Source: a virus. Taken from it: a stretch of 64,000 bases of DNA. The notes under the pieces were generated by a model. The model was not told where the DNA came from. It ran no database searches and saw nothing but the letters and a program-made list of their open reading frames with translations. Position numbers and translations under genes: made by a program. Location: positions 1 through 64,000 of the IMG/VR virus record IMGVR_UViG_3300028859_000013, one strand, 5' to 3'. This document shows, piece by piece, positions 1 to 64,000 of the stretch. Numbering within the stretch: position 1 is the first letter of the stretch; each line of letters starts with the position of its first letter.

Positions 1-169
1 TTTTAGATTCAATAATTTTAGTGTTTATACATCTATTCAATTCAATTATATCATATCTCCTATGATTACCATTAGTTCTTATTGAAGTTATAATTCCATT
101 GCTCTCCCACCGTCTTAGTGTTGATTTTGATACTTTTAAATATTCAGATGCTTCATTCAAATTTAACAT
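1..169 (-). CDS. MerR/excisionase-type HTH protein, N-terminal part (IS607-resolvase-like), cut by window edge
   Basis: Reading leftwards from the ATG at 169, 56 codons stay open to the window edge. The protein begins MLNLNEASEYLKVSKSTLRR and continues WESNGIITSIRTNGNHRRYD. This is the winged-helix signature of MerR-like DNA-binding domains: a helix-turn-helix with the xLRRWE motif, followed by the wing GNHRRYD. The same arrangement starts IS607-family serine recombinases, where a TnpB gene usually follows. Only the DNA-binding part is visible, so it could equally be a stand-alone phage regulator. The catalytic domain, if any, lies left of the window. Confidence 0.6.
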   Translation of the reverse strand, partial: MLNLNEASEYLKVSKSTLRRWESNGIITSIRTNGNHRRYDIIELNRCINTKIIESK

Positions 170-245
170 TTATTTATTTATTTTTTTTATAAACTATATA
201 TAAATAAAATAAAGTCAATTTTAGTTAATTTTGAATAATAATAAG

Positions 246-253
246 CAAATATA
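246..253 (-). promoter_or_regulatory. Bacteroidota-type -7 element TATATTTG
   Basis: The minus strand reads TATATTTG, matching TAnnTTTG. It lies 77 bases upstream of the HTH gene start at 169 and points towards it. No clear -33 element is visible. Confidence 0.35.
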
Positions 254-276
254 AATAAGAATTTATCTAACTGTTA

Positions 277-489
277 CTACCCCATCCATGAAGTTTTTGT
301 ATCTATAACGTAAATAAAAATCCATCCACTATTTTTTATATAACCATTATTCATATCATATATTTGTTGCTTTAAAAAATCATCAAATTTAAGTTTATTT
401 AATGAGATTTCAAAATATGGTTCATCTGTATTTATTTTCCAAAATTTACCTTCTTCTTTAGAATTTTCAAATATTTTTATATATTTCAT
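277..489 (-). CDS. Small tagged protein (MKYIKIFEN leader), unknown function
   Basis: This 70-residue protein begins MKYIKIFEN, the N-terminal tag that recurs in 23 genes of this window. It lacks the KFNL/KFNI ending found in many relatives and ends TSWMG instead. The body is rich in aromatic residues and has no recognisable motif. It stands alone between the HTH gene and the rightward block that begins at 568. By analogy with T4 internal head proteins the tag may direct packaging into the capsid; that is inference. Confidence 0.6.
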   Translation of the reverse strand: MKYIKIFENSKEEGKFWKINTDEPYFEISLNKLKFDDFLKQQIYDMNNGYIKNSGWIFIYVIDTKTSWMG

Positions 490-567
490 ACTTATTTATA
501 TATTAATTTTTATTTTATAATTTTCTGTGAAGTTATTTTTATATATACTTTAAAATAATTAATATAA

Positions 568-1125
568 ATGAAGAAACTATTTGAAGAATATGTAGAATCT
601 GCTGATTATAAAATTTCAGTATTTTTTAAAGAATTAAAATCTCAAATTGAAAGATGGTTTACTGAAGGCTCATTGGCTGCTCAAGGTTGTGCATTAGATG
701 GACAAATTGATATATCTAATTCAAATCCAATGGAGAAATTTTTAATTTTTAATTTTTCTGAGCCTATAGAAGAAACTAAAAATAAAAAAGATGAAGATGA
801 AGAAAATTCTATTTTTAGATATAGAGTTATATTTATGGTTAGACTTGATGAAATGAAAGGTACAGATAACTCTCAATCACAAGGAGATGGTACTGCACCA
901 ATAGAAACTCCAGTTGAAGGTAAATCACTTGAAATAAATAAAGTATTATTGAAAATTCATCAATTTGATGATGATATGAAAGAAAAAGGTGAATTAGTAG
1001 AAGAAGTCAATGTTGAAGATATAAAAGAAGATTTTATTATTGATAAAATAGGTCAATTAAAAGATAAATCAGATGATAAAGGAATAGATCAAAATGATTT
1101 AAAAGATAATATTCATACACAATGA
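568..1125 (+). CDS. Phage protein of unknown function, acidic C-terminal half
   Basis: I do not recognise this 185-residue protein. The N-terminal half is mixed alpha/beta, with a compact stretch around SLAAQGCALDGQIDISNSN. The C-terminal half is strongly acidic and lysine-rich, which suggests a soluble charged tail. It is the first gene of a rightward trio: its TGA stop overlaps the ATG of the next gene in an ATGA junction, and that gene overlaps the repeat protein by eight bases. The three are therefore probably translated together. The TATATATAC sequence 20-30 bases upstream resembles the presumed late promoters elsewhere in the window. A structural role is possible but unproven. Confidence 0.6.
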   Translation: MKKLFEEYVESADYKISVFFKELKSQIERWFTEGSLAAQGCALDGQIDISNSNPMEKFLIFNFSEPIEETKNKKDEDEENSIFRYRVIFMVRLDEMKGTDNSQSQGDGTAPIETPVEGKSLEINKVLLKIHQFDDDMKEKGELVEEVNVEDIKEDFIIDKIGQLKDKSDDKGIDQNDLKDNIHTQ

Positions 1126-1574
1126 TAATAGTCGCAAATACATCAATGTTAAATATATTTAGAAAAATTTCAATATTTAAAATGGATCTAGGTTCTAATT
1201 TTATTGATTTGAAACAAGAAACCGTAATGCTAAAAGATCCGTTCATGATTAAATATTTTAATATGACAGGAACACAAATTTTAACATATGGTTCAATAGG
1301 AAAATTAATTTTTTATCAAGATTTTAATTTATCATCAACTGAATTTTATATATTTAATGAAGAAACTATTTATAGTATGCTTTATACTAAAGATGATATG
1401 AAAATGTCGCCAGAAAATTATTTAGCATCTATTGTTAAAGAGATAAATGAAAAAGAAGGAATTAAAGATAATATTGATAAACCTATTAAAAAATCAGATC
1501 CAAATATTAAATTGCCTACTGATCAATATATTGAAGAAATGATAAAGAAAAGAAAATTAGAAGGAAATGAGTAA
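1122..1574 (+). CDS. Phage protein of unknown function
   Basis: This 150-residue protein starts at the ATG of an ATGA overlap with the preceding gene, which indicates translational coupling. It contains hydrophobic beta-like segments in the first 100 residues and a lysine/glutamate-rich tail. No family was recognised. The position between an acidic protein and a repeat protein, with overlaps on both sides, suggests that the three products act together, perhaps as virion components. Confidence 0.6.
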   Translation: MIIVANTSMLNIFRKISIFKMDLGSNFIDLKQETVMLKDPFMIKYFNMTGTQILTYGSIGKLIFYQDFNLSSTEFYIFNEETIYSMLYTKDDMKMSPENYLASIVKEINEKEGIKDNIDKPIKKSDPNIKLPTDQYIEEMIKKRKLEGNE

Positions 1575-2826
1575 TAAAAATTATGTTATTGATAATATTG
1601 TGGTTAATAATCATGGTCTTTTAGGATTAACTCCCAATAACGAAACCGTATATACTCAGCCATCATTACCAAAAATTATTCGAAGAGTAGTATTGGAAGA
1701 TGTTACAGGAGATGCTGAAAAAGTTACAGCGAGAACTAAAACTCCGCCAAAATCTATGTATGAATATGGAGTAAATGATAATGTAACAGGAACTTGGATT
1801 GAAAATGTCACATTAAGAAATAAAACTCCTAATAATGAACAATTATTTACTAATAATGTAGTGAATAAAACTCCTAATAATGAACAATTATTTACTAATA
1901 ATGTCGTGAATAATACATTGACTAATGAACAATTGTATGATGAAAATACAAAAAAGAATAATGTATTAACTAATGAAGAATTGTATGATGAAAATACTAA
2001 GGTCAATAATACATTAACATCAGAATCATTATATGATGAAAATACTAAGGTTAATAACACATTAACATCAGAATCATTATATGATGAAAATGTAATAAAA
2101 AATAATACTTTAACATCAGAATCATTATATGATGAAAATACTAAGGTCAATAACACATTAACATCAGAATCATTATATGATGAAAATACTAAGGTCAATA
2201 ACACATTAACATCAGAATCATTGTATGATGAAAATATTAAAGCTAATAATACATTAAATAACGAACAATTATATGATGAAAATACAATAAAAAATAACAC
2301 ATTAACATCAGAATCATTATATGATGAAAATACTAAGGCCAATAACACATTAACATCAGAATCATTATATGATGAAAATGTAATAAAAAATAATACTTTA
2401 ACATCAGAATCATTATATGATGAGAATACAAAAAAGAATAATACTTTAACATCAGAATCATTATATGATGAAAATATTAAAGTTAATAATACATTAAAGA
2501 ACGAACAATTATATGATGATAGTATAAAAATAAATAATACTTTGAAGAGTGAACAATTGTATGATGAAAATACAATAAAAAATAATACATTAAAGAACGA
2601 ACAATTATATGATGAAAATACTAAGGTCAATAACACATTAACATCAGAATCATTATATGATGATAGTATAAAAATAAATAATTCACTTAAAAATGAAATA
2701 TTATATGATAATATAATAGTTAATAATACATTGGATAATGAAGAATTATATGATAATAAAGATGGTTTTACTCCAACTAATAAAATAGAAAAAGTAGATT
2801 CGTTATATATTAACAGTAATAATTAA
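1567..2826 (+). CDS. Tandem-repeat protein (about 20 copies of a 15-16-residue unit)
   Basis: This 419-residue protein has a non-repetitive head of about 95 residues. It is followed by two 15-residue units of the form NKTPNNEQLFTNNVV and then eighteen copies of NNTLTSESLYDENTKV or close variants. The invariant positions are NN, L, E, LYD; the last three residues and the TSES/KNEQ/NNEQ segment vary. Such regular short repeats suggest an elongated fibre or solenoid, so a tail-fibre, whisker or adhesin role is plausible but not shown. The gene overlaps its upstream neighbour by eight bases. The repeat leaves a long open frame on the opposite strand, which I regard as a shadow. Confidence 0.75.
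   Translation: MSNKNYVIDNIVVNNHGLLGLTPNNETVYTQPSLPKIIRRVVLEDVTGDAEKVTARTKTPPKSMYEYGVNDNVTGTWIENVTLRNKTPNNEQLFTNNVVNKTPNNEQLFTNNVVNNTLTNEQLYDENTKKNNVLTNEELYDENTKVNNTLTSESLYDENTKVNNTLTSESLYDENVIKNNTLTSESLYDENTKVNNTLTSESLYDENTKVNNTLTSESLYDENIKANNTLNNEQLYDENTIKNNTLTSESLYDENTKANNTLTSESLYDENVIKNNTLTSESLYDENTKKNNTLTSESLYDENIKVNNTLKNEQLYDDSIKINNTLKSEQLYDENTIKNNTLKNEQLYDENTKVNNTLTSESLYDDSIKINNSLKNEILYDNIIVNNTLDNEELYDNKDGFTPTNKIEKVDSLYINSNN
1909..2760 (+). repeat. 48-bp in-frame tandem repeat array
   Basis: Eighteen 48-base units encode the NNTLTSESLYDENTKV module. Some adjacent units are almost identical at DNA level (for example between about 2000 and 2220), which indicates recent unequal crossing-over or slippage. 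Units containing KNEQ or NNEQ form a second subtype interspersed among the TSES type. Confidence 0.85.
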
Positions 2827-2874
2827 AAAAATTTAAACTATGAGATTATTTTTCATAGTTATATTATAATGTGT

Positions 2875-2882
2875 TATCTTTG
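2875..2882 (+). promoter_or_regulatory. Bacteroidota-type -7 element TATCTTTG
   Basis: TATCTTTG matches TAnnTTTG exactly and lies 38 bases upstream of the ATG at 2920, in the gap after the repeat protein. It would start a new transcript for the 2920-4672 genes. Confidence 0.5.
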
Positions 2883-2919
2883 TATATAAATTATAAATTA
2901 ATAATTAAAAAATATAATT

Positions 2920-3717
2920 ATGAGTATTCTAAATTATAAAGGTTTTTTGGATATAAAGTATAAGAATGAACTAATTGATAAAATTCTTACTATAATTGAG
3001 CCAACGTTAGAAGATTTGCTGACTAAATATGAAGAAAGCAATTTCGATGAAACAGGTAGATATTTTACAGAATTTCAAAAGGAAAATACATTATTGTATT
3101 TGATATTTGATATGGTGAAATCTATTGAAAAATATACAAAGTCATCTGATAAACTTATTGATTTGAGAACAAGATATTCTAATAAAGGAAATCTTGAAAT
3201 TTATGCAGAAATACAAAGAGATGAAGTATTTTATCCATTTTCTACTGAAGTTATAATAGCAGGTGGATATAATATTCAAAAATCTCATTATAGATATATT
3301 ACTAAAACTACTTTACCTCAAACTAATAATTCTGAGTTGACAAATATTTATGCAGAAAAAATTAAGAAATTAAATAAAACTGAAAAACTTCAAAAAGAAA
3401 TTGAGTATTATAAAAATATCATTTCATCTGCTGAAAAAGAAATATCAGAATCAATTAAATTATCAGATAAAGATATTTTTAATTTATTGCTAGATGAATC
3501 ATATGGTAGACTTATGTTGTTAACTTGGGAAACATTAGATAATGAATCTCATTCTAAACAAAATAATACTAAAGAAAGTTGGAATAAAGAACATCAAGAA
3601 TATGTAGATTACCTTATTGATAATTGGAAAAAACAACATATTTATTGGAAACAAGATAGAATAAAATCTTCCGAAATATCAATTAAAAAAATTAAAGATA
3701 AAATAAATAAATTGTGA
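2920..3717 (+). CDS. Phage protein of unknown function with coiled-coil segment
   Basis: This 265-residue protein is soluble and has no signal peptide or membrane segment. Residues of roughly 145-180 (EKIKKLNKTEKLQKEIEYYK and onwards) look like a coiled coil. The C-terminal 60 residues are lysine-, tryptophan- and histidine-rich. No known family was recognised. It is preceded by a host-type promoter and its stop codon TGA shares one base with the ATG of the next gene, so the two are coupled. Confidence 0.6.
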   Translation: MSILNYKGFLDIKYKNELIDKILTIIEPTLEDLLTKYEESNFDETGRYFTEFQKENTLLYLIFDMVKSIEKYTKSSDKLIDLRTRYSNKGNLEIYAEIQRDEVFYPFSTEVIIAGGYNIQKSHYRYITKTTLPQTNNSELTNIYAEKIKKLNKTEKLQKEIEYYKNIISSAEKEISESIKLSDKDIFNLLLDESYGRLMLLTWETLDNESHSKQNNTKESWNKEHQEYVDYLIDNWKKQHIYWKQDRIKSSEISIKKIKDKINKL

Positions 3718-4193
3718 TGATAGATAAATATGATAAATATAATTCAAGAATATCTTCAAGAAAATATATTGAGAAATTAGCAAAATCTATTTTACTATTA
3801 TTTAATCATATTATCAAAGAAGAAAATATTGATATTAAAATTAAACATAATTCATGGTGGAAATCAGAGAATGAATATTATATAAATTTTTATAAAGATG
3901 ATATCACATTAAGTAACATTTTTCATATTACATTTGATACTAAAGATAGCAAATTTGATGAATATGGTCCTTATATTCAAATAGCAATTGAAAATGGTAG
4001 TAATATAACAGATATGATAAAATGTGAAAAATTTTTATTGTTTATTAAAAAAATAATTTCTCCATTTGATTATAGTGGACAATATTATTTATTTTCTAAT
4101 TCATTTGATATAGATTCTATTCCATATTTAATTAAAGAGTTATCCATTAAAGATTATGATTTTTCAAATGATATTAAAAAATTTAATATTTGA
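3717..4193 (+). CDS. Phage protein of unknown function ending KKFNI
   Basis: The start is placed at the ATG of the TGATG junction with the upstream gene; a GTG just before it would add one residue. The protein has about 158 residues, mixed aromatic and charged, and ends DIKKFNI. That ending is shared with many tagged proteins of this window even though the N-terminus (MIDKYDKYNSR) matches the tag only loosely. It resembles its downstream neighbour in length and in a block around FDYSGQYYLFS (neighbour: KEDYGKYYSFS), so the two are probably diverged duplicates. Confidence 0.6.
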   Translation: MIDKYDKYNSRISSRKYIEKLAKSILLLFNHIIKEENIDIKIKHNSWWKSENEYYINFYKDDITLSNIFHITFDTKDSKFDEYGPYIQIAIENGSNITDMIKCEKFLLFIKKIISPFDYSGQYYLFSNSFDIDSIPYLIKELSIKDYDFSNDIKKFNI

Positions 4194-4195
4194 TT

Positions 4196-4672
4196 ATGCT
4201 GAGAAAATATAATGAACATGTAATTTATACAGATGAATTTTTGTCACACCTTGATACTCATTATAAAGTAATCAAAATATCAGATAAAATCGTTGAATTT
4301 TTAAAGAATATTGATGATAATTTATACTATGTTACTAATTCTCCTCCAGATTATGAACATATGATAACTATTAATAGATATGAATTTCCTACTTCAGAAT
4401 CAGATGTTATTTTTTATATTCTTTTTACAATAAATGATAATGTTGATATTAAAATAGATTTTCATTGGGGTAAATCTGTAATAGAGTATCATAAAAATAA
4501 ATGGTTGCTTGAATTATCATTTCTAAGACATCTAATGTCAGCAAAAGAAGATTATGGTAAGTATTATAGTTTTTCGACTATTATTAAGCAGAATGATGTA
4601 GATAAACTCATTTCTACTATAAATATAAAATATTTTAATTTATATAAAGATAGTTTAAAATTTAATTTATAA
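4196..4672 (+). CDS. Phage protein of unknown function ending LKFNL, paralogue of upstream gene
   Basis: I chose the ATG at 4196, directly after the preceding TGA, over an in-frame TTG at 4190. The protein has about 158 residues, starts MLRKYNEHV and ends LKFNL. It shares the YGKYYSF block and the general layout with the gene at 3717, which suggests a tandem duplication. It is the last gene before a strong bidirectional terminator. Confidence 0.6.
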   Translation: MLRKYNEHVIYTDEFLSHLDTHYKVIKISDKIVEFLKNIDDNLYYVTNSPPDYEHMITINRYEFPTSESDVIFYILFTINDNVDIKIDFHWGKSVIEYHKNKWLLELSFLRHLMSAKEDYGKYYSFSTIIKQNDVDKLISTINIKYFNLYKDSLKFNL

Positions 4673-4700
4673 AAAGCTGAAATTTAATTTCAGCTTTTTT
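4671..4700. terminator. Bidirectional hairpin terminator
   Basis: GCTGAAA and TTTCAGC form a stem flanked by A-tracts and T-tracts. It separates the rightward genes ending at 4672 from the leftward gene ending at 4705 and can serve both strands. Confidence 0.8.
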
Positions 4701-4704
4701 GTTT

Positions 4705-5355
4705 TTAGAATGATACTTTTTTAAGAATTTCGTTGTGGTGAGAAAATGCTAATTGTGATTTTGATGCTCTATTTAATAACATCCATTTTCCATTTTTAGC
4801 ATCATCATCAAATGATAATTCGGATGTATTTTTTATATGAATGACAAAAGGAAATGTGAAGAAATTTATTTCCCTTGGATCCGTGGTTCTTATCATATCT
4901 AATGGTTCTATTCCTTTTATATCGTCACTTTTTGCCTTTGTTTCTTCCGTTAGTTCTCTGAGAACTGCTTGTTCAGGTGTTTCTCCTGCATCAATAAAGC
5001 CTCCTGGTAAAGCCCAACCTCTACCATCTTGTCTTTCTATTAGATAAACTCTACCCTCTCTTAAAGCCACTGCATCTACTGCAAAATTTGCAACATATGT
5101 TATTATATTATCATCAATTGTTTCAAAATATTTAGTTATTGGATGTCCAGAGTTCACAAAATTTGCAAACTTATCATCAATTAATGTTAATTTTCCTACT
5201 TGCTCTTTTTGTAAAATAAATTCTTTTCTATCATCTGTTTTATAAATCCAGTTTCCTTCGGAATCTTTATTTATTGATATAATAGTTACTAATTTACTCA
5301 AATCGAAATTTGATAAAGATTCATTCATATTAAATTTTTTAAAATTTGTTATCAT
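4705..5355 (-). CDS. Nudix hydrolase with tag-like leader
   Basis: This 216-residue protein has a complete Nudix box at about residues 119-139: a GGFIDAGE core, a seven-residue spacer and RELTEET, matching GX5EX7REUXEEXGU apart from the last positions. Nudix enzymes hydrolyse nucleoside diphosphates linked to another moiety. The flanking sequence (AVALREGRVYLIERQDGRGW before the box) resembles ADP-ribose or NAD-related pyrophosphatases, but the substrate cannot be fixed from sequence. The N-terminus MITNFKKFNMNES is a variant of the leader found on many small proteins here, followed by an extra domain of about 85 residues. It belongs to a leftward run with the genes at 5359 and 5630. Confidence 0.88.
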   Translation of the reverse strand: MITNFKKFNMNESLSNFDLSKLVTIISINKDSEGNWIYKTDDRKEFILQKEQVGKLTLIDDKFANFVNSGHPITKYFETIDDNIITYVANFAVDAVALREGRVYLIERQDGRGWALPGGFIDAGETPEQAVLRELTEETKAKSDDIKGIEPLDMIRTTDPREINFFTFPFVIHIKNTSELSFDDDAKNGKWMLLNRASKSQLAFSHHNEILKKVSF

Positions 5356-5358
5356 TAA

Positions 5359-5610
5359 TTATATTTCTATTTTTTCGAAAGGATGAGTGATTTTTATTTC
5401 TTCATCTTCCTGATTTAGTACCATATCTAAATTATTGACAATTTTATCAACATCAAAATATTTTATATTTTTTTCTGAAAATGTTCTAGCATCTTCTATA
5501 TCTAATACAAGCATTTCTCCAATAACATCATCCATATATAAATAGTAATTATCATATTTATAAACGTATTTTTTGAATAATGAGCCTTCAAATTTTTTTA
5601 CATGTTTCAT
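5359..5610 (-). CDS. Small tagged protein (MKHVKKFEG leader)
   Basis: This 83-residue protein begins MKHVKKFEG and has no known domain. It is tyrosine- and aspartate-rich (KYDNYYLYMDD) and ends FEKIEI rather than KFNL. It lies three bases upstream of the Nudix gene on the same strand, so the two are probably cotranscribed. Confidence 0.6.
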   Translation of the reverse strand: MKHVKKFEGSLFKKYVYKYDNYYLYMDDVIGEMLVLDIEDARTFSEKNIKYFDVDKIVNNLDMVLNQEDEEIKITHPFEKIEI

Positions 5611-5629
5611 ATTTGCCTGTATTTATTTT

Positions 5630-5941
5630 TTAAAAATTATGCCATTTTGATTTTGATGGTTCTTTCATTGAATCTACTCCATGTTCAAATCCGCCTATGA
5701 AATCTTCTTCAGAAAAATTATCATCATCCATATATTGATATATTGTTTGTCCGATAAAATTTCCTAAATCTGCAAGTGTGTTTCCAACTAATTTTTCAGT
5801 ATTTAATTTTGATATTAATTCGTTTTTTATTATTTCAAATTTATCAAAATTATTGTCTATCTTAGAATGCTCAATAGGATCATTTACATCTTTTATAAGA
5901 TTTTTTAAATTATCATTCTCATTAAATTTTTGAATTTCCAT
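5630..5941 (-). CDS. Small acidic protein with MEIQKFNEN leader
   Basis: This 103-residue protein starts MEIQKFNEND, a shortened form of the tag. The rest is acidic; residues 55-80 (TLADLGNFIGQTIYQYMDDD) suggest an amphipathic helix. Function is unknown. It heads the leftward operon 5941-4705, with a TATATTTG element 15 bases upstream of its start. Confidence 0.6.
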   Translation of the reverse strand: MEIQKFNENDNLKNLIKDVNDPIEHSKIDNNFDKFEIIKNELISKLNTEKLVGNTLADLGNFIGQTIYQYMDDDNFSEEDFIGGFEHGVDSMKEPSKSKWHNF

Positions 5942-5955
5942 ATTTTTATTTTTTG

Positions 5956-5963
5956 CAAATATA
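5956..5963 (-). promoter_or_regulatory. Bacteroidota-type -7 element TATATTTG
   Basis: The minus strand reads TTGTATATTTGCAAAA just before the ATG at 5941. It matches TAnnTTTG and would give a very short leader for the 5941-4705 operon. Confidence 0.5.
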
Positions 5964-6026
5964 CAACTATTTTATGTAATAAAAAAATTATATATACATT
6001 ATATATAAAAAATAATATATAAAATA

Positions 6027-6632
6027 ATGGAACAAAATATAATAAATAAATTAAAAGGATATATTCCAGATAATGTATTATCACAAATACCTGAAACTGC
6101 TACAAAATTCAATATAACAACAGTTCTTAGATTATGCCATTTTTTATCTCAGTGCGCACATGAGAGTGAAAACTTTACCGCAGTTAAAGAAAATTTAAAT
6201 TATTCTGCTGCGGCATTAAAAGCAACTTTTCCTACACATTTTCCTGGTACATTAAATGAGTCATATGCACATAATCCAGAAAAAATTGCAGATAGAGCAT
6301 ATGCCAATAGAATGGGTAATGGTGATGAAGCATCTGGAGACGGATATAAATATTGTGGACGCGGATATATAGAATTGACAGGTAAGGTAAATTATGTAGC
6401 CTTTGGTAAATTTATAGGTGAAGATTTATTAACAAATCCAGGATTAGTTGCTACTAAATATCCTTTAATGAGTGCAGCATTTTTCTTTCAAACTAACAAT
6501 CTGTGGAGTATATGTGATCTTGGTTGTGATTTAATTACAATAAAAAAATTAACATTAAAAATTAATGGTGCCTATAACGGATTAGATGATAGAATAAATT
6601 TGTTTAATAAATATTATAACCTTTTGAAATAA
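6027..6632 (+). CDS. Endolysin, glycoside hydrolase family 19 (chitinase/lysozyme-like)
   Basis: This 201-residue single-domain protein matches GH19 enzymes, which in phages cut the peptidoglycan glycan strand at lysis. The first catalytic region CAHESENFTAVKENLNYSA carries the acid/base glutamate (about residue 49). It is followed by ADRAYANRMGNGDEASGDGY and the hallmark CGRGYIELTGKVNY. There is no signal peptide, so a holin or other route is needed to reach the wall. TATATATAC and TATATATAA stretches lie just upstream, as expected for late expression. The gene is transcribed alone and ends at a long hairpin. Confidence 0.9.
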   Translation: MEQNIINKLKGYIPDNVLSQIPETATKFNITTVLRLCHFLSQCAHESENFTAVKENLNYSAAALKATFPTHFPGTLNESYAHNPEKIADRAYANRMGNGDEASGDGYKYCGRGYIELTGKVNYVAFGKFIGEDLLTNPGLVATKYPLMSAAFFFQTNNLWSICDLGCDLITIKKLTLKINGAYNGLDDRINLFNKYYNLLK

Positions 6633-6634
6633 AT

Positions 6635-6700
6635 AAAAAGTGATTATCAAATTGTTAAGTATTTTGCTCAGTTTACTTGATAATTTGATAATCACTTTTT
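6635..6700. terminator. Long bidirectional hairpin terminator
   Basis: A perfect 19-base stem (arms at 6635-6653 and 6682-6700) with A- and T-tracts separates the rightward endolysin gene from the leftward GIY-YIG gene. Its loop contains a smaller inverted repeat, AAGTA/TACTT. The same arm sequence recurs at 8610-8641. Confidence 0.85.
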
Positions 6701-6704
6701 GTTA

Positions 6705-8549
6705 TTAATTTTTTTTTATTTTTTGTATATATCCATTATTTAAATGATTTTTAAATAATTTATTTATTATCTTCTTCTTTTTTGCTGCTGAATATGCATT
6801 TATGTTATTTTTAACAAAATCATTTCTATTTTTATATTTATTAGCTTCTTCTTGTAATTTATCTTCAGTCCAATATCCATATTTAACTCTATTTTCTAAA
6901 TGCCCTTTATTTTTGTGATCATCAAATAATTTATATAGTATATTTTTACTACGAGCAGATTCCCAAGCTTTTTTATTTTTAATACTAAATTCATTTATTG
7001 TTTTATATTTATTAGCTTCTTCTTGTAATCTATTTTCTGTCCAATATCCATTTATATTTCTATCTTTAGAATATCCTTTATTTAAATGATTTTCAAATAG
7101 TTTATCAAGCATTTTTTTATTTTTTGATGCAGAATATGCTTGAAAATCTTCATTTTTGAATTCAAGCCTTGTTTTATATTTATTAGCTTCTTCTTTTAAT
7201 TTATCTTCAGTCCAATAACCATTTATTTTTTTATCTTTGGAATATCCATTGTTTTTATGGTTTTTAAATAATTCATCTAATAATTTATTTCTAACAGCGG
7301 CGGAATATGCATTTGTATTATTTTTATAAAAATCTATTATAGATGTATATTTATTAGCTTCTTCTTGTAATTTATCTTCAGTCCAATAACCATTTATTTT
7401 TTTATCTTTGGAATATCCATTATTTAAATGATTTTTAAATATATCATTTAATATTTTTAATTTTGTTGCTGTCATATATGCAGAACCGTTATGTTCTCTA
7501 AATTCACTTCTTGTTTCGTATTTATTAGCTTCTTCTTGAATTTTTTCTTCATTCCAATATCCGTATTTAACATGATTATTAGAATATCCATTGTTTTTAT
7601 GATTTTTAAATAATTCATCTAATAATTTCTTTCTAGCAGCGGCGGAATATGCATGTGTATTATTTTTATAAAAATCTATTCTATATTCATATTTATCTGC
7701 TTCTTTTTGTAATGCTTTTTTTGTCCATTTTGTAGTATACCCACCTAATGATCCAGATTTAGCTATATTAAACATAAACCAATTATTATTTTTATAATAA
7801 TTTATCCAATATTCTTCTTGTTTTTTTGCGTCAGTTGATTTTAATTTTTCTTCTAATATTTTATATTTTGGATAAGGCATATTATTTTCCTTGCAAAATT
7901 TGTTTAATAGTTCGGTTTCATTGAATACGTGTTCTTTGTCCCTTCTATCTATATCATTAGTTAACCCAACATAAGCTTTATTAAATTCTAATAATTCATA
8001 AACATATATAACATAACTATTTTCTTTCCATTCTTTTTTATCTAAATAACCATTATTTATATGATTTTTAAATAATTCATCTATTATGTTATTCCTGAAT
8101 GATATTATATAAGCACTATTATTTTTTGTTTTAAATTCATTTCTAGTTTGATATTTATTTGCTTCTTTTTGTAATGTTTCTTTTGTCCAATGACCATCTC
8201 TAACTCTATCATTAGAATATCCGTTGTTTAAATGTTTTTTAAATAAAGTATCTAATATTTTTAATCTTTTAGCTGCACAATATGCTAAGTTGTTTTCTTT
8301 TTTAAATTCTGTTCTAGTTTGATATTTGTTTGATTCTTCTTGTAATGTTTCTTCTATCCAATGATTATGCTTATTTATAGAGTATCCTTCGTTATCATGA
8401 TTTTTAAATAATTCGTTTAATAATTTTTTATTCTTAGAATAATTGTAATATACTATGCTTTTTTTTCTGAATTCATTCCTGGTTTTATATTTATTTGCTT
8501 CTTCCTGTAATTCTTGAATATTATATTTATCTTTATTTAGTAAATTCAT
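6705..8549 (-). CDS. GIY-YIG nuclease with nine 57-residue DNA-binding-like repeats
   Basis: This 614-residue protein has three repeats (about residues 1-177), a GIY-YIG nuclease domain (about 178-270) and six more repeats. The nuclease has YVIYVYELL, then AYVGLTNDIDRRDKEHV with the catalytic arginine, then QEEYWI and the conserved asparagine in FNIAKSG. Each repeat has the form YWTEDKLQEEANKYKTR, xxFxxxNxxAYSAA, LLDELFKNHxNNGYSKD. It resembles the KYKTRxEF modules next to nuclease domains in phage homing endonucleases. An array this long is unusual. It sits between two copies of the same terminator hairpin, so it is probably a mobile insertion beside the endolysin gene. Confidence 0.85.
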   Translation of the reverse strand: MNLLNKDKYNIQELQEEANKYKTRNEFRKKSIVYYNYSKNKKLLNELFKNHDNEGYSINKHNHWIEETLQEESNKYQTRTEFKKENNLAYCAAKRLKILDTLFKKHLNNGYSNDRVRDGHWTKETLQKEANKYQTRNEFKTKNNSAYIISFRNNIIDELFKNHINNGYLDKKEWKENSYVIYVYELLEFNKAYVGLTNDIDRRDKEHVFNETELLNKFCKENNMPYPKYKILEEKLKSTDAKKQEEYWINYYKNNNWFMFNIAKSGSLGGYTTKWTKKALQKEADKYEYRIDFYKNNTHAYSAAARKKLLDELFKNHKNNGYSNNHVKYGYWNEEKIQEEANKYETRSEFREHNGSAYMTATKLKILNDIFKNHLNNGYSKDKKINGYWTEDKLQEEANKYTSIIDFYKNNTNAYSAAVRNKLLDELFKNHKNNGYSKDKKINGYWTEDKLKEEANKYKTRLEFKNEDFQAYSASKNKKMLDKLFENHLNKGYSKDRNINGYWTENRLQEEANKYKTINEFSIKNKKAWESARSKNILYKLFDDHKNKGHLENRVKYGYWTEDKLQEEANKYKNRNDFVKNNINAYSAAKKKKIINKLFKNHLNNGYIQKIKKN

Positions 8550-8609
8550 ATATTATCTTTTAATTTATATATAAATAAATTAAGGTTTTATATTTAAATA
8601 TGAATAAAT

Positions 8610-8641
8610 AAAAAGTGATTATCAATTGATAATCACTTTTT
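8610..8641. terminator. Hairpin terminator, duplicate of the one at 6635
   Basis: AAAAGTGATTATCAA pairs with TTGATAATCACTTTT. It terminates the leftward operon ending at 8642. The 23 bases at 8603-8625 are identical to 6628-6650, so the terminator and its flank exist as direct repeats on either side of the GIY-YIG gene. Confidence 0.85.
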
Positions 8642-8977
8642 TTATAAATTGAATTTTTCTGCATTTTCTTTCATTTTAAATTTTTCTATTTCCTTTGGAG
8701 TTGCATATCTTAGTATTTTATTAATATCAAAACATATTATATCTTCACAAAATTCAAACATAGGCATTGGTAAATTTATATATCTTAGATAAATAAAATC
8801 ATTTTCATTTCCGTCTATTTCCATATCTATTATTTTTCCGGCATTATTATTTAAATAATTATTTACATCGTTAATTGTGTATTCGTTATTCGTTTCTGTC
8901 CAATTAACGTTACCTATAACAAAATCTCCAATTTTATATTTATTTTGATTATTTTCAAAGTATTTTAAATATTTCAT
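8642..8977 (-). CDS. Tagged small protein with MKYLKYFEN leader and EKFNL end
   Basis: This 111-residue protein starts MKYLKYFEN and ends NAEKFNL. It belongs to the subgroup with an SH3-like pattern: IGDFVIGNV, then a NNYLNNNAGKIIDM segment, then a FIYLRYINLPM strand and DINKILRYATPKEIE. The same order (xGDYV, NNxGKI, VxYxNIP, Ixyxs) occurs in the genes at 12276, 54297, 54653, 55481 and 58815. Function unknown. It is eleven bases downstream of the DeoC-like gene on the same strand. Confidence 0.65.
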   Translation of the reverse strand: MKYLKYFENNQNKYKIGDFVIGNVNWTETNNEYTINDVNNYLNNNAGKIIDMEIDGNENDFIYLRYINLPMPMFEFCEDIICFDINKILRYATPKEIEKFKMKENAEKFNL

Positions 8978-8987
8978 GAATTATTAT

Positions 8988-9680
8988 TTAATTAATTATA
9001 GTTGATGTGCCTATTCGATCTACGTATTGCTTAATTTCTTTAATTTGTTCATTAACTCGTACTCCCCCCGTGAATTTAATTTTAACATATTCAGGTAGAA
9101 TTTTTCTCATAAATTTAACTTTTTCAATTTTCTTTTCAAATGAGTCATCATTTGGTAGTTTACCAGTTGATGTTGATATATAATCTACATTATTTTCAAT
9201 GCATATTCTACAAATTTTTTCAATTTCTTGATAATTAAGTGCGCCTATTTCAATTGTTAATTTTATGATAGAACCTTCTTTATGACAATATTCAGTTAAT
9301 TTTCTAATTTCTGTTTCTATTTCTTCCGTTTTATCATCACTTTTAATTAATTGATAGTTGAGTACGACGTCAATTTCATCAGCTCCATTTACAATTGATT
9401 TATCAATTTGATCAAGTTTGTATTTAGTAATTGATGTACCTTTTGGAAAATCAACTAATGCAGATACTTTAATTTCATTTTTAACAAATGAATAAACTGT
9501 TGCTACAAATTCGGGTAATACTGATATTGCATAAAAATTATTATCTTCTGCTTCTTTACAGATATCTTTAATTTGATCATTAGTTAAATTATCTGATAAT
9601 TTAGTATAATCAATTAATTTATAATTTTCATTCTTTTCTTTATTATCTAAATATTCGAATATTTTTTTATAGACAATCAT
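8988..9680 (-). CDS. Deoxyribose-phosphate aldolase-like protein, catalytic lysine replaced
   Basis: This 230-residue protein matches DeoC over its length: LIDYTKLSDNLT, AISVLPEFV, ALVDFPKG, ADEIDVVLNY, LTIEIGALN, STSTGK, VKIKFTGGVR and RIGTST. DeoC reversibly cleaves 2-deoxyribose-5-phosphate through a Schiff base on the lysine of the IKTSTGK motif. Here that lysine is serine (ISTSTGK, residue 169), although the aspartate of DEIDVV and the lysine before TGGVR are kept. It is therefore probably inactive as an aldolase or has changed role. The N-terminal MIVYKKIFEYLDN resembles the tag on neighbouring proteins and lies outside the usual DeoC domain. Confidence 0.85.
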   Translation of the reverse strand: MIVYKKIFEYLDNKEKNENYKLIDYTKLSDNLTNDQIKDICKEAEDNNFYAISVLPEFVATVYSFVKNEIKVSALVDFPKGTSITKYKLDQIDKSIVNGADEIDVVLNYQLIKSDDKTEEIETEIRKLTEYCHKEGSIIKLTIEIGALNYQEIEKICRICIENNVDYISTSTGKLPNDDSFEKKIEKVKFMRKILPEYVKIKFTGGVRVNEQIKEIKQYVDRIGTSTIIN

Positions 9681-9730
9681 TTTTGTAACGTTATTTTTTC
9701 TATATATATTAAAAAATAATAATCAAATTA

Positions 9731-10258
9731 ATGACTGCAGGAAGAAATAGTATATCAAGTAAAAAAGATTGGAATACACCACCTAAATTTGTAGAATTGA
9801 TTAATAAAATGTTAGGTGATATAATATTAGATCCTTGTAGTAATAAAAATAGTATAATAGATGCTAAGATTAAGTATATTTTGCCAACTGATGGATTAAA
9901 AGAAGATTGGAATTATAATACAATATTTGTAAATCCGCCATTTGGTAGAATTGTTGAAAATAAAACATCATTATATAATTGGATTGAAAAAGGGGTTGAT
10001 GCGAATGAGAATTATAAAAGTGAAATTTTATATTTAATTCCAGTTGCAACTAATACTAAGCATTTTAAAGATTTAATTTTCAAAAAAGCAAAAGGATTGT
10101 GTTTTTTAAAAGATACAAGATTAAAATTTTGGAGTGAAGGAGTTGAAGATAAAAAAGGTGCTCCAATGGCTTGCTGTTTTATATATTTTGGAGAGAATTA
10201 TGGAAAATTTCATTTATTATTTTCTGACTTTGGACAATGTTTTGAAATAAAATCATAA
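9731..10258 (+). CDS. Phage DNA N6-adenine methyltransferase (Dam type)
   Basis: This 175-residue protein matches the phage Dam family that methylates adenine N6. It has the opening WNTPPKFVELINKMLG, the cofactor-pocket segment IILDPCSNKNS and the catalytic NPPF motif (about residues 75-78). Later motifs are ILYLIPVATNTKHF and GAPMACCFIYFG. Likely roles are protection from host restriction or marking phage DNA. It is the only rightward gene in the block and its end overlaps the end of the convergent gene at 10253 by six bases. Confidence 0.88.
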   Translation: MTAGRNSISSKKDWNTPPKFVELINKMLGDIILDPCSNKNSIIDAKIKYILPTDGLKEDWNYNTIFVNPPFGRIVENKTSLYNWIEKGVDANENYKSEILYLIPVATNTKHFKDLIFKKAKGLCFLKDTRLKFWSEGVEDKKGAPMACCFIYFGENYGKFHLLFSDFGQCFEIKS

Positions 10259-10600
10259 GTTGAATTTATTTGCAGATAATGACAAATAATATTTTTCTGA
10301 TTCTTCTGGTGTAGCTTCTCTTGTGAAGAATAAATCTTTTTCTGTTAGAGTTTTAATATATTTCAATGTTTTATTAAAATCTATTTCTGTTCCATATTTA
10401 TCAGATGTTTTTGATGTACCATCATAACCGTTATCAAAAATGTCATATAAATAAAATATTGTTTTTGGCTCAATATTTCTGTGTTTATACGGCTTAATTT
10501 TACCAATTGTTATATATCGAATAGTATGATAAATATATATTTTATTTGTGTCAATATTATATTCTTCATCAAATGTTTCAAATATTTTTAAATGTTTCAT
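10253..10600 (-). CDS. Tagged small protein with MKHLKIFET leader and NKFNL end
   Basis: This 115-residue protein starts MKHLKIFETF and ends SANKFNL. The middle holds beta-like segments (YIYHTIRYITIGKIKPYKHR) and EATPEESEKYYLS near the end, similar to the ATPKEIEKF element of the gene at 8642. Function unknown. It is the last gene of a leftward run that begins at 12868. Confidence 0.65.
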   Translation of the reverse strand: MKHLKIFETFDEEYNIDTNKIYIYHTIRYITIGKIKPYKHRNIEPKTIFYLYDIFDNGYDGTSKTSDKYGTEIDFNKTLKYIKTLTEKDLFFTREATPEESEKYYLSLSANKFNL

Positions 10601-10602
10601 TT

Positions 10603-10968
10603 TTATAAATTAAATTTTTCTGTTTTTATTATTAATGAAAGTTTATCTATAATATCTTTTGAATTATTAGATTGATAAATTATCATATCATTTAATTTTT
10701 CAGTATATATGTATTCTATATTATTCTTTCTTTCACATCTACGATCACTAAAATTGTGCTCATTTTGATATTCATAAACTATTTTTAATTTTTCTTTTTC
10801 ATAATTATTTATACCACTATCATTAGGTAAAATTTTATATATTACATATACTGGCTCTTCACCCTCGTTGTGATAATTTCTATCCCATCTATCACTATAA
10901 CTAAGTTTACATAGAATATATTTTTTTAAATCTGTATTTAACCTTTCAAATGTTTTTAAATATTTCAT
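10603..10968 (-). CDS. Tagged small protein with MKYLKTFER leader, paralogue of the next gene
   Basis: This 121-residue protein starts MKYLKTFERLN and ends KTEKFNL. It is clearly homologous to the gene at 10970 over the full length, sharing the DRWxRNxxNxGEEPVYVIxK block, the YEYQxEHNxSDRR block and the SKDxxDxLSLII ending. No enzyme motif is visible. The two copies lie head-to-tail with one intervening base. Confidence 0.7.
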   Translation of the reverse strand: MKYLKTFERLNTDLKKYILCKLSYSDRWDRNYHNEGEEPVYVIYKILPNDSGINNYEKEKLKIVYEYQNEHNFSDRRCERKNNIEYIYTEKLNDMIIYQSNNSKDIIDKLSLIIKTEKFNL

Positions 10969-10969
10969 G

Positions 10970-11338
10970 TTATAGATTAAATTTGTTTGTTTGTATAATT
11001 AATGATAGTTCATCAAAAACATCTTTTGATGTATTAGCTTGATATACTATTTTATCATTTAAGTTTTTAAAACGGTAATATTCCTTGTTGTTAATCTTTC
11101 CCATTCTACGATCACTATAATTGTGTTCGTCTTGATATTCGTATAATATTTTTAATTCTATGTCATATAGATTATCATTATTAATATTAGAATACATATG
11201 TAAAACTTTGAATATTACATATACTGGTTCTTCTCCTTTATTATAAAAATTTCTATTCCATCTATCTTCTTTGTTGAGTAAACAAAGAAGATATTTTTTT
11301 GGATTATTTAATTTTTCAAATGTTTTTAAATATTTCAT
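10970..11338 (-). CDS. Tagged small protein with MKYLKTFEK leader, tandem duplicate
   Basis: This 122-residue protein starts MKYLKTFEKLN and ends QTNKFNL. It is the tandem duplicate of the 10603 gene; the conserved core is GEEPVYVIFKVL and YEYQDEHNYSDRR. Its ATG overlaps the stop region of the upstream gene at 11338, which suggests coupled translation. Function unknown. Confidence 0.7.
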   Translation of the reverse strand: MKYLKTFEKLNNPKKYLLCLLNKEDRWNRNFYNKGEEPVYVIFKVLHMYSNINNDNLYDIELKILYEYQDEHNYSDRRMGKINNKEYYRFKNLNDKIVYQANTSKDVFDELSLIIQTNKFNL

Positions 11339-11919
11339 TAATCTACAATTTTTAATTTTGAGCCGTCTTTTATTAAAGATTTTATTTCATCTGTACTAAT
11401 ATTTTCTTTGAATTTAGATGTTTTCTTTTCTGTTTCTTTTAATATCCAGTTATTGCCAGAATTTGATGTTTGATAAATGTATATAATATTATCAAAAGTT
11501 AATTTTATAGTTTTTGCTGTTAGTTTTTTATAAAAATCTTCAACTTTACTGTTAATTGAATATATTTCAATAGGATGCCATTTATCATCTTTATAATATT
11601 GTAAAATTAAAAAATTAGGATTATCTAGAACAGTTTCATTTCTACTATAAAGAAAGAAGAATTTCATATCAATATCTTTTCTTAAAAAATTTTCAATTTC
11701 CATTGTAGAAAGAATTTCTCCTTTTTTAAGATTTTGTTTAAATAATTGATTATTAAAATCACTATCATCATATAAAAATTCTATAGTTTTATTTAGATAA
11801 TCATCATTAGATAAACCAATTTTAAAGAAGTCTACTTTAGTGTCATTTATGCTGTTTAATAATCCATCAACATCAGTTGTTATTGATTCTTTTATGTATT
11901 GTAAGTATTTTGTTATCAT
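11338..11919 (-). CDS. Protein of unknown function with MITKYLQYIKES leader
   Basis: This 193-residue protein starts MITKYLQYIKES, a longer variant of the tag that resembles MKTYIQFINEA at 57641. The rest is mixed alpha/beta and has no recognised domain. It ends GSKLKIVD and lacks KFNL. It is embedded in the leftward run of tagged genes, one-base overlapped with its downstream neighbour. Confidence 0.6.
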   Translation of the reverse strand: MITKYLQYIKESITTDVDGLLNSINDTKVDFFKIGLSNDDYLNKTIEFLYDDSDFNNQLFKQNLKKGEILSTMEIENFLRKDIDMKFFFLYSRNETVLDNPNFLILQYYKDDKWHPIEIYSINSKVEDFYKKLTAKTIKLTFDNIIYIYQTSNSGNNWILKETEKKTSKFKENISTDEIKSLIKDGSKLKIVD

Positions 11920-11924
11920 GTTTT

Positions 11925-12224
11925 TTATAAATTAAATTTTAGCGATGCTTTTTTAATTTCAAATTCTTCTATTTCTTCTTCATTTAATTTTCTTTCAAAA
12001 TATTTATCAGGTAAATAAAATTTTTTTATTGTATTATTTGATATTACTTCAATCGCATACCTAATTTCATAATTTCCAATAATTTTAGCAAATTTAAAAA
12101 CATCTTGTTTTTCTATTGCCCACTTTGATTTCCAAAAATCAATATAATATTTTTTAATTAGAATATAATCATCAACATTATAATCTATATTTTTATTGTC
12201 TTCAAATGTTTTAATATATTTCAT
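11925..12224 (-). CDS. Tagged small protein with MKYIKTFED leader and LKFNL end
   Basis: This 99-residue protein starts MKYIKTFED and ends SLKFNL. It is a paralogue of the gene at 12569: both have DYILIKxYYIxFWKSK, a KIIxxYxx segment and an IxEFxxxKxxLKFNL ending. The DYILIK element corresponds to the GDYVIL strand of other family members. Function unknown. Confidence 0.7.
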   Translation of the reverse strand: MKYIKTFEDNKNIDYNVDDYILIKKYYIDFWKSKWAIEKQDVFKFAKIIGNYEIRYAIEVISNNTIKKFYLPDKYFERKLNEEEIEEFEIKKASLKFNL

Positions 12225-12248
12225 TAAAAATTATTTAAATTTTTTATT

Positions 12249-12263
12249 GACAACAACGTTGTC
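12249..12263. promoter_or_regulatory. Inverted repeat GACAAC-AAC-GTTGTC
   Basis: A perfect six-base inverted repeat with a three-base spacer lies in the gap between two tagged genes. Its GC content is high for this genome. There is no T-tract after it on the minus strand, so it could be an operator or RNA hairpin rather than a terminator. It is followed by TATGTTATATGTTATA, similar to half of the palindromes at 15033 and 15084. Confidence 0.45.
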
Positions 12264-12275
12264 ATAAGTTATATG

Positions 12276-12551
12276 TTATATGTTATATTTTCTTGAAGCT
12301 AAAAATGCTTCAACATCTTCTTTATTTTTGGAATGATATTCTATTTGTGATATTTTCCACCATATTTTATCATTATTACATTTTAAACATATATTATATC
12401 CAGGTTCTGAAAAATTATATGATATAACTTCACAAGGTTTATCTAAAAAATGTTTAAAATTTGAATGAGGATTAATATCATTTTTTAGCACAGCATAGTC
12501 GCCTACTTTTATATTTGTATTTGCATTTTCAAATGTTTTGATGTATTTCAT
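12276..12551 (-). CDS. Tagged small protein with MKYIKTFEN leader and RKYNI end
   Basis: I chose the ATG at 12551 because it gives the family start MKYIKTFENAN. An upstream ATG at 12572 overlaps the previous stop (ATGA) and would add MIKNYTN, so either could be used. The protein has the SH3-like subgroup pattern IKVGDYAVLK, followed by KPCEVISYNF, a WWKISQIEYHSKN segment and a final ASRKYNI. Function unknown. Confidence 0.65.
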   Translation of the reverse strand: MKYIKTFENANTNIKVGDYAVLKNDINPHSNFKHFLDKPCEVISYNFSEPGYNICLKCNNDKIWWKISQIEYHSKNKEDVEAFLASRKYNI

Positions 12552-12568
12552 ATTAGTATAATTTTTTA

Positions 12569-12868
12569 TCATAAATTAAATTTTAATGTATCTTTTATTG
12601 TATCAAATTCTAATATTTCTTTTTTTGTTGATTTTCTTTTTATTATTGCGGCATCTGAGTAAATAACATTCATATTATTATCTTGAATAACAGAAATTGT
12701 GTAGTATAGTGTATTTCCATGTTCATAATCAAAATCTATAATTTTACCTGTTTTAAAAATGCCTAGTTTTTTTGATTTCCAAAAATTAATATAATAATCT
12801 TTAATTAGAATATAATCATTAATATTATATTTTTCTTTTTTTATTTCAAATGTTTTTAAGTATTTCAT
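12569..12868 (-). CDS. Tagged small protein with MKYLKTFEI leader and LKFNL end
   Basis: This 99-residue protein starts MKYLKTFEIKK and ends TLKFNL. It is a paralogue of the gene at 11925, with matching DYILIKDYYINFWKSK and TGKIIDFDY. It heads the leftward run of seven tagged genes (12868-10253) and is divergent from the AAA ATPase gene; the 38-base gap must hold both promoters. Confidence 0.7.
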   Translation of the reverse strand: MKYLKTFEIKKEKYNINDYILIKDYYINFWKSKKLGIFKTGKIIDFDYEHGNTLYYTISVIQDNNMNVIYSDAAIIKRKSTKKEILEFDTIKDTLKFNL

Positions 12869-12906
12869 ATTAATCTATATATTAAAAAATAAACTAATAA
12901 AAAAAT

Positions 12907-14097
12907 ATGTTATACATTATTAAAAATAAAATATTATATATGATGAGTGATATGAATGAAAAATTAGCATCAAATAAATTACCCCCATATTTATTTACTG
13001 ATCAAGCATTAGATAGACGAGAAGATGTTTATGCAATTGCTGAATTTGGTAAAATAGTTAATAGACTTTTTTTAAGTGATCAAATATATTCTGATGATTT
13101 TTGGAAATATATAAATGATAAATTTAAAATAAAGAGTGAAAATATTACGTTTTTCTGTGATGTTCATTCAGATACTAAAAATAGAGTAGAGAAAATATTT
13201 AAATATATAATTAAAATTGAAAAACCATATAAAATTATGTTTCAATTTTATGATGAGGAAAAAGTTATAGATGATAAAATATATGAAACGATAGAATCTC
13301 AAAAAAATAAAGTTTCAGATCTATTGGTATACTATGATTCTGATGCAGTAAAATATATAAATGATATGTCTGATGAACTTAGAAAAATTGTATTTACCCA
13401 ACCAATAAGTAAAACTTTTTTTATTATATCATCTAATTCAATGGGTTATGAATTACAAGCAGCTAATATTAAAGATTATGATATTCAAATAGATTTGAAT
13501 TATGGAGATTCTTTTGTATCAAAGCATAAAGATATATTAGATAAAATTAAAAATAATAAACATGGTTTATTTTTATTCCATGGCGAAGAAGGTACAGGAA
13601 AAACTGTATATCTTCGTAAACTTATTTCCGATTTAGCAGAAGAAAAAACTATAATTTATGTACCATCATATTTGATGATGGATATCGCAAGTCCTGTTTT
13701 AATTTCATTTATTTCTAAATTTAAAAATTCTATTTTATTATTGGAAGATGCAGAATCAATATTAACATCTCCACAAGAAGAAAGAAATCAAGCTGTTAGT
13801 AATATATTAAATATTAGTGATGGATTGCTAAATGATCATATGGATATGCAAATTATAGCAACATTTAATGTAGATAAAAAAATAATAGATAAAGCATTAT
13901 TAAGAAAAGGCAGACTTATGGTGGATTGTAAATTTAAAAAATTAACAGCTAAACAAGCTACTAAATTATCTGAATATATTGGATTGAATAAGATATATTC
14001 TGAATCATCTACACTCGCTGAAATTTATGAAGAAATTGATGGAAGTAAACAATTGATAGATATAGATACTGAAATAAAGAAAATAGGATTTAAATGA
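12907..14097 (+). CDS. AAA ATPase
   Basis: This 396-residue protein has a C-terminal AAA module. Walker A is GEEGTGKT (about 226-233), Walker B ILLLEDAE (about 277-284), sensor-1 IIATFN and the arginine-finger region KALLRKGRL. The arrangement resembles BCS1/proteasomal-type AAA proteins, which remodel or unfold protein complexes. The N-terminal 200 residues are unrecognised and may bind the substrate. In-frame ATGs at 12940 and 12943 are alternative starts. Its stop overlaps the ATG of a small downstream frame (ATGA). Confidence 0.85.
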   Translation: MLYIIKNKILYMMSDMNEKLASNKLPPYLFTDQALDRREDVYAIAEFGKIVNRLFLSDQIYSDDFWKYINDKFKIKSENITFFCDVHSDTKNRVEKIFKYIIKIEKPYKIMFQFYDEEKVIDDKIYETIESQKNKVSDLLVYYDSDAVKYINDMSDELRKIVFTQPISKTFFIISSNSMGYELQAANIKDYDIQIDLNYGDSFVSKHKDILDKIKNNKHGLFLFHGEEGTGKTVYLRKLISDLAEEKTIIYVPSYLMMDIASPVLISFISKFKNSILLLEDAESILTSPQEERNQAVSNILNISDGLLNDHMDMQIIATFNVDKKIIDKALLRKGRLMVDCKFKKLTAKQATKLSEYIGLNKIYSESSTLAEIYEEIDGSKQLIDIDTEIKKIGFK

Positions 14098-14267
14098 AAT
14101 ATAATAACATGACGAAAGAAGTATTTGATAATTTGAATACTGAAAATTATTTGGAATGTGAAAAATTAAGAGATAAAATATATAGTCATAAAAAAAATGA
14201 TATCAAATTGATATCATTTTTTATGACTATTTATCTATATTTTGATTCTATATATACGATAAAGTAA
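14094..14267 (+). CDS. Possible small protein with UVR-like segment
   Basis: A 57-codon frame begins at the ATGA overlap with the AAA ATPase gene. Its first 30 residues, ending ENYLECEKLRDKIYSHK, resemble the helical UVR (UvrB/UvrC-type) pairing motif. The rest of the frame runs through the palindromic terminator at 14183-14229, so the C-terminal part may not be meaningful. Either it is a truncated remnant or a short coupled protein. Confidence 0.35.
   Translation: MKYNNMTKEVFDNLNTENYLECEKLRDKIYSHKKNDIKLISFFMTIYLYFDSIYTIK
14183..14229. terminator. Extended palindromic hairpin
   Basis: TAGTCATA-A-tract-ATGATATCAA is mirrored by TTGATATCAT-T-tract-TATGACTA. The inner stem followed by T6 has terminator form. 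It lies after the AAA ATPase and before the small membrane protein gene. Confidence 0.7.
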
Positions 14268-14270
14268 ATT

Positions 14271-14456
14271 ATGTCAATTTTAACAGTTTTATTAGTTTTA
14301 GTTGTTGTTGGTATTTTATTATGGCTTGTTAATTCATATATTCCTATGAACGCAACTATTAAAAAAGTACTCAACATAGTAGTAATTATAGTTTTAGTAG
14401 TTTGGTTACTTAAAGTATTCGGATTACTAGCTATATTATCAAGAATACATGTATAA
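14271..14456 (+). CDS. Small two-helix membrane protein (Thivi_2564-like)
   Basis: This 61-residue protein has two hydrophobic segments (about 3-22 and 33-53) separated by NSYIPMNATIKK. The pattern VGILLWLVNSYIPM and VWLLKVFGLL matches the small bacterial Thivi_2564-type membrane proteins known to me. In a phage a two-span protein of this size could act as a holin or alter the host membrane, but no functional evidence exists. It is preceded by a TATATATACG stretch and stands alone. Confidence 0.65.
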   Translation: MSILTVLLVLVVVGILLWLVNSYIPMNATIKKVLNIVVIIVLVVWLLKVFGLLAILSRIHV

Positions 14457-14532
14457 TATATTTAAATAGTTTAAATAAAATTATATATTTTATTTAAATT
14501 GAAAACTATAATATAAATTATACAAATATAAT

Positions 14533-14564
14533 AAAAGGTAATTTCAATTAGAAATTACTTTTTT
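14533..14564. terminator. Hairpin terminator
   Basis: GTAATTTC and GAAATTAC form a stem flanked by A4 and T6. It lies between the rightward membrane protein gene and the end of the leftward gene at 14555 and probably works on both strands. Confidence 0.75.
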
Positions 14565-14986
14565 AATTTTATGCTGTTACTATTTAGTAAATATCTCTCA
14601 ATGTTACTATCATTTACTATAGTAAATAATGCAATATTTGTATTATAATACAATAACTCTATATTGTGTTTGTTGTTTTTTGAATCAATAACTTCAATTA
14701 TGTATTGATCTGCATTATCATATTTAACTAATTTTTTTGATTTTATTTTATATATACTTTTATAATTGTTATCATTAACAATAATTTTATTATTTTTTAT
14801 AAAATCAAAAATAACATTTACAGAATCTGTTTTGATCCATTTGCTATTTTGTAACAACAGATCTGGAAATATAGTTCTTGTTGTTTGAATTTGTTTATAT
14901 ATTAGATTATAAGTTTTTACATCATTTGCGTTTAAACAACTTAAACTTAATGTTCCTAATAATAAAAATAAAATAATTTTTTTCAT
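14555..14986 (-). CDS. Exported protein, possible lipoprotein, unknown function
   Basis: This 143-residue protein has a classic signal peptide, MKKIILFLLLGTLSLSC, then LNANDVK. The cysteine after LSLS could be lipidated, although the lipobox is imperfect; alternatively signal peptidase I could cut after LNA. The mature part is lysine-, asparagine- and isoleucine-rich with no known domain. An exported protein in a phage suggests a change to the host envelope, such as superinfection exclusion, which is inference. Its upstream region contains an unusual set of palindromes. Confidence 0.65.
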   Translation of the reverse strand: MKKIILFLLLGTLSLSCLNANDVKTYNLIYKQIQTTRTIFPDLLLQNSKWIKTDSVNVIFDFIKNNKIIVNDNNYKSIYKIKSKKLVKYDNADQYIIEVIDSKNNKHNIELLYYNTNIALFTIVNDSNIERYLLNSNSIKLKK

Positions 14987-15009
14987 AATTTTTAATTTTT
15001 TTTTTGATA

Positions 15010-15032
15010 TTTTAGTGCAATATACACTAAAA
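15010..15032. promoter_or_regulatory. Inverted repeat TTTTAGTG-N7-CACTAAAA
   Basis: A perfect eight-base inverted repeat lies 24-46 bases upstream of the exported-protein start at 14986, where an operator or promoter would be expected. It directly abuts the palindrome at 15033. Confidence 0.45.
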
Positions 15033-15050
15033 ATATGTTATATAACATAT
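15033..15050. promoter_or_regulatory. 18-base palindrome ATATGTTATATAACATAT, operator candidate
   Basis: This perfect palindrome is repeated at 15084-15099 with a centre-to-centre distance of 50 bases, about five helical turns. Paired identical palindromes at such a distance are typical of dimeric repressor sites. They lie in the gap between two leftward genes, upstream of the exported-protein gene. Confidence 0.5.
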
Positions 15051-15083
15051 ATATAAATAAAAAATTATGAAGTTTATCATTTT

Positions 15084-15099
15084 TATGTTATATAACATA
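15084..15099. promoter_or_regulatory. Second copy of palindrome TATGTTATATAACATA
   Basis: This is the same 16-base core as at 15034-15049. It sits inside a larger imperfect inverted repeat, with TTATCAT on the left and ATGATAA on the right (15074-15112). Confidence 0.5.
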
Positions 15100-15157
15100 C
15101 TTTTTATGATAAGTTGTTTAATATGAAGTGTTTATGATGATATTAAAATTGTGTTAC

Positions 15158-15189
15158 AAAAAAACCTATCATATATGATAGGTTTTTTA
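15158..15189 (-). terminator. Hairpin terminator
   Basis: AACCTATCATA and TATGATAGGTT form a perfect stem with T-tracts on both sides, just after the stop of the gene at 15191. Confidence 0.8.
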
Positions 15190-15190
15190 T

Positions 15191-16168
15191 TTATTTTTTG
15201 TTTAATTCAATTATATTTTTAAATTCCTCTATTACTTTATTTTTGTTTATTGAGTCTGATTTATTTATATAATCTACAATCATTTCATTTAAAGATAATG
15301 AATTTTCATTTAATTCTAAAATTTCTTCTTTATTTTTTATTATTTCATCATCAGAATATGTGATATTTACAATATCATTTTCTGATATTAACATATCAAT
15401 TTTAAGTTTATTATCAATTAATAGAGATTTGTTAATATTAAGACTTATATAATTATTTTTAAAAATTTCTTTATCTATATTTATGTCTGATTCTGAGTTT
15501 ATTGATATTTTTTTAAAATTTGGACTTATTTTATTTATTATGAATTTGTCTTTATCATTATAAACATCTAGTACAATAAATCCTTTTGTTTCATCACTTT
15601 CTGTATTATATGGTGCTCCTAAATTTTTGATATTTTTTATTACTCCATTTTTATCATAATAACCATTGTAGCATTTTTTAAATTTTTTTAATTTATTTAT
15701 AATAATATCTTTTTTTGGAGAATTTAAATAATCAAAATTGAAGAAGCATACTTCAGAATCAAATTTATCGATATCTTCAATTTTTGTGTTATATGGAAGT
15801 ATAGTAAATATTTGCTCAACTAATAATTTTATTTGAGTTGGTTCTTTAATTATTTCTATATTATTGAAATTTTTGAGTATATTAAGTGATAGTTTATCAT
15901 TTTCTCCTTCAATAATATAAACAGGTAGTATTTTTGATATTTTTTCAAATAATTTTTGAATAAAATTTAATACAGACAAATCAATATTTCTTGATTTGAT
16001 TAAAAAGTTGCCTAGATGAATTAGTATATCATTTGGGTTTACATTTTTTATAAGATATGGAATAAATTCGTTTTTATAATATATTTCCATATTTTTAAGC
16101 CAATCTTTTGTAGATAAGTTTTTTGATATATTAAAATTCGTGTTGCTAATTATGAATATTTTTGACAT
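15191..16168 (-). CDS. Degenerate gp47/SbcD-like metallophosphoesterase
   Basis: The 325-residue layout follows the T4 gp47/SbcD nuclease subunit: a first strand MSKIFIISNTNF, then DILIHLGNFL, then LPVYIIEGENDK, then VCFFNFDYL, then NLGAPYNTESDETKGFIVLDV. In active enzymes these positions carry DxH, GD, GNHD, H and GHxH, which bind two metal ions. Here they read NTN, GN, GEND and N/Y, so most metal ligands are lost. It is probably a non-catalytic homologue, perhaps structural or regulatory in a recombination complex. The C-terminal 90 residues are helical and charged. The assignment rests on pattern only. Confidence 0.6.
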   Translation of the reverse strand: MSKIFIISNTNFNISKNLSTKDWLKNMEIYYKNEFIPYLIKNVNPNDILIHLGNFLIKSRNIDLSVLNFIQKLFEKISKILPVYIIEGENDKLSLNILKNFNNIEIIKEPTQIKLLVEQIFTILPYNTKIEDIDKFDSEVCFFNFDYLNSPKKDIIINKLKKFKKCYNGYYDKNGVIKNIKNLGAPYNTESDETKGFIVLDVYNDKDKFIINKISPNFKKISINSESDINIDKEIFKNNYISLNINKSLLIDNKLKIDMLISENDIVNITYSDDEIIKNKEEILELNENSLSLNEMIVDYINKSDSINKNKVIEEFKNIIELNKK

Positions 16169-16209
16169 TATTCTATAAATTTTCTTTTTCTTATAATTTT
16201 TTAATTATT

Positions 16210-16641
16210 TTAGTTATTATCTTCTTTACAAATTTTATCTAATTTAATTAACTTATTTTTTCTTTCCTTTATTTCTTGTTGTCTCTTAAGTTTCATCATA
16301 AGTTCATCATCATAATAAGTATAATCAACTAAAAATGTGGAATTTATATAATTACTTCTAAAATTATAATCAAAACTACTAAGAATTACACCGTTCAATA
16401 TCATTCCATTGTAAAAAGTATCAATTTTATATGATGAAGAGCATCCACCATTTTGACTTTTTTGAAGCCAATCTTTTAATAATTCTATATTGCTAATATG
16501 AGTTATTGCAGTCATTTCTATACTAGTATCATGAATATTTGAATACGGTGTGAGTTGTCCTCCATAAGATATTGGAATTGAATTATTTGTCATAGTAATG
16601 TTTGTAATTTCGAAGTCAATGTTATTCATTATTGTAATCAT
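16210..16641 (-). CDS. Phage protein of unknown function
   Basis: This 143-residue protein has a beta-rich N-terminal 110 residues (TPYSNIHDTSIEMTAITHIS, NGMILNGVILSSFDYNF) and a basic helical tail (KRQQEIKERKNKLIKLDKI). That shape is common among small phage baseplate or tail proteins, but I cannot assign a family. An alternative ATG lies at 16629. An AATTTTTTTATTA stretch about 40 bases upstream resembles those before other leftward genes. Confidence 0.55.
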   Translation of the reverse strand: MITIMNNIDFEITNITMTNNSIPISYGGQLTPYSNIHDTSIEMTAITHISNIELLKDWLQKSQNGGCSSSYKIDTFYNGMILNGVILSSFDYNFRSNYINSTFLVDYTYYDDELMMKLKRQQEIKERKNKLIKLDKICKEDNN

Positions 16642-16726
16642 AATATCTAATTGTTTTATTTTTTATATAATAAAAAAATTATATTGTTTATTCAATGAAC
16701 TTATATTTTTTAATATATAATAAAAA

Positions 16727-17188
16727 ATGACATTAAAAATGATAAAATACTTTGCTTATGGTTCGAATATTTCGGAGTATAGAATGAAAAATGAAAGGAA
16801 TGTAAATTTTTTTTCTAGAAAATTTGCAATTTTAGAAAATTATAAATTAGTTTTTAATAAAGTATCTAAGAAGAATTGTTATTTGGGATTTGCAAATGTT
16901 GTACCATCACTTAGTGATATAGTAGAAGGCGCATTATATGAGATTGAAGATTCTGATATTAAAATGATTGATAAGTTTGAAGGACATCCGAAGCATTATA
17001 TAAGAGAAGAAATTGAAGTTTTTTGTGATGGAGAAAAAGTTAAGGCTATTGTTTATATTGCTAATTCATCTATGATTAGAAAAAATATATTACCTGATAA
17101 GAATTATATGAAATATATTTTAGAAGGTAAAGATATATTTAGTTCTGATTATTATGAAAATCTTTCAAAAACAACTACATTAGATTAA
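16727..17188 (+). CDS. Gamma-glutamylcyclotransferase-like protein
   Basis: This 153-residue protein has the GGCT fold signature: YFAYGSNIS near the N-terminus (substrate loop), GALYEIEDSDIKMIDKFEG with the catalytic-position glutamate, and YIREEIEV. GGCT-like enzymes cyclise gamma-glutamyl amines or glutathione-derived peptides to 5-oxoproline. The phage role is unknown. TTTTAATATATAATA directly upstream resembles the presumed late promoter. The 3' end overlaps the convergent gene at 17175 by 14 bases. Confidence 0.8.
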   Translation: MTLKMIKYFAYGSNISEYRMKNERNVNFFSRKFAILENYKLVFNKVSKKNCYLGFANVVPSLSDIVEGALYEIEDSDIKMIDKFEGHPKHYIREEIEVFCDGEKVKAIVYIANSSMIRKNILPDKNYMKYILEGKDIFSSDYYENLSKTTTLD

Positions 17189-17696
17189 ATAATATTCCTT
17201 CATTTTGATTATTAATTATTTTTTCTAATTTATTTTTTCTATTCATTTTACAGTATTTATTATCTTTAATTTCTTTAAATCTGGCATAATCTGGTTTTAT
17301 TTGATATAAATAAAAAATATTATTTGAATGTTTTATGTAATTTAATACATCTCCTTCAAAACATATAACACTACCTTGATGTGTAATAACCATGTTATTT
17401 TCTATTGCATAATATATAAATGCTGGCTGATTTATAATATTTACGTTATTCAATTTTGAAATTTCTACAAATAAGTTAAAATCAATAGTATTTAAATATG
17501 TTCGTGATATAATTATATTTTTATTAAATAAATCATTGATTAATAATTCAATTAGATTTTTATATTCTTTAGAAAATTTTGAGGTTATAATATATTCATA
17601 ATTTAGTTTATAAAACAGCATTCCAGTTATTTTTTGATATCTTTTTATGTTTTTTATATCTCTTATAATTTTAATTTTTAACCATTCATTTTTCAT
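17175..17696 (-). CDS. Phage protein of unknown function
   Basis: This 173-residue protein is basic at both ends. Its middle (NIIISRTYLNTIDFNLFVEI, VNIINQPAFIYYAIENNMVIT) has alternating strands and helices, suggestive of an alpha/beta fold, but there is no recognised motif. It overlaps its upstream neighbour by one base and belongs to the leftward run that starts at 19451 with the heptose-kinase-like gene. Confidence 0.55.
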   Translation of the reverse strand: MKNEWLKIKIIRDIKNIKRYQKITGMLFYKLNYEYIITSKFSKEYKNLIELLINDLFNKNIIISRTYLNTIDFNLFVEISKLNNVNIINQPAFIYYAIENNMVITHQGSVICFEGDVLNYIKHSNNIFYLYQIKPDYARFKEIKDNKYCKMNRKNKLEKIINNQNEGILFNLM

Positions 17697-17989
17697 TATA
17701 ATATTCCTTCATTTTTTGCTTCTTCTATTGATATTCTATGTCTTTCTTCAATTTCTTTTCTGTGAGATAGGGCGTCTCTTTTTAACTGTTTTGCTGTTTG
17801 TATTATATATTCCAAATTTTGTCTTAATCGTACAGCTGCAGTTTTATAATCTTTTTTATAAAGTTTATAATAGTCTATTCTACAAAAGTTTAATTTATCA
17901 ATGATATCTTCAATTGGATTATTTTCAGCATCATATTCAGATTTATCTTCTTCATATTCAAAGTTATCATCTTCATAATAATTTTTCAT
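17696..17989 (-). CDS. Histone H1-like (Hc1-type) DNA-binding protein
   Basis: This 97-residue protein has an acidic N-terminal tail (about 1-30) and then DYYKLYKKDYKTAAVRLRQN followed by LEYIIQTAKQLKRDALSHRK. The second part follows the pattern of the short histone H1-like proteins of Bacteroidota (FY.KGNKAAGTRVRK.L..L...A...R). Those proteins bind DNA through basic helices. The acidic N-tail is unusual. If correct it may condense or decorate phage DNA. It overlaps the upstream 65-residue gene by 17 bases. Confidence 0.5.
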   Translation of the reverse strand: MKNYYEDDNFEYEEDKSEYDAENNPIEDIIDKLNFCRIDYYKLYKKDYKTAAVRLRQNLEYIIQTAKQLKRDALSHRKEIEERHRISIEEAKNEGIL

Positions 17990-18170
17990 TTATTTCATTT
18001 ATTTTTTCTTTTCTTAAAATTATATTTGCATTTTTATAATAATCTATAAAAATGTTTTTATATATTATAAACAATTCTATTCTTAGATCGATATTTTTAT
18101 TTATAAGTCTTTTTTTAGCATCAATTGAATATAGTTTATATGCTATATTATCTATATCTGTTATTTTCAT
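17973..18170 (-). CDS. Small helical protein of unknown function
   Basis: This 65-residue protein is predicted to be mostly helical, with KITDIDNIAYKLYSIDAKKR at the start and a lysine-rich end. Its ATG overlaps the preceding stop and its own 3' end overlaps the H1-like gene by 17 bases. It sits in a tightly packed leftward operon. No family was recognised. Confidence 0.5.
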   Translation of the reverse strand: MKITDIDNIAYKLYSIDAKKRLINKNIDLRIELFIIYKNIFIDYYKNANIILRKEKINEINEKLL

Positions 18171-18496
18171 TTATATATTTCTGTTAATTTATTTTTTCTT
18201 AATTTTCTCAATTTCGTAATTCCATCGATTTTAATTACAAAACTCATTATCGTTGAACAAGAATTATCTGGCATATAAATATATAAATCAATATATATGA
18301 ACTTATCTATATCAAAAATATTATTTGAGTTATCACATGTAACTTTAATTTTATTTATATTATTATATTTATGATTATTTAAAAATGTATAAAATTGATA
18401 TTTAATAAAATCTCTTGAAATTTTATTATTTTCATATATAATTAAATCATCTAATAAATTATAAATATCATTTTGTATAGTTTGTATGTTTATCAT
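18167..18496 (-). CDS. Small protein resembling the tail-sheath C-terminal domain
   Basis: This 109-residue protein contains KIKVTCDNSNNIFDIDKFIYIDLYIYMP and SFVIKIDGI. The same order occurs at the C-terminus of the sheath gene at 48068: WNVCDESNNTDYVIDLQMG followed by VIDTYVELIKGMGIIVNNITI. In contractile tails the C-terminal sheath domain provides the handshake strands linking subunits to each other and to the tube. A free-standing copy could be a baseplate or tail-terminator adaptor. It starts inside the end of the upstream heptose-kinase-like gene (29-base overlap). Confidence 0.5.
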   Translation of the reverse strand: MINIQTIQNDIYNLLDDLIIYENNKISRDFIKYQFYTFLNNHKYNNINKIKVTCDNSNNIFDIDKFIYIDLYIYMPDNSCSTIMSFVIKIDGITKLRKLRKNKLTEIYK

Positions 18497-19451
18497 TATA
18501 ATATTCTTTTAATAATCTATTTTTATCAATTGATACTACTCCAACTTTTTCACATGCTATTCCTCCTGCTAAGTTTGAGATTTTTGTAATTTCTTCTATA
18601 TCTATATCATTTATTAACATAGATACAACTGAAATTACGCTATCTCCGCAGCCAGACGGATCGACAATATTTCTTGATGTGGTAGGAACTATTTTACTAA
18701 TTATTTTCTTTTCTTTTTTATAAGAAATGAAAATTCCATTTTCTGATAATGTAATAAATATAATATTGATTCCTCTGTTATGTAATATTATAGAACCTTT
18801 TTTAAGTAGTTCATTTTTGTATGATATATTTAAATTTATACTTTCTTTAAATTCTTTAAAATTTGGTTTGAATAATTCTATATTTTTGTAGTAGTTGAAA
18901 TTTTTTTTCTTAGGATCAACTAATATAGAAGTGTTTAATAAATTCGCTTTTTCTATTATAATATTTATAATGTTTTTATTTAAAACTCCTTTATCATAAT
19001 CTTGAAATAAAATACAATCTACTTTTTCTGATGCTATTGCAGATATTACTAATGATATAAATTTATCAGAATCTTCTTTTAAATCTTCTTTTATTTCTTC
19101 ATCAATTCTTAATATTTGATGATTATTTCCAATTATTCTTGTTTTGTTTGTTGTAATTCTATTTTTTGATTGGTAAATATAATTAATTAAAATATCTTGT
19201 TCTTTTAATAAAGATAATAATATTTCGCCATTTTGGTCTTTTCCGATTACTGAACATAATATAGGAGTACCTCCAAGATTTTTTATATTAGATGCTACAT
19301 TTGCGGCACCACCTAATTTATTTTCTTTGTTTATTATATCTACAATTGGAACAGGTGCTTCAGGAGAAATTCTTTCTACATTTCCAAAAAAATAAGAATC
19401 AAGCATGATGTCACCTATGATTAATATTTTTTTATTTTTAAATAACTTCAT
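18468..19451 (-). CDS. PfkB-family sugar kinase, HldE/RfaE kinase-domain-like
   Basis: This 327-residue protein aligns with the kinase domain of HldE, which phosphorylates D-glycero-D-manno-heptose-7-phosphate for ADP-heptose and LPS core synthesis. Markers are IIGDIMLDSYFFGNVERISP followed by EAPVPIV, then LGGAANVASNIKNLGG, DPKKKNF and the catalytic DPSGCGDS (usually GAGD; the aspartate is kept). There is no cytidylyltransferase domain. It follows the baseplate operon on the same strand. Substrate specificity is inferred from the SPEAPVP motif and could differ. Confidence 0.8.
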   Translation of the reverse strand: MKLFKNKKILIIGDIMLDSYFFGNVERISPEAPVPIVDIINKENKLGGAANVASNIKNLGGTPILCSVIGKDQNGEILLSLLKEQDILINYIYQSKNRITTNKTRIIGNNHQILRIDEEIKEDLKEDSDKFISLVISAIASEKVDCILFQDYDKGVLNKNIINIIIEKANLLNTSILVDPKKKNFNYYKNIELFKPNFKEFKESINLNISYKNELLKKGSIILHNRGINIIFITLSENGIFISYKKEKKIISKIVPTTSRNIVDPSGCGDSVISVVSMLINDIDIEEITKISNLAGGIACEKVGVVSIDKNRLLKEYYNDKHTNYTK

Positions 19452-19508
19452 TTATAAATATTCATTTATGAGTTTATATAAATATTTATAAAAAAAGTTT
19501 TATTATAA

Positions 19509-21353
19509 TTATGCAAATACTGTACCTCCAATTGTTATTCCACCACTAGCAAGTAATTTATTTCTATATCCAATATTAGTTCCTGCTCCATAAGCTTTTG
19601 CTGATGCAGCAGTGAATTTTATTATATTTTTTGGAACTTTTGGTAATATATAAATTGCGGCTTGGAATATACTAGTTTGATTTTTTGCATTGGGGCCATC
19701 TATGAAATTTTTACTCGGTCTGTGTCCATTTGCATTTGTACCAGTAACTGATTGAAATTGACTTTTTGCTGTTAATGTTTCATATACACTATTATTACTT
19801 CCTTTGGATCTAGATCTATTTAACATTACTGCCATACACCATGCTCTTTCTTCTGTGTTATGAGATGCTTCTGCATATACTGCTTTTATTAACATATTCC
19901 ATTCAACTGCACTCATAATTCTACCTAAATATGTATCTGCTGATTTTTTTGCTAATGCTGAACTAGCAGAATCTCCAACAACAATAGGTGAACCATATAT
20001 ATCTTCCAATGATACATTATTATTTACATCACATGGAGTATTTGATGTCGGTGCTGTATATGAACTTCCTTTATATTGACCTGACCCTGTATTAGTACCT
20101 TTTTGTACATCTCCTGTTCTTGTGGGCCATGTGAAATATAATTCAGGATCAATTTTTTTATTAGCTGGAGTTATTACAGCAAAATGTAAATGCGGACCAG
20201 TTGTGTGACCTCCTGTATTTCCAACTAATCCTATTGGATTACCTCGTTTCACAGTATCATTTACATTAACTAAAAATTTACTTAAATGACAATATCCAGT
20301 TGTGAAACCATTAGTATGCTTTATTTTAATTGTATTACCACCACCATATTGACTATCAAATGATGCAGATTCTACAGTTCCATCAAATGGACTAAATATC
20401 ATAGTACCTATTGGTGCTGCTATGTCTATACCTGCATGAAATGTTATTCCTTCTCCTTTTAGTTGTCTAGGCCCAAATCTACAAGATATTCTAACACCTA
20501 ATAATGGAAGAGTCATCTCAGAACTTGTTGGTACATAATCTGTCACGTTAGTGGCTTTTAATTCTTCACAACCAGCGGAATTTAATGCATTTACACGATT
20601 TAATAAATTAGTATAATCTGAGTCTTTTGGTAATACTAAATCAACATCATTTATATTGCTATTAGTGTCACATGGTCTTTCTGCGCTAATAACTGCATTA
20701 TTATCAACAATTTTAACATTTCTTGATACGAAATTTTCTCTTAATGATGTATATTCATCACATATTGCATCGAGTTTTGTTTTAAGAATAGGACCCATTG
20801 AGCTATCAAACATGGATAATGGATTTCTAAATTCGTTTATAAATGTATCCATCCAATTGAAAAATCTGGTACCTAACACTGCTTCTTGTCCTGCTTCTTT
20901 TGAACCTAAATTTAAAGTTCTTGTGTTATCTTTAAGTTCAATATTTATTGCATCTCTTTCAATTGATATTTTATTATAGTAGTAATCAAGAGATAATGAT
21001 GTATCATCAGAATATATTTGAGTTCTATCATCGTATAATAGTGCAGTGAATCTTGTATATTCATCATCGCTCAATCCAGTTAATCTTGTTTGAAGATTGA
21101 TATTATAATTTTCTGAATATATATAATAAGGTGAATATAAATCATCAGATAAAAATAATATATTAACTAGTTTACCAACCGCTGGAACTGAAAATTCTTT
21201 TCCACTTAAACTTCCGAATGGATACGCCCATGGAATATCATCAACAGATATACTATGATATAATGTTTGTACTCTTACTTTTATTCTACCTTTTTTGGTA
21301 GAATCTATATTTTCTTCTACTACTCCAACGTAAAAATCCCTTAATAATTCCAT
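19509..21353 (-). CDS. Baseplate central spike/hub: gp5-like OB domain, M23 endopeptidase, SleB-like hydrolase
   Basis: This 614-residue protein begins with a gp5/VgrG-type OB fold (DFYVGVVEENIDSTKKGRIK, PWAYPFGSLSGKEFSVPAVG). A LytM/M23 zinc endopeptidase follows at about 285-410: HAGIDIAAPIG with H306 and D310, then HLHF. A C-terminal SleB-type cell-wall hydrolase lies at about 485-595: AVYAEASHNTEERAWCMAVM and LNRSRS, with the catalytic-position glutamate in AEAS. It would form the tail spike that pierces the envelope and digests peptidoglycan during injection. T4 gp5 carries one lysozyme domain; two different hydrolases here is unusual. Confidence 0.9.
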   Translation of the reverse strand: MELLRDFYVGVVEENIDSTKKGRIKVRVQTLYHSISVDDIPWAYPFGSLSGKEFSVPAVGKLVNILFLSDDLYSPYYIYSENYNINLQTRLTGLSDDEYTRFTALLYDDRTQIYSDDTSLSLDYYYNKISIERDAINIELKDNTRTLNLGSKEAGQEAVLGTRFFNWMDTFINEFRNPLSMFDSSMGPILKTKLDAICDEYTSLRENFVSRNVKIVDNNAVISAERPCDTNSNINDVDLVLPKDSDYTNLLNRVNALNSAGCEELKATNVTDYVPTSSEMTLPLLGVRISCRFGPRQLKGEGITFHAGIDIAAPIGTMIFSPFDGTVESASFDSQYGGGNTIKIKHTNGFTTGYCHLSKFLVNVNDTVKRGNPIGLVGNTGGHTTGPHLHFAVITPANKKIDPELYFTWPTRTGDVQKGTNTGSGQYKGSSYTAPTSNTPCDVNNNVSLEDIYGSPIVVGDSASSALAKKSADTYLGRIMSAVEWNMLIKAVYAEASHNTEERAWCMAVMLNRSRSKGSNNSVYETLTAKSQFQSVTGTNANGHRPSKNFIDGPNAKNQTSIFQAAIYILPKVPKNIIKFTAASAKAYGAGTNIGYRNKLLASGGITIGGTVFA

Positions 21354-21372
21354 TTATTTTATTTTATTTTAT

Positions 21373-22830
21373 TTAAAAATTTAAAGCAGATTTTGTTTCA
21401 TCAACAAAATCATTTATTAATCCAGATGCTAATTCTTTTCCAAGATTTTTAACACTAGTTCTATTATTAAAATCAGAACTATAAACATTATCTGGCTCAA
21501 TTTTATTTATATTAGTTGAATTTGTAAATTGATTTAATAAGCCATTGACCGCTGATCCTCTAGTTTCTCTTAATGATGTTTCAAGACTTGATATATAATT
21601 TGATCCAACTGTGCTAATAGTAGATTGTGCTTTAGTCATTAAACTATTCATAAAACCTTTACTTGTAGAAGAACTATTATTTTTAGTCTGTTGCGTAATA
21701 TTAAAATAATCTGTAGCATCTGATGCACTTGTTATAATATTATCTTCATAAGGTTGGATTATATAACTTTCTTTAATTAATGGAAAACTACTTGATCTTT
21801 CTACAGATTTATAATAAATATCAAATGATAGAGTCGATGGAATATTTGATGAACTTGTTCCGTAACCCCCTATTGTAATATCATCTCCATAATTTTTACT
21901 TTCAAGAAAATTAAAATTACAATCATTTAAAGTATATATTATTGTTGATTTACTTGATACAGAATTTTTAACATTATTGCTAATATTGCTTGTATCAATA
22001 GATGTATTATTAGATGATGTTGAGTTATTTTGTGGTATAGTAAAATTTCTCATATCATTAATTTGTATTTTCATATTAAATCTTAAAACATTTTCTGGAA
22101 ACATATATCTTTTATTTTTATAACTATAAATCATAGTATTGTATAATTCAGCTAAATACCAACCTATCATTGATATATCTTCATTTAATGTTATCGTAAT
22201 TTTATCTTCACCATATTTTATCATTTTATGATTTAAATTTCCTAATCCCTCAATTTTTGTTGCATAATATGATTTATCTGATATCCCTCTATTTGAATTG
22301 CTATATAAAGTAGTTTCAAATATTTTAAAAAAAGTGTTTCTAAATTCGTTCCAAATACCAACTCTATTTGTATAATCTGCAGAGTTTATAATATTATAAT
22401 TAGTTATAAAATATTGAAAGCTATTATTAGTTGTCTGACTGGTTACAAATAATGGAGAATTTTGATCAAAAAAAAGTTCAAAAGATGGAATAAAAGGATC
22501 TTCATAATAATAATCAATATCAGTACCTTTTAATGCTCTTTTAAATATGCTAGTATCATTATCCGCTAATGATTGTACATCTCTACCAAAACTGTTAGTA
22601 GTTCCATCAGAATTATACCAAAATTCTTCTGGTTTGGCATCAGACATATGATTAGGATCATATGCGTCAGTTTGATTTTGAGTTAATCCTAATGAACTAC
22701 CCAATGTACTATTCGCTAATTGACCTAATGCTGATTGATCAGAATATCCTTTAATATATTTTGCACTATTTTTACTTATATCATTAATATTATTTAATAC
22801 TTCACTAGCTGCTAATCCAATTATACTCAT
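21373..22830 (-). CDS. Baseplate protein, possible tube-initiator (gp48/gp54-like)
   Basis: This 485-residue protein has a low-complexity N-terminus and C-terminus and a central region with tube-fold features: LRFNMKIQINDMRNFTIPQN, then IIYTLNDCNFNFLESKNYGD followed by STLSFDIYYKSVE. The sequence between strands is serine/asparagine-rich. In the operon it lies between the gp27-like hub and the gp5-like spike, where T4-like phages need tube-baseplate connectors. The specific gp48 or gp54 equivalence is a guess. Confidence 0.5.
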   Translation of the reverse strand: MSIIGLAASEVLNNINDISKNSAKYIKGYSDQSALGQLANSTLGSSLGLTQNQTDAYDPNHMSDAKPEEFWYNSDGTTNSFGRDVQSLADNDTSIFKRALKGTDIDYYYEDPFIPSFELFFDQNSPLFVTSQTTNNSFQYFITNYNIINSADYTNRVGIWNEFRNTFFKIFETTLYSNSNRGISDKSYYATKIEGLGNLNHKMIKYGEDKITITLNEDISMIGWYLAELYNTMIYSYKNKRYMFPENVLRFNMKIQINDMRNFTIPQNNSTSSNNTSIDTSNISNNVKNSVSSKSTIIYTLNDCNFNFLESKNYGDDITIGGYGTSSSNIPSTLSFDIYYKSVERSSSFPLIKESYIIQPYEDNIITSASDATDYFNITQQTKNNSSSTSKGFMNSLMTKAQSTISTVGSNYISSLETSLRETRGSAVNGLLNQFTNSTNINKIEPDNVYSSDFNNRTSVKNLGKELASGLINDFVDETKSALNF

Positions 22831-22837
22831 AATTTAT

Positions 22838-24301
22838 TTATGTTGTTTTTATTCCTGTGCTAATAGTTGTTCCACCAGCATTATTTGATCCTGCTAATGC
22901 AGAAAAATCATGTTGCTCATTATTTCCATTACCATAGTCTACATTTAAATCTCTTCTCATTAGAATAATTTCTTGCTTTACTCCTTCGTTATATTCAAAT
23001 ATATAATTTATACCAGTAACAAACCAATATCCAGATAATTTAGTATTTACATTATTTAATGGTTTTTTAGTGTTCGCATTACTTGAAAATAAATCATTTG
23101 GATTAAATATTTCAACTTTGATATTTTGAAATCTTTTTATAGATAAATTTAATACGTCTAATGTAAGAATTAATTTCATTTTTTCCATAGAAACTAAATT
23201 ATATTCATTAGAAAGTTTTGCATAATTATAATTTTCATGTACATTCTGATTATCCATTTTACCAATAAAATATTCATCATTAACGTTATCATTAAATATT
23301 TTAGATTGTTTATCTTTTAATATTTTTAATTGACTTCCTACTTTATTTTCATCTGTTTCTAAATCTATTATTTCTTTTTTTGTTACAGTATTTTCATTTT
23401 TTGTATACCAGGTACATAATGTTTGATAAGCTAATTCTAAATTTATACTAAATGATTGATTTATAATATTATATTTACTAAAATATTGATTACTTCCTTT
23501 TAGTCCATCATTATTACTTAAATATAATAATACAGGAATCTCATTTGCAACTTTTTCTAATTGGGTATTTGCTTGAATATGAGATTCATCTTTTATTATA
23601 CTATTTAGTTCCGCTTGAACATCTACATAATTTAAATTATAATAAAAATCAATAAATGTCCAAACAAATGATTGATCCGATACATATGAATATTTAGTTA
23701 TATCTTTAATGAATATGTGATTTTCATCACTTGGATTTATCCATTTCATAGAATCTGAACTATCTTGAATATTTGATGCAAATCCTAAATTCATTCTAAG
23801 TGCCAATTGTTTTATTGCTTGAAAACTTGTTGCATTTATTGATTCATAATTAGAATCATGTAAATCGTCTACGTCTAATATTCCTTTTATTAAAAATTGT
23901 AATGCTCCTACTTTAGGATCAGATTTTATAGTTTGGAATTCAGTTAATCTAAAATCCATTCTTATTGGCATGATTGTAGTGGAACTAACTTTAACAAAAA
24001 CACTTATAATTGTATCATGATCAAAAGGATAAAAATCAGTAAATAATACACCTAATGAATCTGTACAAAATAATTCTACCTCAGGTAAAAATCTATTATT
24101 ATATAATTTTAGAGATATTATATCTTTTGAATCAACTGTAGTTCCATTAAGAGGAGGATTACTAGTGTCATATAATTTGCTAATAAATACAAGAGGTACA
24201 TAATCAAGTGACTGTATAAAAACATCGGTAGCATCTTTATCATATAATTGAAAATTCAATTCTATTGTTTTAATTTTAGCTTTATCTGTAACTTGTATCA
24301 T
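22838..24301 (-). CDS. Baseplate hub protein, gp27/late-control-D-like
   Basis: This 487-residue protein has tail-hub features: an N-terminal beta domain (IELNFQLYDKDATDVFIQSL), FQAIKQLALRMNLGFASNIQ typical of the gpD/gp27 helical segment, and SGYWFVTGINYIFEYNEGVK with QEIILMRRDLN near the end. That last element is characteristic of hub proteins that form a trimeric ring around the spike. It sits between the LysM-like protein and the tube-like protein in the baseplate operon. Confidence 0.7.
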   Translation of the reverse strand: MIQVTDKAKIKTIELNFQLYDKDATDVFIQSLDYVPLVFISKLYDTSNPPLNGTTVDSKDIISLKLYNNRFLPEVELFCTDSLGVLFTDFYPFDHDTIISVFVKVSSTTIMPIRMDFRLTEFQTIKSDPKVGALQFLIKGILDVDDLHDSNYESINATSFQAIKQLALRMNLGFASNIQDSSDSMKWINPSDENHIFIKDITKYSYVSDQSFVWTFIDFYYNLNYVDVQAELNSIIKDESHIQANTQLEKVANEIPVLLYLSNNDGLKGSNQYFSKYNIINQSFSINLELAYQTLCTWYTKNENTVTKKEIIDLETDENKVGSQLKILKDKQSKIFNDNVNDEYFIGKMDNQNVHENYNYAKLSNEYNLVSMEKMKLILTLDVLNLSIKRFQNIKVEIFNPNDLFSSNANTKKPLNNVNTKLSGYWFVTGINYIFEYNEGVKQEIILMRRDLNVDYGNGNNEQHDFSALAGSNNAGGTTISTGIKTT

Positions 24302-24315
24302 ATTTAAATGTTATT

Positions 24316-24801
24316 TTATTCAAAAGAATTTATTATTTTTATTTTGTTGTCATTAGTTACACTAATTTGATTTAATGTAGTTGGCTTAATAGTAAGTGGT
24401 AAATTTTCATTATTAGATAAATTCTTTTTATTTCTATTTGTTTGAATAGAATTTATTAATGCCTGACGAGCTTTATCTTGTTGTGTAGGTATATCATCAG
24501 TTACATATAATTTAGATAAATCAGAATACTGACAATAATAAATATATTGACCTTCTTTAACAGAATACGGATTTATTAAGTCATTTAATATCATTAATTC
24601 TTCAACATAATCAGATGATCCATATATATAATTAGATATTGCATCTAATCTCATTTCATATTCACGTGGAACTATATATATTCTTTTAGATATAGTTAAT
24701 GTATTAACTATATTTTTTTGAAATATATCAAAAAGATTATTTTGATTAGGATCTCTTTTAATTAAATTGTTTCCATTGTCGTCAAATGATAGTATTTTCA
24801 T
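24316..24801 (-). CDS. Baseplate wedge protein with LysM-like domain (gp53-like)
   Basis: This 161-residue protein contains a LysM-like stretch: YEMRLDAISNYIYGSSDYVE, then ELMILNDLINPYSVKEGQYIYY. T4 gp53 and tail proteins of other contractile systems carry the same element, joining hub and wedge. The last 60 residues are polar linker. Its ATG overlaps the stop of the upstream gene by four bases. Confidence 0.7.
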   Translation of the reverse strand: MKILSFDDNGNNLIKRDPNQNNLFDIFQKNIVNTLTISKRIYIVPREYEMRLDAISNYIYGSSDYVEELMILNDLINPYSVKEGQYIYYCQYSDLSKLYVTDDIPTQQDKARQALINSIQTNRNKKNLSNNENLPLTIKPTTLNQISVTNDNKIKIINSFE

Positions 24802-26834
24802 TGTTGTATATTATTTGAATTTTTTAGTGAATTTAGCCATGCAGTATTTTGCTCAGCAGTACCAGTATAGTTTTCTATTCCTGATTGTTCTGCTAAGACT
24901 TTTCTTTGCTGAAAAGTATAATATGTACCAACATTTTGTCCTTGTGCGTTTTTACCTCCAGTTTGATTAAATAAATAATTTTCAATTGAACCTTGATCAT
25001 CAAATGCTGCTTTGCCAGGTACTTTAATATATTTCGCAGTAATAGTAACATTTGGTAAAACAACATCAGTTGCCTCTGTATCTGCGTTTGCTGATACTGT
25101 TTCACCATTATATTGTATTGGTGTTGTTGGAACTTTTGTGTATTCTCTTTTATATGTATTATTAAACATTCTCATTAACTCTTGTTTACCTAATGATCTA
25201 GAAAGTCCACACGTGAATTTTGCTGTTAATTTTTGTGGCATATCATTGAAACCCATTTCATTACTTGTTTCTAATGTGCATGTTTTTACTATTATATGAC
25301 TTGTATTTATCCAAGGAGAATATGGATTTCCTATCGTTAAATGCCAAGGAGCAGCACTATCTTGTCCTCCAGTCATCAATTCTATTGATCCTCTAAGTTC
25401 AAATCTATGTATTGCTACTGTACTTGTTAATATTGTTTGTATTACGCCTAATGCTGATTTTACAACTGTTGTTAATGCTGATGCGCCGTTTGCTGCTGCT
25501 GCGTTTAATGCTGCAGTTGCACTATTTTTTGCTGCTGATAATGAATCAGTTTTTCCTTTCTCATTGGCTTTATCAAGTAATGATTGATTATATGCTATGC
25601 TTTTTTGAGTTGTTTTATATTCATCACTATTTGCATTAGGAGATCCTTTAGCATAAAAATTTAAATTATGTTTTAATACCGCTATTTTATTTGTATAAGC
25701 ATTAATGTTTGCTTGATTTGATCTTGTTGCTGCTGCATTTGCTGATTGTGTAGCTTTATCTGTTTGAGCAAAAGTTGATAAATAATCTGCATTAGCAGTC
25801 AATCCTGATAATGTTTCTGTAAATAATGTTTTTAAAGTATTCCAAAATTTTTCAGTAATTGTTTTTACAAGATTCCACCACTCATTTATATTATTACCCC
25901 TTTTAGCTACAGCCCCTTTTGCTTCTTGTATAATTTGTGATGAGTCACTCCAGTAAAATGCCATATTTGATGTACCCATTGCATAAATATTATCTATTAT
26001 ATCTAGTAATGCAGAACCTGGATCCACATCTCCTATCAATTTTTGTTCATAAGTAGATATAAGTTCAAATTCAAATGAGGATCTTATATTTTGAACTTCT
26101 GCATTTCTATAAGGAGCTTCCTTTAATACGTTAGGATTTCCTACTGGTATATTATTAAGTCCCCATATATTTGTTGTTGGATCATCTGATTCATCATTCG
26201 CAGTATTTGATGTTGTTATACCCATTCTTTTATATATTTCAAATAACATACCTTGTGCAAAACTTGGAATAGGAATAAGATTAGCTACATCAATTTTTGT
26301 TACACTGTGGACAATTTCAGCAATTTTTTCATCAAATCTTTTATTCGTAACGTCCCAAGACTCATTAAAATTTATAGTACCAAAATTATCATCTGGTTTA
26401 ATCCAACCTACAATAGTTGATATTGGCTCTACGTTCATAAGTCCTAAATTTTCAGGTACAAAAACTCCTTCTGGAAATCTTCTAAGAATAGCCATTCTAT
26501 TTATAGGATATACTCCTAATTCTCTCAAATATGCAAAATCTGATGGTTTTAACCTTAATCCAGCACCTGGAGTGCCTGCAGTATTAGTAAATGTCGGATC
26601 TTTTAATATTTTAATATAAGGATTGCTACTATTTACCTCATTATTATATATATTTTCTTGTATGTAATTTTTTATATTTGCTGTACCTGCTACTATACTA
26701 CCTTGAACATTTTTTTTATATACTGTATACTTAGAATTAAAAATACTACGAGTATTTCCAACACTTGTATTATTTAATTGCGTTGTAGTATAATCATCAG
26801 AAAATAGAAAATCCATCTCGGAATAATGTGCCAT
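24798..26834 (-). CDS. Large baseplate/tail-tube-cap-like protein
   Basis: This 678-residue protein heads the baseplate operon. Residues around 95-150 (LRLKPSDFAYLRELGVYPIN, FPEGVFVPENL, STIVGWIKPDD) and around 490-570 (PWHLTIGNPYSPWINTSHII, TLETSNEMGFNDMPQKLTAK, FTCGLSRSLGKQELMRMFN) are typical of tube-fold proteins that cap the baseplate. Between them lies an alanine-rich helical insertion (about 350-470). T4 gp48/gp54 are about half this size. Virion function is likely; exact equivalence is not. Confidence 0.55.
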   Translation of the reverse strand: MAHYSEMDFLFSDDYTTTQLNNTSVGNTRSIFNSKYTVYKKNVQGSIVAGTANIKNYIQENIYNNEVNSSNPYIKILKDPTFTNTAGTPGAGLRLKPSDFAYLRELGVYPINRMAILRRFPEGVFVPENLGLMNVEPISTIVGWIKPDDNFGTINFNESWDVTNKRFDEKIAEIVHSVTKIDVANLIPIPSFAQGMLFEIYKRMGITTSNTANDESDDPTTNIWGLNNIPVGNPNVLKEAPYRNAEVQNIRSSFEFELISTYEQKLIGDVDPGSALLDIIDNIYAMGTSNMAFYWSDSSQIIQEAKGAVAKRGNNINEWWNLVKTITEKFWNTLKTLFTETLSGLTANADYLSTFAQTDKATQSANAAATRSNQANINAYTNKIAVLKHNLNFYAKGSPNANSDEYKTTQKSIAYNQSLLDKANEKGKTDSLSAAKNSATAALNAAAANGASALTTVVKSALGVIQTILTSTVAIHRFELRGSIELMTGGQDSAAPWHLTIGNPYSPWINTSHIIVKTCTLETSNEMGFNDMPQKLTAKFTCGLSRSLGKQELMRMFNNTYKREYTKVPTTPIQYNGETVSANADTEATDVVLPNVTITAKYIKVPGKAAFDDQGSIENYLFNQTGGKNAQGQNVGTYYTFQQRKVLAEQSGIENYTGTAEQNTAWLNSLKNSNNIQQ

Positions 26835-26882
26835 TTTATTTATATATTTTTTTGTATATATAAAAAAATCTTCTGTGGATTA

Positions 26883-27284
26883 TTAATAATCCCTAATTAT
26901 TTGAATAGAGTCAAATAACGATATACTTGATAATAAATCATCAAATAATTTCTGATTATCTTTAAAATCTTCATAAAAAAAAAGTAAGTTGAAATTAATT
27001 TTTCCTATTAAATTTTCTTTGATTTGAAATATATCATCTATTTCTAATGTGTTTATTTTATATAAATTTGGAATATAATATACATCTTTACTTTTTCTTA
27101 TAGTTTGAGATATCTTTGTATAAATTATAAGATTGAAATATTCTTTCCATTCATTAACATCTTCTAAGCCATGATCTTCTAATTGCTGTTTGATGTCTAT
27201 TATCGTTTTATTACGAATTTTATTAATTTTAATATACTTATCAAGTTTTTTTCTATTTTTAACGAACACTATGTAGAATTCCAT
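26883..27284 (-). CDS. Phage protein of unknown function
   Basis: This 133-residue protein starts MEFYIVFVKNRKKLDKYIKI. The rest is basic early and acidic late, ending SIQIIRDY. No motif was recognised. It lies just upstream of the baseplate operon on the same strand and is divergent from uvsX. Confidence 0.5.
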   Translation of the reverse strand: MEFYIVFVKNRKKLDKYIKINKIRNKTIIDIKQQLEDHGLEDVNEWKEYFNLIIYTKISQTIRKSKDVYYIPNLYKINTLEIDDIFQIKENLIGKINFNLLFFYEDFKDNQKLFDDLLSSISLFDSIQIIRDY

Positions 27285-27518
27285 AAATCTTATAATATTA
27301 ATTTTGAATTATATATATTTTCAATAGGGTTCAATTCAAAAATAATATTTTATTATATTTAAAACTTTTATTGTTTTTTTATCTAAAAATAATACATAAC
27401 TTAATATAAAAGATATGCAACTATAACAATGGTATTTATGAAAATTAATTTATAAAAAACTTTTCATGTATTTTTTATTACAATATGATTGTTACAATAA
27501 AAAAAATAAAAATCAAAA
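27285..27518. other. Divergent intergenic region upstream of uvsX
   Basis: This 234-base AT-rich gap separates two divergent genes. I see no hairpin terminator. ATTGTTACAAT at about 27487-27497 is a short inverted repeat close to the uvsX start and could be part of its promoter or an operator. No exact TAnnTTTG was found on the plus strand. Confidence 0.3.
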
Positions 27519-28763
27519 ATGGCAAAAAAAACCACACAAACTTCACAAAAAAATAGTTTTGATTTTTCGAATATTTCTGGATTGATTGATACTATGTCAA
27601 AAAAAGAAATTATTTCAATTGAAGATTTTGAAAAAGAAAAAAGTTTTATTTCAACTGGAGTGTATATTTTAGATGCGTTATTATCTAAAAGTATTTTACA
27701 TGGAGGTATATCTAATAATAGAATAACACTGTTGGCTGGGCCAAAACAAACAGGTAAATCGTTTCTTTCTCTAAACATAGCTAGAAATGCTCAAAAATTA
27801 GGATATAATATTATATGGATTGATACTGAATTTTCTATTGAAAAATCAGATTTTGATATGTATGGAATTGATACATCAGATTCTAATAAATTTATGTTAA
27901 TTAGAACTAATATAGTAGAAAAAATTAAAATGTTTATGACTTCTATGCTAGATGATATGACAAAATTAAAAGAAAAAGGTATGGATGTTTCTAAAACAAT
28001 TTTCTTTTTAGATTCAATTGGTATGCTATCATCAGAAAAAGAAAAGGCTGATACTCTTAAATTAGATATTAAACAAGATATGACACGTGCAAAACAAATA
28101 AAATCTCTTGTTAGACTTATAACAAATGACTTAGGATATTTGTCAATACCTCTTGTAGCAACGAATCATATTTATTTAACTCAAGATATGTTTCCTCAAA
28201 CTATCATGTCAGGTGGAGAAGGCTTGTATTATGCAGCTAGTAGTATAGTATTTTTAAGTGATGCAAAATTGAAAACTGGAGAAGAAGATGAAATGGATCT
28301 TGGACGCTCTGGTTCTATTATTACTGCAAAAGCAGGTAAAAATAGATTAGCTAAACCTAAGAAAGTTAAATTCGAAATTGATCATACAAAAGGTATTAAT
28401 CCATTTAAAGGTTTAGATCTGTTTTGTACACCTGAAAATTTTGATAAAATTGGAATTGCAAAAGTTAAACCAGTTGTAAATAAAGAAACAGGAGAAATAA
28501 CTTATCAATCATCTAATAGATGGTATGTTAAACATTTAGATAAAGCAGTCGCTACTGCTCAATTATTTAATAGAAAAGTATTTACGCAAGAAGTATTAGA
28601 AAAAATGGACCCAATAATTTATGATTATTTTAAATATCCATCATATGAAGAATGTATGAAAGAATTAGATGAAATTGATGAAAGATTGAACGAATTAGAA
28701 GATAAAGATATGCTAACTTCCGAAGAATTCGATATTGATTCAGATGATACATTATTTACTTAA
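27519..28763 (+). CDS. uvsX: UvsX-like RecA recombinase
   Basis: This 414-residue strand-exchange protein has Walker A GPKQTGKS (about 74-81), IIWIDTEFS after it, Walker B TIFFLDSIGML, and the L1/L2 region around VATNHIYLTQDMFPQTIMSG followed by GEGLYYAAS. It would catalyse homologous pairing for phage recombination-dependent replication and repair. The acidic C-terminal tail (LDEIDERLNELEDKDML onwards) resembles the regulatory tail of RecA proteins. It opens the rightward replication block and is followed by the helicase gene. Confidence 0.9.
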   Translation: MAKKTTQTSQKNSFDFSNISGLIDTMSKKEIISIEDFEKEKSFISTGVYILDALLSKSILHGGISNNRITLLAGPKQTGKSFLSLNIARNAQKLGYNIIWIDTEFSIEKSDFDMYGIDTSDSNKFMLIRTNIVEKIKMFMTSMLDDMTKLKEKGMDVSKTIFFLDSIGMLSSEKEKADTLKLDIKQDMTRAKQIKSLVRLITNDLGYLSIPLVATNHIYLTQDMFPQTIMSGGEGLYYAASSIVFLSDAKLKTGEEDEMDLGRSGSIITAKAGKNRLAKPKKVKFEIDHTKGINPFKGLDLFCTPENFDKIGIAKVKPVVNKETGEITYQSSNRWYVKHLDKAVATAQLFNRKVFTQEVLEKMDPIIYDYFKYPSYEECMKELDEIDERLNELEDKDMLTSEEFDIDSDDTLFT

Positions 28764-28829
28764 ATATAAATAATAATTAAAAAATAGATAATAAATAAAC
28801 AATAATAAAAATTTAATATAGTACTTTAT

Positions 28830-29549
28830 ATGGCAGATACAACAAACACAAATATGGAACGACATTATTTCGTTCACATTTTGGACAATCCTGATCAATT
28901 TTCAAAAGTAGATCCTTTTTTCTTTAGAAATTCGGATATTCAATTCATTTATACTGTAATAAGAGAAGAATATATTAAAAGCGATAGTCATACAGTACCA
29001 AGCATTAAGCAAATCTATTCAATGGTTAAATTGGCTGATTCAGATAATAAAGTAAATGATAAAGTAATAAAAATGCTTCTTCAATCTGATAATAGCGAGT
29101 TTAGCCCTGAATGGTTATTACCAATGTTCAAAGGTTGGAAAATTCAAAACCAATTAAAAGGCGATGTACTAAAAAGTATTGATATGGTCCGAGGTATAGA
29201 AGATGTAAATTATGATAATGCTCTCGAAATTGCCCAAAAAATGAAAGGTATGTTTGGTAACGTACTTTTAGTTGATGATGATGATAACGATTTAGGATCT
29301 GATTTTGATGACCCTGAATCTCATAAACAAATGATTTCTAAAAATTGTATACCTTCAGGATGGCCATGTATAGATAATATTTTAGGAGGAGGATGGAGTA
29401 AATCAACGTTAAATGTTATTATGGGGGAAACTAATGTTGGTAAATGCTCTCATTATCAGACATTTATAAAAATTAGAAATAAAAAAACAGGAAAAATAGA
29501 AGAAATTAGTATAGGGGATTTTTATGATTCAATTAAAAATAAAATATAA
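28830..29549 (+). CDS. Replicative helicase (gp41/DnaB-type), N-terminal half fused to N-terminal intein fragment
   Basis: Residues 1-205 are the N-terminal domain and start of the RecA fold of a DnaB/gp41-type helicase, reaching GGGWSKSTLNVIMGETNVGK. The protein then switches at Cys206 to a 34-residue intein start, CSHYQTFIKIRNKKTGKIEE followed by ISIGDFYDSIKNKI, and stops. The Walker A motif is thus cut between its lysine and the serine that begins the C-terminal extein at 31286. The missing half is encoded at 30923. After trans-splicing the helicase would have about 446 residues, a normal size for gp41. Confidence 0.9.
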   Translation: MADTTNTNMERHYFVHILDNPDQFSKVDPFFFRNSDIQFIYTVIREEYIKSDSHTVPSIKQIYSMVKLADSDNKVNDKVIKMLLQSDNSEFSPEWLLPMFKGWKIQNQLKGDVLKSIDMVRGIEDVNYDNALEIAQKMKGMFGNVLLVDDDDNDLGSDFDDPESHKQMISKNCIPSGWPCIDNILGGGWSKSTLNVIMGETNVGKCSHYQTFIKIRNKKTGKIEEISIGDFYDSIKNKI

Positions 29550-29551
29550 AA

Positions 29552-30665
29552 ATGAAATGTGAAATATGCGGAAAAGAATTTGATACTACTAAAGGTTTGT
29601 CTATTCATTTAACGAAATATCATAACGAAATAATTAAAAAAGAATATTATGATGAATATTTAAAAGATGAAAATGAAGGTATTTGTTATTTCTGCGGAGA
29701 AGAAGCAATTTTTAAAAATATTACAAATGGATATCATAGAATATGTAATTCTAAAATATGTTTAGGTAAAACTAGAGCAACAGCTACATATGAATTTTTA
29801 ATGTATAAATATAATTTATCTGAAATAGATTCAATCAAATTATTAAATAGTAGAATTAAAGATAATAGTATAAAAACTAAAAATGGATTACAAAAAAGTT
29901 TTGAAAAAAACGAAAATTTTTTTAAAGAAAAATCCAGACAATGCGTTGAATATTGGCTAAAAAAAGGATATTCACAAGAAGATTCTGAAATAGAAGTCAA
30001 AAAATCTTTTGATGATATTCATACTAAAACATGGAAAAAACGTAGAGAAAATCCAGAATTATATCAAGATGTTAATACTACTCAAATAGGATATTGGTTA
30101 AAAAAAGGATATTCACAAGAAGAATCAGAATATAAAATAAAAGAGAGACAGAAAACATTTACAATTGAAAAATGTATTCAAAAATATGGTAAATCTGAAG
30201 GATTGAATATTTGGACTGAAAGACAAAAAAATTGGAGTGAAAAAATTGAAATTATGTATAAAGATGGACTTTTCGTAAAATTTAGAAAAGAACCATATTC
30301 TAATAGTGAAATAGAATTATTTTCTGAAGTTTCTAAAAATTTTGATAAATTTTATTTTGGTGATAATCAATTTTATAGATATATTAAAGATATAGGTAAA
30401 ACATTTGCATATGATTTTGTTTGTAAAAAAAAAGGTTATAGAATTTAATGGTGATTATTGGCATTGCAATCCTTTAATTTATAAAGAAGATTTTTTTAAT
30501 AAAAGTAAACAAATGTTTGCAAAAGATATATGGAATTATGATAAAATTAAAATAGATTCAATTGAAAAACTTGGTTATAAAGCATTAATAATTTGGGAAT
30601 ATGATTACAATAATAATAAACAAAAAGTTGTACAGCAATGTATAGATTTTATAAAAAATGATTAA
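29552..30665 (+). pseudogene. Vsr-like homing endonuclease nested in split helicase, frameshifted
   Basis: The first frame (29552-30448, 298 residues) starts with a zinc-finger-like MKCEICGKEFDTTKGLSIHL and a second Cys-rich block. Repeats of the type YWLKKGYSQEDSE follow, and the frame runs into AYDFVCKKK. The catalytic core then continues in another frame, to 30665: VIEFNGDYWHCNP, then YKALIIWEYD. The shift falls in a run of nine adenines (30425-30433); removing one base restores a 371-residue enzyme. Such Vsr-fold nucleases are the family associated with fractured split-intein genes. The frameshift may be real, compensated by slippage, or a sequencing error. The start lies two bases after the helicase stop. 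Confidence 0.8.
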
Positions 30666-30666
30666 T

Positions 30667-30933
30667 ATGAGTGATTTTGAAAAGTATATAATAGAATTTA
30701 TAGAAGAAAATGTAGGTGAATATGATGAAATACATATATCAAAATATTTATCTGATAAAATAGAACAATTTGATAATTTTGAAATATATGATGGAGAACA
30801 ATCAATTGTTGGAGATACATATATTGGTAATTTAATATTAACTGATAAAATAATTGAAGTGTTTTATAATATTTTATATGATAATGATGATATAGAATTT
30901 AAACAAAAGGAAGAAGTTGAATATGATAAGTGA
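30667..30933 (+). CDS. Small acidic protein inside the split-helicase locus
   Basis: An 88-residue acidic protein starts MSDFEKYIIEFIEENVGEYD; an ATG nine bases earlier (30658) is an alternative that overlaps the endonuclease stop. It overlaps the C-terminal helicase half by eleven bases. I recognise no domain. It could be a partner of the endonuclease or an anti-restriction-type acidic protein; neither is shown. Confidence 0.5.
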   Translation: MSDFEKYIIEFIEENVGEYDEIHISKYLSDKIEQFDNFEIYDGEQSIVGDTYIGNLILTDKIIEVFYNILYDNDDIEFKQKEEVEYDK

Positions 30934-32011
30934 TAATATATATAAAAAATTTGTAGAAACATTTGATGTAGAAGATTGGGAAATTGAAACTGATAATGGT
31001 TGGTCTGATATTAAAGAAATTGGTAAGACTATAGAATATGTTGAGTGGGTATTAAAAACATCGGATGATTTTAGTTTGATATGCGCAGATACTCATATTG
31101 TTTTTGATGAAAATTTCAATGAAGTTTTTGTTAAATATTTGAAAATTGGAGATAAAATAATAACAAAAAATGGTATAAGTGATGTGACAGAAGTTTATGA
31201 AACAGAAAAATCATCTAATATGTATGATTTATCATTATCTGATGATAATCATAGATTTTATTCAGATGGAATTTTATCCCACAATTCAATGTGGTTACAT
31301 AATATAGCTACTAATGCAGCAAACGCTGGTACTAATGTATTACTTATTACATTAGAGATGGCTACAAGAAAAGTAATGAAGAGATTAGGTTCTATGAGAC
31401 TTAAAATTAAATCTGATGAGTATGATGAAAAATCAAAAGATCCAGTTTTCATGAAACAAAAATTAAATAATCTTAAATCACAATCAACTGTTGGTAATTT
31501 ATTCGATGCTCAACCAGGTAAAATATTTGTTAAAAAATATAATACCAGTGATTGTACTGTTACTGATATTGATAATTATATTAAAAAATTCGAAGAAGTT
31601 AAAAGAATTAAAGTTGGAATGGTAATCGTAGATTATATAAATATTATGTCAATTGAAAAAGGCTATGATATTACTAATATGCTTTACCTAAAAGGTAAAC
31701 ATTTAGCTGAAGGATTAAGACGTGTAGCAGATAAGTATGAATGTGCAGTTATAACTGCAACTCAAACCGATAAGAGCGTTTGGGGTGCTTCTGATATTAC
31801 ACTTAATGCTATTCCTGAAAGTAAAGCGATAGCAGATACATCTGATTCAGTCTGGGGGATCATAAGAAATCCCGAAATGAAAAGAAATAATAGTTATAGA
31901 TTAAAAATATTAAAGTTAAGAGATGGTGAACATCATGAAGAACAAGTTAGATTTGATTTTAATACAAATTTTTTAACTATGGAGAATGATGTTTTAGTAG
32001 GAGTTAAATAA
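30923..32011 (+). CDS. Replicative helicase (gp41/DnaB-type), C-terminal half preceded by C-terminal intein fragment
   Basis: I place the start at the ATG at 30923 rather than an upstream TTG. Residues 1-121 are the C-intein, ending GILSHN. From Ser122 the sequence is helicase: SMWLHNIATNAANAGTNVLL followed by ITLEM, the Walker B segment KVGMVIVDYINIMS, and ITATQTDKSVWG near the end. LRRVADKYECAVITATQ is typical of DnaB-family hexameric helicases. Trans-splicing with the 28830 product is needed for an intact P-loop. The gene is followed six bases later by another endonuclease gene. Confidence 0.9.
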   Translation: MISDNIYKKFVETFDVEDWEIETDNGWSDIKEIGKTIEYVEWVLKTSDDFSLICADTHIVFDENFNEVFVKYLKIGDKIITKNGISDVTEVYETEKSSNMYDLSLSDDNHRFYSDGILSHNSMWLHNIATNAANAGTNVLLITLEMATRKVMKRLGSMRLKIKSDEYDEKSKDPVFMKQKLNNLKSQSTVGNLFDAQPGKIFVKKYNTSDCTVTDIDNYIKKFEEVKRIKVGMVIVDYINIMSIEKGYDITNMLYLKGKHLAEGLRRVADKYECAVITATQTDKSVWGASDITLNAIPESKAIADTSDSVWGIIRNPEMKRNNSYRLKILKLRDGEHHEEQVRFDFNTNFLTMENDVLVGVK

Positions 32012-32017
32012 TAAAAA

Positions 32018-32896
32018 ATGGGAAAAAGATTAACTAATGATATATTTATAGAAAGATCAAATATAATTCATAATAATTTTTATAGTTATCCAAATACTAA
32101 TTATATAAATAATGATTGTTATGTGAAAATTGTATGTCCTAAACATGGAGAATTTATTCAAAATGCTAAATCTCATTTGGATGGACATGGATGCTCGGAA
32201 TGTGGAAATAATCATTTTACTACAATTAATTATATAGAAAAAGTTAATATTATTCATAATTTTAAATATAAATATGATAAAACTATTTTTATTAATTATA
32301 GTAGCGATATTATTATTTATTGTGATAGACATGGATATTTTTCACAAAATACTAAACTACATTTAAATGGCCATGGATGTCCAAAATGTGCAAATAATGT
32401 TTATACTAAAAAAGAAATATTAGAAAAAGCTAATAATATACATAATTTTAAATATAAGTATGATGATTTTGAGTTAGATAAAAGAATGAATGAAACTATT
32501 TTAACTATTTATTGCAAAAAACATGGTAAATTTAATCAAAGATTGAACAATCATATACATCAAGCTAATGGCTGCCCGCTGTGTAGTGAATCTAAAGGTG
32601 AGATTGAAATTGAAAATATATTAATTGATAAATTTATTAAACACGAAAGACAAAAAAAATTTGAAAAATGTAAAAATAATAAAAAATTACCTTTTGATTT
32701 TTATCTAATAGATTATAATATATGTATAGAATATGATGGTATACAGCATTATAGTCCAATATATGGAGAAGATAATTTAATTAAAACAAATAAAAATGAT
32801 AATATTAAAAATGAATTTTGCTTAAATAATAATATAAGATTAATAAGAATAAAATATGATGAGAATATCATTGAGAAATTAGAATTTCTCAAATAA
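32018..32896 (+). CDS. Vsr-like endonuclease with three Cys/His zinc-binding repeats
   Basis: This 292-residue protein has three copies of a roughly 60-residue unit of the form HNxxYxYxx, IxCxxHGxFxQxxxxHLxGxGC, PxC. These probably bind zinc and DNA. A C-terminal nuclease domain follows, with FERQKKFEKC-type motif, LPFDFYLIDYNICIEYDGIQ and then NEFCLNNNIRLIRIKY. The D-x-(x)n-E-Y-D-G-x-Q-H core is that of Vsr/PD-(D/E)xK-like homing enzymes. It is a paralogue of the gene at 33622. It lies directly after the split helicase, as expected of a free-standing homing gene. Confidence 0.8.
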   Translation: MGKRLTNDIFIERSNIIHNNFYSYPNTNYINNDCYVKIVCPKHGEFIQNAKSHLDGHGCSECGNNHFTTINYIEKVNIIHNFKYKYDKTIFINYSSDIIIYCDRHGYFSQNTKLHLNGHGCPKCANNVYTKKEILEKANNIHNFKYKYDDFELDKRMNETILTIYCKKHGKFNQRLNNHIHQANGCPLCSESKGEIEIENILIDKFIKHERQKKFEKCKNNKKLPFDFYLIDYNICIEYDGIQHYSPIYGEDNLIKTNKNDNIKNEFCLNNNIRLIRIKYDENIIEKLEFLK

Positions 32897-32917
32897 AAAT
32901 CAATTAATAATTAATAA

Positions 32918-33625
32918 ATGAAAAATGATGAAGAAATAAATGACGATTTGAATGAAGATTTGGATAACGATTTAGATTTGGAAGAAGATTTAGAAGAAGA
33001 TTTGAATCTATTAGATGAAAATTTAGATGACTCGTCTGAAGAAGATGCATTAGTATCTGATGAATCTATTGATGAAGATGATGAAGATGATGAAGATAAT
33101 GAAATAGATATAATGGTTAAATTCAATACAAATAATCATAAAATTGAAGGTAAACATGCATTATCTAGAGATACAATATTTAAAGGTAAAGTTGAAGATA
33201 ATGTAGATCAGCAAGAATATGATTATAATATTAATCAACAAGAAGATTTTAATTTAAATGATGGATTGCCGATAGAAGCTGGATCATCGTATGAATTTGA
33301 AAGTAAACATTATGAAGATTACGTAGATAGATTAAATTTGCAAAGAGATATTTATGATTTATTAAGTGAGAAAACAGATTTGGATTTTTCTTCAAATAGA
33401 AGAAAACCAAATAAGCAAGCATTTAACGATTATTATAGAATGTTATTAAATAATATTGGAAAAGAATATAGTAAATCTGAAATATTTGTAGAACTTTCTT
33501 ATTATTTCACAGACAACATCTTCAATATGTTTAAATTATTAGATAAAGAATATGCAACACGTATAATAGTAGAATTAAAACAGCGTGGTCATTTAACAAA
33601 TTTAAACAATATAAATTTTATATGA
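32918..33625 (+). CDS. Acidic phage protein of unknown function
   Basis: This 235-residue protein has an extremely acidic first 65 residues, almost all D, E, L and N, followed by a globular part with DRLNLQRDIYDLLSEKTDLD and a helical end. Acidic leaders can mimic DNA or bind a basic partner. It lies between two homing endonuclease genes in the replication block, so it may be a replication or transcription accessory protein. No family was recognised. Confidence 0.6.
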   Translation: MKNDEEINDDLNEDLDNDLDLEEDLEEDLNLLDENLDDSSEEDALVSDESIDEDDEDDEDNEIDIMVKFNTNNHKIEGKHALSRDTIFKGKVEDNVDQQEYDYNINQQEDFNLNDGLPIEAGSSYEFESKHYEDYVDRLNLQRDIYDLLSEKTDLDFSSNRRKPNKQAFNDYYRMLLNNIGKEYSKSEIFVELSYYFTDNIFNMFKLLDKEYATRIIVELKQRGHLTNLNNINFI

Positions 33626-34491
33626 GCAAAGTAAAAAATGTAGATGATTATATAAAAGAAGTTTCAATAATACATAATTATTATTATGATTATAGTTTAG
33701 TTTTATATATTAATGCTCATACTAAAATAAAAATTATTTGTCCAATACATGGAATATTTGAACAAGAACCTCTTAATCATAAGAGATATGGTTGTAAAAA
33801 ATGTGGTAAATTATTAGATGAAAAAGTTGTATTAAATAGATGTACTAAAATACATGGAGATAGATATGATTATTCTAAATTTAAATATATTGGTATGTAT
33901 AATAATTCTACTATAATATGTAAAATTCATGGTGAATTTGAACAACAAGTGATTAATCATTTAGCAGGTAAAGGTTGTCAAAAATGTGCACCAAATTATA
34001 AAAAAGATAAAAAAACGATTTTAAATAAATTAAATAAAGTTCATAATAATAAATATGATTATTCATTGTCTATTTTTAATAGAACAAAGGATATAATAAA
34101 AATAATATGTCCTTTACATGGAGAATTTGAACAAATATTAAATAATCATTTAAGAGGAAATGGTTGTCCTTTATGTGATGAAAGTAAAGGAGAAAGAGCG
34201 GTAGAAAGTTATCTAATAGAGCATGATATTATTTTTGAAAGACAAAAAAAATTTGAAGGTTGTATGAATAAAAGATTATTATCTTTTGATTTTTATTTAC
34301 CTGATTATAATTTATGTATAGAATTCGATGGTGCTCAGCATTTTATAGAAGTTCTTAATTGGGGTAATCTTGAATATACTAAAGAAAATGATGAAATTAA
34401 AAATATTTTTTGTTTAAATAATAATATTGATTTATATAGAATATCATATAAAGATAATATACTTGGTAGATTAAATGCCAAATTTAAATAA
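33622..34491 (+). CDS. Vsr-like endonuclease with zinc-binding repeats, paralogue of 32018
   Basis: This 289-residue protein has the same design as the gene at 32018: three units of IICPIHGIFEQxxxNHxxxGCKKC type, then GERAVESYLIEHDIIFERQK and LLSFDFYLPDYNLCIEFDGA followed by QHF. The two share about half of their core residues by eye. Its ATG overlaps the stop of the acidic protein gene (ATGA). It precedes nrdJ by 77 bases, so a homing site in or near nrdJ is likely. Confidence 0.8.
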   Translation: MSKVKNVDDYIKEVSIIHNYYYDYSLVLYINAHTKIKIICPIHGIFEQEPLNHKRYGCKKCGKLLDEKVVLNRCTKIHGDRYDYSKFKYIGMYNNSTIICKIHGEFEQQVINHLAGKGCQKCAPNYKKDKKTILNKLNKVHNNKYDYSLSIFNRTKDIIKIICPLHGEFEQILNNHLRGNGCPLCDESKGERAVESYLIEHDIIFERQKKFEGCMNKRLLSFDFYLPDYNLCIEFDGAQHFIEVLNWGNLEYTKENDEIKNIFCLNNNIDLYRISYKDNILGRLNAKFK

Positions 34492-34521
34492 TATAAAAAT
34501 ATCAAAAACTAATATAAAAAT

Positions 34522-34540
34522 ATCTACTAATATAGTAGAT
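34522..34540. promoter_or_regulatory. Hairpin ATCTACTA-ATA-TAGTAGAT upstream of nrdJ
   Basis: A perfect eight-base stem with a three-base loop lies 29 bases before the nrdJ start. It has no T-tract, so it is more likely a processing or regulatory hairpin than a terminator. Confidence 0.4.
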
Positions 34541-34568
34541 TAATAATTATAAAATAAAATAGAATAGA

Positions 34569-37127
34569 ATGAGTTTTAAAAGAGAAGAAGCGTTTGATGC
34601 AGCATTAAAATATTTCAAAGGAGATACATTAGCTGCTGATGTTTGGGTTAATAAGTATGCATTAAAAGAAACGGTAGATAATGAAACAGTTTATTATGAG
34701 TTGACTCCTGATGATATGCATAGAAGATTAGCTAAAGAAATATATAGAATTGAATTAAAATATGAAAATCCGTTATCAGAAGATTTTATATTTGATTTGA
34801 TAAAAGATTTTAAATATATTATACCTCAGGGCTCTCCAATGTCAGGGATAGGTAATGATAATCAAGTAGTGTCCATATCAAATTGTTTTGTTATTGGTAA
34901 TCCTTCTGATTCTTATGGATCAATTATGCAAGTAGATGAAGAACAAATTCAATTAATGAAAAGGCGTGGAGGAGTTGGACATGATCTTTCACATATTAGG
35001 CCAGCAGGAATGCCTGTTAAAAATTCTGCATTAACTTCAACAGGTTTAGTTCCTTTTATGAGTAGATATTCAAATTCAACAAATGAAGTTGCTCAAGGAG
35101 GAAGAAGGGGTGCGTTGATGTTATCTTGTTCTGTTCTTCATCCTGATTCTGAATCATTTATTGATGCTAAATTAGAGCAAGGAAAAGTAACAGGAGCGAA
35201 TATATCAATAAAATTAACGGATGAATTTATGGAAGCAGCTATGAATTCTGGAATGTTTACTCAATTATATCCAATTGATTCTGAAACTCCATTAATTACA
35301 AAACAAATAGATGCAAATAAACTTTGGAAAAAAATTATACATAATGCATGGAAATCAGCAGAACCTGGTATATTATTTTGGGATACTGTAATGAGAGAAT
35401 CTGTCGCAGATTGCTATCAAGAATATGGATATAAAACTGTATCAACAAACCCTTGTGGAGAGTTGCCATTATGCCCATATGATTCTTGTAGATTATTAGC
35501 AATAAATCTTTATAGTTATGTTATAAATCCTTTTACTAAAGATGCATATTTCGATTGGAAATTATTTAAAGAACATACAATTTATGCTGAAAGATTTATG
35601 GATGATATTGTTGATTTGGAATCTGAAAAAATAGATAAAATTCTAGAAAAAATTGAATCTGATCCAGAAAACGAGAATACAAAAATGGTTGAAAAAGAAA
35701 CATGGGTCAAAATAAAAAATATGACTATTAAAGGGCGTAGAACAGGATTAGGTGTGACTGCTGAAGGTGATATGTTAGCTGCTCTTGGTATGACTTATGG
35801 AACAACAGAAGCAACTGATTTTTCAACAGAAGTTCATAAAAATTTAGCTGTATATGCTTATAAATCATCTGCTATTATGGCAAAAGAAAGAGGAGCATTT
35901 TCTGTTTATAATTATAATAATGAGATAAATAATCCATTTGTTCAGAGATTGAAAGATATTGATCCTGAATTAGATACTATGATGAAAGAATATGGTAGAA
36001 GAAATATAGCATTGTTGACGATTGCGCCTACTGGTAGTGTAAGCATTTTATCTCAAACTACATCAGGTGTTGAACCTGCATATAAAGTATCATATAAGAG
36101 AAGAAGGAAGATAAATCCAAGTGATAAAAATGGTAGAGTAGACTTCATAGATGCAGAAGGACAAAAATGGGAAGAATATTACGTATTTCATAAGAAATTT
36201 GAAGTATGGTTGGAAATAAATGGATATAATGTAGATGAAGTTAAATTAATGAAAGATGTAGATTTAAATCCAATTATTGAAAAATCACCATATTATAAAG
36301 CAACTGCTAATGATGTTAATTGGGTAGAAAAAGTAAAAATGCAAGGTAGTATTCAAAAATTTATTGATCATTCTATTTCAGTAACAGTAAATTTACCAAA
36401 TAATGTAACAGAAGAACTTGTTTCAAAAGTTTATGAAACAGGATGGAAAAGTGGATGTAAAGGAATCACTGTTTATCGTGATGGATCTAGAGAAGGAGTT
36501 ATCATGTCAAATGAAGGTACTACTCAAAATGTTGTATTAGAATCAGGTGAAAATAATGCAAAAAAACGTCCAAAAAAACTTGAATGCGATGTTGTTAGAT
36601 TTACAAATAAAGGTGAGAAATGGATTGGATTTTTAGGATTGAATGTAGATGATAAAGGTGAAAAATATCCTTATGAATTATTTACTGGTTTGGCTGAATC
36701 ATTTCTTATTCCTGTTAGTGTAGAAAAAGGAGAAATTGTTAGATTTAAAACTGAACCAAAAAATGGTGAAGAAGGTAAGAGTAGATATGACTTTGTTTAT
36801 AAAGATAAAGATGGATATAATGTGACTATGGAAGGATTAAATAGAGCTTTTAATAGAGAACTATGGAATACAAGTAAATTATTATCAGCTTTCTTAAGAC
36901 ATAGAATTCACTTACCAAGTGTTATTCACCTTATCGATACTTTACAAATGACAGACAATGCAGCTTTTGGTACATGGAAAAGTGGAGTGAAACGAATTAT
37001 TAAGAAATATATAAATTCTGCTGTGGTTGGAGAAAAATGTCCAAATTGCGGAGCAACTGGAGATGACTTGGTTTATGAGAATGGATGTCGGACATGCAGA
37101 AAATGTGGATATTCGCGCTGTGACTAG
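34569..37127 (+). CDS. nrdJ: Class II (adenosylcobalamin-dependent) ribonucleotide reductase
   Basis: This 852-residue enzyme reduces ribonucleotides to deoxyribonucleotides for phage DNA synthesis. Markers are IPQGSPMSGIGNDNQVVSIS with SNCFV, RRGGVGHDLSHIRP, the substrate-loop STNPCGELPL, LLTIAPTGSVSILSQTTSGV and the C-terminal zinc-ribbon/thiol tail CPNCG, CRTCRKCGYSRCD. The single long chain without an NrdB partner and with this tail fits the B12-dependent class, so it would depend on host or environmental cobalamin. It is the only large gene ending in TAG that I noticed. Homing endonuclease genes lie on both sides. Confidence 0.93.
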   Translation: MSFKREEAFDAALKYFKGDTLAADVWVNKYALKETVDNETVYYELTPDDMHRRLAKEIYRIELKYENPLSEDFIFDLIKDFKYIIPQGSPMSGIGNDNQVVSISNCFVIGNPSDSYGSIMQVDEEQIQLMKRRGGVGHDLSHIRPAGMPVKNSALTSTGLVPFMSRYSNSTNEVAQGGRRGALMLSCSVLHPDSESFIDAKLEQGKVTGANISIKLTDEFMEAAMNSGMFTQLYPIDSETPLITKQIDANKLWKKIIHNAWKSAEPGILFWDTVMRESVADCYQEYGYKTVSTNPCGELPLCPYDSCRLLAINLYSYVINPFTKDAYFDWKLFKEHTIYAERFMDDIVDLESEKIDKILEKIESDPENENTKMVEKETWVKIKNMTIKGRRTGLGVTAEGDMLAALGMTYGTTEATDFSTEVHKNLAVYAYKSSAIMAKERGAFSVYNYNNEINNPFVQRLKDIDPELDTMMKEYGRRNIALLTIAPTGSVSILSQTTSGVEPAYKVSYKRRRKINPSDKNGRVDFIDAEGQKWEEYYVFHKKFEVWLEINGYNVDEVKLMKDVDLNPIIEKSPYYKATANDVNWVEKVKMQGSIQKFIDHSISVTVNLPNNVTEELVSKVYETGWKSGCKGITVYRDGSREGVIMSNEGTTQNVVLESGENNAKKRPKKLECDVVRFTNKGEKWIGFLGLNVDDKGEKYPYELFTGLAESFLIPVSVEKGEIVRFKTEPKNGEEGKSRYDFVYKDKDGYNVTMEGLNRAFNRELWNTSKLLSAFLRHRIHLPSVIHLIDTLQMTDNAAFGTWKSGVKRIIKKYINSAVVGEKCPNCGATGDDLVYENGCRTCRKCGYSRCD

Positions 37128-37149
37128 TTAATACAATTAATTTAAAATA

Positions 37150-37232
37150 AATCCACATATTTCACGGTTATGACTACCATAATTTAATATATAGATTATG
37201 GTAAAATATAAAAAATGTGAAATATGTGGATT
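37150..37232 (+). promoter_or_regulatory. Nested inverted repeats enclosing the start codon of the 37198 endonuclease gene
   Basis: The 16 bases AATCCACATATTTCAC (37150-37165) are perfectly complementary to 37217-37232. Inside, TACCATAAT (37175-37183) pairs with ATTATGGTA (37195-37203), which covers the ATG at 37198. The loop holds TTTAATATATAG, the presumed late-promoter sequence. A long transcript from nrdJ would hide the start codon, whereas a short one from the loop would not. Confidence 0.65.
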
Positions 37233-38229
37233 AACTTTTCCTTATACTACTGGAAAATTTACAATTCATTTAATGGAAGAACACAATATATCTTTAAAAG
37301 ATTATATTATTAAATATGAATTAGATGGTATAACTCCAAAATGTCAATGTGGTTATTGTGATGATGATGCACCTTTTTATAGAGGTACATTTTTGACTAA
37401 AAGTAGTGAACATAAAAAATATAAATCTTTAAAGGAAGGTTATATAAAAAAATATGGTATACCTAAATGTGTAAATTGTGGAGAAGATGTAAAATGGCAT
37501 AGAGGAATACCAAATATTTATTGCTCACCAAGTTGTTTTCCTTGTCAATGGAATCAAGAGAAAGTTAAACAAACTGTTAAAGAAAGATATGGAGTAGATA
37601 ATGTATCATTTTTAGATGAAGTTAAAGAAAAAATATCAAAATCTAAAAATGAAAAAAATGAAAATGAAAAAAATGAAATTTTAAATAAAATTAAAAAAAC
37701 TTGTTTAGAAAGATATGGTACAGTATCTTTTTTTAGTACTAAATTATTTTATGATAAAAATAAAACAACTATGCTTGAAAGATATGAAGTAGATCATCCT
37801 TCTAAAATGATGAAGAATAGGGAGAGTGCAAGTAAGAGAATGATAGAAAATAATTCAAATTTTGATTTGGATTTTAGAAATTGTTATAACATTAAGAGAT
37901 ATAAAGATACTGATTTGTGTTATCAGAGTTCATATGAAGAAGACTTTTTAGATTTATGTGATAAGTATCAAATACTTAATAAAGTTGAAAATGGACATAC
38001 ATATAAGTTTTTAGAAGAAGATTATTCATATGGATTAAGGACAATTACTGATTTTTGTATTGATGATATGGAGATTGAGATTAAATCATCTTATATATTA
38101 GAGAAACAAGGAGGAGAAGAAGTTATTGATATAAAAAGAAAATCTGTTAAAAGAGCAGGTAAATATTATTTATTAATTTTAGATAAAAATTATTCTGAGT
38201 TTAATAAGTATTTCAAAAAATTATTTTAA
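37198..38229 (+). CDS. Homing endonuclease with zinc fingers and NUMOD-like repeats
   Basis: This 343-residue protein starts with CEICGLTFPYTTGKFTIHLM (a C2H-type finger) and further CxC clusters (CQCGYC, CVNCGEDVKWH, CSPSC). Repeats of the type VKERYGVDNVSF and CLERYGTVSF follow, which resemble DNA-binding modules of phage homing enzymes. The C-terminal part (YQSSYEEDFLDLCDKYQ, TITDFCIDDMEIEIKSSY) fits a PD-(D/E)xK-like nuclease with D, E-x-K. It lies right after nrdJ and its start codon is buried in a hairpin. Confidence 0.75.
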   Translation: MVKYKKCEICGLTFPYTTGKFTIHLMEEHNISLKDYIIKYELDGITPKCQCGYCDDDAPFYRGTFLTKSSEHKKYKSLKEGYIKKYGIPKCVNCGEDVKWHRGIPNIYCSPSCFPCQWNQEKVKQTVKERYGVDNVSFLDEVKEKISKSKNEKNENEKNEILNKIKKTCLERYGTVSFFSTKLFYDKNKTTMLERYEVDHPSKMMKNRESASKRMIENNSNFDLDFRNCYNIKRYKDTDLCYQSSYEEDFLDLCDKYQILNKVENGHTYKFLEEDYSYGLRTITDFCIDDMEIEIKSSYILEKQGGEEVIDIKRKSVKRAGKYYLLILDKNYSEFNKYFKKLF

Positions 38230-38232
38230 AAT

Positions 38233-38364
38233 ATGAGTAATTTAATATTTAATTTGAGGATTTATAAGTATCATTTTCAAATAACAAAGAAATTAAGAAT
38301 GAGTATTTCTTATAATGAAAGTTATGATTTTCATAAAGATCCGTTCATAAGATTATTCAAATAA
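38233..38364 (+). CDS. Possible small protein
   Basis: A 43-codon frame starts four bases after the endonuclease stop and encodes MSNLIFNLRIYKYHFQITKK and a basic remainder. It ends exactly at the hairpin terminator, which supports reality, but no homologue is recognised. Confidence 0.35.
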   Translation: MSNLIFNLRIYKYHFQITKKLRMSISYNESYDFHKDPFIRLFK

Positions 38365-38394
38365 AAAACTACTAATTTAATTAGTAGTTTTTTA
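38363..38394. terminator. Hairpin terminator
   Basis: AACTACTAA and TTAGTAGTT form a stem flanked by A- and T-tracts. It closes the rightward replication block. Confidence 0.8.
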
Positions 38395-38407
38395 TTTTGT
38401 GAATTTT

Positions 38408-38635
38408 TTATTCTTCATTATCAATTAACTTACAACCTTCTAAATGACAAAAATCATCTATGTGACAATCATAACAACAAGTTAAATTTGGACAATTACT
38501 TTCCACAATTCTAAACACTTTTTATCCAAGTTCATCGTATAGTTGATTGAATATTTTAGTTAACATTCTTGAATTAGGTTCAGTCAATAATGGACAGTTA
38601 TTGCAATTAGAATCACATACTCTATCATTTTTCAT
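38408..38635 (-). pseudogene. Cys-rich small protein gene interrupted by one in-frame TAA
   Basis: From the ATG at 38635 the frame encodes MKNDRVCDSNCNNCPLLTEP and stops after LYDELG at 38522. The same frame continues without further stops to 38408 and encodes KVFRIVESNCPNLTCCYDCH and IDDFCHLEGCKLIDNEE. The Cys pattern across the stop suggests one zinc-binding protein of about 74 residues with a nonsense codon. Alternatively it is two small genes, the second starting at a GTG at 38518. Confidence 0.5.
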
Positions 38636-38653
38636 AAATTTTACTTTTTAAAT

Positions 38654-38686
38654 AAAAAAAGTCACTCAATTTGAGTGACTTTTTTT
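38654..38686. terminator. Hairpin terminator
   Basis: AGTCACTCAA and TTGAGTGACT form a perfect stem with A7 and T7 flanks. It ends the leftward MoxR ATPase transcript. Confidence 0.85.
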
Positions 38687-38698
38687 ATTAATTATTAA

Positions 38699-39976
38699 TT
38701 ATTTTTTATCATCACTATCATCACTATCATCAACATGTTTGAAGATAGATTCTCTAAATTTATTAAACCTCTTATCTGCTAAGAATTTTTGTGCAGCTTT
38801 ATTTGTTTTAGAGTCTTCAGATAAAGTATATTCTGTATCAAGAACATGAAGTAAATAACCTACAACTTCATCATCTGAAATGGTTCCAAGAAATTTGATA
38901 AGATTTTCAACTTCTTTAGATTTCAATACTGAAACACTACGTTCTTTCATGTTTGCAAGAAGTTCAGATTTTTTATCACGATTGAAGTTTTTGATGTCAT
39001 CAATAATATCATCAAAACGATTAAGAACATCATCAAGAGTTATTTTAAGAGTATCTTCACAATATCTAATGAATTGTACATTTGATGCACCAACATAACC
39101 ATGACCAATTTCTTTAATGTCATTTATCCAAGTACGAATAGATGGGAATTTTTTGACCATTATTGAGTTACCTTTTTCATCTTTTATAGAATTTCCAGAA
39201 ACATCAGTTTTTTCAACAAATCCTCCAAAATTTTCAAAAATATAATCACTTAAAAAAGTCCAAGAACGAGGTGTAGCATATGCTTTATTCGTTTTATTTG
39301 TGATGTTCCTTTGATCAGGTTTTTTATAATAATGTTCAGTTTGATTTTTCAAAAATTGAACAATTATTGGAGCTACATTTTTATTTGCATATTGATCAGC
39401 CCATTCTGTAAATGGTAAAGTATGTTCAATATGAATTAAACGATTATTAAGAGCTTGATCAAATTCTTCTACATCTGTACCATCTTCTTCTCCAAGGTTA
39501 CCAGAAGAACACATAAATACATTTGAATTAAAAGCGAAAAATGAACCAATTTCTCTTTCAAGTAATATTTGAAGAGCAGCATTCCTTACTGCAAGAGTAG
39601 AACGATTTAATTCTTCAAAGTGAATAATGGTCGGACGTTTATTAGCTTCATATGCCCATTTAGGTGCAACGTGAGCTAACATTCGTTGCATTTTACCATC
39701 TACCATTTCTTCATCCAATGATGGGTATAACCCTACATCTGTTTCATCAATCATTGATAACCTGATATCAAAATATTGAAATCCTACTTTATTCGCAATT
39801 GATCTCATAATTGCAGACTTGGCATAACCAGGAGGAGATGTTATAAAAAGAACTCCACTTTTGGAATTCATAATTTTAAAATACCTTTTCTCTCTTTCTG
39901 ATAGAGATTCATACCCTTCTGGAAATCTGTTAGCTGGAGTCAGTGTTACACCTTTACCCATGTTTTTTTCTGTCAT
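38699..39976 (-). CDS. MoxR-type AAA ATPase
   Basis: This 425-residue protein has Walker A SPPGYAKS (about 47-54), Walker B TIIHFEELNR (about 115-124), and the MoxR-type helix-2 insert region IDETDVGLYPSLDEE. SSGNLGEEDGTDVEEFDQAL followed by NNRLIHIE holds sensor-1 and the arginine finger. MoxR ATPases work with VWA-domain proteins as chaperones that load or remodel partners. A VWA-metallopeptidase gene lies at 42920 on the same strand. The C-terminus is a short acidic tail. A TATCTTTG promoter lies 67 bases upstream. Confidence 0.85.
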   Translation of the reverse strand: MTEKNMGKGVTLTPANRFPEGYESLSEREKRYFKIMNSKSGVLFITSPPGYAKSAIMRSIANKVGFQYFDIRLSMIDETDVGLYPSLDEEMVDGKMQRMLAHVAPKWAYEANKRPTIIHFEELNRSTLAVRNAALQILLEREIGSFFAFNSNVFMCSSGNLGEEDGTDVEEFDQALNNRLIHIEHTLPFTEWADQYANKNVAPIIVQFLKNQTEHYYKKPDQRNITNKTNKAYATPRSWTFLSDYIFENFGGFVEKTDVSGNSIKDEKGNSIMVKKFPSIRTWINDIKEIGHGYVGASNVQFIRYCEDTLKITLDDVLNRFDDIIDDIKNFNRDKKSELLANMKERSVSVLKSKEVENLIKFLGTISDDEVVGYLLHVLDTEYTLSEDSKTNKAAQKFLADKRFNKFRESIFKHVDDSDDSDDKK

Positions 39977-40042
39977 AATTAATTCAATTTAATTTTAATT
40001 TAATATTTATTATTTAATTGATGTTTTGTTTTTTATACATTA

Positions 40043-40050
40043 CAAAGATA
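40043..40050 (-). promoter_or_regulatory. Bacteroidota-type -7 element TATCTTTG
   Basis: The minus strand reads AAGTAGTATCTTTGTAATG. It drives the MoxR gene at 39976. The same TGTAGTA-TCTTTGTA context recurs at 45173. Confidence 0.6.
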
Positions 40051-40208
40051 CTACTTATTTCTGATATAAAAAAATATTTTTGTACTTATTATTAAAGAAT
40101 ATCATCATATTCTTCATTTTTATTTTTATTTTTTTCTATTGTATTATTAATTAAGTTTTTATCATCTTCTGAATTTTTATCATAAAATGTATCAATAGAA
40201 TTTTTTAA

Positions 40209-41213
40209 TTATTCATTTACATTTTCTTCATTTTCTTCATCAGTTAATGTTTTTAAATATTCTTGAGCTTTATCATCTTTTATTTTTTTGAAAATAGGAA
40301 CCAAATAGTCAATGATATATTCAAACCGTTCTGTTTCATTTTTAAATTCCCAATCTTTTACAGATTTTAAATCAACATCATATAATATTGATAATACATC
40401 ATAATCTTGTATAATATCTGGTATAGTATCGCCATATTCAATTTTTACGATATTTTCAGTATCAATTATAGTATCTTTAAATATTAAAGTTGCAGTATAT
40501 GAATAATCATTATTATCTGTTAGATATACATTAATTCTATCTTTCTCCAAGGATAATACTTTAATTATACAAACATAAGGTTTATCATTAATTTTTATCC
40601 ATGTCTCAGGATTAATTAAATTTCCTATTATTTTTTGTAATTCTACCTCAAATGAAAAATCTTGTTTTTCATATTCAATTATACTTTCAAAATACTCTTT
40701 TAAAAGTTTAATTAAGTCATTATCATATGCTAATAATGCATCTTTTCTATCCTTAACATCATTCTCTATTTGCTTAGCATATTTATCCCATAATTCTTTC
40801 TGATGATCTATATGTTCCTTCTTTTTAGCTTCTTCATAAGCTTCAGGATCTTTCTTATATAAAAGAGAATCTTTTACTTCTAATATTCTATACTCATCTT
40901 TTATACTTTCAATAAAATTAGAAAACTCAATATTTTTAATCAATTTATTATTTAATTTACTAGATAATAAATTAACATCAGTTTCTTCTGTGAAATAAAT
41001 AGCAGGTGCAAATTTTTCAATTTTAATTGAACATTGCTCAATTAATTCCTCAACTATTTTCAATGGAGAAAATTCTAATGAATCTGTATTTAATTCTAAC
41101 CCATTTTTAATTAAGTAAATGAGACTACCACTTGGCTCAATCGTAGATATAATATGATAATTATATTCTACATCTTGCGTAAATAATGATAATAAATCTT
41201 GTTTTTTGCCCAT
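40209..41213 (-). CDS. Protein of unknown function between MoxR and VWA genes
   Basis: I place the start at 41213 (MGKKQDLLSLF), because the upstream codons overlap a separate membrane-protein frame ending at 41215. The roughly 334-residue protein has a charged helical middle (YEEAKKKEHIDHQKELWDKY) and a C-terminal beta-rich domain (YVCIIKVLSLEKDRINVYLT). No family was recognised. After its TAA stop the frame stays open for another 38 codons to 40092, giving an acidic tail, so a longer ancestral form is possible. It may form a complex with the neighbouring ATPase. Confidence 0.6.
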   Translation of the reverse strand: MGKKQDLLSLFTQDVEYNYHIISTIEPSGSLIYLIKNGLELNTDSLEFSPLKIVEELIEQCSIKIEKFAPAIYFTEETDVNLLSSKLNNKLIKNIEFSNFIESIKDEYRILEVKDSLLYKKDPEAYEEAKKKEHIDHQKELWDKYAKQIENDVKDRKDALLAYDNDLIKLLKEYFESIIEYEKQDFSFEVELQKIIGNLINPETWIKINDKPYVCIIKVLSLEKDRINVYLTDNNDYSYTATLIFKDTIIDTENIVKIEYGDTIPDIIQDYDVLSILYDVDLKSVKDWEFKNETERFEYIIDYLVPIFKKIKDDKAQEYLKTLTDEENEENVNE

Positions 41214-41214
41214 T

Positions 41215-41394
41215 TTATTTTTTGTTTTTAAATAATAATTTTGTATATATTTTGCTAATATATTCAATATAATCTTTTCCTGATATAATATATGGAATAG
41301 TTGTGAATATAGCTGATATAAAAAATACTATTAATATAATAAACCATAATACGCTTTCATATAATCTATATGAGTATTTTTTTAATGCTTTCAT
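41215..41394 (-). CDS. Small membrane protein
   Basis: A 59-residue frame starts MKALKKYSYRLYESVLWFII and has one strong hydrophobic segment (SVLWFIILIVFFISAIF) between basic ends. Its TAA at 41215 is one base upstream of the next gene's ATG, and it is two bases from the gene at 41397. This tight packing supports a real gene. Function unknown. Confidence 0.55.
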   Translation of the reverse strand: MKALKKYSYRLYESVLWFIILIVFFISAIFTTIPYIISGKDYIEYISKIYTKLLFKNKK

Positions 41395-41396
41395 GT

Positions 41397-41576
41397 TTAA
41401 AATTTTTTGTTTTTTATAGAGTAATAAACAGAATAAGGAAATATTATCAAATTCATTAAAAATGTACGAATTAAATTGCTAAATTTCTTACCCAAATTAC
41501 CCATTTTATACGTTCTGTGTAAACAATAAATAGCCCATATTATAGCTAAAATTAAATATATCAGTATATAAATCAT
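41397..41576 (-). CDS. Small membrane protein
   Basis: I chose the ATG at 41576 (MIYILIYLILAIIWAIYCLH) because a TACTTTTG promoter lies between it and an upstream in-frame ATG at 41636. The 59-residue product has an N-terminal membrane segment, a basic loop RTYKMGNLGKKF and a second hydrophobic stretch. It heads the leftward run of small membrane proteins. Function unknown. Confidence 0.55.
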   Translation of the reverse strand: MIYILIYLILAIIWAIYCLHRTYKMGNLGKKFSNLIRTFLMNLIIFPYSVYYSIKNKKF

Positions 41577-41595
41577 GTTTATGTTTTTTGTACTA

Positions 41596-41603
41596 CAAAA
41601 GTA
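41596..41603 (-). promoter_or_regulatory. Bacteroidota-type -7 element TACTTTTG
   Basis: The minus strand reads ATTTTTTTATTACTTTTGTAG, matching TAnnTTTG, 20 bases before the ATG at 41576. The ATTTTTTTATTAC part is shared with the promoter at 47896. Confidence 0.55.
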
Positions 41604-41644
41604 ATAAAAAAATCTGATATACCATAGTAAAATCAAACTATTTT

Positions 41645-41674
41645 TTAAAAAAAAGATAAACTTTTATCTTTTTT
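41645..41674. terminator. Probable hairpin terminator
   Basis: AAAAAGATAAA and TTTATCTTTTT face each other with a very short loop between divergent units. The stem is AT-rich and weak. Confidence 0.4.
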
Positions 41675-41700
41675 GATTATATATTATTTATATATAAAAT

Positions 41701-41862
41701 ATGAAAAATATGAAAAAACTAAAAAATATGAAAATTGATGAAAAATTGCATACAGAATTAAAAAAATATGCAACTGAAAATTCATTAAAATTAAATGATT
41801 GGGTTGAAAAAATAATCAAAAAAGAATTCGAAAAAATAAAACAAAATAATAATGATTATTGA
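41701..41862 (+). CDS. Small ribbon-helix-helix-like protein
   Basis: A 53-codon frame includes MKIDEKLHTELKKYATENSL followed by KLNDWVEKIIKKEFEK. A short strand followed by two helices with the KxxAxxxxxxxxxWVEKxI pattern is typical of CopG/Arc-type DNA-binding proteins. The true start may be the third ATG at 41728. It overlaps the HNH endonuclease gene by eleven bases, so it may regulate that gene. Confidence 0.5.
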   Translation: MKNMKKLKNMKIDEKLHTELKKYATENSLKLNDWVEKIIKKEFEKIKQNNNDY

Positions 41863-42886
41863 TAAAGAAGTTATAGTAAAACCTAATAATCACAGTATTA
41901 AACATTATATAGATAAAGGATATGATGCTAAATGTAAATGTGAATTGTTAGTTAAAGTTGAAGATTTAACAACATCATCTAATGTTAGAGTTAATTGTAA
42001 GTGTGAAAACTGTAATGAAATAACTAATATAAAATATCATGATTATAGTATATGTTTATCTAAAAATAATTTTTATGTTTGTAAGAAATGTAAATTTGAA
42101 AAAATTAAAATAACTAATAAAGAAAAATATGGAGATGAAAATTATTCTAATTGTGAGAAAAGAAATAAAACTATGATTGATAAATATGGAAGTTCAATTC
42201 CATTAAAAAATATTAATATAAAAAATAAAAAAGAACAAACTTGTTTAGAAAAATATGGTTTTAAAAATGCATCTGAAAATGATGAAATTAAAAATAAAAT
42301 AAAAAATAGTCATATAATGATATATCAAGATGATGATAATAAAAATAAAATTGTAGATAAAAGGAGAAAAACTTGTATATTAAAATATGGAGTAGATAGT
42401 TTTACTAAAACAGAAGAATATAAACAAAAAAGTGAAAAAACTTGTAGTAATAAATATGGATATCTACACAATGGTTCAGTTCCAGAATTTATTTTAAAAA
42501 GACAAGAAACTCATTTAAAAAATAATGTAGATGATAATAGAACAGATTTCTATTTATATAAAAGAAAAGTGAATAACTATACTAGAATATTTTTAAAAGA
42601 ATTGTTTTATAAATGGAATGGTTTTGATTATTACGATAATGAATATATAAAAAATAATTTAAGTTATGACTCAGGTTGTTCATTATACCCATCAGTTGAT
42701 CATAAGATACCAAAATATTTTGGATTTAAAAATAATATAGATCCTAAAATAATAGGAGATATTAATAATTTGTGCATAACAAAAAGATCAATAAATTCTA
42801 AGAAAAAAGATAAAATTTATGATATAAAATTATTAATTAAAATGAAATTGATAATAATAAGTGATATAATAAAAAAAGAGAGTTAA
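41852..42886 (+). CDS. HNH homing endonuclease with NUMOD-like repeats
   Basis: This 344-residue protein has two CxxC pairs (NCKCENC, VCKKCKF), four units of the KEKYGDEN/CLEKYGFKNASE/CILKYGVDSF type, and a C-terminal HNH-like motif YPSVDHKIPKYFGF with INNLCITKRSINSKKKD. The repeats are DNA-binding modules known from homing endonucleases. It overlaps the small RHH-like gene. It is the only rightward unit within the leftward 38.4-47.8 kb block, which supports recent insertion. Confidence 0.8.
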   Translation: MIIDKEVIVKPNNHSIKHYIDKGYDAKCKCELLVKVEDLTTSSNVRVNCKCENCNEITNIKYHDYSICLSKNNFYVCKKCKFEKIKITNKEKYGDENYSNCEKRNKTMIDKYGSSIPLKNINIKNKKEQTCLEKYGFKNASENDEIKNKIKNSHIMIYQDDDNKNKIVDKRRKTCILKYGVDSFTKTEEYKQKSEKTCSNKYGYLHNGSVPEFILKRQETHLKNNVDDNRTDFYLYKRKVNNYTRIFLKELFYKWNGFDYYDNEYIKNNLSYDSGCSLYPSVDHKIPKYFGFKNNIDPKIIGDINNLCITKRSINSKKKDKIYDIKLLIKMKLIIISDIIKKES

Positions 42887-42904
42887 AATAACTCTCTTTT
42901 TTTT
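42871..42904. terminator. Hairpin terminator
   Basis: AGAGAGTTA and TAACTCTCT form a stem with long A- and T-tracts; the stop codon of the HNH gene is inside it. It serves the convergent genes on both sides. Confidence 0.8.
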
Positions 42905-42919
42905 ATTTAAAAATTATTA

Positions 42920-44506
42920 TTAATCTTGTTTACCAACATTAACAATTTGTTTTACTTTTCCATTATCAAATGTAATAGGACATTTTTCTGCAGTCGATAA
43001 TATTAATGTTCTTGATTTAATATTTTTAAAATCCAAAGAATCTGTGTATCCATCTGTTAATATGACATTGTTAAATCCTGAAATTCTATTTTTAGGATCT
43101 GAAATAAAGTCCAACCCCGGCATAAGTGTGGTACCACCAAGTCCGGAAATTTTCATTTTTTCAATTTCTTTCTTATTTTTGATATGTAAAACCTTTTGAA
43201 TCTGCGCATCGCACTGTATTAAATTAATTTCGATGTCATTCTGAAAGATATAGGAAAGAACTTTTTCAAATTCACCGTTCATTGATCCACTGGTATCAAG
43301 AAGAACATTAATTTCATTTTTGAATTTTTTATGACCTTTTAATCCTTGTATACCTTTTCTATTAGGACGTACTATGGTTTTTTCTTTTTTTGAACCAAAA
43401 ACATGACTGCTCATCGCTCTTTTAATTTCTTTCAGGTAATCTTTTTTTGTTTTTCTAAGTTTATTAAGAATAGCATCAACATCTCCTGATTCAAGTCCAC
43501 GATTTTTCAATCTTGACATAACTCCTTCAACTATTTCTCTTTTTAGTTCTTGAGGTATATCATCTCCTAAATGTACATCAAGTGTATTTTGTTCTTGACG
43601 TTCTTCACCTTCAAAAATAGTTTCAAGAGAATAGCATTCTGCATCATTTTTGCCATATTTGCCATATCTATCTTTTCCAGATGTATCAGTTTTTCCTTGA
43701 CGAGATTGATTATTTTTGTGTTCATGCCCACAATTTGGACATTTATTGCTATTGCTTTGACCTTCACCATCACCTCCTTGACCTTCACCATCACCTCCTT
43801 GACCTTCACCATCACCTCCTTGACCTTCACCATCGCCTTCTTGACCTTTACCTTGTCCTTTTTCTTTACCTTCATCATCTTGATGTTCTTCTCCTGGTTG
43901 GTTCATAGGTGATCCACATTTAGAACATTTATTACTTTGACCTTGCATTTTTTTAATGCTTTCCTTATTTTTTTCTTGCCATTCTCTTTTTTTGTTGACA
44001 AACCATTCGTATAAGTCTTCAAATATTTGTTCTCCTTTATAATCTTTAGGAACCATAAGAGCACTATTATTTTTCAATTCATCTTTTGGAATATCAATAA
44101 AAGGTTTAGCTCCTATACCAAGACCTTGTTTTTTCATAATTTCGTCATATATGATTTGGTTGATAATCATATCTTGAACGATATTAGCATCTTTTTGATT
44201 ATATCCTACGCTTCTTTTAATATGTGAAAAAAGAATATGGAATTCTTCGTGTATTAGCAGAAAATTTATTTCAGGTTGTGGTAGAGAGTCTATAAATTTT
44301 CTATCCCAATAAAAGTTCATACCAGCGGAAGTAACATTAACTCCTGCTGTAGGAATATAAGGATTGTTTTTACTTTCGAAAAAATTAATAAACAAAGCGA
44401 ATTCACCATAGTATGGTAAATTGCCAGTTGCCATCATAGCCACTACTGCTTCAGTAAGCTTTTCGTGCATTTGATCTGGAATTACGTATTTATAAAAATC
44501 TATCAT
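42920..44506 (-). CDS. VWA-like metallopeptidase (DUF2201-type), MoxR partner
   Basis: This 528-residue protein has an N-terminal putative metallopeptidase domain with HEEFHILFSH (H86 to H95). Two CxxC zinc ribbons (KCSKCGSPM, KCPNCGHEH) flank a low-complexity linker with repeated GDGEGQG units, and a C-terminal VWA-like domain has the MIDAS motif DTSGSM (about residue 410) and GGTTLMPGL. Such proteins are usually encoded with MoxR ATPases, as here (38699), and form chaperone or protease machines. The linker and its zinc ribbons are unusual. A TACTTTTA element lies 37 bases upstream. Confidence 0.85.
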   Translation of the reverse strand: MIDFYKYVIPDQMHEKLTEAVVAMMATGNLPYYGEFALFINFFESKNNPYIPTAGVNVTSAGMNFYWDRKFIDSLPQPEINFLLIHEEFHILFSHIKRSVGYNQKDANIVQDMIINQIIYDEIMKKQGLGIGAKPFIDIPKDELKNNSALMVPKDYKGEQIFEDLYEWFVNKKREWQEKNKESIKKMQGQSNKCSKCGSPMNQPGEEHQDDEGKEKGQGKGQEGDGEGQGGDGEGQGGDGEGQGGDGEGQSNSNKCPNCGHEHKNNQSRQGKTDTSGKDRYGKYGKNDAECYSLETIFEGEERQEQNTLDVHLGDDIPQELKREIVEGVMSRLKNRGLESGDVDAILNKLRKTKKDYLKEIKRAMSSHVFGSKKEKTIVRPNRKGIQGLKGHKKFKNEINVLLDTSGSMNGEFEKVLSYIFQNDIEINLIQCDAQIQKVLHIKNKKEIEKMKISGLGGTTLMPGLDFISDPKNRISGFNNVILTDGYTDSLDFKNIKSRTLILSTAEKCPITFDNGKVKQIVNVGKQD

Positions 44507-44542
44507 ATTTATTTATTTAATTATTTGTTTATTATTTATATG

Positions 44543-44550
44543 TAAAAGTA
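44543..44550 (-). promoter_or_regulatory. Near-consensus -7 element TACTTTTA
   Basis: The minus strand reads TTGTAGTACTTTTACATA before the ATG at 44506. It differs from TAnnTTTG at the last base but shares the TGTAGTA context of the 45173 promoter. Confidence 0.45.
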
Positions 44551-44573
44551 CTACAATTTTTTCTAATCACCTA

Positions 44574-44864
44574 TTATTTTTCTTTATTTTTTAGATAAAG
44601 TAAGAAAAAAACAATAAATATAAATACAGGTACAAATATATTTGAATTTGCTTTTATTGTTTCTTTTAATCCATATACACGAATTTCAGTAGTTATAATT
44701 GAAACTCCTTTTTTTCCTATTACAAATGTGTCGTCCATGATTTTTTTGTTATCATTGATATCTTTAACTACTTGTTTTGGATCCAGTTCTTTTTCTTTTG
44801 CTGATACATTAGAATATGTAAACATAGGAATTAATATTAATAGAATAATAAATATTTTTTTCAT
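44574..44864 (-). CDS. Exported, C-terminally anchored membrane protein
   Basis: I place the start at 44864 (MKKIFIILLILIPMFTYSNV), which gives a proper signal peptide ending near NVSA. The mature part is about 50 residues, with KQVVKDINDNKKIMDDTFVI, followed by a C-terminal membrane helix (IFVPVFIFIVFFLLYL) and a basic tail. It would be displayed on the outer face of the inner membrane. Function unknown; superinfection immunity is one option. Confidence 0.6.
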   Translation of the reverse strand: MKKIFIILLILIPMFTYSNVSAKEKELDPKQVVKDINDNKKIMDDTFVIGKKGVSIITTEIRVYGLKETIKANSNIFVPVFIFIVFFLLYLKNKEK

Positions 44865-44881
44865 AATGATATTATTTATAA

Positions 44882-45148
44882 TTATTGTATATGGTTTTTT
44901 ATATTTGAGCAATTTGAATTATATCCTATTTTACAATTTTGACAACCTTGTATTTGTTCTGTATAATATTTACAAGTTAGATATCCTTTTTCACATCCTA
45001 TTATTTTTATAATTATGTGCATATCTGCATCTAATTCATTTTTAAAATGTTGAATATCATTTTGAGTTTCAACATTCCAACATGATGTAAATCCACTTTT
45101 GAATTTTATATAATCTCCGTTAGTTTCATAGCCTGATTTTGTTTTCAT
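44882..45148 (-). CDS. Small Cys-rich protein
   Basis: This 88-residue protein has six cysteines, most in the second half (GCEKGYLTCKYYTEQIQGCQ, NCKIGYNSNC). They could bind a metal or form disulfides, although no signal peptide is present. It begins 25 bases after a perfect TATCTTTG promoter element. No family was recognised. Confidence 0.55.
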   Translation of the reverse strand: MKTKSGYETNGDYIKFKSGFTSCWNVETQNDIQHFKNELDADMHIIIKIIGCEKGYLTCKYYTEQIQGCQNCKIGYNSNCSNIKNHIQ

Positions 45149-45172
45149 ATTATATTATTTATAATTACACTA

Positions 45173-45180
45173 CAAAGATA
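45173..45180 (-). promoter_or_regulatory. Bacteroidota-type -7 element TATCTTTG
   Basis: The minus strand reads AATGTAGTATCTTTGTAGTG, 25 bases before the ATG at 45148. It is nearly identical to the 40043 promoter. Confidence 0.6.
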
Positions 45181-45202
45181 CTACATTTATTTGATATAAT
45201 TA

Positions 45203-45934
45203 TTAATATGTATGAATTTGTTTTTTATTTTTCCAATATAGCATTATTAAATATCCTCCAATTAGTCCTCCTAGATGTCCAAAGTGTGCGATTCCAAATC
45301 CTAATGATGGATTTATCATAGATAGTAATCCAAATACTAATGAAAATGCTGCAAATCCATATAAAAAAAACTTCACTTTCATTGGTATAGCAAAAAACAA
45401 AAAAATTTTTGATTCTGGAGCTAAAAATAAAAGTGCTATCATTGCTCCACTAATTGCTCCTGATGCTCCAATTGCAGGAACTGGACTAAGAAACATGCAT
45501 AATATACTTGAAGAAATACCACTTAAGAAATATAATATTAAGAATTTTTTACTACTGATTGTTTTATCTATAAAATTACCAGTAAACCATAATGCAAGCA
45601 TATTACCAAGTAAGTGTATAATACTACCATGTAGAAACATTGATGTTATTATTTGATATGGCTGAAAATCTGGACTGGATATATTATAAATAGCTCCTTT
45701 ATCTATTAAAGATGGTATGAAATAATAACTAATTATAAATATTATAGTATTTATGATGATTAAATACTTTATGACGTCTGTTGAATTTCCAATAGATGTG
45801 AATTTATAAGTTGTTTCTCTTCGTTTTTGAATTTTTTGTTTTTTACTCTTATATTCTCTATATTCAGGAGTATCAAGAAGTTCTTTAATTGATTTCTTTT
45901 TAGATGAAAAATCATATCCATTAGTATTGCTCAT
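45203..45934 (-). CDS. Rhomboid intramembrane serine protease
   Basis: I place the start at 45934 (MSNTNGYDFS), because the promoter element at 45959-45966 overlaps a longer frame. The 243-residue protein has a cytosolic basic N-terminus (about 1-52) and six hydrophobic segments. It carries HGSIIHLLGNMLALW with the oxyanion asparagine, GASGAISG with catalytic Ser158, and AHFGHLGGLIGG with catalytic His220. Rhomboids cut transmembrane substrates within the bilayer. Complete active-site residues argue that it is functional. A phage-borne rhomboid is unusual and may act on host membrane proteins. Confidence 0.88.
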   Translation of the reverse strand: MSNTNGYDFSSKKKSIKELLDTPEYREYKSKKQKIQKRRETTYKFTSIGNSTDVIKYLIIINTIIFIISYYFIPSLIDKGAIYNISSPDFQPYQIITSMFLHGSIIHLLGNMLALWFTGNFIDKTISSKKFLILYFLSGISSSILCMFLSPVPAIGASGAISGAMIALLFLAPESKIFLFFAIPMKVKFFLYGFAAFSLVFGLLSMINPSLGFGIAHFGHLGGLIGGYLIMLYWKNKKQIHTY

Positions 45935-45958
45935 AAAAAATAGTTTTATATTGAGGTA

Positions 45959-45966
45959 CAAAGATA
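45959..45966 (-). promoter_or_regulatory. Bacteroidota-type -7 element TATCTTTG
   Basis: The minus strand reads ATATTATCTTTGTACCTC, 25 bases before the rhomboid start at 45934. The spacing matches that at 45173. Confidence 0.55.
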
Positions 45967-46039
45967 ATATATTTTTTTTATTAAATGAATATAAATTTGA
46001 GATATTTTTTAGTTATTATTTAAATATCTGATTATTAGA

Positions 46040-46324
46040 TTAATCGTCTCTTTCTATTTTTGTTGAAAATTTATACATTTTATTTATTTCTACGAGAGTT
46101 TTTATTTCTCTCCATTTTTTTCTAAGTTTAGCAGAATCATTAGAAATTCCATTATTTACTACATTTATTGAAATTCCGCTATTTATTAAATAGTCTATCC
46201 ATAATTGCAAATTTATAAAATTTTTAATATGAAGAAAGATGGCATATAAATACCATCTATTTCTCCACAATTTTACAATTTTTGAAGATGATTCATATGA
46301 AATTATTTCATTTTTAACCTTCAT
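46040..46324 (-). CDS. Small basic protein downstream of sigma factor
   Basis: This 94-residue protein overlaps the end of the sigma factor gene by eleven bases, so the two are coupled. It contains WRNRWYLYAIFLHIKNFINL and ends KFSTKIERDD. The tight link to a sigma factor suggests a regulatory partner, but no anti-sigma motif is recognised. Confidence 0.5.
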   Translation of the reverse strand: MKVKNEIISYESSSKIVKLWRNRWYLYAIFLHIKNFINLQLWIDYLINSGISINVVNNGISNDSAKLRKKWREIKTLVEINKMYKFSTKIERDD

Positions 46325-46934
46325 TATAATCTATATCTTTGAATTTTTTTTCTACTTTTTTTCTAATTATTGTTCTTCCTTTTTTAATTTGAGATTTTAT
46401 AGTAGATAGATTTATATTTAGTTCATCTGAAATTTCTTTATATTGCATACCTTCGATTTCTCTCATTATAAGAACTTTTTTATATTTTGAATCTTTTTCT
46501 GGTAAATTGTATATAGCATCTTTTATGATAGATGCTTTTTTAACAAAAATATTATATTCTTCTATTGGTTTTTTGCTATCATCATATGCTATCACATTAG
46601 ATAAACTAAAATTTATTGCTAAATCTTTATCAATTGAATCTGTTGGTAACCTTTCATTATCTTTGTGTACTTTTTTGACAATATTTTCTGCTATTTTATA
46701 AATCCAAGTATTTAGTTGTGCTCCTCCTTCATCTGGTCTTTTATATGTTTCAATATTCAGTAATGCTTGAATAAATGCATCTTCTACATGATCTTCTGCT
46801 ATTCCAGAATCTTTAGTATATTTTGTGATATACCATATTAATTTAGGTTTGTGATTTTTATAAAAATCTTGAAAATTTATACCTGTGCGAGCTTCGAACT
46901 GTATTTCAAGTTCATTATTTTTAGTTGATGTCAT
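46314..46934 (-). CDS. ECF-type RNA polymerase sigma factor
   Basis: This 206-residue protein has region 2 (FQDFYKNHKPKLIWYITKYT, AEDHVEDAFIQALLNIETYK, LNTWIYKIAENIV) and region 4 (KVLIMREIEGMQYKEISDEL followed by NINLSTIKSQIKKGR, an HTH). It would redirect host RNA polymerase to phage promoters, a role comparable to the T4 late sigma gp55. The likely targets are the recurrent TTTAATATATA elements upstream of virion genes; that link is inference. TATATATAA lies in its own upstream region. Confidence 0.85.
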   Translation of the reverse strand: MTSTKNNELEIQFEARTGINFQDFYKNHKPKLIWYITKYTKDSGIAEDHVEDAFIQALLNIETYKRPDEGGAQLNTWIYKIAENIVKKVHKDNERLPTDSIDKDLAINFSLSNVIAYDDSKKPIEEYNIFVKKASIIKDAIYNLPEKDSKYKKVLIMREIEGMQYKEISDELNINLSTIKSQIKKGRTIIRKKVEKKFKDIDYNEG

Positions 46935-47367
46935 AAAGTTTATATTTGAGTTGTTATATATATAAAATGTATTGGTTTGTTTTTAAAAAATACATTTTTT
47001 AACTATTTTTGGATATTATATAATTCTATCATACCTACCACTTGAGTAGGACTATGTTGCATAGTTATGATCGTTGAGAAATTAATTCATTTTATGATAC
47101 ATCAATAATTTATGTACTGATAATTTTAATTCGTTCAACATTAGAATTTTATATAAGTTTATCCTATATTGATTATTTTTATTATAATCATTTTTTTATT
47201 TCTATAATTGATATTTATTATAATTTATTTTCTGTTTTTGTTATTTTTATTTTTTAATTGTTAATATTAATTTAGTTAATTATCTCATTTCTTATTTTAT
47301 AAATTTATATATTTCATCATTTTAAAAGTCAACGTTTTTAGCTCACTTAACATCATGTAATTTATAT
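46935..47367. other. Large gene-free region upstream of the sigma factor
   Basis: This 433-base region has no credible protein-coding frame. Its only conspicuous element is the compact three-way-junction sequence at 47028-47071. The remainder is very AT-rich, with TTTTATATATATAAC about 20-35 bases upstream of the sigma gene. Confidence 0.5.
47028..47071 (+). ncRNA. Candidate structured element: perfect three-way junction
   Basis: Three stems close on each other without any unpaired base at the junction: ATCATA (47028-47033) with TATGAT (47066-47071), CCTAC (47034-47038) with GTAGG (47046-47050), and ACTATG (47051-47056) with CATAGT (47060-47065). The loops are CACTTGA and TTG. It is richer in G and C than its surroundings. 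It could be an RNA, on either strand, or a DNA cruciform site. No known RNA family was recognised. Confidence 0.4.
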
Positions 47368-47841
47368 CTAAGATTCTGTTATTTTATTTAATTTATTTCT
47401 TCTTGTTCTTTTTATATTTTCTTCGAATCTAAGCTCGTAAATTGGTAGGTGTTTATCTATGAAATTTTTATATTGAACATCAACATAAATAATATCTTCT
47501 GCATTTATTATTGTACCCTTATATCTATGCGATAATAATTCAACAGCATCTCCAATTATAGGTTTGTATATTATACGATTTTTCTCCAAATAATTAAATG
47601 GATTGAAATAATTTGCAAAATTAATAAATTCTTCATCTGTAACTCTTATGCTTTGTTTAAGTTCACTATCACTTTTATGATAACCTTTTATTATTTTTTC
47701 AAATTTTATTCCAAAAAAATAGCATGTATTAAATATTATATCATCAGTAAATATTGGTTTGTTATATTTGTCATATCCTACCAAATATGAATCTGGCTCA
47801 ATTGAAGTATATTTCATTTTTCTGTCTGTGTATGTTTTCAT
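47368..47841 (-). CDS. Phage protein of unknown function
   Basis: This 157-residue protein starts MKTYTDRKMKYTSIEPDSYL. It has KPIIGDAVELLSHRYKGTII followed by NAEDIIYVDVQYKNF, which suggests a small beta-barrel (SH3-like) domain similar in style to the GDYVIL/GKI proteins of the tagged family. The C-terminus is basic. It has its own promoter-like TACCTTTA and precedes the divergent sheath gene. Confidence 0.55.
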   Translation of the reverse strand: MKTYTDRKMKYTSIEPDSYLVGYDKYNKPIFTDDIIFNTCYFFGIKFEKIIKGYHKSDSELKQSIRVTDEEFINFANYFNPFNYLEKNRIIYKPIIGDAVELLSHRYKGTIINAEDIIYVDVQYKNFIDKHLPIYELRFEENIKRTRRNKLNKITES

Positions 47842-48067
47842 ATTTCATTAAACTTATTGTTATACAACATAAATGTTTTTTATTGTTTGTTTATATAAAG
47901 GTAATAAAAAAATTGGATAAAAAAAATAATATCATGTTTTATTTTGCATCTTTTTTAGCTATTTTTCAAAAAAACTATTTAATATATATCGTACGTAAAA
48001 AGTAAATATCAACAAATAGTTTTTTTATAAAAATATTTAATATATACATAAAAATAATTTTTAAATT
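47842..48067 (+). promoter_or_regulatory. Divergent promoter region of the sheath gene
   Basis: Leftward, TACCTTTA at 47896-47903 serves the 47368 gene. Rightward, two copies of TTTAATATATA (47978-47988 and 48036-48046) precede the sheath ATG at 48068. AAAAAAACTATTT (47968-47980) and AAATAGTTTTTTT (48015-48027) form an inverted repeat around the first copy, and CGTACG is a small palindrome next to it. Confidence 0.5.
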
Positions 48068-51000
48068 ATGCCAATAAAAGACGCAGATTTCGGAAAATAC
48101 AAAAGACCAGGTATTTTCTTTGAGGAAATTGACCAGAGTATTGTTCAACTTCCAGTACAAAATGTTTTAATAAATTTAGTTCCTGGTTTTTCAAAAAAAG
48201 GTCCTTTTAATACTCCACTTTATGTTACAAATCCTACAGATTTTAGTACAATATTTGGAGATGATGATACTAGATTAGAAAATAAGGGATCATTTTTTCA
48301 TAAAACAGTTAAACAAATGCTAAAAAGCGGTCCTGTTTGGGCGTTAAATCTTTTAGCAACAGATCCAAATAGAGATAAAGTGGACTGGCAATCAATAGGT
48401 GTGTCAGCAAGTGTAAAATCTCAAAATAGTAATGTTATAAGATCTGCTTATGAATCATTTTATAATAGACAAGCTTTCTGGGAAAGAGATACTGATTCAT
48501 TTTTAAATGTTGTACAAGCAAATAATTATGGTGTTCAAGATACTGATAGACTTTTTCATATAACAAACATGGGATATACAGATATTAGTATATTTATGTT
48601 TAAATCATCTATAACTGGTTTCGATGTTACAGCAGAATCATGGTACGGTGATAGAACAAAAGTACCATCATATCTTGATTATAGAGATTGGATTTCAGAT
48701 TATTTAGTAACTATCATTGTAGTAGCTGGTGATTGGTCAGATTATAAAACATTATCTAATGATACTACATATGGTAAGTATTTTGATAAAAATGGATTAA
48801 TTAAAAATAACGTATCTTCATTTCTTAATGAAAGTACTGTATCTGTTCTTGCAAATTATGATTGTTCTTTAATTCCATATTTTAAAGATTTGAATAATAG
48901 AGATATGTACATTAAAAATATTATAAATAATGATACAGATAAAACTGGTTTATTCTGTACATATAATGAAGATGTATTACTTGAAGCTGATTTTAGAGTA
49001 AGTAGTTTGGATATTATAGGTGGAACAATTGTTGGAGAAGATGTTAGTAGTATTAATTTTATGTCATATAATACAATTCTTAATGAACAAATATCATATT
49101 CTCAAACATATTTGGATTCAACTAATAATGTTATTACTAATAATTATGATAGTTATAATCAAGATTTTGTGTCAAATAATGTAGATGTTAGATCAGGTGC
49201 ATATGTGAATGGAAATATATTTGGTGTTAGTTGTAATACAACATCATTAACAGGAACAACAGGAACAACTTTATTAACAACGTTTACTATTGATCCTAAC
49301 GCATATTATGTATTAAATGGAGTACTTATTACTGGTAATACATTTGTTGTTAATGCATCAGATGGTGTTTCATATCCAAATGGATCAAGATATGATGTTC
49401 TTTATCTTACTAATGATAATACTATTAACGTGCTAAAAGGAACAGAATCTAATTCTAATACAGGAGCAATTTTACCAGATTATTTATATAGTTTAGATAG
49501 TACTATAATTTTAGGATATGTGTATATATTAAATTCTGGATTAACTGCAACATTAACATATAATTCTATATCTGTAGGAACTAATGGTTATATTGCTCTT
49601 GGAACTACAACAGGATATGAATCAGTAATTACTGATGGTTTTGATACACAAAATTATATGAATATTCAATTTAATGGCACATCTGGTCAAACAGGAATTT
49701 ATAATGATTATAATTATCTTAGATTAGCTCAATGTTTTTATGAAATATATGAAAATATTACTGCAAAGAGCGTTTTTATTCATCAAACAAGTGGTGATTT
49801 TATTGGTGGAGATAAAGATCCTGTTGTTTCAGTTTTAGCAACTGAGGCTACTTCATTACAAAATGCGAATATTAAAATTTATATTGATAGTGATTCTCCT
49901 GCTTTATGTCATTCAGGTAATACATTTTTATTATATTATGTGGACAATGAATTTTTGTTACATGAAAATTTTGTTGATACTAATACATTGGTAACTATAA
50001 ATTCTGTTTTATCATCAGGAACTAATGGTATTGTAGCAACATATTCTCAATTTTATTTAGATTATTATAATGGTAATATTAATAACGATGATTATTTTTA
50101 TGTTAATAATAATAGTGGATTGACAACTAAGATATATTTGGATATGTTTATTGATCAAAATAATATATTAACTGTCAATTTTTTATCTGCAATCAATCCT
50201 CCAATAACATATAGTGTTTCACATACAGATTGGGATAATTCTAACTATTATAATTATAGTTTAATAGTATATTCCGATAGATCTAATTGGAAACAATCAG
50301 TTCAAATCGATCAATGGTACGGTGATGATCTTACAGATTGTAGACAAATATCTATAGATAAAAATAGATATTCAGAAATAACAATAGGTAATTTTTTAAC
50401 CGCTTATTATGATGAATCATATTGGACTGCACCTAATGGAGAAGGATATTTAGAAGGATCTGTTCCAAGAAAAATAACTAGAATTATAAATATTAAAAAT
50501 GATCCAACAAATGTTAATAATAAATATATTTATACAGATTCTCCTATTAAAATTGATAATTATAATTCATTAAATCCAAGTGGTACTACATCATTACAAA
50601 CATTTACATATCCAGAAATTGATGAATATGTTGATGAATATAAAGCATTGGTATTATCGCCTTTTACAGTAAATGTAGCATCTATACCAGATGGTACTGA
50701 TATTAGACAAAATTCAATATTGGATATTATTGATATTGATACAAATCTTGGAAAGGCTCTGGCAGATAAAAATAAAATATCATGGAGATATCTTGTAGAT
50801 TCATTTGGATTAGGATTGACTCCAATGGACGGATATGGATCAAAACAACAACTTGCTAATGTTTGTGGATTGAAACTTAATTGCTTAGGATTTATAAGTA
50901 TGCCATCAGCTAAAATATTTAAAAATTCAACTAATCCATCATTTATAAATGACGATTATACTTTAAATATTCAATATGTTGCTGCTGGAGCAGATGATAG

Positions 51001-51733
51001 TAAAAATCCAGATTATTATTATCAATTTGCTCAACCTTATACAGACGCTGTAGATAATGTTTCTGTTGATGGTAGAAGTTGTGTTGGTTATTTCTTCCCA
51101 TATATAAGAATATATGATAATGGTGTACCAAAATGGGTTCCGCCTGCATCTTACGCAGCAACAACTTATATGCAAAAGTTTGTATCTAATACAGCAGGTA
51201 TGGTGCCTTGGACAATATGCGCTGGTATTACTAATGGTAGAGTTCAAACTATAACTAAAACTGAAATGGACTTTAATGATACTGATCTTGATTATTTACA
51301 TGGCATGAATGCAAATCCTATTGTATATAAATTAAATAATGGATATTGTATTAATGACGATGCATCAGCACAAGTATTTCCATACTCATCTCTTAGCTTC
51401 TTACATTCAAGAGAAGTTCTTATTGAACTTGAAAATAGAATGTACGATATGCTATTAAAATATCAATGGCAATTTAATACTGCAGAAATTCGTTCCGAAA
51501 TCAAATACAATGCTAATAAAATCTGTAAAGATATGTTGGATAACAACGCATTATATGACTTTTGGAATGTTTGTGATGAAAGTAATAATACTGATTATGT
51601 TATAGATTTACAGATGGGCGTAATTGACACGTATGTAGAGTTGATAAAAGGAATGGGTATTATTGTTAATAATATTACAATAATGAAGAAAGGTGATATA
51701 CAATCTATGGGATTTTCATCAGTTGGTAGCTAA
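48068..51733 (+). CDS. Contractile tail sheath protein, unusually large
   Basis: This 1221-residue protein is about twice the length of T4 gp18. The N-terminus (FGKYKRPGIFFEEIDQSIVQ, LVPGFSKKGPFNTPLYVTN) and C-terminus (EVLIELENRMYDMLLKYQWQ, FWNVCDESNNTDYVIDLQMG, then VIDTYVELIKGMGIIVNNIT) are typical of sheath subunits, including the handshake strand region. The extra length lies in the middle (about residues 330-850), where beta-rich threonine/asparagine-rich domains are likely to decorate the tail surface. It is followed by a homing endonuclease gene. Confidence 0.85.
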   Translation: MPIKDADFGKYKRPGIFFEEIDQSIVQLPVQNVLINLVPGFSKKGPFNTPLYVTNPTDFSTIFGDDDTRLENKGSFFHKTVKQMLKSGPVWALNLLATDPNRDKVDWQSIGVSASVKSQNSNVIRSAYESFYNRQAFWERDTDSFLNVVQANNYGVQDTDRLFHITNMGYTDISIFMFKSSITGFDVTAESWYGDRTKVPSYLDYRDWISDYLVTIIVVAGDWSDYKTLSNDTTYGKYFDKNGLIKNNVSSFLNESTVSVLANYDCSLIPYFKDLNNRDMYIKNIINNDTDKTGLFCTYNEDVLLEADFRVSSLDIIGGTIVGEDVSSINFMSYNTILNEQISYSQTYLDSTNNVITNNYDSYNQDFVSNNVDVRSGAYVNGNIFGVSCNTTSLTGTTGTTLLTTFTIDPNAYYVLNGVLITGNTFVVNASDGVSYPNGSRYDVLYLTNDNTINVLKGTESNSNTGAILPDYLYSLDSTIILGYVYILNSGLTATLTYNSISVGTNGYIALGTTTGYESVITDGFDTQNYMNIQFNGTSGQTGIYNDYNYLRLAQCFYEIYENITAKSVFIHQTSGDFIGGDKDPVVSVLATEATSLQNANIKIYIDSDSPALCHSGNTFLLYYVDNEFLLHENFVDTNTLVTINSVLSSGTNGIVATYSQFYLDYYNGNINNDDYFYVNNNSGLTTKIYLDMFIDQNNILTVNFLSAINPPITYSVSHTDWDNSNYYNYSLIVYSDRSNWKQSVQIDQWYGDDLTDCRQISIDKNRYSEITIGNFLTAYYDESYWTAPNGEGYLEGSVPRKITRIINIKNDPTNVNNKYIYTDSPIKIDNYNSLNPSGTTSLQTFTYPEIDEYVDEYKALVLSPFTVNVASIPDGTDIRQNSILDIIDIDTNLGKALADKNKISWRYLVDSFGLGLTPMDGYGSKQQLANVCGLKLNCLGFISMPSAKIFKNSTNPSFINDDYTLNIQYVAAGADDSKNPDYYYQFAQPYTDAVDNVSVDGRSCVGYFFPYIRIYDNGVPKWVPPASYAATTYMQKFVSNTAGMVPWTICAGITNGRVQTITKTEMDFNDTDLDYLHGMNANPIVYKLNNGYCINDDASAQVFPYSSLSFLHSREVLIELENRMYDMLLKYQWQFNTAEIRSEIKYNANKICKDMLDNNALYDFWNVCDESNNTDYVIDLQMGVIDTYVELIKGMGIIVNNITIMKKGDIQSMGFSSVGS

Positions 51734-51752
51734 TTAATTATAAATAATAATG

Positions 51753-51789
51753 AAAAAAAGAGAAATAATTTAATTATTTCTCTTTTTTT
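51753..51789. terminator. Hairpin terminator
   Basis: AGAGAAATAATT and AATTATTTCTCT form a stem with A7 and T7 flanks after the sheath gene. Confidence 0.8.
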
Positions 51790-51848
51790 ATAAACTTTAT
51801 ATTAAAATATTTATATATAGGAGAAATAGAAACATATATAAAGTTTAT
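51790..51848 (+). promoter_or_regulatory. Inverted repeat covering the start codon of the 51847 endonuclease gene
   Basis: ATAAACTTTATAT (51790-51802) is complementary to ATATAAAGTTTAT (51836-51848), which contains the first bases of the ATG. The loop carries TTTATATATAGGAG, with a promoter-like TATATAG and a rare GGAG. The arrangement mirrors that at 37150-37232. Confidence 0.6.
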
Positions 51849-53601
51849 GAATAAAGAAGAAAATATAGAAAAAATAAAAAAAGAAAATGGTACATCAGGA
51901 AAAATGTATAATGAGAAATACATTAAAAATAATTATCCTGAAATTTTTAAAGATGTTATAGAATTTTGTAGTAGTGATAAATTGATAGATTTACCTTTTA
52001 AAGAAAAAATTTATCATTATGTTAATGATTTAAAAGAAATTTTATATTGTTCAAATCCAAATTGTAATAATATAGTTAAGTTTAAGAATTCAACGATAGG
52101 ATATCATAAACATTGCTCTAAAGGTTGTACGAGTAAAGATCCGAATATTAAACAACAAAAAGAAGATAATTCATATATAAAATATGGAACTAAAGCACCA
52201 GGAATGAATAATGATATTAAAGAAAAAATGATAAAAACCAATCAGGAAAGATATGGCGGTAATAGTCCTATGCAAAATATTGAAATACAAGAAAAATCTA
52301 AAAAAACATTATTTAAAAATTATGGTGTATATAATTTAAACGATTCAGAAGAAATTGTAAAAAGAAGAATCGAATCATTTAAAAAAAGTAATTATAAAGA
52401 AAATTATACTAATACTATGATGTCCCGTTATGGAGTAAAATATACATTTCAAAATGAAGATTTTTATAAAAAATCTAAAGAAACATTATTTAAAAATTAT
52501 GGAGTATTTAATCCTTATGAAAATAAAGAGATATTAGACAGAGCACAAAAGAAAAGAAAAAATACTATTAAAAATAATAAAATATTGAATCAAGATAATA
52601 ATATAATTGATGTTGATTATGATACAAGAGAATATTTGATGAATTGTGATGTTGGAAAAAATCATACATTTAAAATTAGTTTTGAATTATATAAATCTAG
52701 AAAGCAATTTGCTAATTATAAATGTACTGAATGCTTTCCAGAACATTTCAATCAAACTTCAATGAGTGAATTCGAATTATTAAATTTTATACAAAAACAT
52801 TATAAAGACGAAATAGTAGTTAATAGCAAAAAAATTATTTATCCTTTTGAATTAGATATTTATTTACCAGAAATAAATATTGCATTTGAATTTAATGGTA
52901 TTTATTGGCATGATGAACAGCACAAATCAAGTGATTATCATTTAAAAAAGACTGAATTATGTGACGAAAATGGTATTAAATTAATTCATATATGGGAAGA
53001 TGATTGGATGTATAAAAATGATATAGTAAAATCAAATATTTTAAATATTTTAAGTATAAAAACAAATATTATAGATGTAAATGATTGTGATATAAAAGAA
53101 ATAACTAATAGTGAAGTTATTAAAGATTTTTTAGAAAAAAATCATATTCAAGGATTTATAGATTCACAAATTAAAATAGGATTATATCATAATAATGAAT
53201 TAATTAGTTTAATGAATTTTGAAAATAATATTGAATCATATGAATTATTAAGATTTTGTAATAAGTTAAATACTAATATTATTGGCGGATATGATAAATT
53301 ATTCAAATATTTTGTTATAAATTATGAACCAACGGAAATTATAGCATATTTTGATAGAAGTTGGAGTTATGATAAAATATATGAAAATTTAGGATTTGAA
53401 TTAGTACATAAATCTCAATCTAATTATTCTTATGTTATTGATGGTATTCGTAAAAATAGATTTAATTTTGGCAAATCTATTTTAATAAAAGAAGGATATT
53501 CAAGTGAAAAAACTGAAAGTGAGATTATGTTAGAAAGAAAAATTTATAGAATTTATGATTCTGGACAATTAAAATTTATATGGAAAGATAAACAAATTTG
53601 A
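51847..53601 (+). CDS. Large Vsr-like homing endonuclease with NUMOD-like repeats
   Basis: This 584-residue protein has a zinc-binding region (YCSNPNCNNIVKFKNSTIGY, HKHCSKGC). Repeats of KTNQERYGGNSPMQN, KTLFKNYGVYNLND and SRYGVKYTFQN type follow, then a Cys-containing segment. The nuclease domain at about 325-400 has the core YPFELDIYLPEINIAFEFNG followed by IYWHDE and IKLIHIWEDDW. About 190 further residues (FLEKNHIQGFIDSQIKIGLY, FDRSWSYDKIYENLGFEL) resemble an acyltransferase-like extension seen in some of these nucleases. It sits after the sheath gene. Confidence 0.82.
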   Translation: MNKEENIEKIKKENGTSGKMYNEKYIKNNYPEIFKDVIEFCSSDKLIDLPFKEKIYHYVNDLKEILYCSNPNCNNIVKFKNSTIGYHKHCSKGCTSKDPNIKQQKEDNSYIKYGTKAPGMNNDIKEKMIKTNQERYGGNSPMQNIEIQEKSKKTLFKNYGVYNLNDSEEIVKRRIESFKKSNYKENYTNTMMSRYGVKYTFQNEDFYKKSKETLFKNYGVFNPYENKEILDRAQKKRKNTIKNNKILNQDNNIIDVDYDTREYLMNCDVGKNHTFKISFELYKSRKQFANYKCTECFPEHFNQTSMSEFELLNFIQKHYKDEIVVNSKKIIYPFELDIYLPEINIAFEFNGIYWHDEQHKSSDYHLKKTELCDENGIKLIHIWEDDWMYKNDIVKSNILNILSIKTNIIDVNDCDIKEITNSEVIKDFLEKNHIQGFIDSQIKIGLYHNNELISLMNFENNIESYELLRFCNKLNTNIIGGYDKLFKYFVINYEPTEIIAYFDRSWSYDKIYENLGFELVHKSQSNYSYVIDGIRKNRFNFGKSILIKEGYSSEKTESEIMLERKIYRIYDSGQLKFIWKDKQI

Positions 53602-53628
53602 AAATATATAATATATAAATAAAAAATT

Positions 53629-53814
53629 ATGATAGAACAAAAACAGAAGGATGATTTAAAAAACCAACTTTTAGATATGACTGAATTGAGTAAGAATTTA
53701 CAAGAACCAGTATCTGAAGAAGAACAAAAGTCTTTAGATGATATTATGAATCAAATTCAAGAAGCTAGAGATTTTTTAGATGAATGTATTAAAAATAATA
53801 AAAAGGAGAAATGA
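53629..53814 (+). CDS. Small helical protein
   Basis: This 61-residue charged protein (MIEQKQKDDLKNQLLDMTEL onwards) looks like a continuous coiled coil and ends KNNKKEK. It has a TATAATATATAAAT sequence just upstream and a terminator just downstream, so it is an independent unit. Function unknown. Confidence 0.5.
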   Translation: MIEQKQKDDLKNQLLDMTELSKNLQEPVSEEEQKSLDDIMNQIQEARDFLDECIKNNKKEK

Positions 53815-53816
53815 AT

Positions 53817-53850
53817 AAAAAAGAGAAATGATTAAATCATTTCTCTTTTT
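53817..53850. terminator. Hairpin terminator
   Basis: AAGAGAAATGATT and AATCATTTCTCTT form a stem between convergent genes, with T-tracts on both strands. Confidence 0.8.
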
Positions 53851-54251
53851 TATATGTTAAATTTTTTAGTGCTTTTTGCTAATTCTAATTCAGTTTCTAA
53901 CTTGCCTTTTTTATGATTATATAAAGTGAATGATTGAGTTTTATTTATTTTCCGATCTGTCAACTCATACCATTTATTATTCATTTTTACTAATATATCA
54001 GATTCATAAGTACTTGATAGTTCATCTACTAATTTAATATCTTCACACCTCCCAGTTATACTTTTATTTATAGTTAAATAATTAAAATCATACTTATAAA
54101 TTTTAAAGCATTGAAATGTTATCATATGATTTAATATCATTTCAGAAATTAAATCAAAAAAATCAATATTATATGTTATGCAGTCATTCATTAAATTCAT
54201 GATTGATATTTCTGTGTTGCGTAAATCTTCAAAGGTTTTTATATATTTCAT
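53850..54251 (-). CDS. Tagged protein with MKYIKTFED leader and KKFNI end
   Basis: This 133-residue protein starts MKYIKTFEDLRN and ends STKKFNI. Between them are helical (NLMNDCITYNIDFFDLISEM) and beta segments (ILVKMNNKWYELTDRKINKT) without a known motif. It is the only leftward member of the second tagged cluster and is divergent from the gene at 54297. Confidence 0.65.
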   Translation of the reverse strand: MKYIKTFEDLRNTEISIMNLMNDCITYNIDFFDLISEMILNHMITFQCFKIYKYDFNYLTINKSITGRCEDIKLVDELSSTYESDILVKMNNKWYELTDRKINKTQSFTLYNHKKGKLETELELAKSTKKFNI

Positions 54252-54296
54252 GATATTATATATTAAATTAAATATTTATTTTTTATATATAATGCT

Positions 54297-54656
54297 ATGA
54301 AGCATTTAAAAATATATGAAGCATTTAAAGAATCTGATGTCAAAATAGGAAATTATGTAATATTAAACGTTAAATTTAAAGATTTTGGATATTCTTTATC
54401 TGATAATCAAAAAAATACTCTTGTCGAATATTTAAATAATACAATATGTGAAATTGTTAATATAACTACTAGTTATTCTGGTATCCAAGAGATAGATGTT
54501 AAATATAATAATATACCGTTTACTCTTAATGATTGGTTCGGTGTAGGAAGAACTATTACATTAGATATTACAGATATTTTTGATATGTCAGATTCAAAAA
54601 AAGAACTAATTGATAGACATAATTTAAGGCAAGTAGTAAATAAATTTAATATATGA
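54297..54656 (+). CDS. Tagged small protein with MKHLKIYEA leader and NKFNI end
   Basis: This 119-residue protein starts MKHLKIYEAFKES and ends VNKFNI. It belongs to the SH3-like subgroup: DVKIGNYVILNV, then YLNNTICEIVNI, then IDVKYNNIPF and a final helical region. Its stop overlaps the ATG of the next gene (ATGA), so the 54297-56521 genes are translationally linked. Function unknown. Confidence 0.68.
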   Translation: MKHLKIYEAFKESDVKIGNYVILNVKFKDFGYSLSDNQKNTLVEYLNNTICEIVNITTSYSGIQEIDVKYNNIPFTLNDWFGVGRTITLDITDIFDMSDSKKELIDRHNLRQVVNKFNI

Positions 54657-54958
54657 AGTATTTAAAAATATATGAAAAATATAATAATTTGCCTATTCTT
54701 GGTGATTATGTCGTAGTTTATTGTGAATCAATGAATGAAAAATTTAACGATTTTATAAATAATAATATTGGTAAGTTAAATAATTACGGTAGAATAACAG
54801 ATCTTGCTTGGGTTGAGTATTTTAATATTCCAGAAGAATTAAAAAAACATTTTGATGATGATAAATATGCTATACTTAATACAAATACTATTAAATATTT
54901 TTCTAGTGACAAAAAAAATGTAGAAGCGTATTTGAAAGCTCAAAAATTTAATATATAA
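54653..54958 (+). CDS. Tagged small protein with MKYLKIYEK leader and QKFNI end
   Basis: This 101-residue protein starts MKYLKIYEKYNN and ends KAQKFNI. The SH3-like pattern is ILGDYVVVYCES, NNNIGKLNNYGRI, WVEYFNIPEEL and TNTIKYFSSDKKNVEAYL. The last element is close to SQIEYHSKNKEDVEAFL in the 12276 protein of the other cluster, so the two clusters share orthologous members. Function unknown. Confidence 0.68.
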   Translation: MKYLKIYEKYNNLPILGDYVVVYCESMNEKFNDFINNNIGKLNNYGRITDLAWVEYFNIPEELKKHFDDDKYAILNTNTIKYFSSDKKNVEAYLKAQKFNI

Positions 54959-54961
54959 AAT

Positions 54962-55477
54962 ATGAAATTGAAAAGATTTAATGAAAGTGTTCATGAAGAT
55001 TATGTCGAAATACTTCAAGATAAAATTAAAAATGATAAAAAAATTATTAATAGATTTGAATTTTATTTTGATAACATGAGTAATACATTTGAATGGGATT
55101 CTGATAATATTACAATATTTGCAACTCCTTATTGGGAAGAAAATTTAAATTTACCTATTGATATTCTTATTGATGATACCGATCGTAATATTGTTTTTGA
55201 ATTAAAAGAATTAACTTCACAAAAAGACGTTGATAATACTATAAATTATTATTATGAAATAATAGATTCATTAACATTAAAATTAAATAAAATATCAGAA
55301 TTGAATAGTGTTATTCCTATTATATTAAATAAATTGAGTATTATAAAATTTGATAATATTATTATAAAATCTATTGACGATATAAAAAAATATGATATTG
55401 ATGAATTAGTAAAATTATATAATTACTTATATAAACAATATCCTGAAATATTTTTAGCTAAAAATTTTAATATATAA
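54962..55477 (+). CDS. Tagged protein with MKLKRFNES leader and KNFNI end
   Basis: This 171-residue protein starts MKLKRFNESVHED and ends AKNFNI. It has a beta-rich first half (DNMSNTFEWDSDNITIFATP) and a helical second half (TLKLNKISELNSVIPIILNK). The domain is not that of its SH3-like neighbours, so only the two ends are shared. Function unknown. Confidence 0.62.
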   Translation: MKLKRFNESVHEDYVEILQDKIKNDKKIINRFEFYFDNMSNTFEWDSDNITIFATPYWEENLNLPIDILIDDTDRNIVFELKELTSQKDVDNTINYYYEIIDSLTLKLNKISELNSVIPIILNKLSIIKFDNIIIKSIDDIKKYDIDELVKLYNYLYKQYPEIFLAKNFNI

Positions 55478-55480
55478 AAA

Positions 55481-55822
55481 ATGAAATATTTAAAAAAATT
55501 TGAAAGTTTCAATTGGAATTCTTTAATAGATATTAAAATAGGAGATTATGTGATAATTGATTCTAGTAAATTGTCAAATTTTATGATTAAAAATAATGTT
55601 GATATATATAGAAATTTTTTGAATAGTAATATAGGTAAAATTATTAATATTAGTCGTGTGCTTGATAATATTAGAGTTAAATATGAAAATATACCTGATA
55701 TTATTAAAGATTATTTTGAAGAAGATAATTCTATATTTTTACATCCGTCAAAAATAAAATATTTTTCTAAAACAATAGATGACTTAAAATTGAAATTAGA
55801 TACTGATAAATTTAATTTATAA
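55481..55822 (+). CDS. Tagged small protein with MKYLKKFES leader and DKFNL end
   Basis: This 113-residue protein starts MKYLKKFESFN and ends DTDKFNL. The SH3-like pattern is clear: DIKIGDYVIIDSS, NSNIGKIINISRV, IRVKYENIPDI and SKIKYFSKTIDDL. It lies three bases from each neighbour in the rightward cluster. Function unknown. Confidence 0.68.
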   Translation: MKYLKKFESFNWNSLIDIKIGDYVIIDSSKLSNFMIKNNVDIYRNFLNSNIGKIINISRVLDNIRVKYENIPDIIKDYFEEDNSIFLHPSKIKYFSKTIDDLKLKLDTDKFNL

Positions 55823-55825
55823 AAA

Positions 55826-56521
55826 ATGAAATATTTAAAAAAATTTGAAGGATTGATAAAAACTTATGATTATAATATAATCATAAAATTATTAAATAAT
55901 TTACTTGTTAAATATAATGAAAATGATAGTAATATAAGGCAATCCGCACAAGGTATTTATGCTAGATTTTCAAAAAAATTCATTAAAAAATCATATCTTG
56001 ATATTTTAAATATATTGAAAGTTTGTGGTTATGTAATATCTTCATATAGTTATGATGAGAAAAAAAGAATTAATAAACAACCAGAAAATAATAATATTTT
56101 ATCTGATATTTATACATATATTAATTTTACACTTATAAAAAAGTTTGATATCGAAAATATAGATAATATAGATAATTTATATCACGTTACTGATAAAAAA
56201 AATATTAAAAATATATTAAAAAACGGATTAATTCCAAAATCAAATAATAAAATAGAATCACATCCAGATAGAATTTATTTAATGAGTAATTTAACTGGAG
56301 CTAATCATTATTTGCGATTACTAGAAGATAAATATGGAGATTATTCTGGCGATAGGTTTATAATATTAAAAATTAATAAAAAATTAATAAATATAAAATT
56401 ATATTATGACCCAATGTATCTTAGGTCAGAAAAAAACGTTGAAGTATCTGGATTTGACGCATTTTATACATATGATAATATTTCACCTGATTCTATAGAA
56501 TTACTTACTATTGATTATTAA
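55826..56521 (+). CDS. ADP-ribosyltransferase-fold protein with MKYLKKFEG leader
   Basis: This 231-residue protein starts MKYLKKFEGL and has no KFNL end. From about residue 117 it reads NLYHVTDKKNIKNILKNGLI, then P, and DRIYLMSNLTGANHY. The YHxT, IxxILxxGLxP and RIYLxS series is characteristic of ADP-ribosyltransferase-fold proteins such as KptA/Tpt1 and DarT-like enzymes, with H120 in the NAD-binding position. It could modify host proteins or nucleic acids. T4 packages and injects an ADP-ribosyltransferase (Alt), so a tagged one here is suggestive. The catalytic glutamate is not certain. Confidence 0.6.
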   Translation: MKYLKKFEGLIKTYDYNIIIKLLNNLLVKYNENDSNIRQSAQGIYARFSKKFIKKSYLDILNILKVCGYVISSYSYDEKKRINKQPENNNILSDIYTYINFTLIKKFDIENIDNIDNLYHVTDKKNIKNILKNGLIPKSNNKIESHPDRIYLMSNLTGANHYLRLLEDKYGDYSGDRFIILKINKKLINIKLYYDPMYLRSEKNVEVSGFDAFYTYDNISPDSIELLTIDY

Positions 56522-56691
56522 AAATATGTCATAGTTAATAGGTGTAATCTTTTTTTAAATTTACATTATAAATATCTTTAATTTTTGTATATGTTTCCTT
56601 CTATGAATTCTAATATAGAATCATAAAAAAGTTTCATATTTATTTTTTAATGTAAACAACATTATCACCAATTTTAATATTTTATGATATT
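56522..56691. other. Short intergenic region with a possible gene remnant
   Basis: On the minus strand a 19-codon frame begins MKLFYDSILEFIEGNIYKN near 56635; a one-base shift would extend it with KIKDIYNVNLKKDYTY. I regard it as a possible small decayed gene. No terminator with a good stem was seen. Confidence 0.25.
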
Positions 56692-57009
56692 TTATATTAA
56701 CCAATTATTTTCATCAATAATCTCAATTTCTAATATTATTTCATTATCTTTTTTTAAATATATTTTATTATCGTCCCATTTCTGATAAGTATTAACATTT
56801 AGTGTAATATTATTAAATAAACCAACAGTATATATTTTTTGATCTTTATTTAAACTTGGTAATTTATATAAACTACTATCACACAAAATAGTAGCAATAT
56901 TTCCATTTGTTTCTATATTATCAACATTTTCATCAATGTGTGATATGATATCATCTTCTAATTGTTTTTGTGATAAAATACCGGTTTTTTCTGTTATTTT
57001 AATTTTCAT
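56692..57009 (-). CDS. Phage protein of unknown function
   Basis: This 105-residue protein starts MKIKITEKTGILSQKQLEDD and has a beta-rich body (NIATILCDSSLYKLPSLNKD) ending ENNWLI. It overlaps the upstream gene by eleven bases and forms a two-gene leftward operon inside the otherwise rightward cluster. No family was recognised. Confidence 0.55.
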   Translation of the reverse strand: MKIKITEKTGILSQKQLEDDIISHIDENVDNIETNGNIATILCDSSLYKLPSLNKDQKIYTVGLFNNITLNVNTYQKWDDNKIYLKKDNEIILEIEIIDENNWLI

Positions 57010-57592
57010 GTTTTTTAATTATTTTTATTATATAATATGCTTTTTCAGGAAACATTCCTATATCAATTAATGCTATTTTAATATTATTTTTATCATTTAA
57101 AGCATTTTCGTTAGTAGCTACAATGATACCTGGCTGATCAATATTAGTTTTATACCCAAATATGATTTCGTCATTTAAATATTCAGAAATAATGATAGGT
57201 ATATTAATATTTTTTTCATTTATAATATCTATTAAATCATTATTGTTTTTTGTGATATGTATTTTTTTAGGTATTATAATAAATTTATCATCATATCCAA
57301 TTTTGATAGTTGATTCTTTTAATATTTTAAAATTATCATTAATATAATTCGCTATTTCATCAATATTAATATTAATATTTGTTGAATTTCTTTTAATATC
57401 TTTAATTTTATTTATAAAAATTTTTTCAATAAGTTCAGGAATATTTTCTAAATCATCAATTTTAAACGTGCCTGCAGATACTGTCTTAGTATATACATTA
57501 TTATCTTCATTAACATATAGTAAAGATATTTTTTCTAAATTGTCAGTTTCTTTTACTGATATATAATCTAATGTTTTTATTTTTTCTAACAT
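56999..57592 (-). CDS. Phage protein of unknown function
   Basis: This 197-residue protein is built of alternating charged helices and strands (ISLLYVNEDNNVYTKTVSAG, STIKIGYDDKFIIIPKKIHI). It contains no catalytic motif that I recognise and lacks the tag. Its ATG at 57592 is divergent from the metallopeptidase gene at 57641; TTTTAATATATATA lies between them. Confidence 0.55.
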   Translation of the reverse strand: MLEKIKTLDYISVKETDNLEKISLLYVNEDNNVYTKTVSAGTFKIDDLENIPELIEKIFINKIKDIKRNSTNININIDEIANYINDNFKILKESTIKIGYDDKFIIIPKKIHITKNNNDLIDIINEKNINIPIIISEYLNDEIIFGYKTNIDQPGIIVATNENALNDKNNIKIALIDIGMFPEKAYYIIKIIKKHEN

Positions 57593-57640
57593 ATCATTTT
57601 TATTTTAATATATATACTAATAAAAAATAAGTTTAAAAAT

Positions 57641-58384
57641 ATGAAGACATATATTCAATTTATAAATGAAGCAAGTATTGGAGATCTTTTTAAAAATCAA
57701 GTAGAACTATTTCTATCTAATGATAGAGAAGATAAACAATTGTTTGCTGAAAGTAAAACATTAGGTAAAAAAATTTTAGAAGATTCTACCATTGTACTTA
57801 AATGTAAAAATTATATAATTAATTCATTTTCTCAAATGGGATATGATAAATTAAGCATAGAAAATATAGAATTAACTTTTTATGAACCTGAAAATATAAT
57901 AGTCGGTATTATTCCAGATGGAGTTCTAAAAAATTTTGGTAAAACTGGTCATAGTGTATCTTTAAGAAAACTTAATATAATAGTTTTTGAAAAATCTCAA
58001 TGGAAAAATGATGTTGAAGGTTGGATAATACATGAAGTTGGTCATGTTATATCTTGGAGAGATTATAAAGATTCACCGAAAATAAAAAATGAATTTATTA
58101 CTGGAACTAAAGTCGATGCTAATTCTAATGTATTTGACTCAAAAGATTGCTTCGGTTATAATGGATATCCAAATGTTTGGTTCGAATATATACCATTTAT
58201 AAATCAAATTAAATTTTTATTGAAATCAAATTCTCCAGAAAATACAATTAGATTAATGATGAAAGATTATGAAGTAGAACATAATCCTGACGAATTGATG
58301 AAATATGAACAAATTTTTATAAATTATTTGAATTGCGTATTAGGTGAAAAAAGTGAAATAAAAAATAAATATATAACATTATAA
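57641..58384 (+). CDS. Zinc metallopeptidase-like protein with T4-CTS-like leader MKTYIQFINEAS
   Basis: This 247-residue protein carries the zinc-protease motif HEVGH at residues 131-135 within EGWIIHEVGHVISWRDY, plus downstream acidic residues that could supply the third ligand. The first twelve residues MKTYIQFINEAS closely match the T4 internal-protein start MKTYQEFIAEA, which targets cargo to the prohead and is removed by the gp21 protease after an I-x-E sequence. Here I-N-E is followed by A at the same place. I infer a head-packaged, injected protease. TTTTAATATATATA is upstream. Confidence 0.7.
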   Translation: MKTYIQFINEASIGDLFKNQVELFLSNDREDKQLFAESKTLGKKILEDSTIVLKCKNYIINSFSQMGYDKLSIENIELTFYEPENIIVGIIPDGVLKNFGKTGHSVSLRKLNIIVFEKSQWKNDVEGWIIHEVGHVISWRDYKDSPKIKNEFITGTKVDANSNVFDSKDCFGYNGYPNVWFEYIPFINQIKFLLKSNSPENTIRLMMKDYEVEHNPDELMKYEQIFINYLNCVLGEKSEIKNKYITL

Positions 58385-58395
58385 AAATAATAAAG

Positions 58396-58773
58396 ATGAA
58401 AAAAATAAAAACATTCGAAAATTTTACAGCACAAAATGAAATTAATGTTATTATTGATACTTCTGCAAGTATGTCAGATGATCAATTACAAAAAGCTATA
58501 ACTGAAATAGATATGATAGATGATTACTGTTGTAATATTAATGTTATACAAGTATCAGATAAAATTGATGATGTTACTGTAATTAATAATATACATAATT
58601 TATTATATTTGAAATTTAAATTTGGTGCTGGAGGTTCTGATTTACGTGCAGCAATAGATTATATTATTGATAATGACTTAAATGATAATAAAACATATAT
58701 TATATCAGATTTCATTTTACCTAAAATAGATTTCTCAGAATTATCAGATTACGAAAAAATAGTAGTAGAATAA
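58396..58773 (+). CDS. VWA-like MIDAS protein with MKKIKTFEN leader
   Basis: This 125-residue protein starts MKKIKTFENF and is otherwise one compact VWA-like domain: INVIIDTSASMSDDQLQKAI (MIDAS DTSAS), then CNINVIQVSD and FGAGGSDLRAAIDYIID (third MIDAS loop), then KTYIISDF. It resembles the C-terminal domain of the DUF2201 protein at 42920. It could bind a metal-dependent ligand or mimic part of the MoxR partner. It directly follows the metallopeptidase gene. Confidence 0.7.
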   Translation: MKKIKTFENFTAQNEINVIIDTSASMSDDQLQKAITEIDMIDDYCCNINVIQVSDKIDDVTVINNIHNLLYLKFKFGAGGSDLRAAIDYIIDNDLNDNKTYIISDFILPKIDFSELSDYEKIVVE

Positions 58774-58814
58774 TTAATTTTATTCTTGATATATTATAAA
58801 ATAAAATATGAAAT

Positions 58815-59066
58815 ATGAAATACTTAAAAAAATATGAGATCGTTAATCAAAACCCAAAAATTGATGATTATGTTATTTTAAATGATATGCCATCAGTAAT
58901 AGGTAGAATAAAAGAAGTCAATAGAAATTTTACATATTATATTAAATTTATAGGTAATAGTTATATTACTGATAGAAGAGTTTTTTCAACATCTGAGATT
59001 AAATATTGGAGCGAGAATAAGAAAGAATTAGAGTTAATAGCTGATACAAATAAATTTAACATATAA
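58815..59066 (+). CDS. Tagged small protein with MKYLKKYEI leader and NKFNI end
   Basis: This 83-residue protein is the shortest complete SH3-like member: MKYLKKYEIVN, KIDDYVILNDM, VIGRIKEVNR, TYYIKFIGN, SEIKYWSENKKELELIADT, NKFNI. Its compactness makes it the best minimal model of the family. Function unknown. Confidence 0.68.
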   Translation: MKYLKKYEIVNQNPKIDDYVILNDMPSVIGRIKEVNRNFTYYIKFIGNSYITDRRVFSTSEIKYWSENKKELELIADTNKFNI

Positions 59067-59076
59067 TATTTAAAAA

Positions 59077-59565
59077 ATGAAGACATATATACAATTTATA
59101 AAAGAAGATAATAATTAAAAATTATCTGATGATAAATATGAAATTAAATATGAAAAATGGAAAAAATCAGATTATTCTGAATGTTATATGGCATATAACC
59201 TTTATAAAAATGATCAATTAGTAGCTGGTATTTCAAATGATAGTAAAGATAAAATGAAAGTTGTTGTTAGACACATTGAAAATTTTTCAACTGAAAAAGG
59301 AATGACAACAAAATTATTATTTATGTTGTTAGATATGAATGTTTCTATTGATACTGGTAAACCAAATTATAATTCAATTTCAACTACTGCATATAATATG
59401 AATAAAAAAATAGTGGAAATAATAAATAATAGTAAAGGTAAATATAAAGCAACTATTTTAGGTCCTGCTAATAATAAAGGCAAAGAAAATGAAGAAAAAT
59501 ATAAAGATGTCGCAGGTAAAAATACTAAATCAGATAATTATCATTATAGATTTCAAAAAATATAA
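59077..59565 (+). pseudogene. Tagged gene with leader MKTYIQFIKEDNN interrupted by in-frame TAA
   Basis: The ATG at 59077 encodes MKTYIQFIKEDNN and then TAA. The same frame continues for 24 codons and through an ATG at 59188 into a 125-residue body (MAYNLYKNDQLVAGISNDSK onwards, ending YHYRFQKI). The leader is nearly the same as that of the metallopeptidase at 57641. Either the gene is broken, the stop is read through, or the body is translated alone from 59188 without its leader. The body has no recognised domain. Confidence 0.6.
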
Positions 59566-59692
59566 TATATAAATCTATTATATATAAATATTTTTTTTTA
59601 CTTTTTCATTTTTTATTAAAATACTCAATATATAAGCACCTATTTAGGTAAATAAATTTATTTATTGGTTTTTTTCATTACAGTGTGTTAGA

Positions 59693-59704
59693 TTTAATAT
59701 ATAG
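59693..59704 (+). promoter_or_regulatory. Presumed late promoter TTTAATATATAG
   Basis: TTTAATATATAG lies 44-55 bases upstream of the tail tube start. The same twelve bases occur in the loop upstream of 37198, and TTTAATATATA occurs twice before the sheath gene. Confidence 0.45.
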
Positions 59705-59747
59705 ACTGAATTATATATTTAATTTATAAAAAATAATCTAATAAAAA

Positions 59748-60311
59748 ATGGGATTAGCACACTTTACAGCAGTGGATACGGCAAGAGAAAAATGGGAACC
59801 TATTCACAAGAATCTATACGAGACTACAATTATTTTACCAACTGTTCTCCAATCACTACATCCAAACGCAACACACTTACTTTTGGAAAATACAAAATCA
59901 GCAAAGTTTCCAGCTTATCCTGATTTATCAACTGGTGTTCAAAGATTTAAATACTCTACAAGAGTTTTTATTATGATGCCAGAAAAAACACATATAGATG
60001 ATTTATCTATTGTATTTAATCTTAACCAAAATGATGACTATCAAATATTTTGCTTTAAAATGCTAAAAGATTGGTACGATTTAGGCTGGAATAACGAAAC
60101 TGGTACTCTTCATTATAAGAAAAATACGGTTGGAGATATTATTATTCATGCTCATGATAAAGAAGGTAAAGTTATTCGTAGGGTAACATACCATAACGTT
60201 ATGATGAAAAGCTTTACAGGATTTGAAGATCTAAGTTGGGAAAGTTCAACTGATATTTTCGACCTTACTGCAAACTTCGTTGCAGATTATTGGGAAGATT
60301 TCTACTATTAA
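59748..60311 (+). CDS. Tail tube protein (gp19-like)
   Basis: This 187-residue protein matches contractile-tail tube subunits: FTAVDTAREKWEPIHKNLYE with TTIILP, an internal sheet region (RFKYSTRVFIMMPEKTHIDD), YQIFCFKMLKDWYDLGWNNE, and VTYHNVMMKSFTGFEDLSWE at the end. Hexameric rings of it form the inner tube enclosed by the sheath. Its codon use is noticeably less AT-extreme than its neighbours, in keeping with high expression. A late-promoter-like element is upstream. Confidence 0.85.
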   Translation: MGLAHFTAVDTAREKWEPIHKNLYETTIILPTVLQSLHPNATHLLLENTKSAKFPAYPDLSTGVQRFKYSTRVFIMMPEKTHIDDLSIVFNLNQNDDYQIFCFKMLKDWYDLGWNNETGTLHYKKNTVGDIIIHAHDKEGKVIRRVTYHNVMMKSFTGFEDLSWESSTDIFDLTANFVADYWEDFYY

Positions 60312-60323
60312 AATTTTATGAAT

Positions 60324-60368
60324 TTTTAAAAATTAATAGGTATAAAAACCTATTAATTTTTAAATTTT
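60324..60368. terminator. Hairpin terminator after tail tube gene
   Basis: AAATTAATAGG and CCTATTAATTT form a long stem with AT-rich flanks. After it, GATTACTGGGAAGA (60371-60384) repeats the 3' end of the tube gene with one mismatch. Confidence 0.75.
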
Positions 60369-60425
60369 TAGATTACTGGGAAGAAAATAAATTAAACAAA
60401 AAACAAAAAATCATATATATAAAAT

Positions 60426-61112
60426 ATGAAAAAAATATGTAGAATTTGTAAAGAAAATAAAGAATTAAGTGAGTTTCATAAAAAATGTAATACTTTTGAT
60501 GGTCATAGAAGTGAATGTAAAGAATGTATTAAAGATATTCAAAAAAAATATAAAGAAAAACCTGATTTTAAAGAAAAAAGAAAAGAATATGATAAAGATC
60601 GTTATGATGAAAATAGAGAAAAAATATTAGATAGGAAAAAAGAATATCACATTGAAAACAGAGAAAAAATATTGGAGAAAAAAAAGGAATATCATAGTAA
60701 ACCAGAAGTAAAAGAAAAAATGAAGGATTATAGTAAATATTATAGAACAGAATGTAAAGATAAGTTTTATAAGTATAGGAACAACAATCCTCACATTATA
60801 GTATGGCGTTCGGTATTAAATTCCACGTTAAAGAGATTAGGAACTATGAAGGAGGGTAACACGATAGATATATTAGGTTATTCTGCATTAGAGTTAAAGG
60901 AGCACATTGAGAATTTATTTACTCCTGGAATGACTTGGAATAATCATGGTGATTGGCATATAGATCATATAATAGGTGTTATAAATTTTACCAGTGATTC
61001 TGACATTAGGGAAGTATGTTCATTAAGTAATTTACGTCCATTATGGTCGACTACGAGGGAGATAGATGGTATAATATATGAAGGAAATTTAAACAGGAGT
61101 AAGATTAATTAG
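60426..61112 (+). CDS. HNH endonuclease
   Basis: This 228-residue protein has N-terminal CRICKENKELSEFHKKCNTF and CKECIKD (zinc-ribbon-like), a long lysine/glutamate helix with near-repeats of KKEYHIENREKILE, and a C-terminal HNH motif WHIDHIIGVINF with CSLSNLRPLW. The form TPGMTWNNHGDWHIDHI is typical of phage HNH homing enzymes. It lies directly after the tail tube gene. The trace of tube-gene sequence just upstream fits insertion by homing. Confidence 0.85.
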   Translation: MKKICRICKENKELSEFHKKCNTFDGHRSECKECIKDIQKKYKEKPDFKEKRKEYDKDRYDENREKILDRKKEYHIENREKILEKKKEYHSKPEVKEKMKDYSKYYRTECKDKFYKYRNNNPHIIVWRSVLNSTLKRLGTMKEGNTIDILGYSALELKEHIENLFTPGMTWNNHGDWHIDHIIGVINFTSDSDIREVCSLSNLRPLWSTTREIDGIIYEGNLNRSKIN

Positions 61113-61138
61113 AAAAAGATTCCATTAGGAATCTTTTT
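61113..61138. terminator. Hairpin terminator
   Basis: AAAGATTCC and GGAATCTTT form a stem with a four-base loop between convergent genes. Confidence 0.8.
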
Positions 61139-61340
61139 CTATATTTTTAGGTTTTTTATCGAACATTACGATTAATGCGATTGCTGCAAAAATATCTACC
61201 CATAATATATTAATTGGATGTATACCTATTAGTCCGCATGTTGCTCCGATAATAAATGCTACAGTTATTGGAATTAAAGCATACCATTTCCAGCCTTTTC
61301 TCCACACTAAGATTGTTAAAATAATTTCTATTATACCCAT
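61125..61340 (-). CDS. Small membrane protein
   Basis: This 71-residue protein has two or three hydrophobic segments (GIIEIILTILVW, YALIPITVAFIIGATCGLIG, ILWVDIFAAIALIVMF) and a charged tail, KKPKNIEKDS. The short basic loop RKGWK follows the first segment. A holin-like or membrane-altering role is possible, but it has no link to the endolysin, which is far away. Confidence 0.55.
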   Translation of the reverse strand: MGIIEIILTILVWRKGWKWYALIPITVAFIIGATCGLIGIHPINILWVDIFAAIALIVMFDKKPKNIEKDS

Positions 61341-61385
61341 AATTTATTTTTATTTTTTATATAGAAATAGATTATTAAAGTTTAA

Positions 61386-62486
61386 TTAAAAATAATAGTT
61401 ATCATCATAGAAATCTGATAAAAAATTTAGCCAAGCATTTATTGCATTTTCATTATATTTTTTAAGAGATATTAAGTTTTTCTTAGTATATGATTCTTTA
61501 TTTTTTATAGTATTACTTAGTTGTTTACACATTGAGTTTACACTATTTGGATCTGATATTCCTGTAGATACCCAATTTATTTCGTTTGATACTACAACAG
61601 GAACGTTCATAAATACAGCATCTGCTGTTACGATATTAAATGTTTCAGTTAATGATACTTGCATTAATATATCCATTTTACTTAGTAGATTAAGAAAGTT
61701 TTCTCTATTTAGCCATTCAATTTCGATTAAGTTATGTTTAGTATTATTGAATAATGCTTTAATATTTTTATAAACATTAGCGCCAGATTGTTCTAGTCTA
61801 CTATAATTGATATAGAAATTTACAATTGTATTATTTTCTTCTCCAAATTTTATAGCTGCAACAGCTTGGTTTAGTTGATTTTTCAATGGTCTAATTGCGC
61901 CGAAGCATCCAATATTATATGATTCTTTAATTTTTATTTTTGAAAATAATTTAAAAAAATTACCACATTTTTTTTTAATTATAATATCTTCATATATATT
62001 TGGTAGATATATATTTTTTATGCCTATTGAATTTAGATCTTTATGAGTTATTTCATTATTAAATGAAACTTCAACATTTTCAATTTTCAAATATTCTTTA
62101 ATCCATGTAATAGCGATTCCTTCCATTGCTAAAAATGGAATTTTACTATGTATTCTTATAATAAATTTTATATTTGGATATAATTTATGTAATTCTGATA
62201 TTTTTTCAGGAGTTACCCAAATTGCTTCAATTATACATATATTTGGTTTTATTTTGAATAATTTATTATCAATGTCGTTACCATCAATACACAATTCTAC
62301 ATCAGATTGAATATTTGGTAGAGTTGATATAAAATTTGAAACAAGTCTAGCAGAATTATACAATCCAGATTTTAATTTACCAAATGAATAATCTGGTGAA
62401 TCATTATAGCCTGAATTGTCACTATACTCCGAATTATAGTCTGAGCAATAAGTTTGAGATTTTTTAAGTAAGAATAAAATTTTCAT
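61386..62486 (-). CDS. Glycosyltransferase (GT-B, GT4-like)
   Basis: This 366-residue protein starts MKILFLLKKSQTYC and has a GT-B layout: an N-terminal Rossmann-like half, then IGCFGAIRPLKNQLNQAVAA and MDILMQVSLTETFNIVTADA followed by VFMNVPVVVS. The last segment is the GT4-type nucleotide-sugar binding region (E-x-F-x-x-V-x-x-D-A). It could glycosylate virion proteins, phage DNA bases or host surface glycans; the substrate is not visible. Together with the heptose-kinase-like gene at 18468 it points to phage-directed sugar chemistry. Confidence 0.75.
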   Translation of the reverse strand: MKILFLLKKSQTYCSDYNSEYSDNSGYNDSPDYSFGKLKSGLYNSARLVSNFISTLPNIQSDVELCIDGNDIDNKLFKIKPNICIIEAIWVTPEKISELHKLYPNIKFIIRIHSKIPFLAMEGIAITWIKEYLKIENVEVSFNNEITHKDLNSIGIKNIYLPNIYEDIIIKKKCGNFFKLFSKIKIKESYNIGCFGAIRPLKNQLNQAVAAIKFGEENNTIVNFYINYSRLEQSGANVYKNIKALFNNTKHNLIEIEWLNRENFLNLLSKMDILMQVSLTETFNIVTADAVFMNVPVVVSNEINWVSTGISDPNSVNSMCKQLSNTIKNKESYTKKNLISLKKYNENAINAWLNFLSDFYDDNYYF

Positions 62487-62662
62487 ATATAAGTTTTTTT
62501 TTTAATTGTTAAATAAGTTTTAATATTTTTTATAACTTATATATAAAAATATATTGTTAAATAATTGATAAAATACTAATTATTATGATATAAAAATAAA
62601 AAAATATATTTTTATGGTGGGACAGAATCTTTTTTATATATAATCAAAAAATAATTAATTAT

Positions 62663-63619
62663 ATGAGTAATAATTCAAATAATAAGAAAGAAGAAGATGC
62701 ATTATCTTATTTAGAAAATAATTTTGTTGATGATAAAGATGATATTGTTTCTATAAAAAAGCCAGATATGTCATATTTAGATAATAATGTACCATCTAAT
62801 GAATATATTATTATTCCATTAAATATTTTACCTTGCGGAATATTTTATAAAAATGGTACAAAAATTAGTATTAGAGCGGCTAGAGTACAGGAAGTTCAGG
62901 CTTATTCGGTAGTTGATGATAAGAATTACCTTGATATTACTGAAAAAATGAATCAGATATTAAGTGGATGTGTAAGATTTTTTAATCCAAATGGCAAACA
63001 AGGTTCATATAAAGATATTAGAGATGGTGATAGATTATTTCTAATTTTCATGATTAGAGAATTAACATTTCCAGGTGGTAAAAATTTATCAAAAGAAGTT
63101 GTATGTGGTAATTGTGGTAATGAATTTAAGATGGAATTAAGAGCAACAAGTTCAACTACTGTAGAGAAATCTTTTGTAAATCATGATATACCTGAAAAAT
63201 TAAAGAAATTTTTTGATCCTATTAATAAAGTTTTTGTATTTAAAATTGATGGAGTTGATTATAATTTAGCTCCTCCTACAATTGGAATTCAGGAAACATT
63301 TTTTGGAGATATTAAAAATAAAATTCAAGGAGAAAAAAATCCAAACGTTGCATTTTTGAAATTGGAATCATTTTTGTTACATGATAGAAATAACATAACA
63401 GAAGATGGTATAAAAGTAAAAGAGCAAGAATTTAAAAGAATGGATATGAAAACTTTTCAAATTTTAAATCAAGCAGTTAATCAAATGTTATTTGGTATAA
63501 AAGAAATGAAAAATCAGTGTCCAAGTTGTGGAATGGAGGTCCATACTGATATGAGCTTTCCCACAGGAGCCTCAAATATTTTCGTTATTCCAGATGCCTT
63601 TGGAGACTATTTTGGATAA
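62663..63619 (+). CDS. T4 gp26/gp51-type baseplate protein with zinc site
   Basis: This 318-residue protein resembles the T4-type baseplate hub family: NEYIIIPLNILPCGIFYKNG followed by TKISIRAARVQEVQAYSVVD, DRLFLIFMIRELTFPGGKNL, and a late ILNQAVNQMLFGIK. Two CxxC pairs (CGNCGNEF and CPSCGMEV) could bind zinc. Such proteins help assemble or form the hub. A short GC-richer stretch (GGTGGGACAGAATC, about 62616-62629) lies upstream. Confidence 0.65.
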   Translation: MSNNSNNKKEEDALSYLENNFVDDKDDIVSIKKPDMSYLDNNVPSNEYIIIPLNILPCGIFYKNGTKISIRAARVQEVQAYSVVDDKNYLDITEKMNQILSGCVRFFNPNGKQGSYKDIRDGDRLFLIFMIRELTFPGGKNLSKEVVCGNCGNEFKMELRATSSTTVEKSFVNHDIPEKLKKFFDPINKVFVFKIDGVDYNLAPPTIGIQETFFGDIKNKIQGEKNPNVAFLKLESFLLHDRNNITEDGIKVKEQEFKRMDMKTFQILNQAVNQMLFGIKEMKNQCPSCGMEVHTDMSFPTGASNIFVIPDAFGDYFG

Positions 63620-63848
63620 TAAATTTGGATTTATGGATGTTGATCATATTGCGCCTAGATATATAGATGAATTAGCTTGGTGGGAATATGAAGAATATGT
63701 AAAAAGATTAAATGCTAGAATTGAAAGAGATAATAAGCAGCAAAAAGAAACATCATCATCAACTGATAATTCAAGTATGTCAAATTATGCTAATAAAATG
63801 CCTAATATGAATTCTATGATGAACAATCTTGGTAAATATAAACCTTAA
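63594..63848 (+). CDS. Small phage protein overlapping the baseplate gene
   Basis: This 84-residue frame overlaps the previous gene by 26 bases; an ATG at 63633 would remove the overlap and may be the true start. The core HIAPRYIDELAWWEYEEYVK followed by RLNARIERDN is helical, and the tail is serine-, asparagine- and methionine-rich. Its position suggests a baseplate-assembly partner. Confidence 0.55.
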   Translation: MPLETILDNKFGFMDVDHIAPRYIDELAWWEYEEYVKRLNARIERDNKQQKETSSSTDNSSMSNYANKMPNMNSMMNNLGKYKP

Positions 63849-63849
63849 T

Positions 63850-63881
63850 AAAAAATCACTATTTTTTAATAGTGATTTTTT
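63850..63881 (+). terminator. Hairpin terminator
   Basis: AATCACTATT and AATAGTGATT form a stem with a T4 loop and flanking A- and T-tracts, just after the stop at 63848. Confidence 0.8.
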
Positions 63882-64000
63882 ATATATATCGAATCCAGAA
63901 CATAAAAAATATTATAAATTATATTATTAAAAAATATTCTGATTTCATGAAAGAAGTATAAATTGAAAGAAGTATAAAAAATTTTTTAATTTATAAAAAT

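Follow-up and report, generated by a model that had tools for sequence, protein, structure and literature searches.

How could a phage obtain a working gp41-type helicase from a gene that is broken between the lysine and the serine of its own Walker A motif? This question is raised by the window that we analysed, i.e., the whole stretch of 64,000 nucleotides from one IMG/VR virus record, in which the broken gene spans positions 28830 to 32011. We consider it very likely that the gene is fractured and that a class 1 intein with an S2 split, splicing in trans, restores the Walker A motif.

A helicase gene broken within its Walker A motif

The two helicase ORFs placed here by the first-pass annotation were verified in ORF calls and translations, and, in the window as well as in its relatives, each half is a gene in its own right that has a start and a stop codon. 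The N-half (28830-29549, plus strand) encodes 239 aa, i.e., 205 extein and 34 intein residues. The C-half starts at ATG 30923 (the ORF listing itself opens upstream at TTG 30917) and encodes 121 intein residues up to ...SHN followed by 241 extein residues from Ser+1. The translations are as that annotation had described them, with a 34-residue N-intein (Cys1) and a 121-residue C-intein (GILSHN, Ser+1), and the predicted product after intein excision has 446 residues (205+241). The features of the locus are as follows.

28830..29444, plus strand: N-extein, helicase residues 1-205, ending in Walker A ...GETNVGK (phrog_19; alignment with uninterrupted homologues)
29424..29444, plus strand: 5' part of Walker A, GETNVGK, insertion point directly after K (empty-site alignment)
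29445..29549, plus strand: intein N-fragment, 34 codons and stop, Cys1 (register from relatives); predicted two strands and first helix (from the model of a fused relative, L139)
29552..30448, plus strand: homing endonuclease ORF, first part, with C2H2-like zinc finger and helical middle (HEN identity to relatives)
30405..30665, plus strand: continuation of the endonuclease ORF in a different frame, encoding the catalytic part with EFNGDYWHC (phrog_22677, phrog_3339)
30658..30933, plus strand: 91-aa ORF, overlapping the C-half start (ORF call)
30923..31285, plus strand: C-fragment of the intein, 121 codons including a separate ATG start (TIGR01443; VidaL best PDB match), with block B-like CADTHIVF, block F-like NMYDLSLSDDNHRFY, and C-terminal GILSHN (conserved columns)
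31286..32011, plus strand: C-extein, 241 residues and stop, from Ser+1 of Walker A to the helicase C-terminus (phrog_19, Pfam DnaB_C)

The 91-aa ORF, which was absent from the first-pass annotation, sits between the endonuclease and the C-half; it had no Pfam or PHROG match and, among the homologous loci compared, is present only in window-identical copies.

The N-half matches the DnaB-like replicative helicase profile phrog_19 at positions 160-366 (E 1.4e-16), the C-half matches it at the adjoining positions 368-575 (E 1.9e-41), and in Pfam the C extein belongs to DnaB_C (E 8e-16). Since both halves lie on one DnaB-like profile at adjoining positions, the claim of a fractured gp41-type helicase holds. 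The break point is inside Walker A, GETNVGK on one side and SMWLHN on the other. In 27/27 uninterrupted homologues (26 IMG/VR loci, many near-identical to each other, and one 735-kb phage record), GETNVGK runs directly into SMWL with nothing between, which argues that this is a break in one gene and not chance; the same 27 empty sites bear out the proposed P-loop insertion between K and S. Judged from the sequences, exact in-frame removal would restore the helicase junction.

The two intein pieces and the position of their split

The IntC passes the intein C-terminal model TIGR01443 of NCBIfam (22.3 bits against a cut-off of 15.6), and among PDB entries it matches VidaL, an atypically split intein, best. 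An IntC profile built from 12 relatives matches VidaL (6vgv) at E 2e-9, further PDB matches being gp41-1 (5e-6), PolB16 (7e-4), and NrdJ-1 (0.009). H58, H110, H120, and N121 are invariant in 12/12 aligned IntC rows, including two TerL inteins, and the +1 residue of these rows is S or T. The first IntN residue is Cys in the window and in 56/56 split sequences found with a pattern that admitted Cys or Ser. The features of class 1 inteins are therefore present, i.e., Cys1, the histidines of blocks B and F, and a C-terminal His-Asn followed by Ser/Thr/Cys. The comparison with intein profiles that the first-pass annotation had suggested succeeded for the C part and failed elsewhere: neither Pfam nor NCBIfam had an intein model that matched the N-half, and Pfam Intein_splicing scored 10.3 bits on the window, far under its cut-off of 35.8, and found no match in a search of the whole record. 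This Pfam model lacks sensitivity for these inteins. The assignment of the 34 residues as an IntN depends on the relatives, whose sequences suggest it.

The fused TerL-site relative L139 was modelled in place of the window's chains, from an alignment that left out the IntN rows, which MAFFT had misaligned. The predicted structure (pLDDT 84, pTM 0.76) is an intein of the HINT fold, with VidaL as the top Foldseek match (E 1e-10). It has a helix at 23-36 and then a linker that is disordered, with pLDDT below 50 at residues 40-59; the window cut, mapped by sequence order, falls in this linker. According to the model, the split of the window intein is of the atypical S2 kind, directly after the first helix, leaving an IntN of 34 aa. 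Homologues, profiles, and the L139 model agree with the earlier claim that the cut lies between blocks A and B.

In the mechanism that we propose, gene 1 would yield the N-terminal 205 residues fused to the 34-residue intein-N, and the product of gene 2 would be the C-terminal 241 residues preceded by the 121-residue intein-C. By binding one another, the intein-N and the intein-C would complete the HINT fold and carry out class 1 trans-splicing, using Cys1, the block B/F histidines, the penultimate His, the terminal Asn, and Ser+1; GETNVGK would be joined to SMWLHN, restoring Walker A in an active 446-residue helicase. The Vsr/EDxHD-type endonuclease gene would carry, or would once have carried, the cassette into P-loop sites that lack it, its presumed target. 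We take the element to be a real atypically split intein, of a known class, that is probably active. The analysis shows the layout of the genes, the homology to inteins, the exact empty sites, the recurrence of the break, the predicted fold of a fused relative, and signs of mobility; from these we infer splicing, its rate, and the dependence of the helicase on it, whereas the fast splicing proposed in the first-pass annotation finds no support.

Constraint, recurrence, and rival explanations

A Vsr-type endonuclease gene does lie between the halves, as had been claimed, but it is frameshifted in the window: ORF 29552-30448 resumes as 30405-30665, the frame change following a nine-A run at 30425-30433. 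The gene is open in six relatives read, and the window HEN is 50-72% identical to those of relatives. Its catalytic part matches phrog_22677 (E 3e-14) and the homing endonuclease phrog_3339 (E 5e-5), and its N-terminal zinc-finger matches are all under the Pfam cut-offs. A fold search with the modelled HEN of an intact relative gave 1vsr first (E 0.044), together with the catalytic domain of I-Bth0305I (3r3p; E 0.047, prob 1.00, TM 0.70 by target), and no match under E 0.001.

The frameshift would suit an intein that no longer splices, its halves being a decaying pseudogene or a non-covalent two-chain helicase, which we consider unlikely. Both coding parts are open and constrained, with pN/pS below 1 in 36/36 pairs for IntC (0.18-0.66) and in 35/36 pairs for IntN (0.18-1.19), these pairs not being independent; the catalytic intein residues are intact, and an unspliced N-half would have 34 additional residues in the ATP site. 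In several lineages, moreover, the two halves persist where the endonuclease gene is largely or wholly gone. Among the 56 split sequences, a Vsr-like motif lies between the genes in 36, another long ORF in 8, and neither in 12, and the gap between the two genes is below 450 bases in 13. Only a short HEN remnant is found in L016 and L020, and the two genes overlap or nearly touch in L088 and L136, i.e., the split is maintained in several lineages without room for an endonuclease gene. In L120, where the gap is also below 450 bases, the Vsr motif is still present.

The same homopolymer, a common type of error, could indicate a faulty assembly or frame, the true gene then encoding one uninterrupted intein in which the endonuclease is a nested domain, and contiguous relatives were indeed found. 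The assembly artefact that the first-pass annotation had feared is, however, very unlikely, because related contigs have the break as well and two contigs (L009 and L010, which may not be independent samples) agree with the window in all of 11,086 bases. Of 13 helicase loci with an intein end (L017 and L018 resembling each other), 12 have the same break, and the remaining one, L014, is truncated on its upstream side; a broken N extein stands next to an intact-looking IntN in L013. Relatives with open endonucleases show the IntN stop and a separate ATG for IntC, and the adjoining genes of L088 and L136 argue against this explanation as well. Our survey of the family comprised 75 non-redundant sequences among the matches listed, the window included (gp41, TerL, gp46, and one UvsX), of which 56 show this split and 8 a fused intein. 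The first-pass annotation had called such a cut rare; within this family it is not.

Introns with endonuclease genes are common in phage genes and this insertion contains one, yet removal from RNA as a group I or II intron is scarcely credible given no Rfam match at E<=1 within 29300-31400 or at gathering score in the window, L012, L019, L021, and L016, conserved intein protein motifs directly at the junctions, and in-frame fused relatives.

Relatives and mobility

Natural fused relatives include L139, L119, and four Ackermannviridae TerL records (in one intein alignment the L144 row begins inside the intein). Where split relatives begin IntC, L119 retains a Met and L139 has KLSDNVERKF. In L134, breaks in uvsX, gp41, and gp46 occur side by side, the UvsX copy being inserted between GESG and TAKT, unlike the GK-S/T site, with an unsure placement in the tree. 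A scan of genome contigs gave one match, L142, whose contig had been assigned to a MAG of Helicobacter cetorum. The gp41 of S-SSM7, matched over most of the C-half, is annotated as a continuous gene of 1386 bases, and the extended alignment was taken as chance.

The identities of intein and extein disagree, which is indicative of mobility. The window and L073 share 64% identity in IntC and 93% in the C extein, and L077 and L073 share 82% and 61%, respectively; between L011 and L012, pS is 0.25 in IntN, 0.34 in HEN, and 0.41 in IntC, and the exteins have higher values of 0.73 and 0.60. The moderate correlation between IntC and extein identities (r 0.47, 13 sequences) indicates that the history is partly vertical. 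In the tree, two TerL rows join gp41 rows at 99/97 within a gp41 group, and three genes in one group (97/93) imply at least two moves. A single origin of the gp41 copies was not rejected by an AU test (p 0.306) that left out 13/81 distant or long-branched rows. We give an even chance to a joint reading in which the family consists of mobile split inteins specialised on P-loops, which crossed gp41, TerL, and gp46 always at GK-S/T; in which the atypical split arose when the Vsr-type endonuclease entered at the S2 position, where its gene lies, instead of the canonical insertion point; and in which lineages later lost the endonuclease yet stayed split, some being re-fused.

The family is broader than the consulted portions of the literature describe, PMC13014065 and PMC10189870 among them. 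None of the papers listed in our literature search dealt with a gp41 split intein located in the P-loop, an earlier description being possible. If it does splice, the intein would combine an S2 split, Ser+1, and an IntN of 34 residues within a replicative motor that is essential, and dozens of natural split and fused relatives would offer a choice of orthogonal or better tools for semisynthesis. The origin of atypical splits becomes testable, as split forms with and without endonuclease and fused forms all occur at one position.

Among known systems, gp41-1/gp41-8 share the host gene and a split intein with the window, the gp41-1 profile match being E 5e-6. Dassa et al. in 2009 reportedly described these as split inteins in fractured phage helicases with an endonuclease gene between the halves, the insertion point of gp41-1 being said to differ from the GK-S site of the window. 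Naturally split inteins typically have an IntN of about 100 aa and an IntC of 35-40 aa, going by the available part of PMC10189870, and the window departs from these canonical gp41-1/gp41-8 lengths with 34 and 121 aa at GK-S. The S2 split after the first helix is that of AceL TerL and GOS TerL, and AceL TerL, GOS TerL, and Cat combine a short IntN with a long IntC like the window (IntN of 25 aa in AceL TerL and 30 aa in TerL CAT), as excerpts of PMC13014065 have it. These inteins reside in terminase, whereas that of the window is in gp41 at Walker A with an IntN of 34 aa; CatC (6dsl) is a weak sequence match to the window family (E 0.29, by profile 0.0064), AceL and GOS being compared by description only. 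VidaL, atypically split and cysteine-dependent, is the closest solved structure by sequence profile, and by fold too for the fused L139; in the same excerpts (PMC13014065) it is cut at S1 with an IntN of 16 aa, in contrast to the S2 cut of the window, and its identity to L139 is 18% in the Foldseek alignment. The predicted fold of the intact relative's HEN resembles that of the I-Bth0305I/Vsr-type (EDxHD) endonucleases, a match that is weak by E (about 0.045), and the HEN of the window family carries an additional N-terminal zinc finger and helical region, the gene being broken in the window. The P-loop inteins in TerL of Ackermannviridae belong to the same family (36-41% identity to the window IntC in the rows read) and share a GK-T site, as in Klebsiella phage Magnus with its annotated intein; unlike the window intein, the four read (L144, L146, L147, L148) are contiguous mini-inteins.

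A helicase gene divided within Walker A

Two open reading frames (ORFs) match adjacent stretches of the phrog_19 model and jointly make up one gp41/DnaB-type helicase, the helicase genes lying in the window as follows.

27519-28763: uvsX, preceding both helicase ORFs
28830-29549: helicase N-half, phrog_19 match at model positions 160-366
From ATG 30923: helicase C-half with IntC, phrog_19 match at model positions 368-575

In translation, Walker A is interrupted, the N-half reading ...GETNVGK then Cys and the C-half ...GILSHN then SMWLHN. The first-pass annotation had given 34 aa for the N-terminal intein piece (IntN), 121 aa for the C-terminal piece (IntC) and roughly 446 aa for the helicase without them, and our ORF reading, with IntC counted from ATG 30923, confirms 34, 121 and 446 aa. 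The C part lies above the NCBIfam TIGR01443 cut-off; Pfam Intein_splicing did not reach its cut-off on the window. The PDB matches of a 12-row profile included VidaL, gp41-1, PolB16 and NrdJ-1; among the columns that never vary in its rows are H58 (block B-like), H110 and the S-H-N at the end.

Naturally fused relatives occur in TerL (L139, 176 aa; L119, 153 aa), and four Ackermannviridae records are also fused, the intein being annotated in Klebsiella phage Magnus. The window IntC matches 320 phage records altogether at E<=0.01, a total from which 30 were listed. The AF2 model of fused L139 (pLDDT 84, pTM 0.76) has VidaL as its top Foldseek match (E 1e-10), followed by other inteins, and is ordered as strands 7-12 and 18-22, a helix at 23-36, disorder (40-59 under pLDDT 50) and the rest of the fold. 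This model places the window cut after the first helix, because the window IntN corresponds to L139 residues 1 to about 34 by sequence order.

A 91-aa ORF (30658-30933) lies between endonuclease and C-half, overlaps the C-half start at ATG 30923, was seen only in window-identical copies among the relatives compared, and had no match in Pfam or PHROGs. The window holds four further genes with matches to homing/HNH endonuclease families (phrog_559, phrog_3339) at 32018-32896, 33622-34491, 37198-38229 and 51847-53601, the first two with DUF723 matches.

Occupied and empty sites among relatives

Searching IMG/VR with the window's C-half yielded 47 loci: 13 with the intein at the window's site (L009-L021), 26 with an uninterrupted helicase (L022-L047), many of them near-copies of one another, and 8 where just the intein part is matched (L048-L055), the gene being TerL in all four read (L048, L050, L053, L055). 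GETNVGK/SMWL is gapless in 26/26 uninterrupted loci and in one 735-kb phage record. Among the occupied loci, L009 and L010 equal the window over 11,086 bases with no difference, L017 and L018 are alike across the region compared, L014 is without its upstream part, and the N extein of L013 is broken. In L013 a divergent short patch (3560-3830) immediately 5' of the insertion site puts a stop in the N extein; outside it L013 scores like L012, and the patch might have arisen as a chimera, by gene conversion or through decay.

An ORF of 352-375 aa is open between the halves in all six relatives read, and its IIEFNGDYWH block is conserved in an alignment of 21 such endonuclease proteins. Structural search with the L015 endonuclease model (row L070; pLDDT 85, pTM 0.39) gave Vsr and I-Bth0305I as top matches (E 0.044-0.056; 3r3p at TM 0.70 by target, prob 1.00) and no match under E 0.001. 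The window's endonuclease frame shifts past nine A's, as it does in two other contigs (3/3 agree). All that is left of the endonuclease in L016 and L020 is a stretch of about 30 residues, and their helicase is nonetheless split.

Identity of IntC and C extein is 82% and 61% for L077/L073, and 64% and 93% for window/L073; over 13 sequences the two are correlated (r 0.47) despite such local disagreements, which point to mobility. For L011/L012, pS is 0.25 in IntN, 0.34 in the endonuclease gene and 0.41 in IntC, against 0.73 in the N extein and 0.60 in the C extein. The window's nearest N extein is that of uninterrupted L032 (94%), intein-bearing relatives reaching about 80%; its C extein is about level between intein-bearing L011/L073 (93%) and L032 (92%). 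Across non-independent pairs, pN/pS is 0.18-1.19 for IntN (below 1 in 35/36), 0.18-0.66 for IntC, 0.07-0.41 for the C extein and 0.12-0.77 for the endonuclease gene.

The neighbouring uvsX, a single open frame at that site in the window, is also interrupted in relatives (NHVYL/C...SHN/TQ).

L011 1850-2558: resembles a canonical long-IntN/short-IntC split
L015 300-2500, L028 1550-3328, L043 2001-3818: likewise, halves separated by a long ORF, nuclease-like by eye
L018 2100-2678: contiguous intein

A wider family at P-loops of several genes

A profile scan gave 163 loci, and the best 80 of these, with loci from other searches, supplied 81 non-redundant IntC (window as L056; identical IntC merged; L020 outside): gp41 26, TerL 48, gp46 6 and UvsX 1. 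Six of the 48 TerL inteins sit at other sites with Cys+1 and were set aside. Within the 75 left from this sample, 56 show a split that leaves a short IntN (28-57 aa), 8 are contiguous, 6 are cut off upstream and for 5 the pattern picked out no N-half; the UvsX N-half (GESG/TAKT) was recognised by eye. By gene, 22/26 gp41, 28/42 TerL and 6/6 gp46 are split. Of these 56, 36 have a Vsr-like motif between the halves, 8 have a different long ORF there and 12 have neither. L088, doubtful since the pattern overlaps the C part, proved on reading to be an overlapping gene pair in gp46.

Both gp41 and gp46 are fractured in L116. In L134 (620-11987), uvsX (site GESG/TAKT), gp41 and gp46 are all broken in Walker A by short-IntN split inteins within 12 kb, a long ORF separating the halves in each. 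A second, distant TerL intein (other sites, Cys+1) accompanies the P-loop one in L053 (4992-7146), L100, L102, L112, L114 and L144. In L050 (1199-3340) the TerL P-loop intein frame stays open across a region with a 254-aa ORF, HNH-like by eye, in another frame. L142 (contig DZAZ01000069.1, Helicobacter cetorum MAG bin), probably phage DNA, has a split TerL P-loop intein with a 51-aa IntN and halves only 153 bases apart.

Because the near family (71 rows; gp41, TerL, gp46) forms a single group (support 97/93), the intein must have moved from one gene to another, non-orthologous one at least twice. Two TerL rows nested in gp41 (99/97) are suggestive of more than two such moves, though a single origin of the gp41 copies is not rejected (AU test, p 0.306).

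Relation to known atypically split inteins

Fractured genes of this layout, with a Vsr/EDxHD endonuclease, have reportedly been known since Dassa et al. 2009. PMC12350094 cites that work for the EDxHD/Vsr domain. Kelley et al. 2016 (PMC5050341) call Lys/Thr in TerL a 'classic' P-loop intein site and describe DnaB-b inteins as akin to TerL1-c/e inteins. Neither the site nor kinship between inteins of different genes is therefore new. An S2-split family at gp41/gp46/TerL P-loops was not found described in our literature search, a weak pointer to novelty since key papers lay outside its reach. The window intein is probably active; its splicing and speed, and the endonuclease's target, we infer. 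According to PMC13014065, natural atypical splits have an IntN of 15-37 aa and fall after strand 2 (S1; VidaL and PolB16) or after helix 1 (S2; AceL TerL and GOS TerL). The window intein is a real new member of the atypically split S2 inteins.
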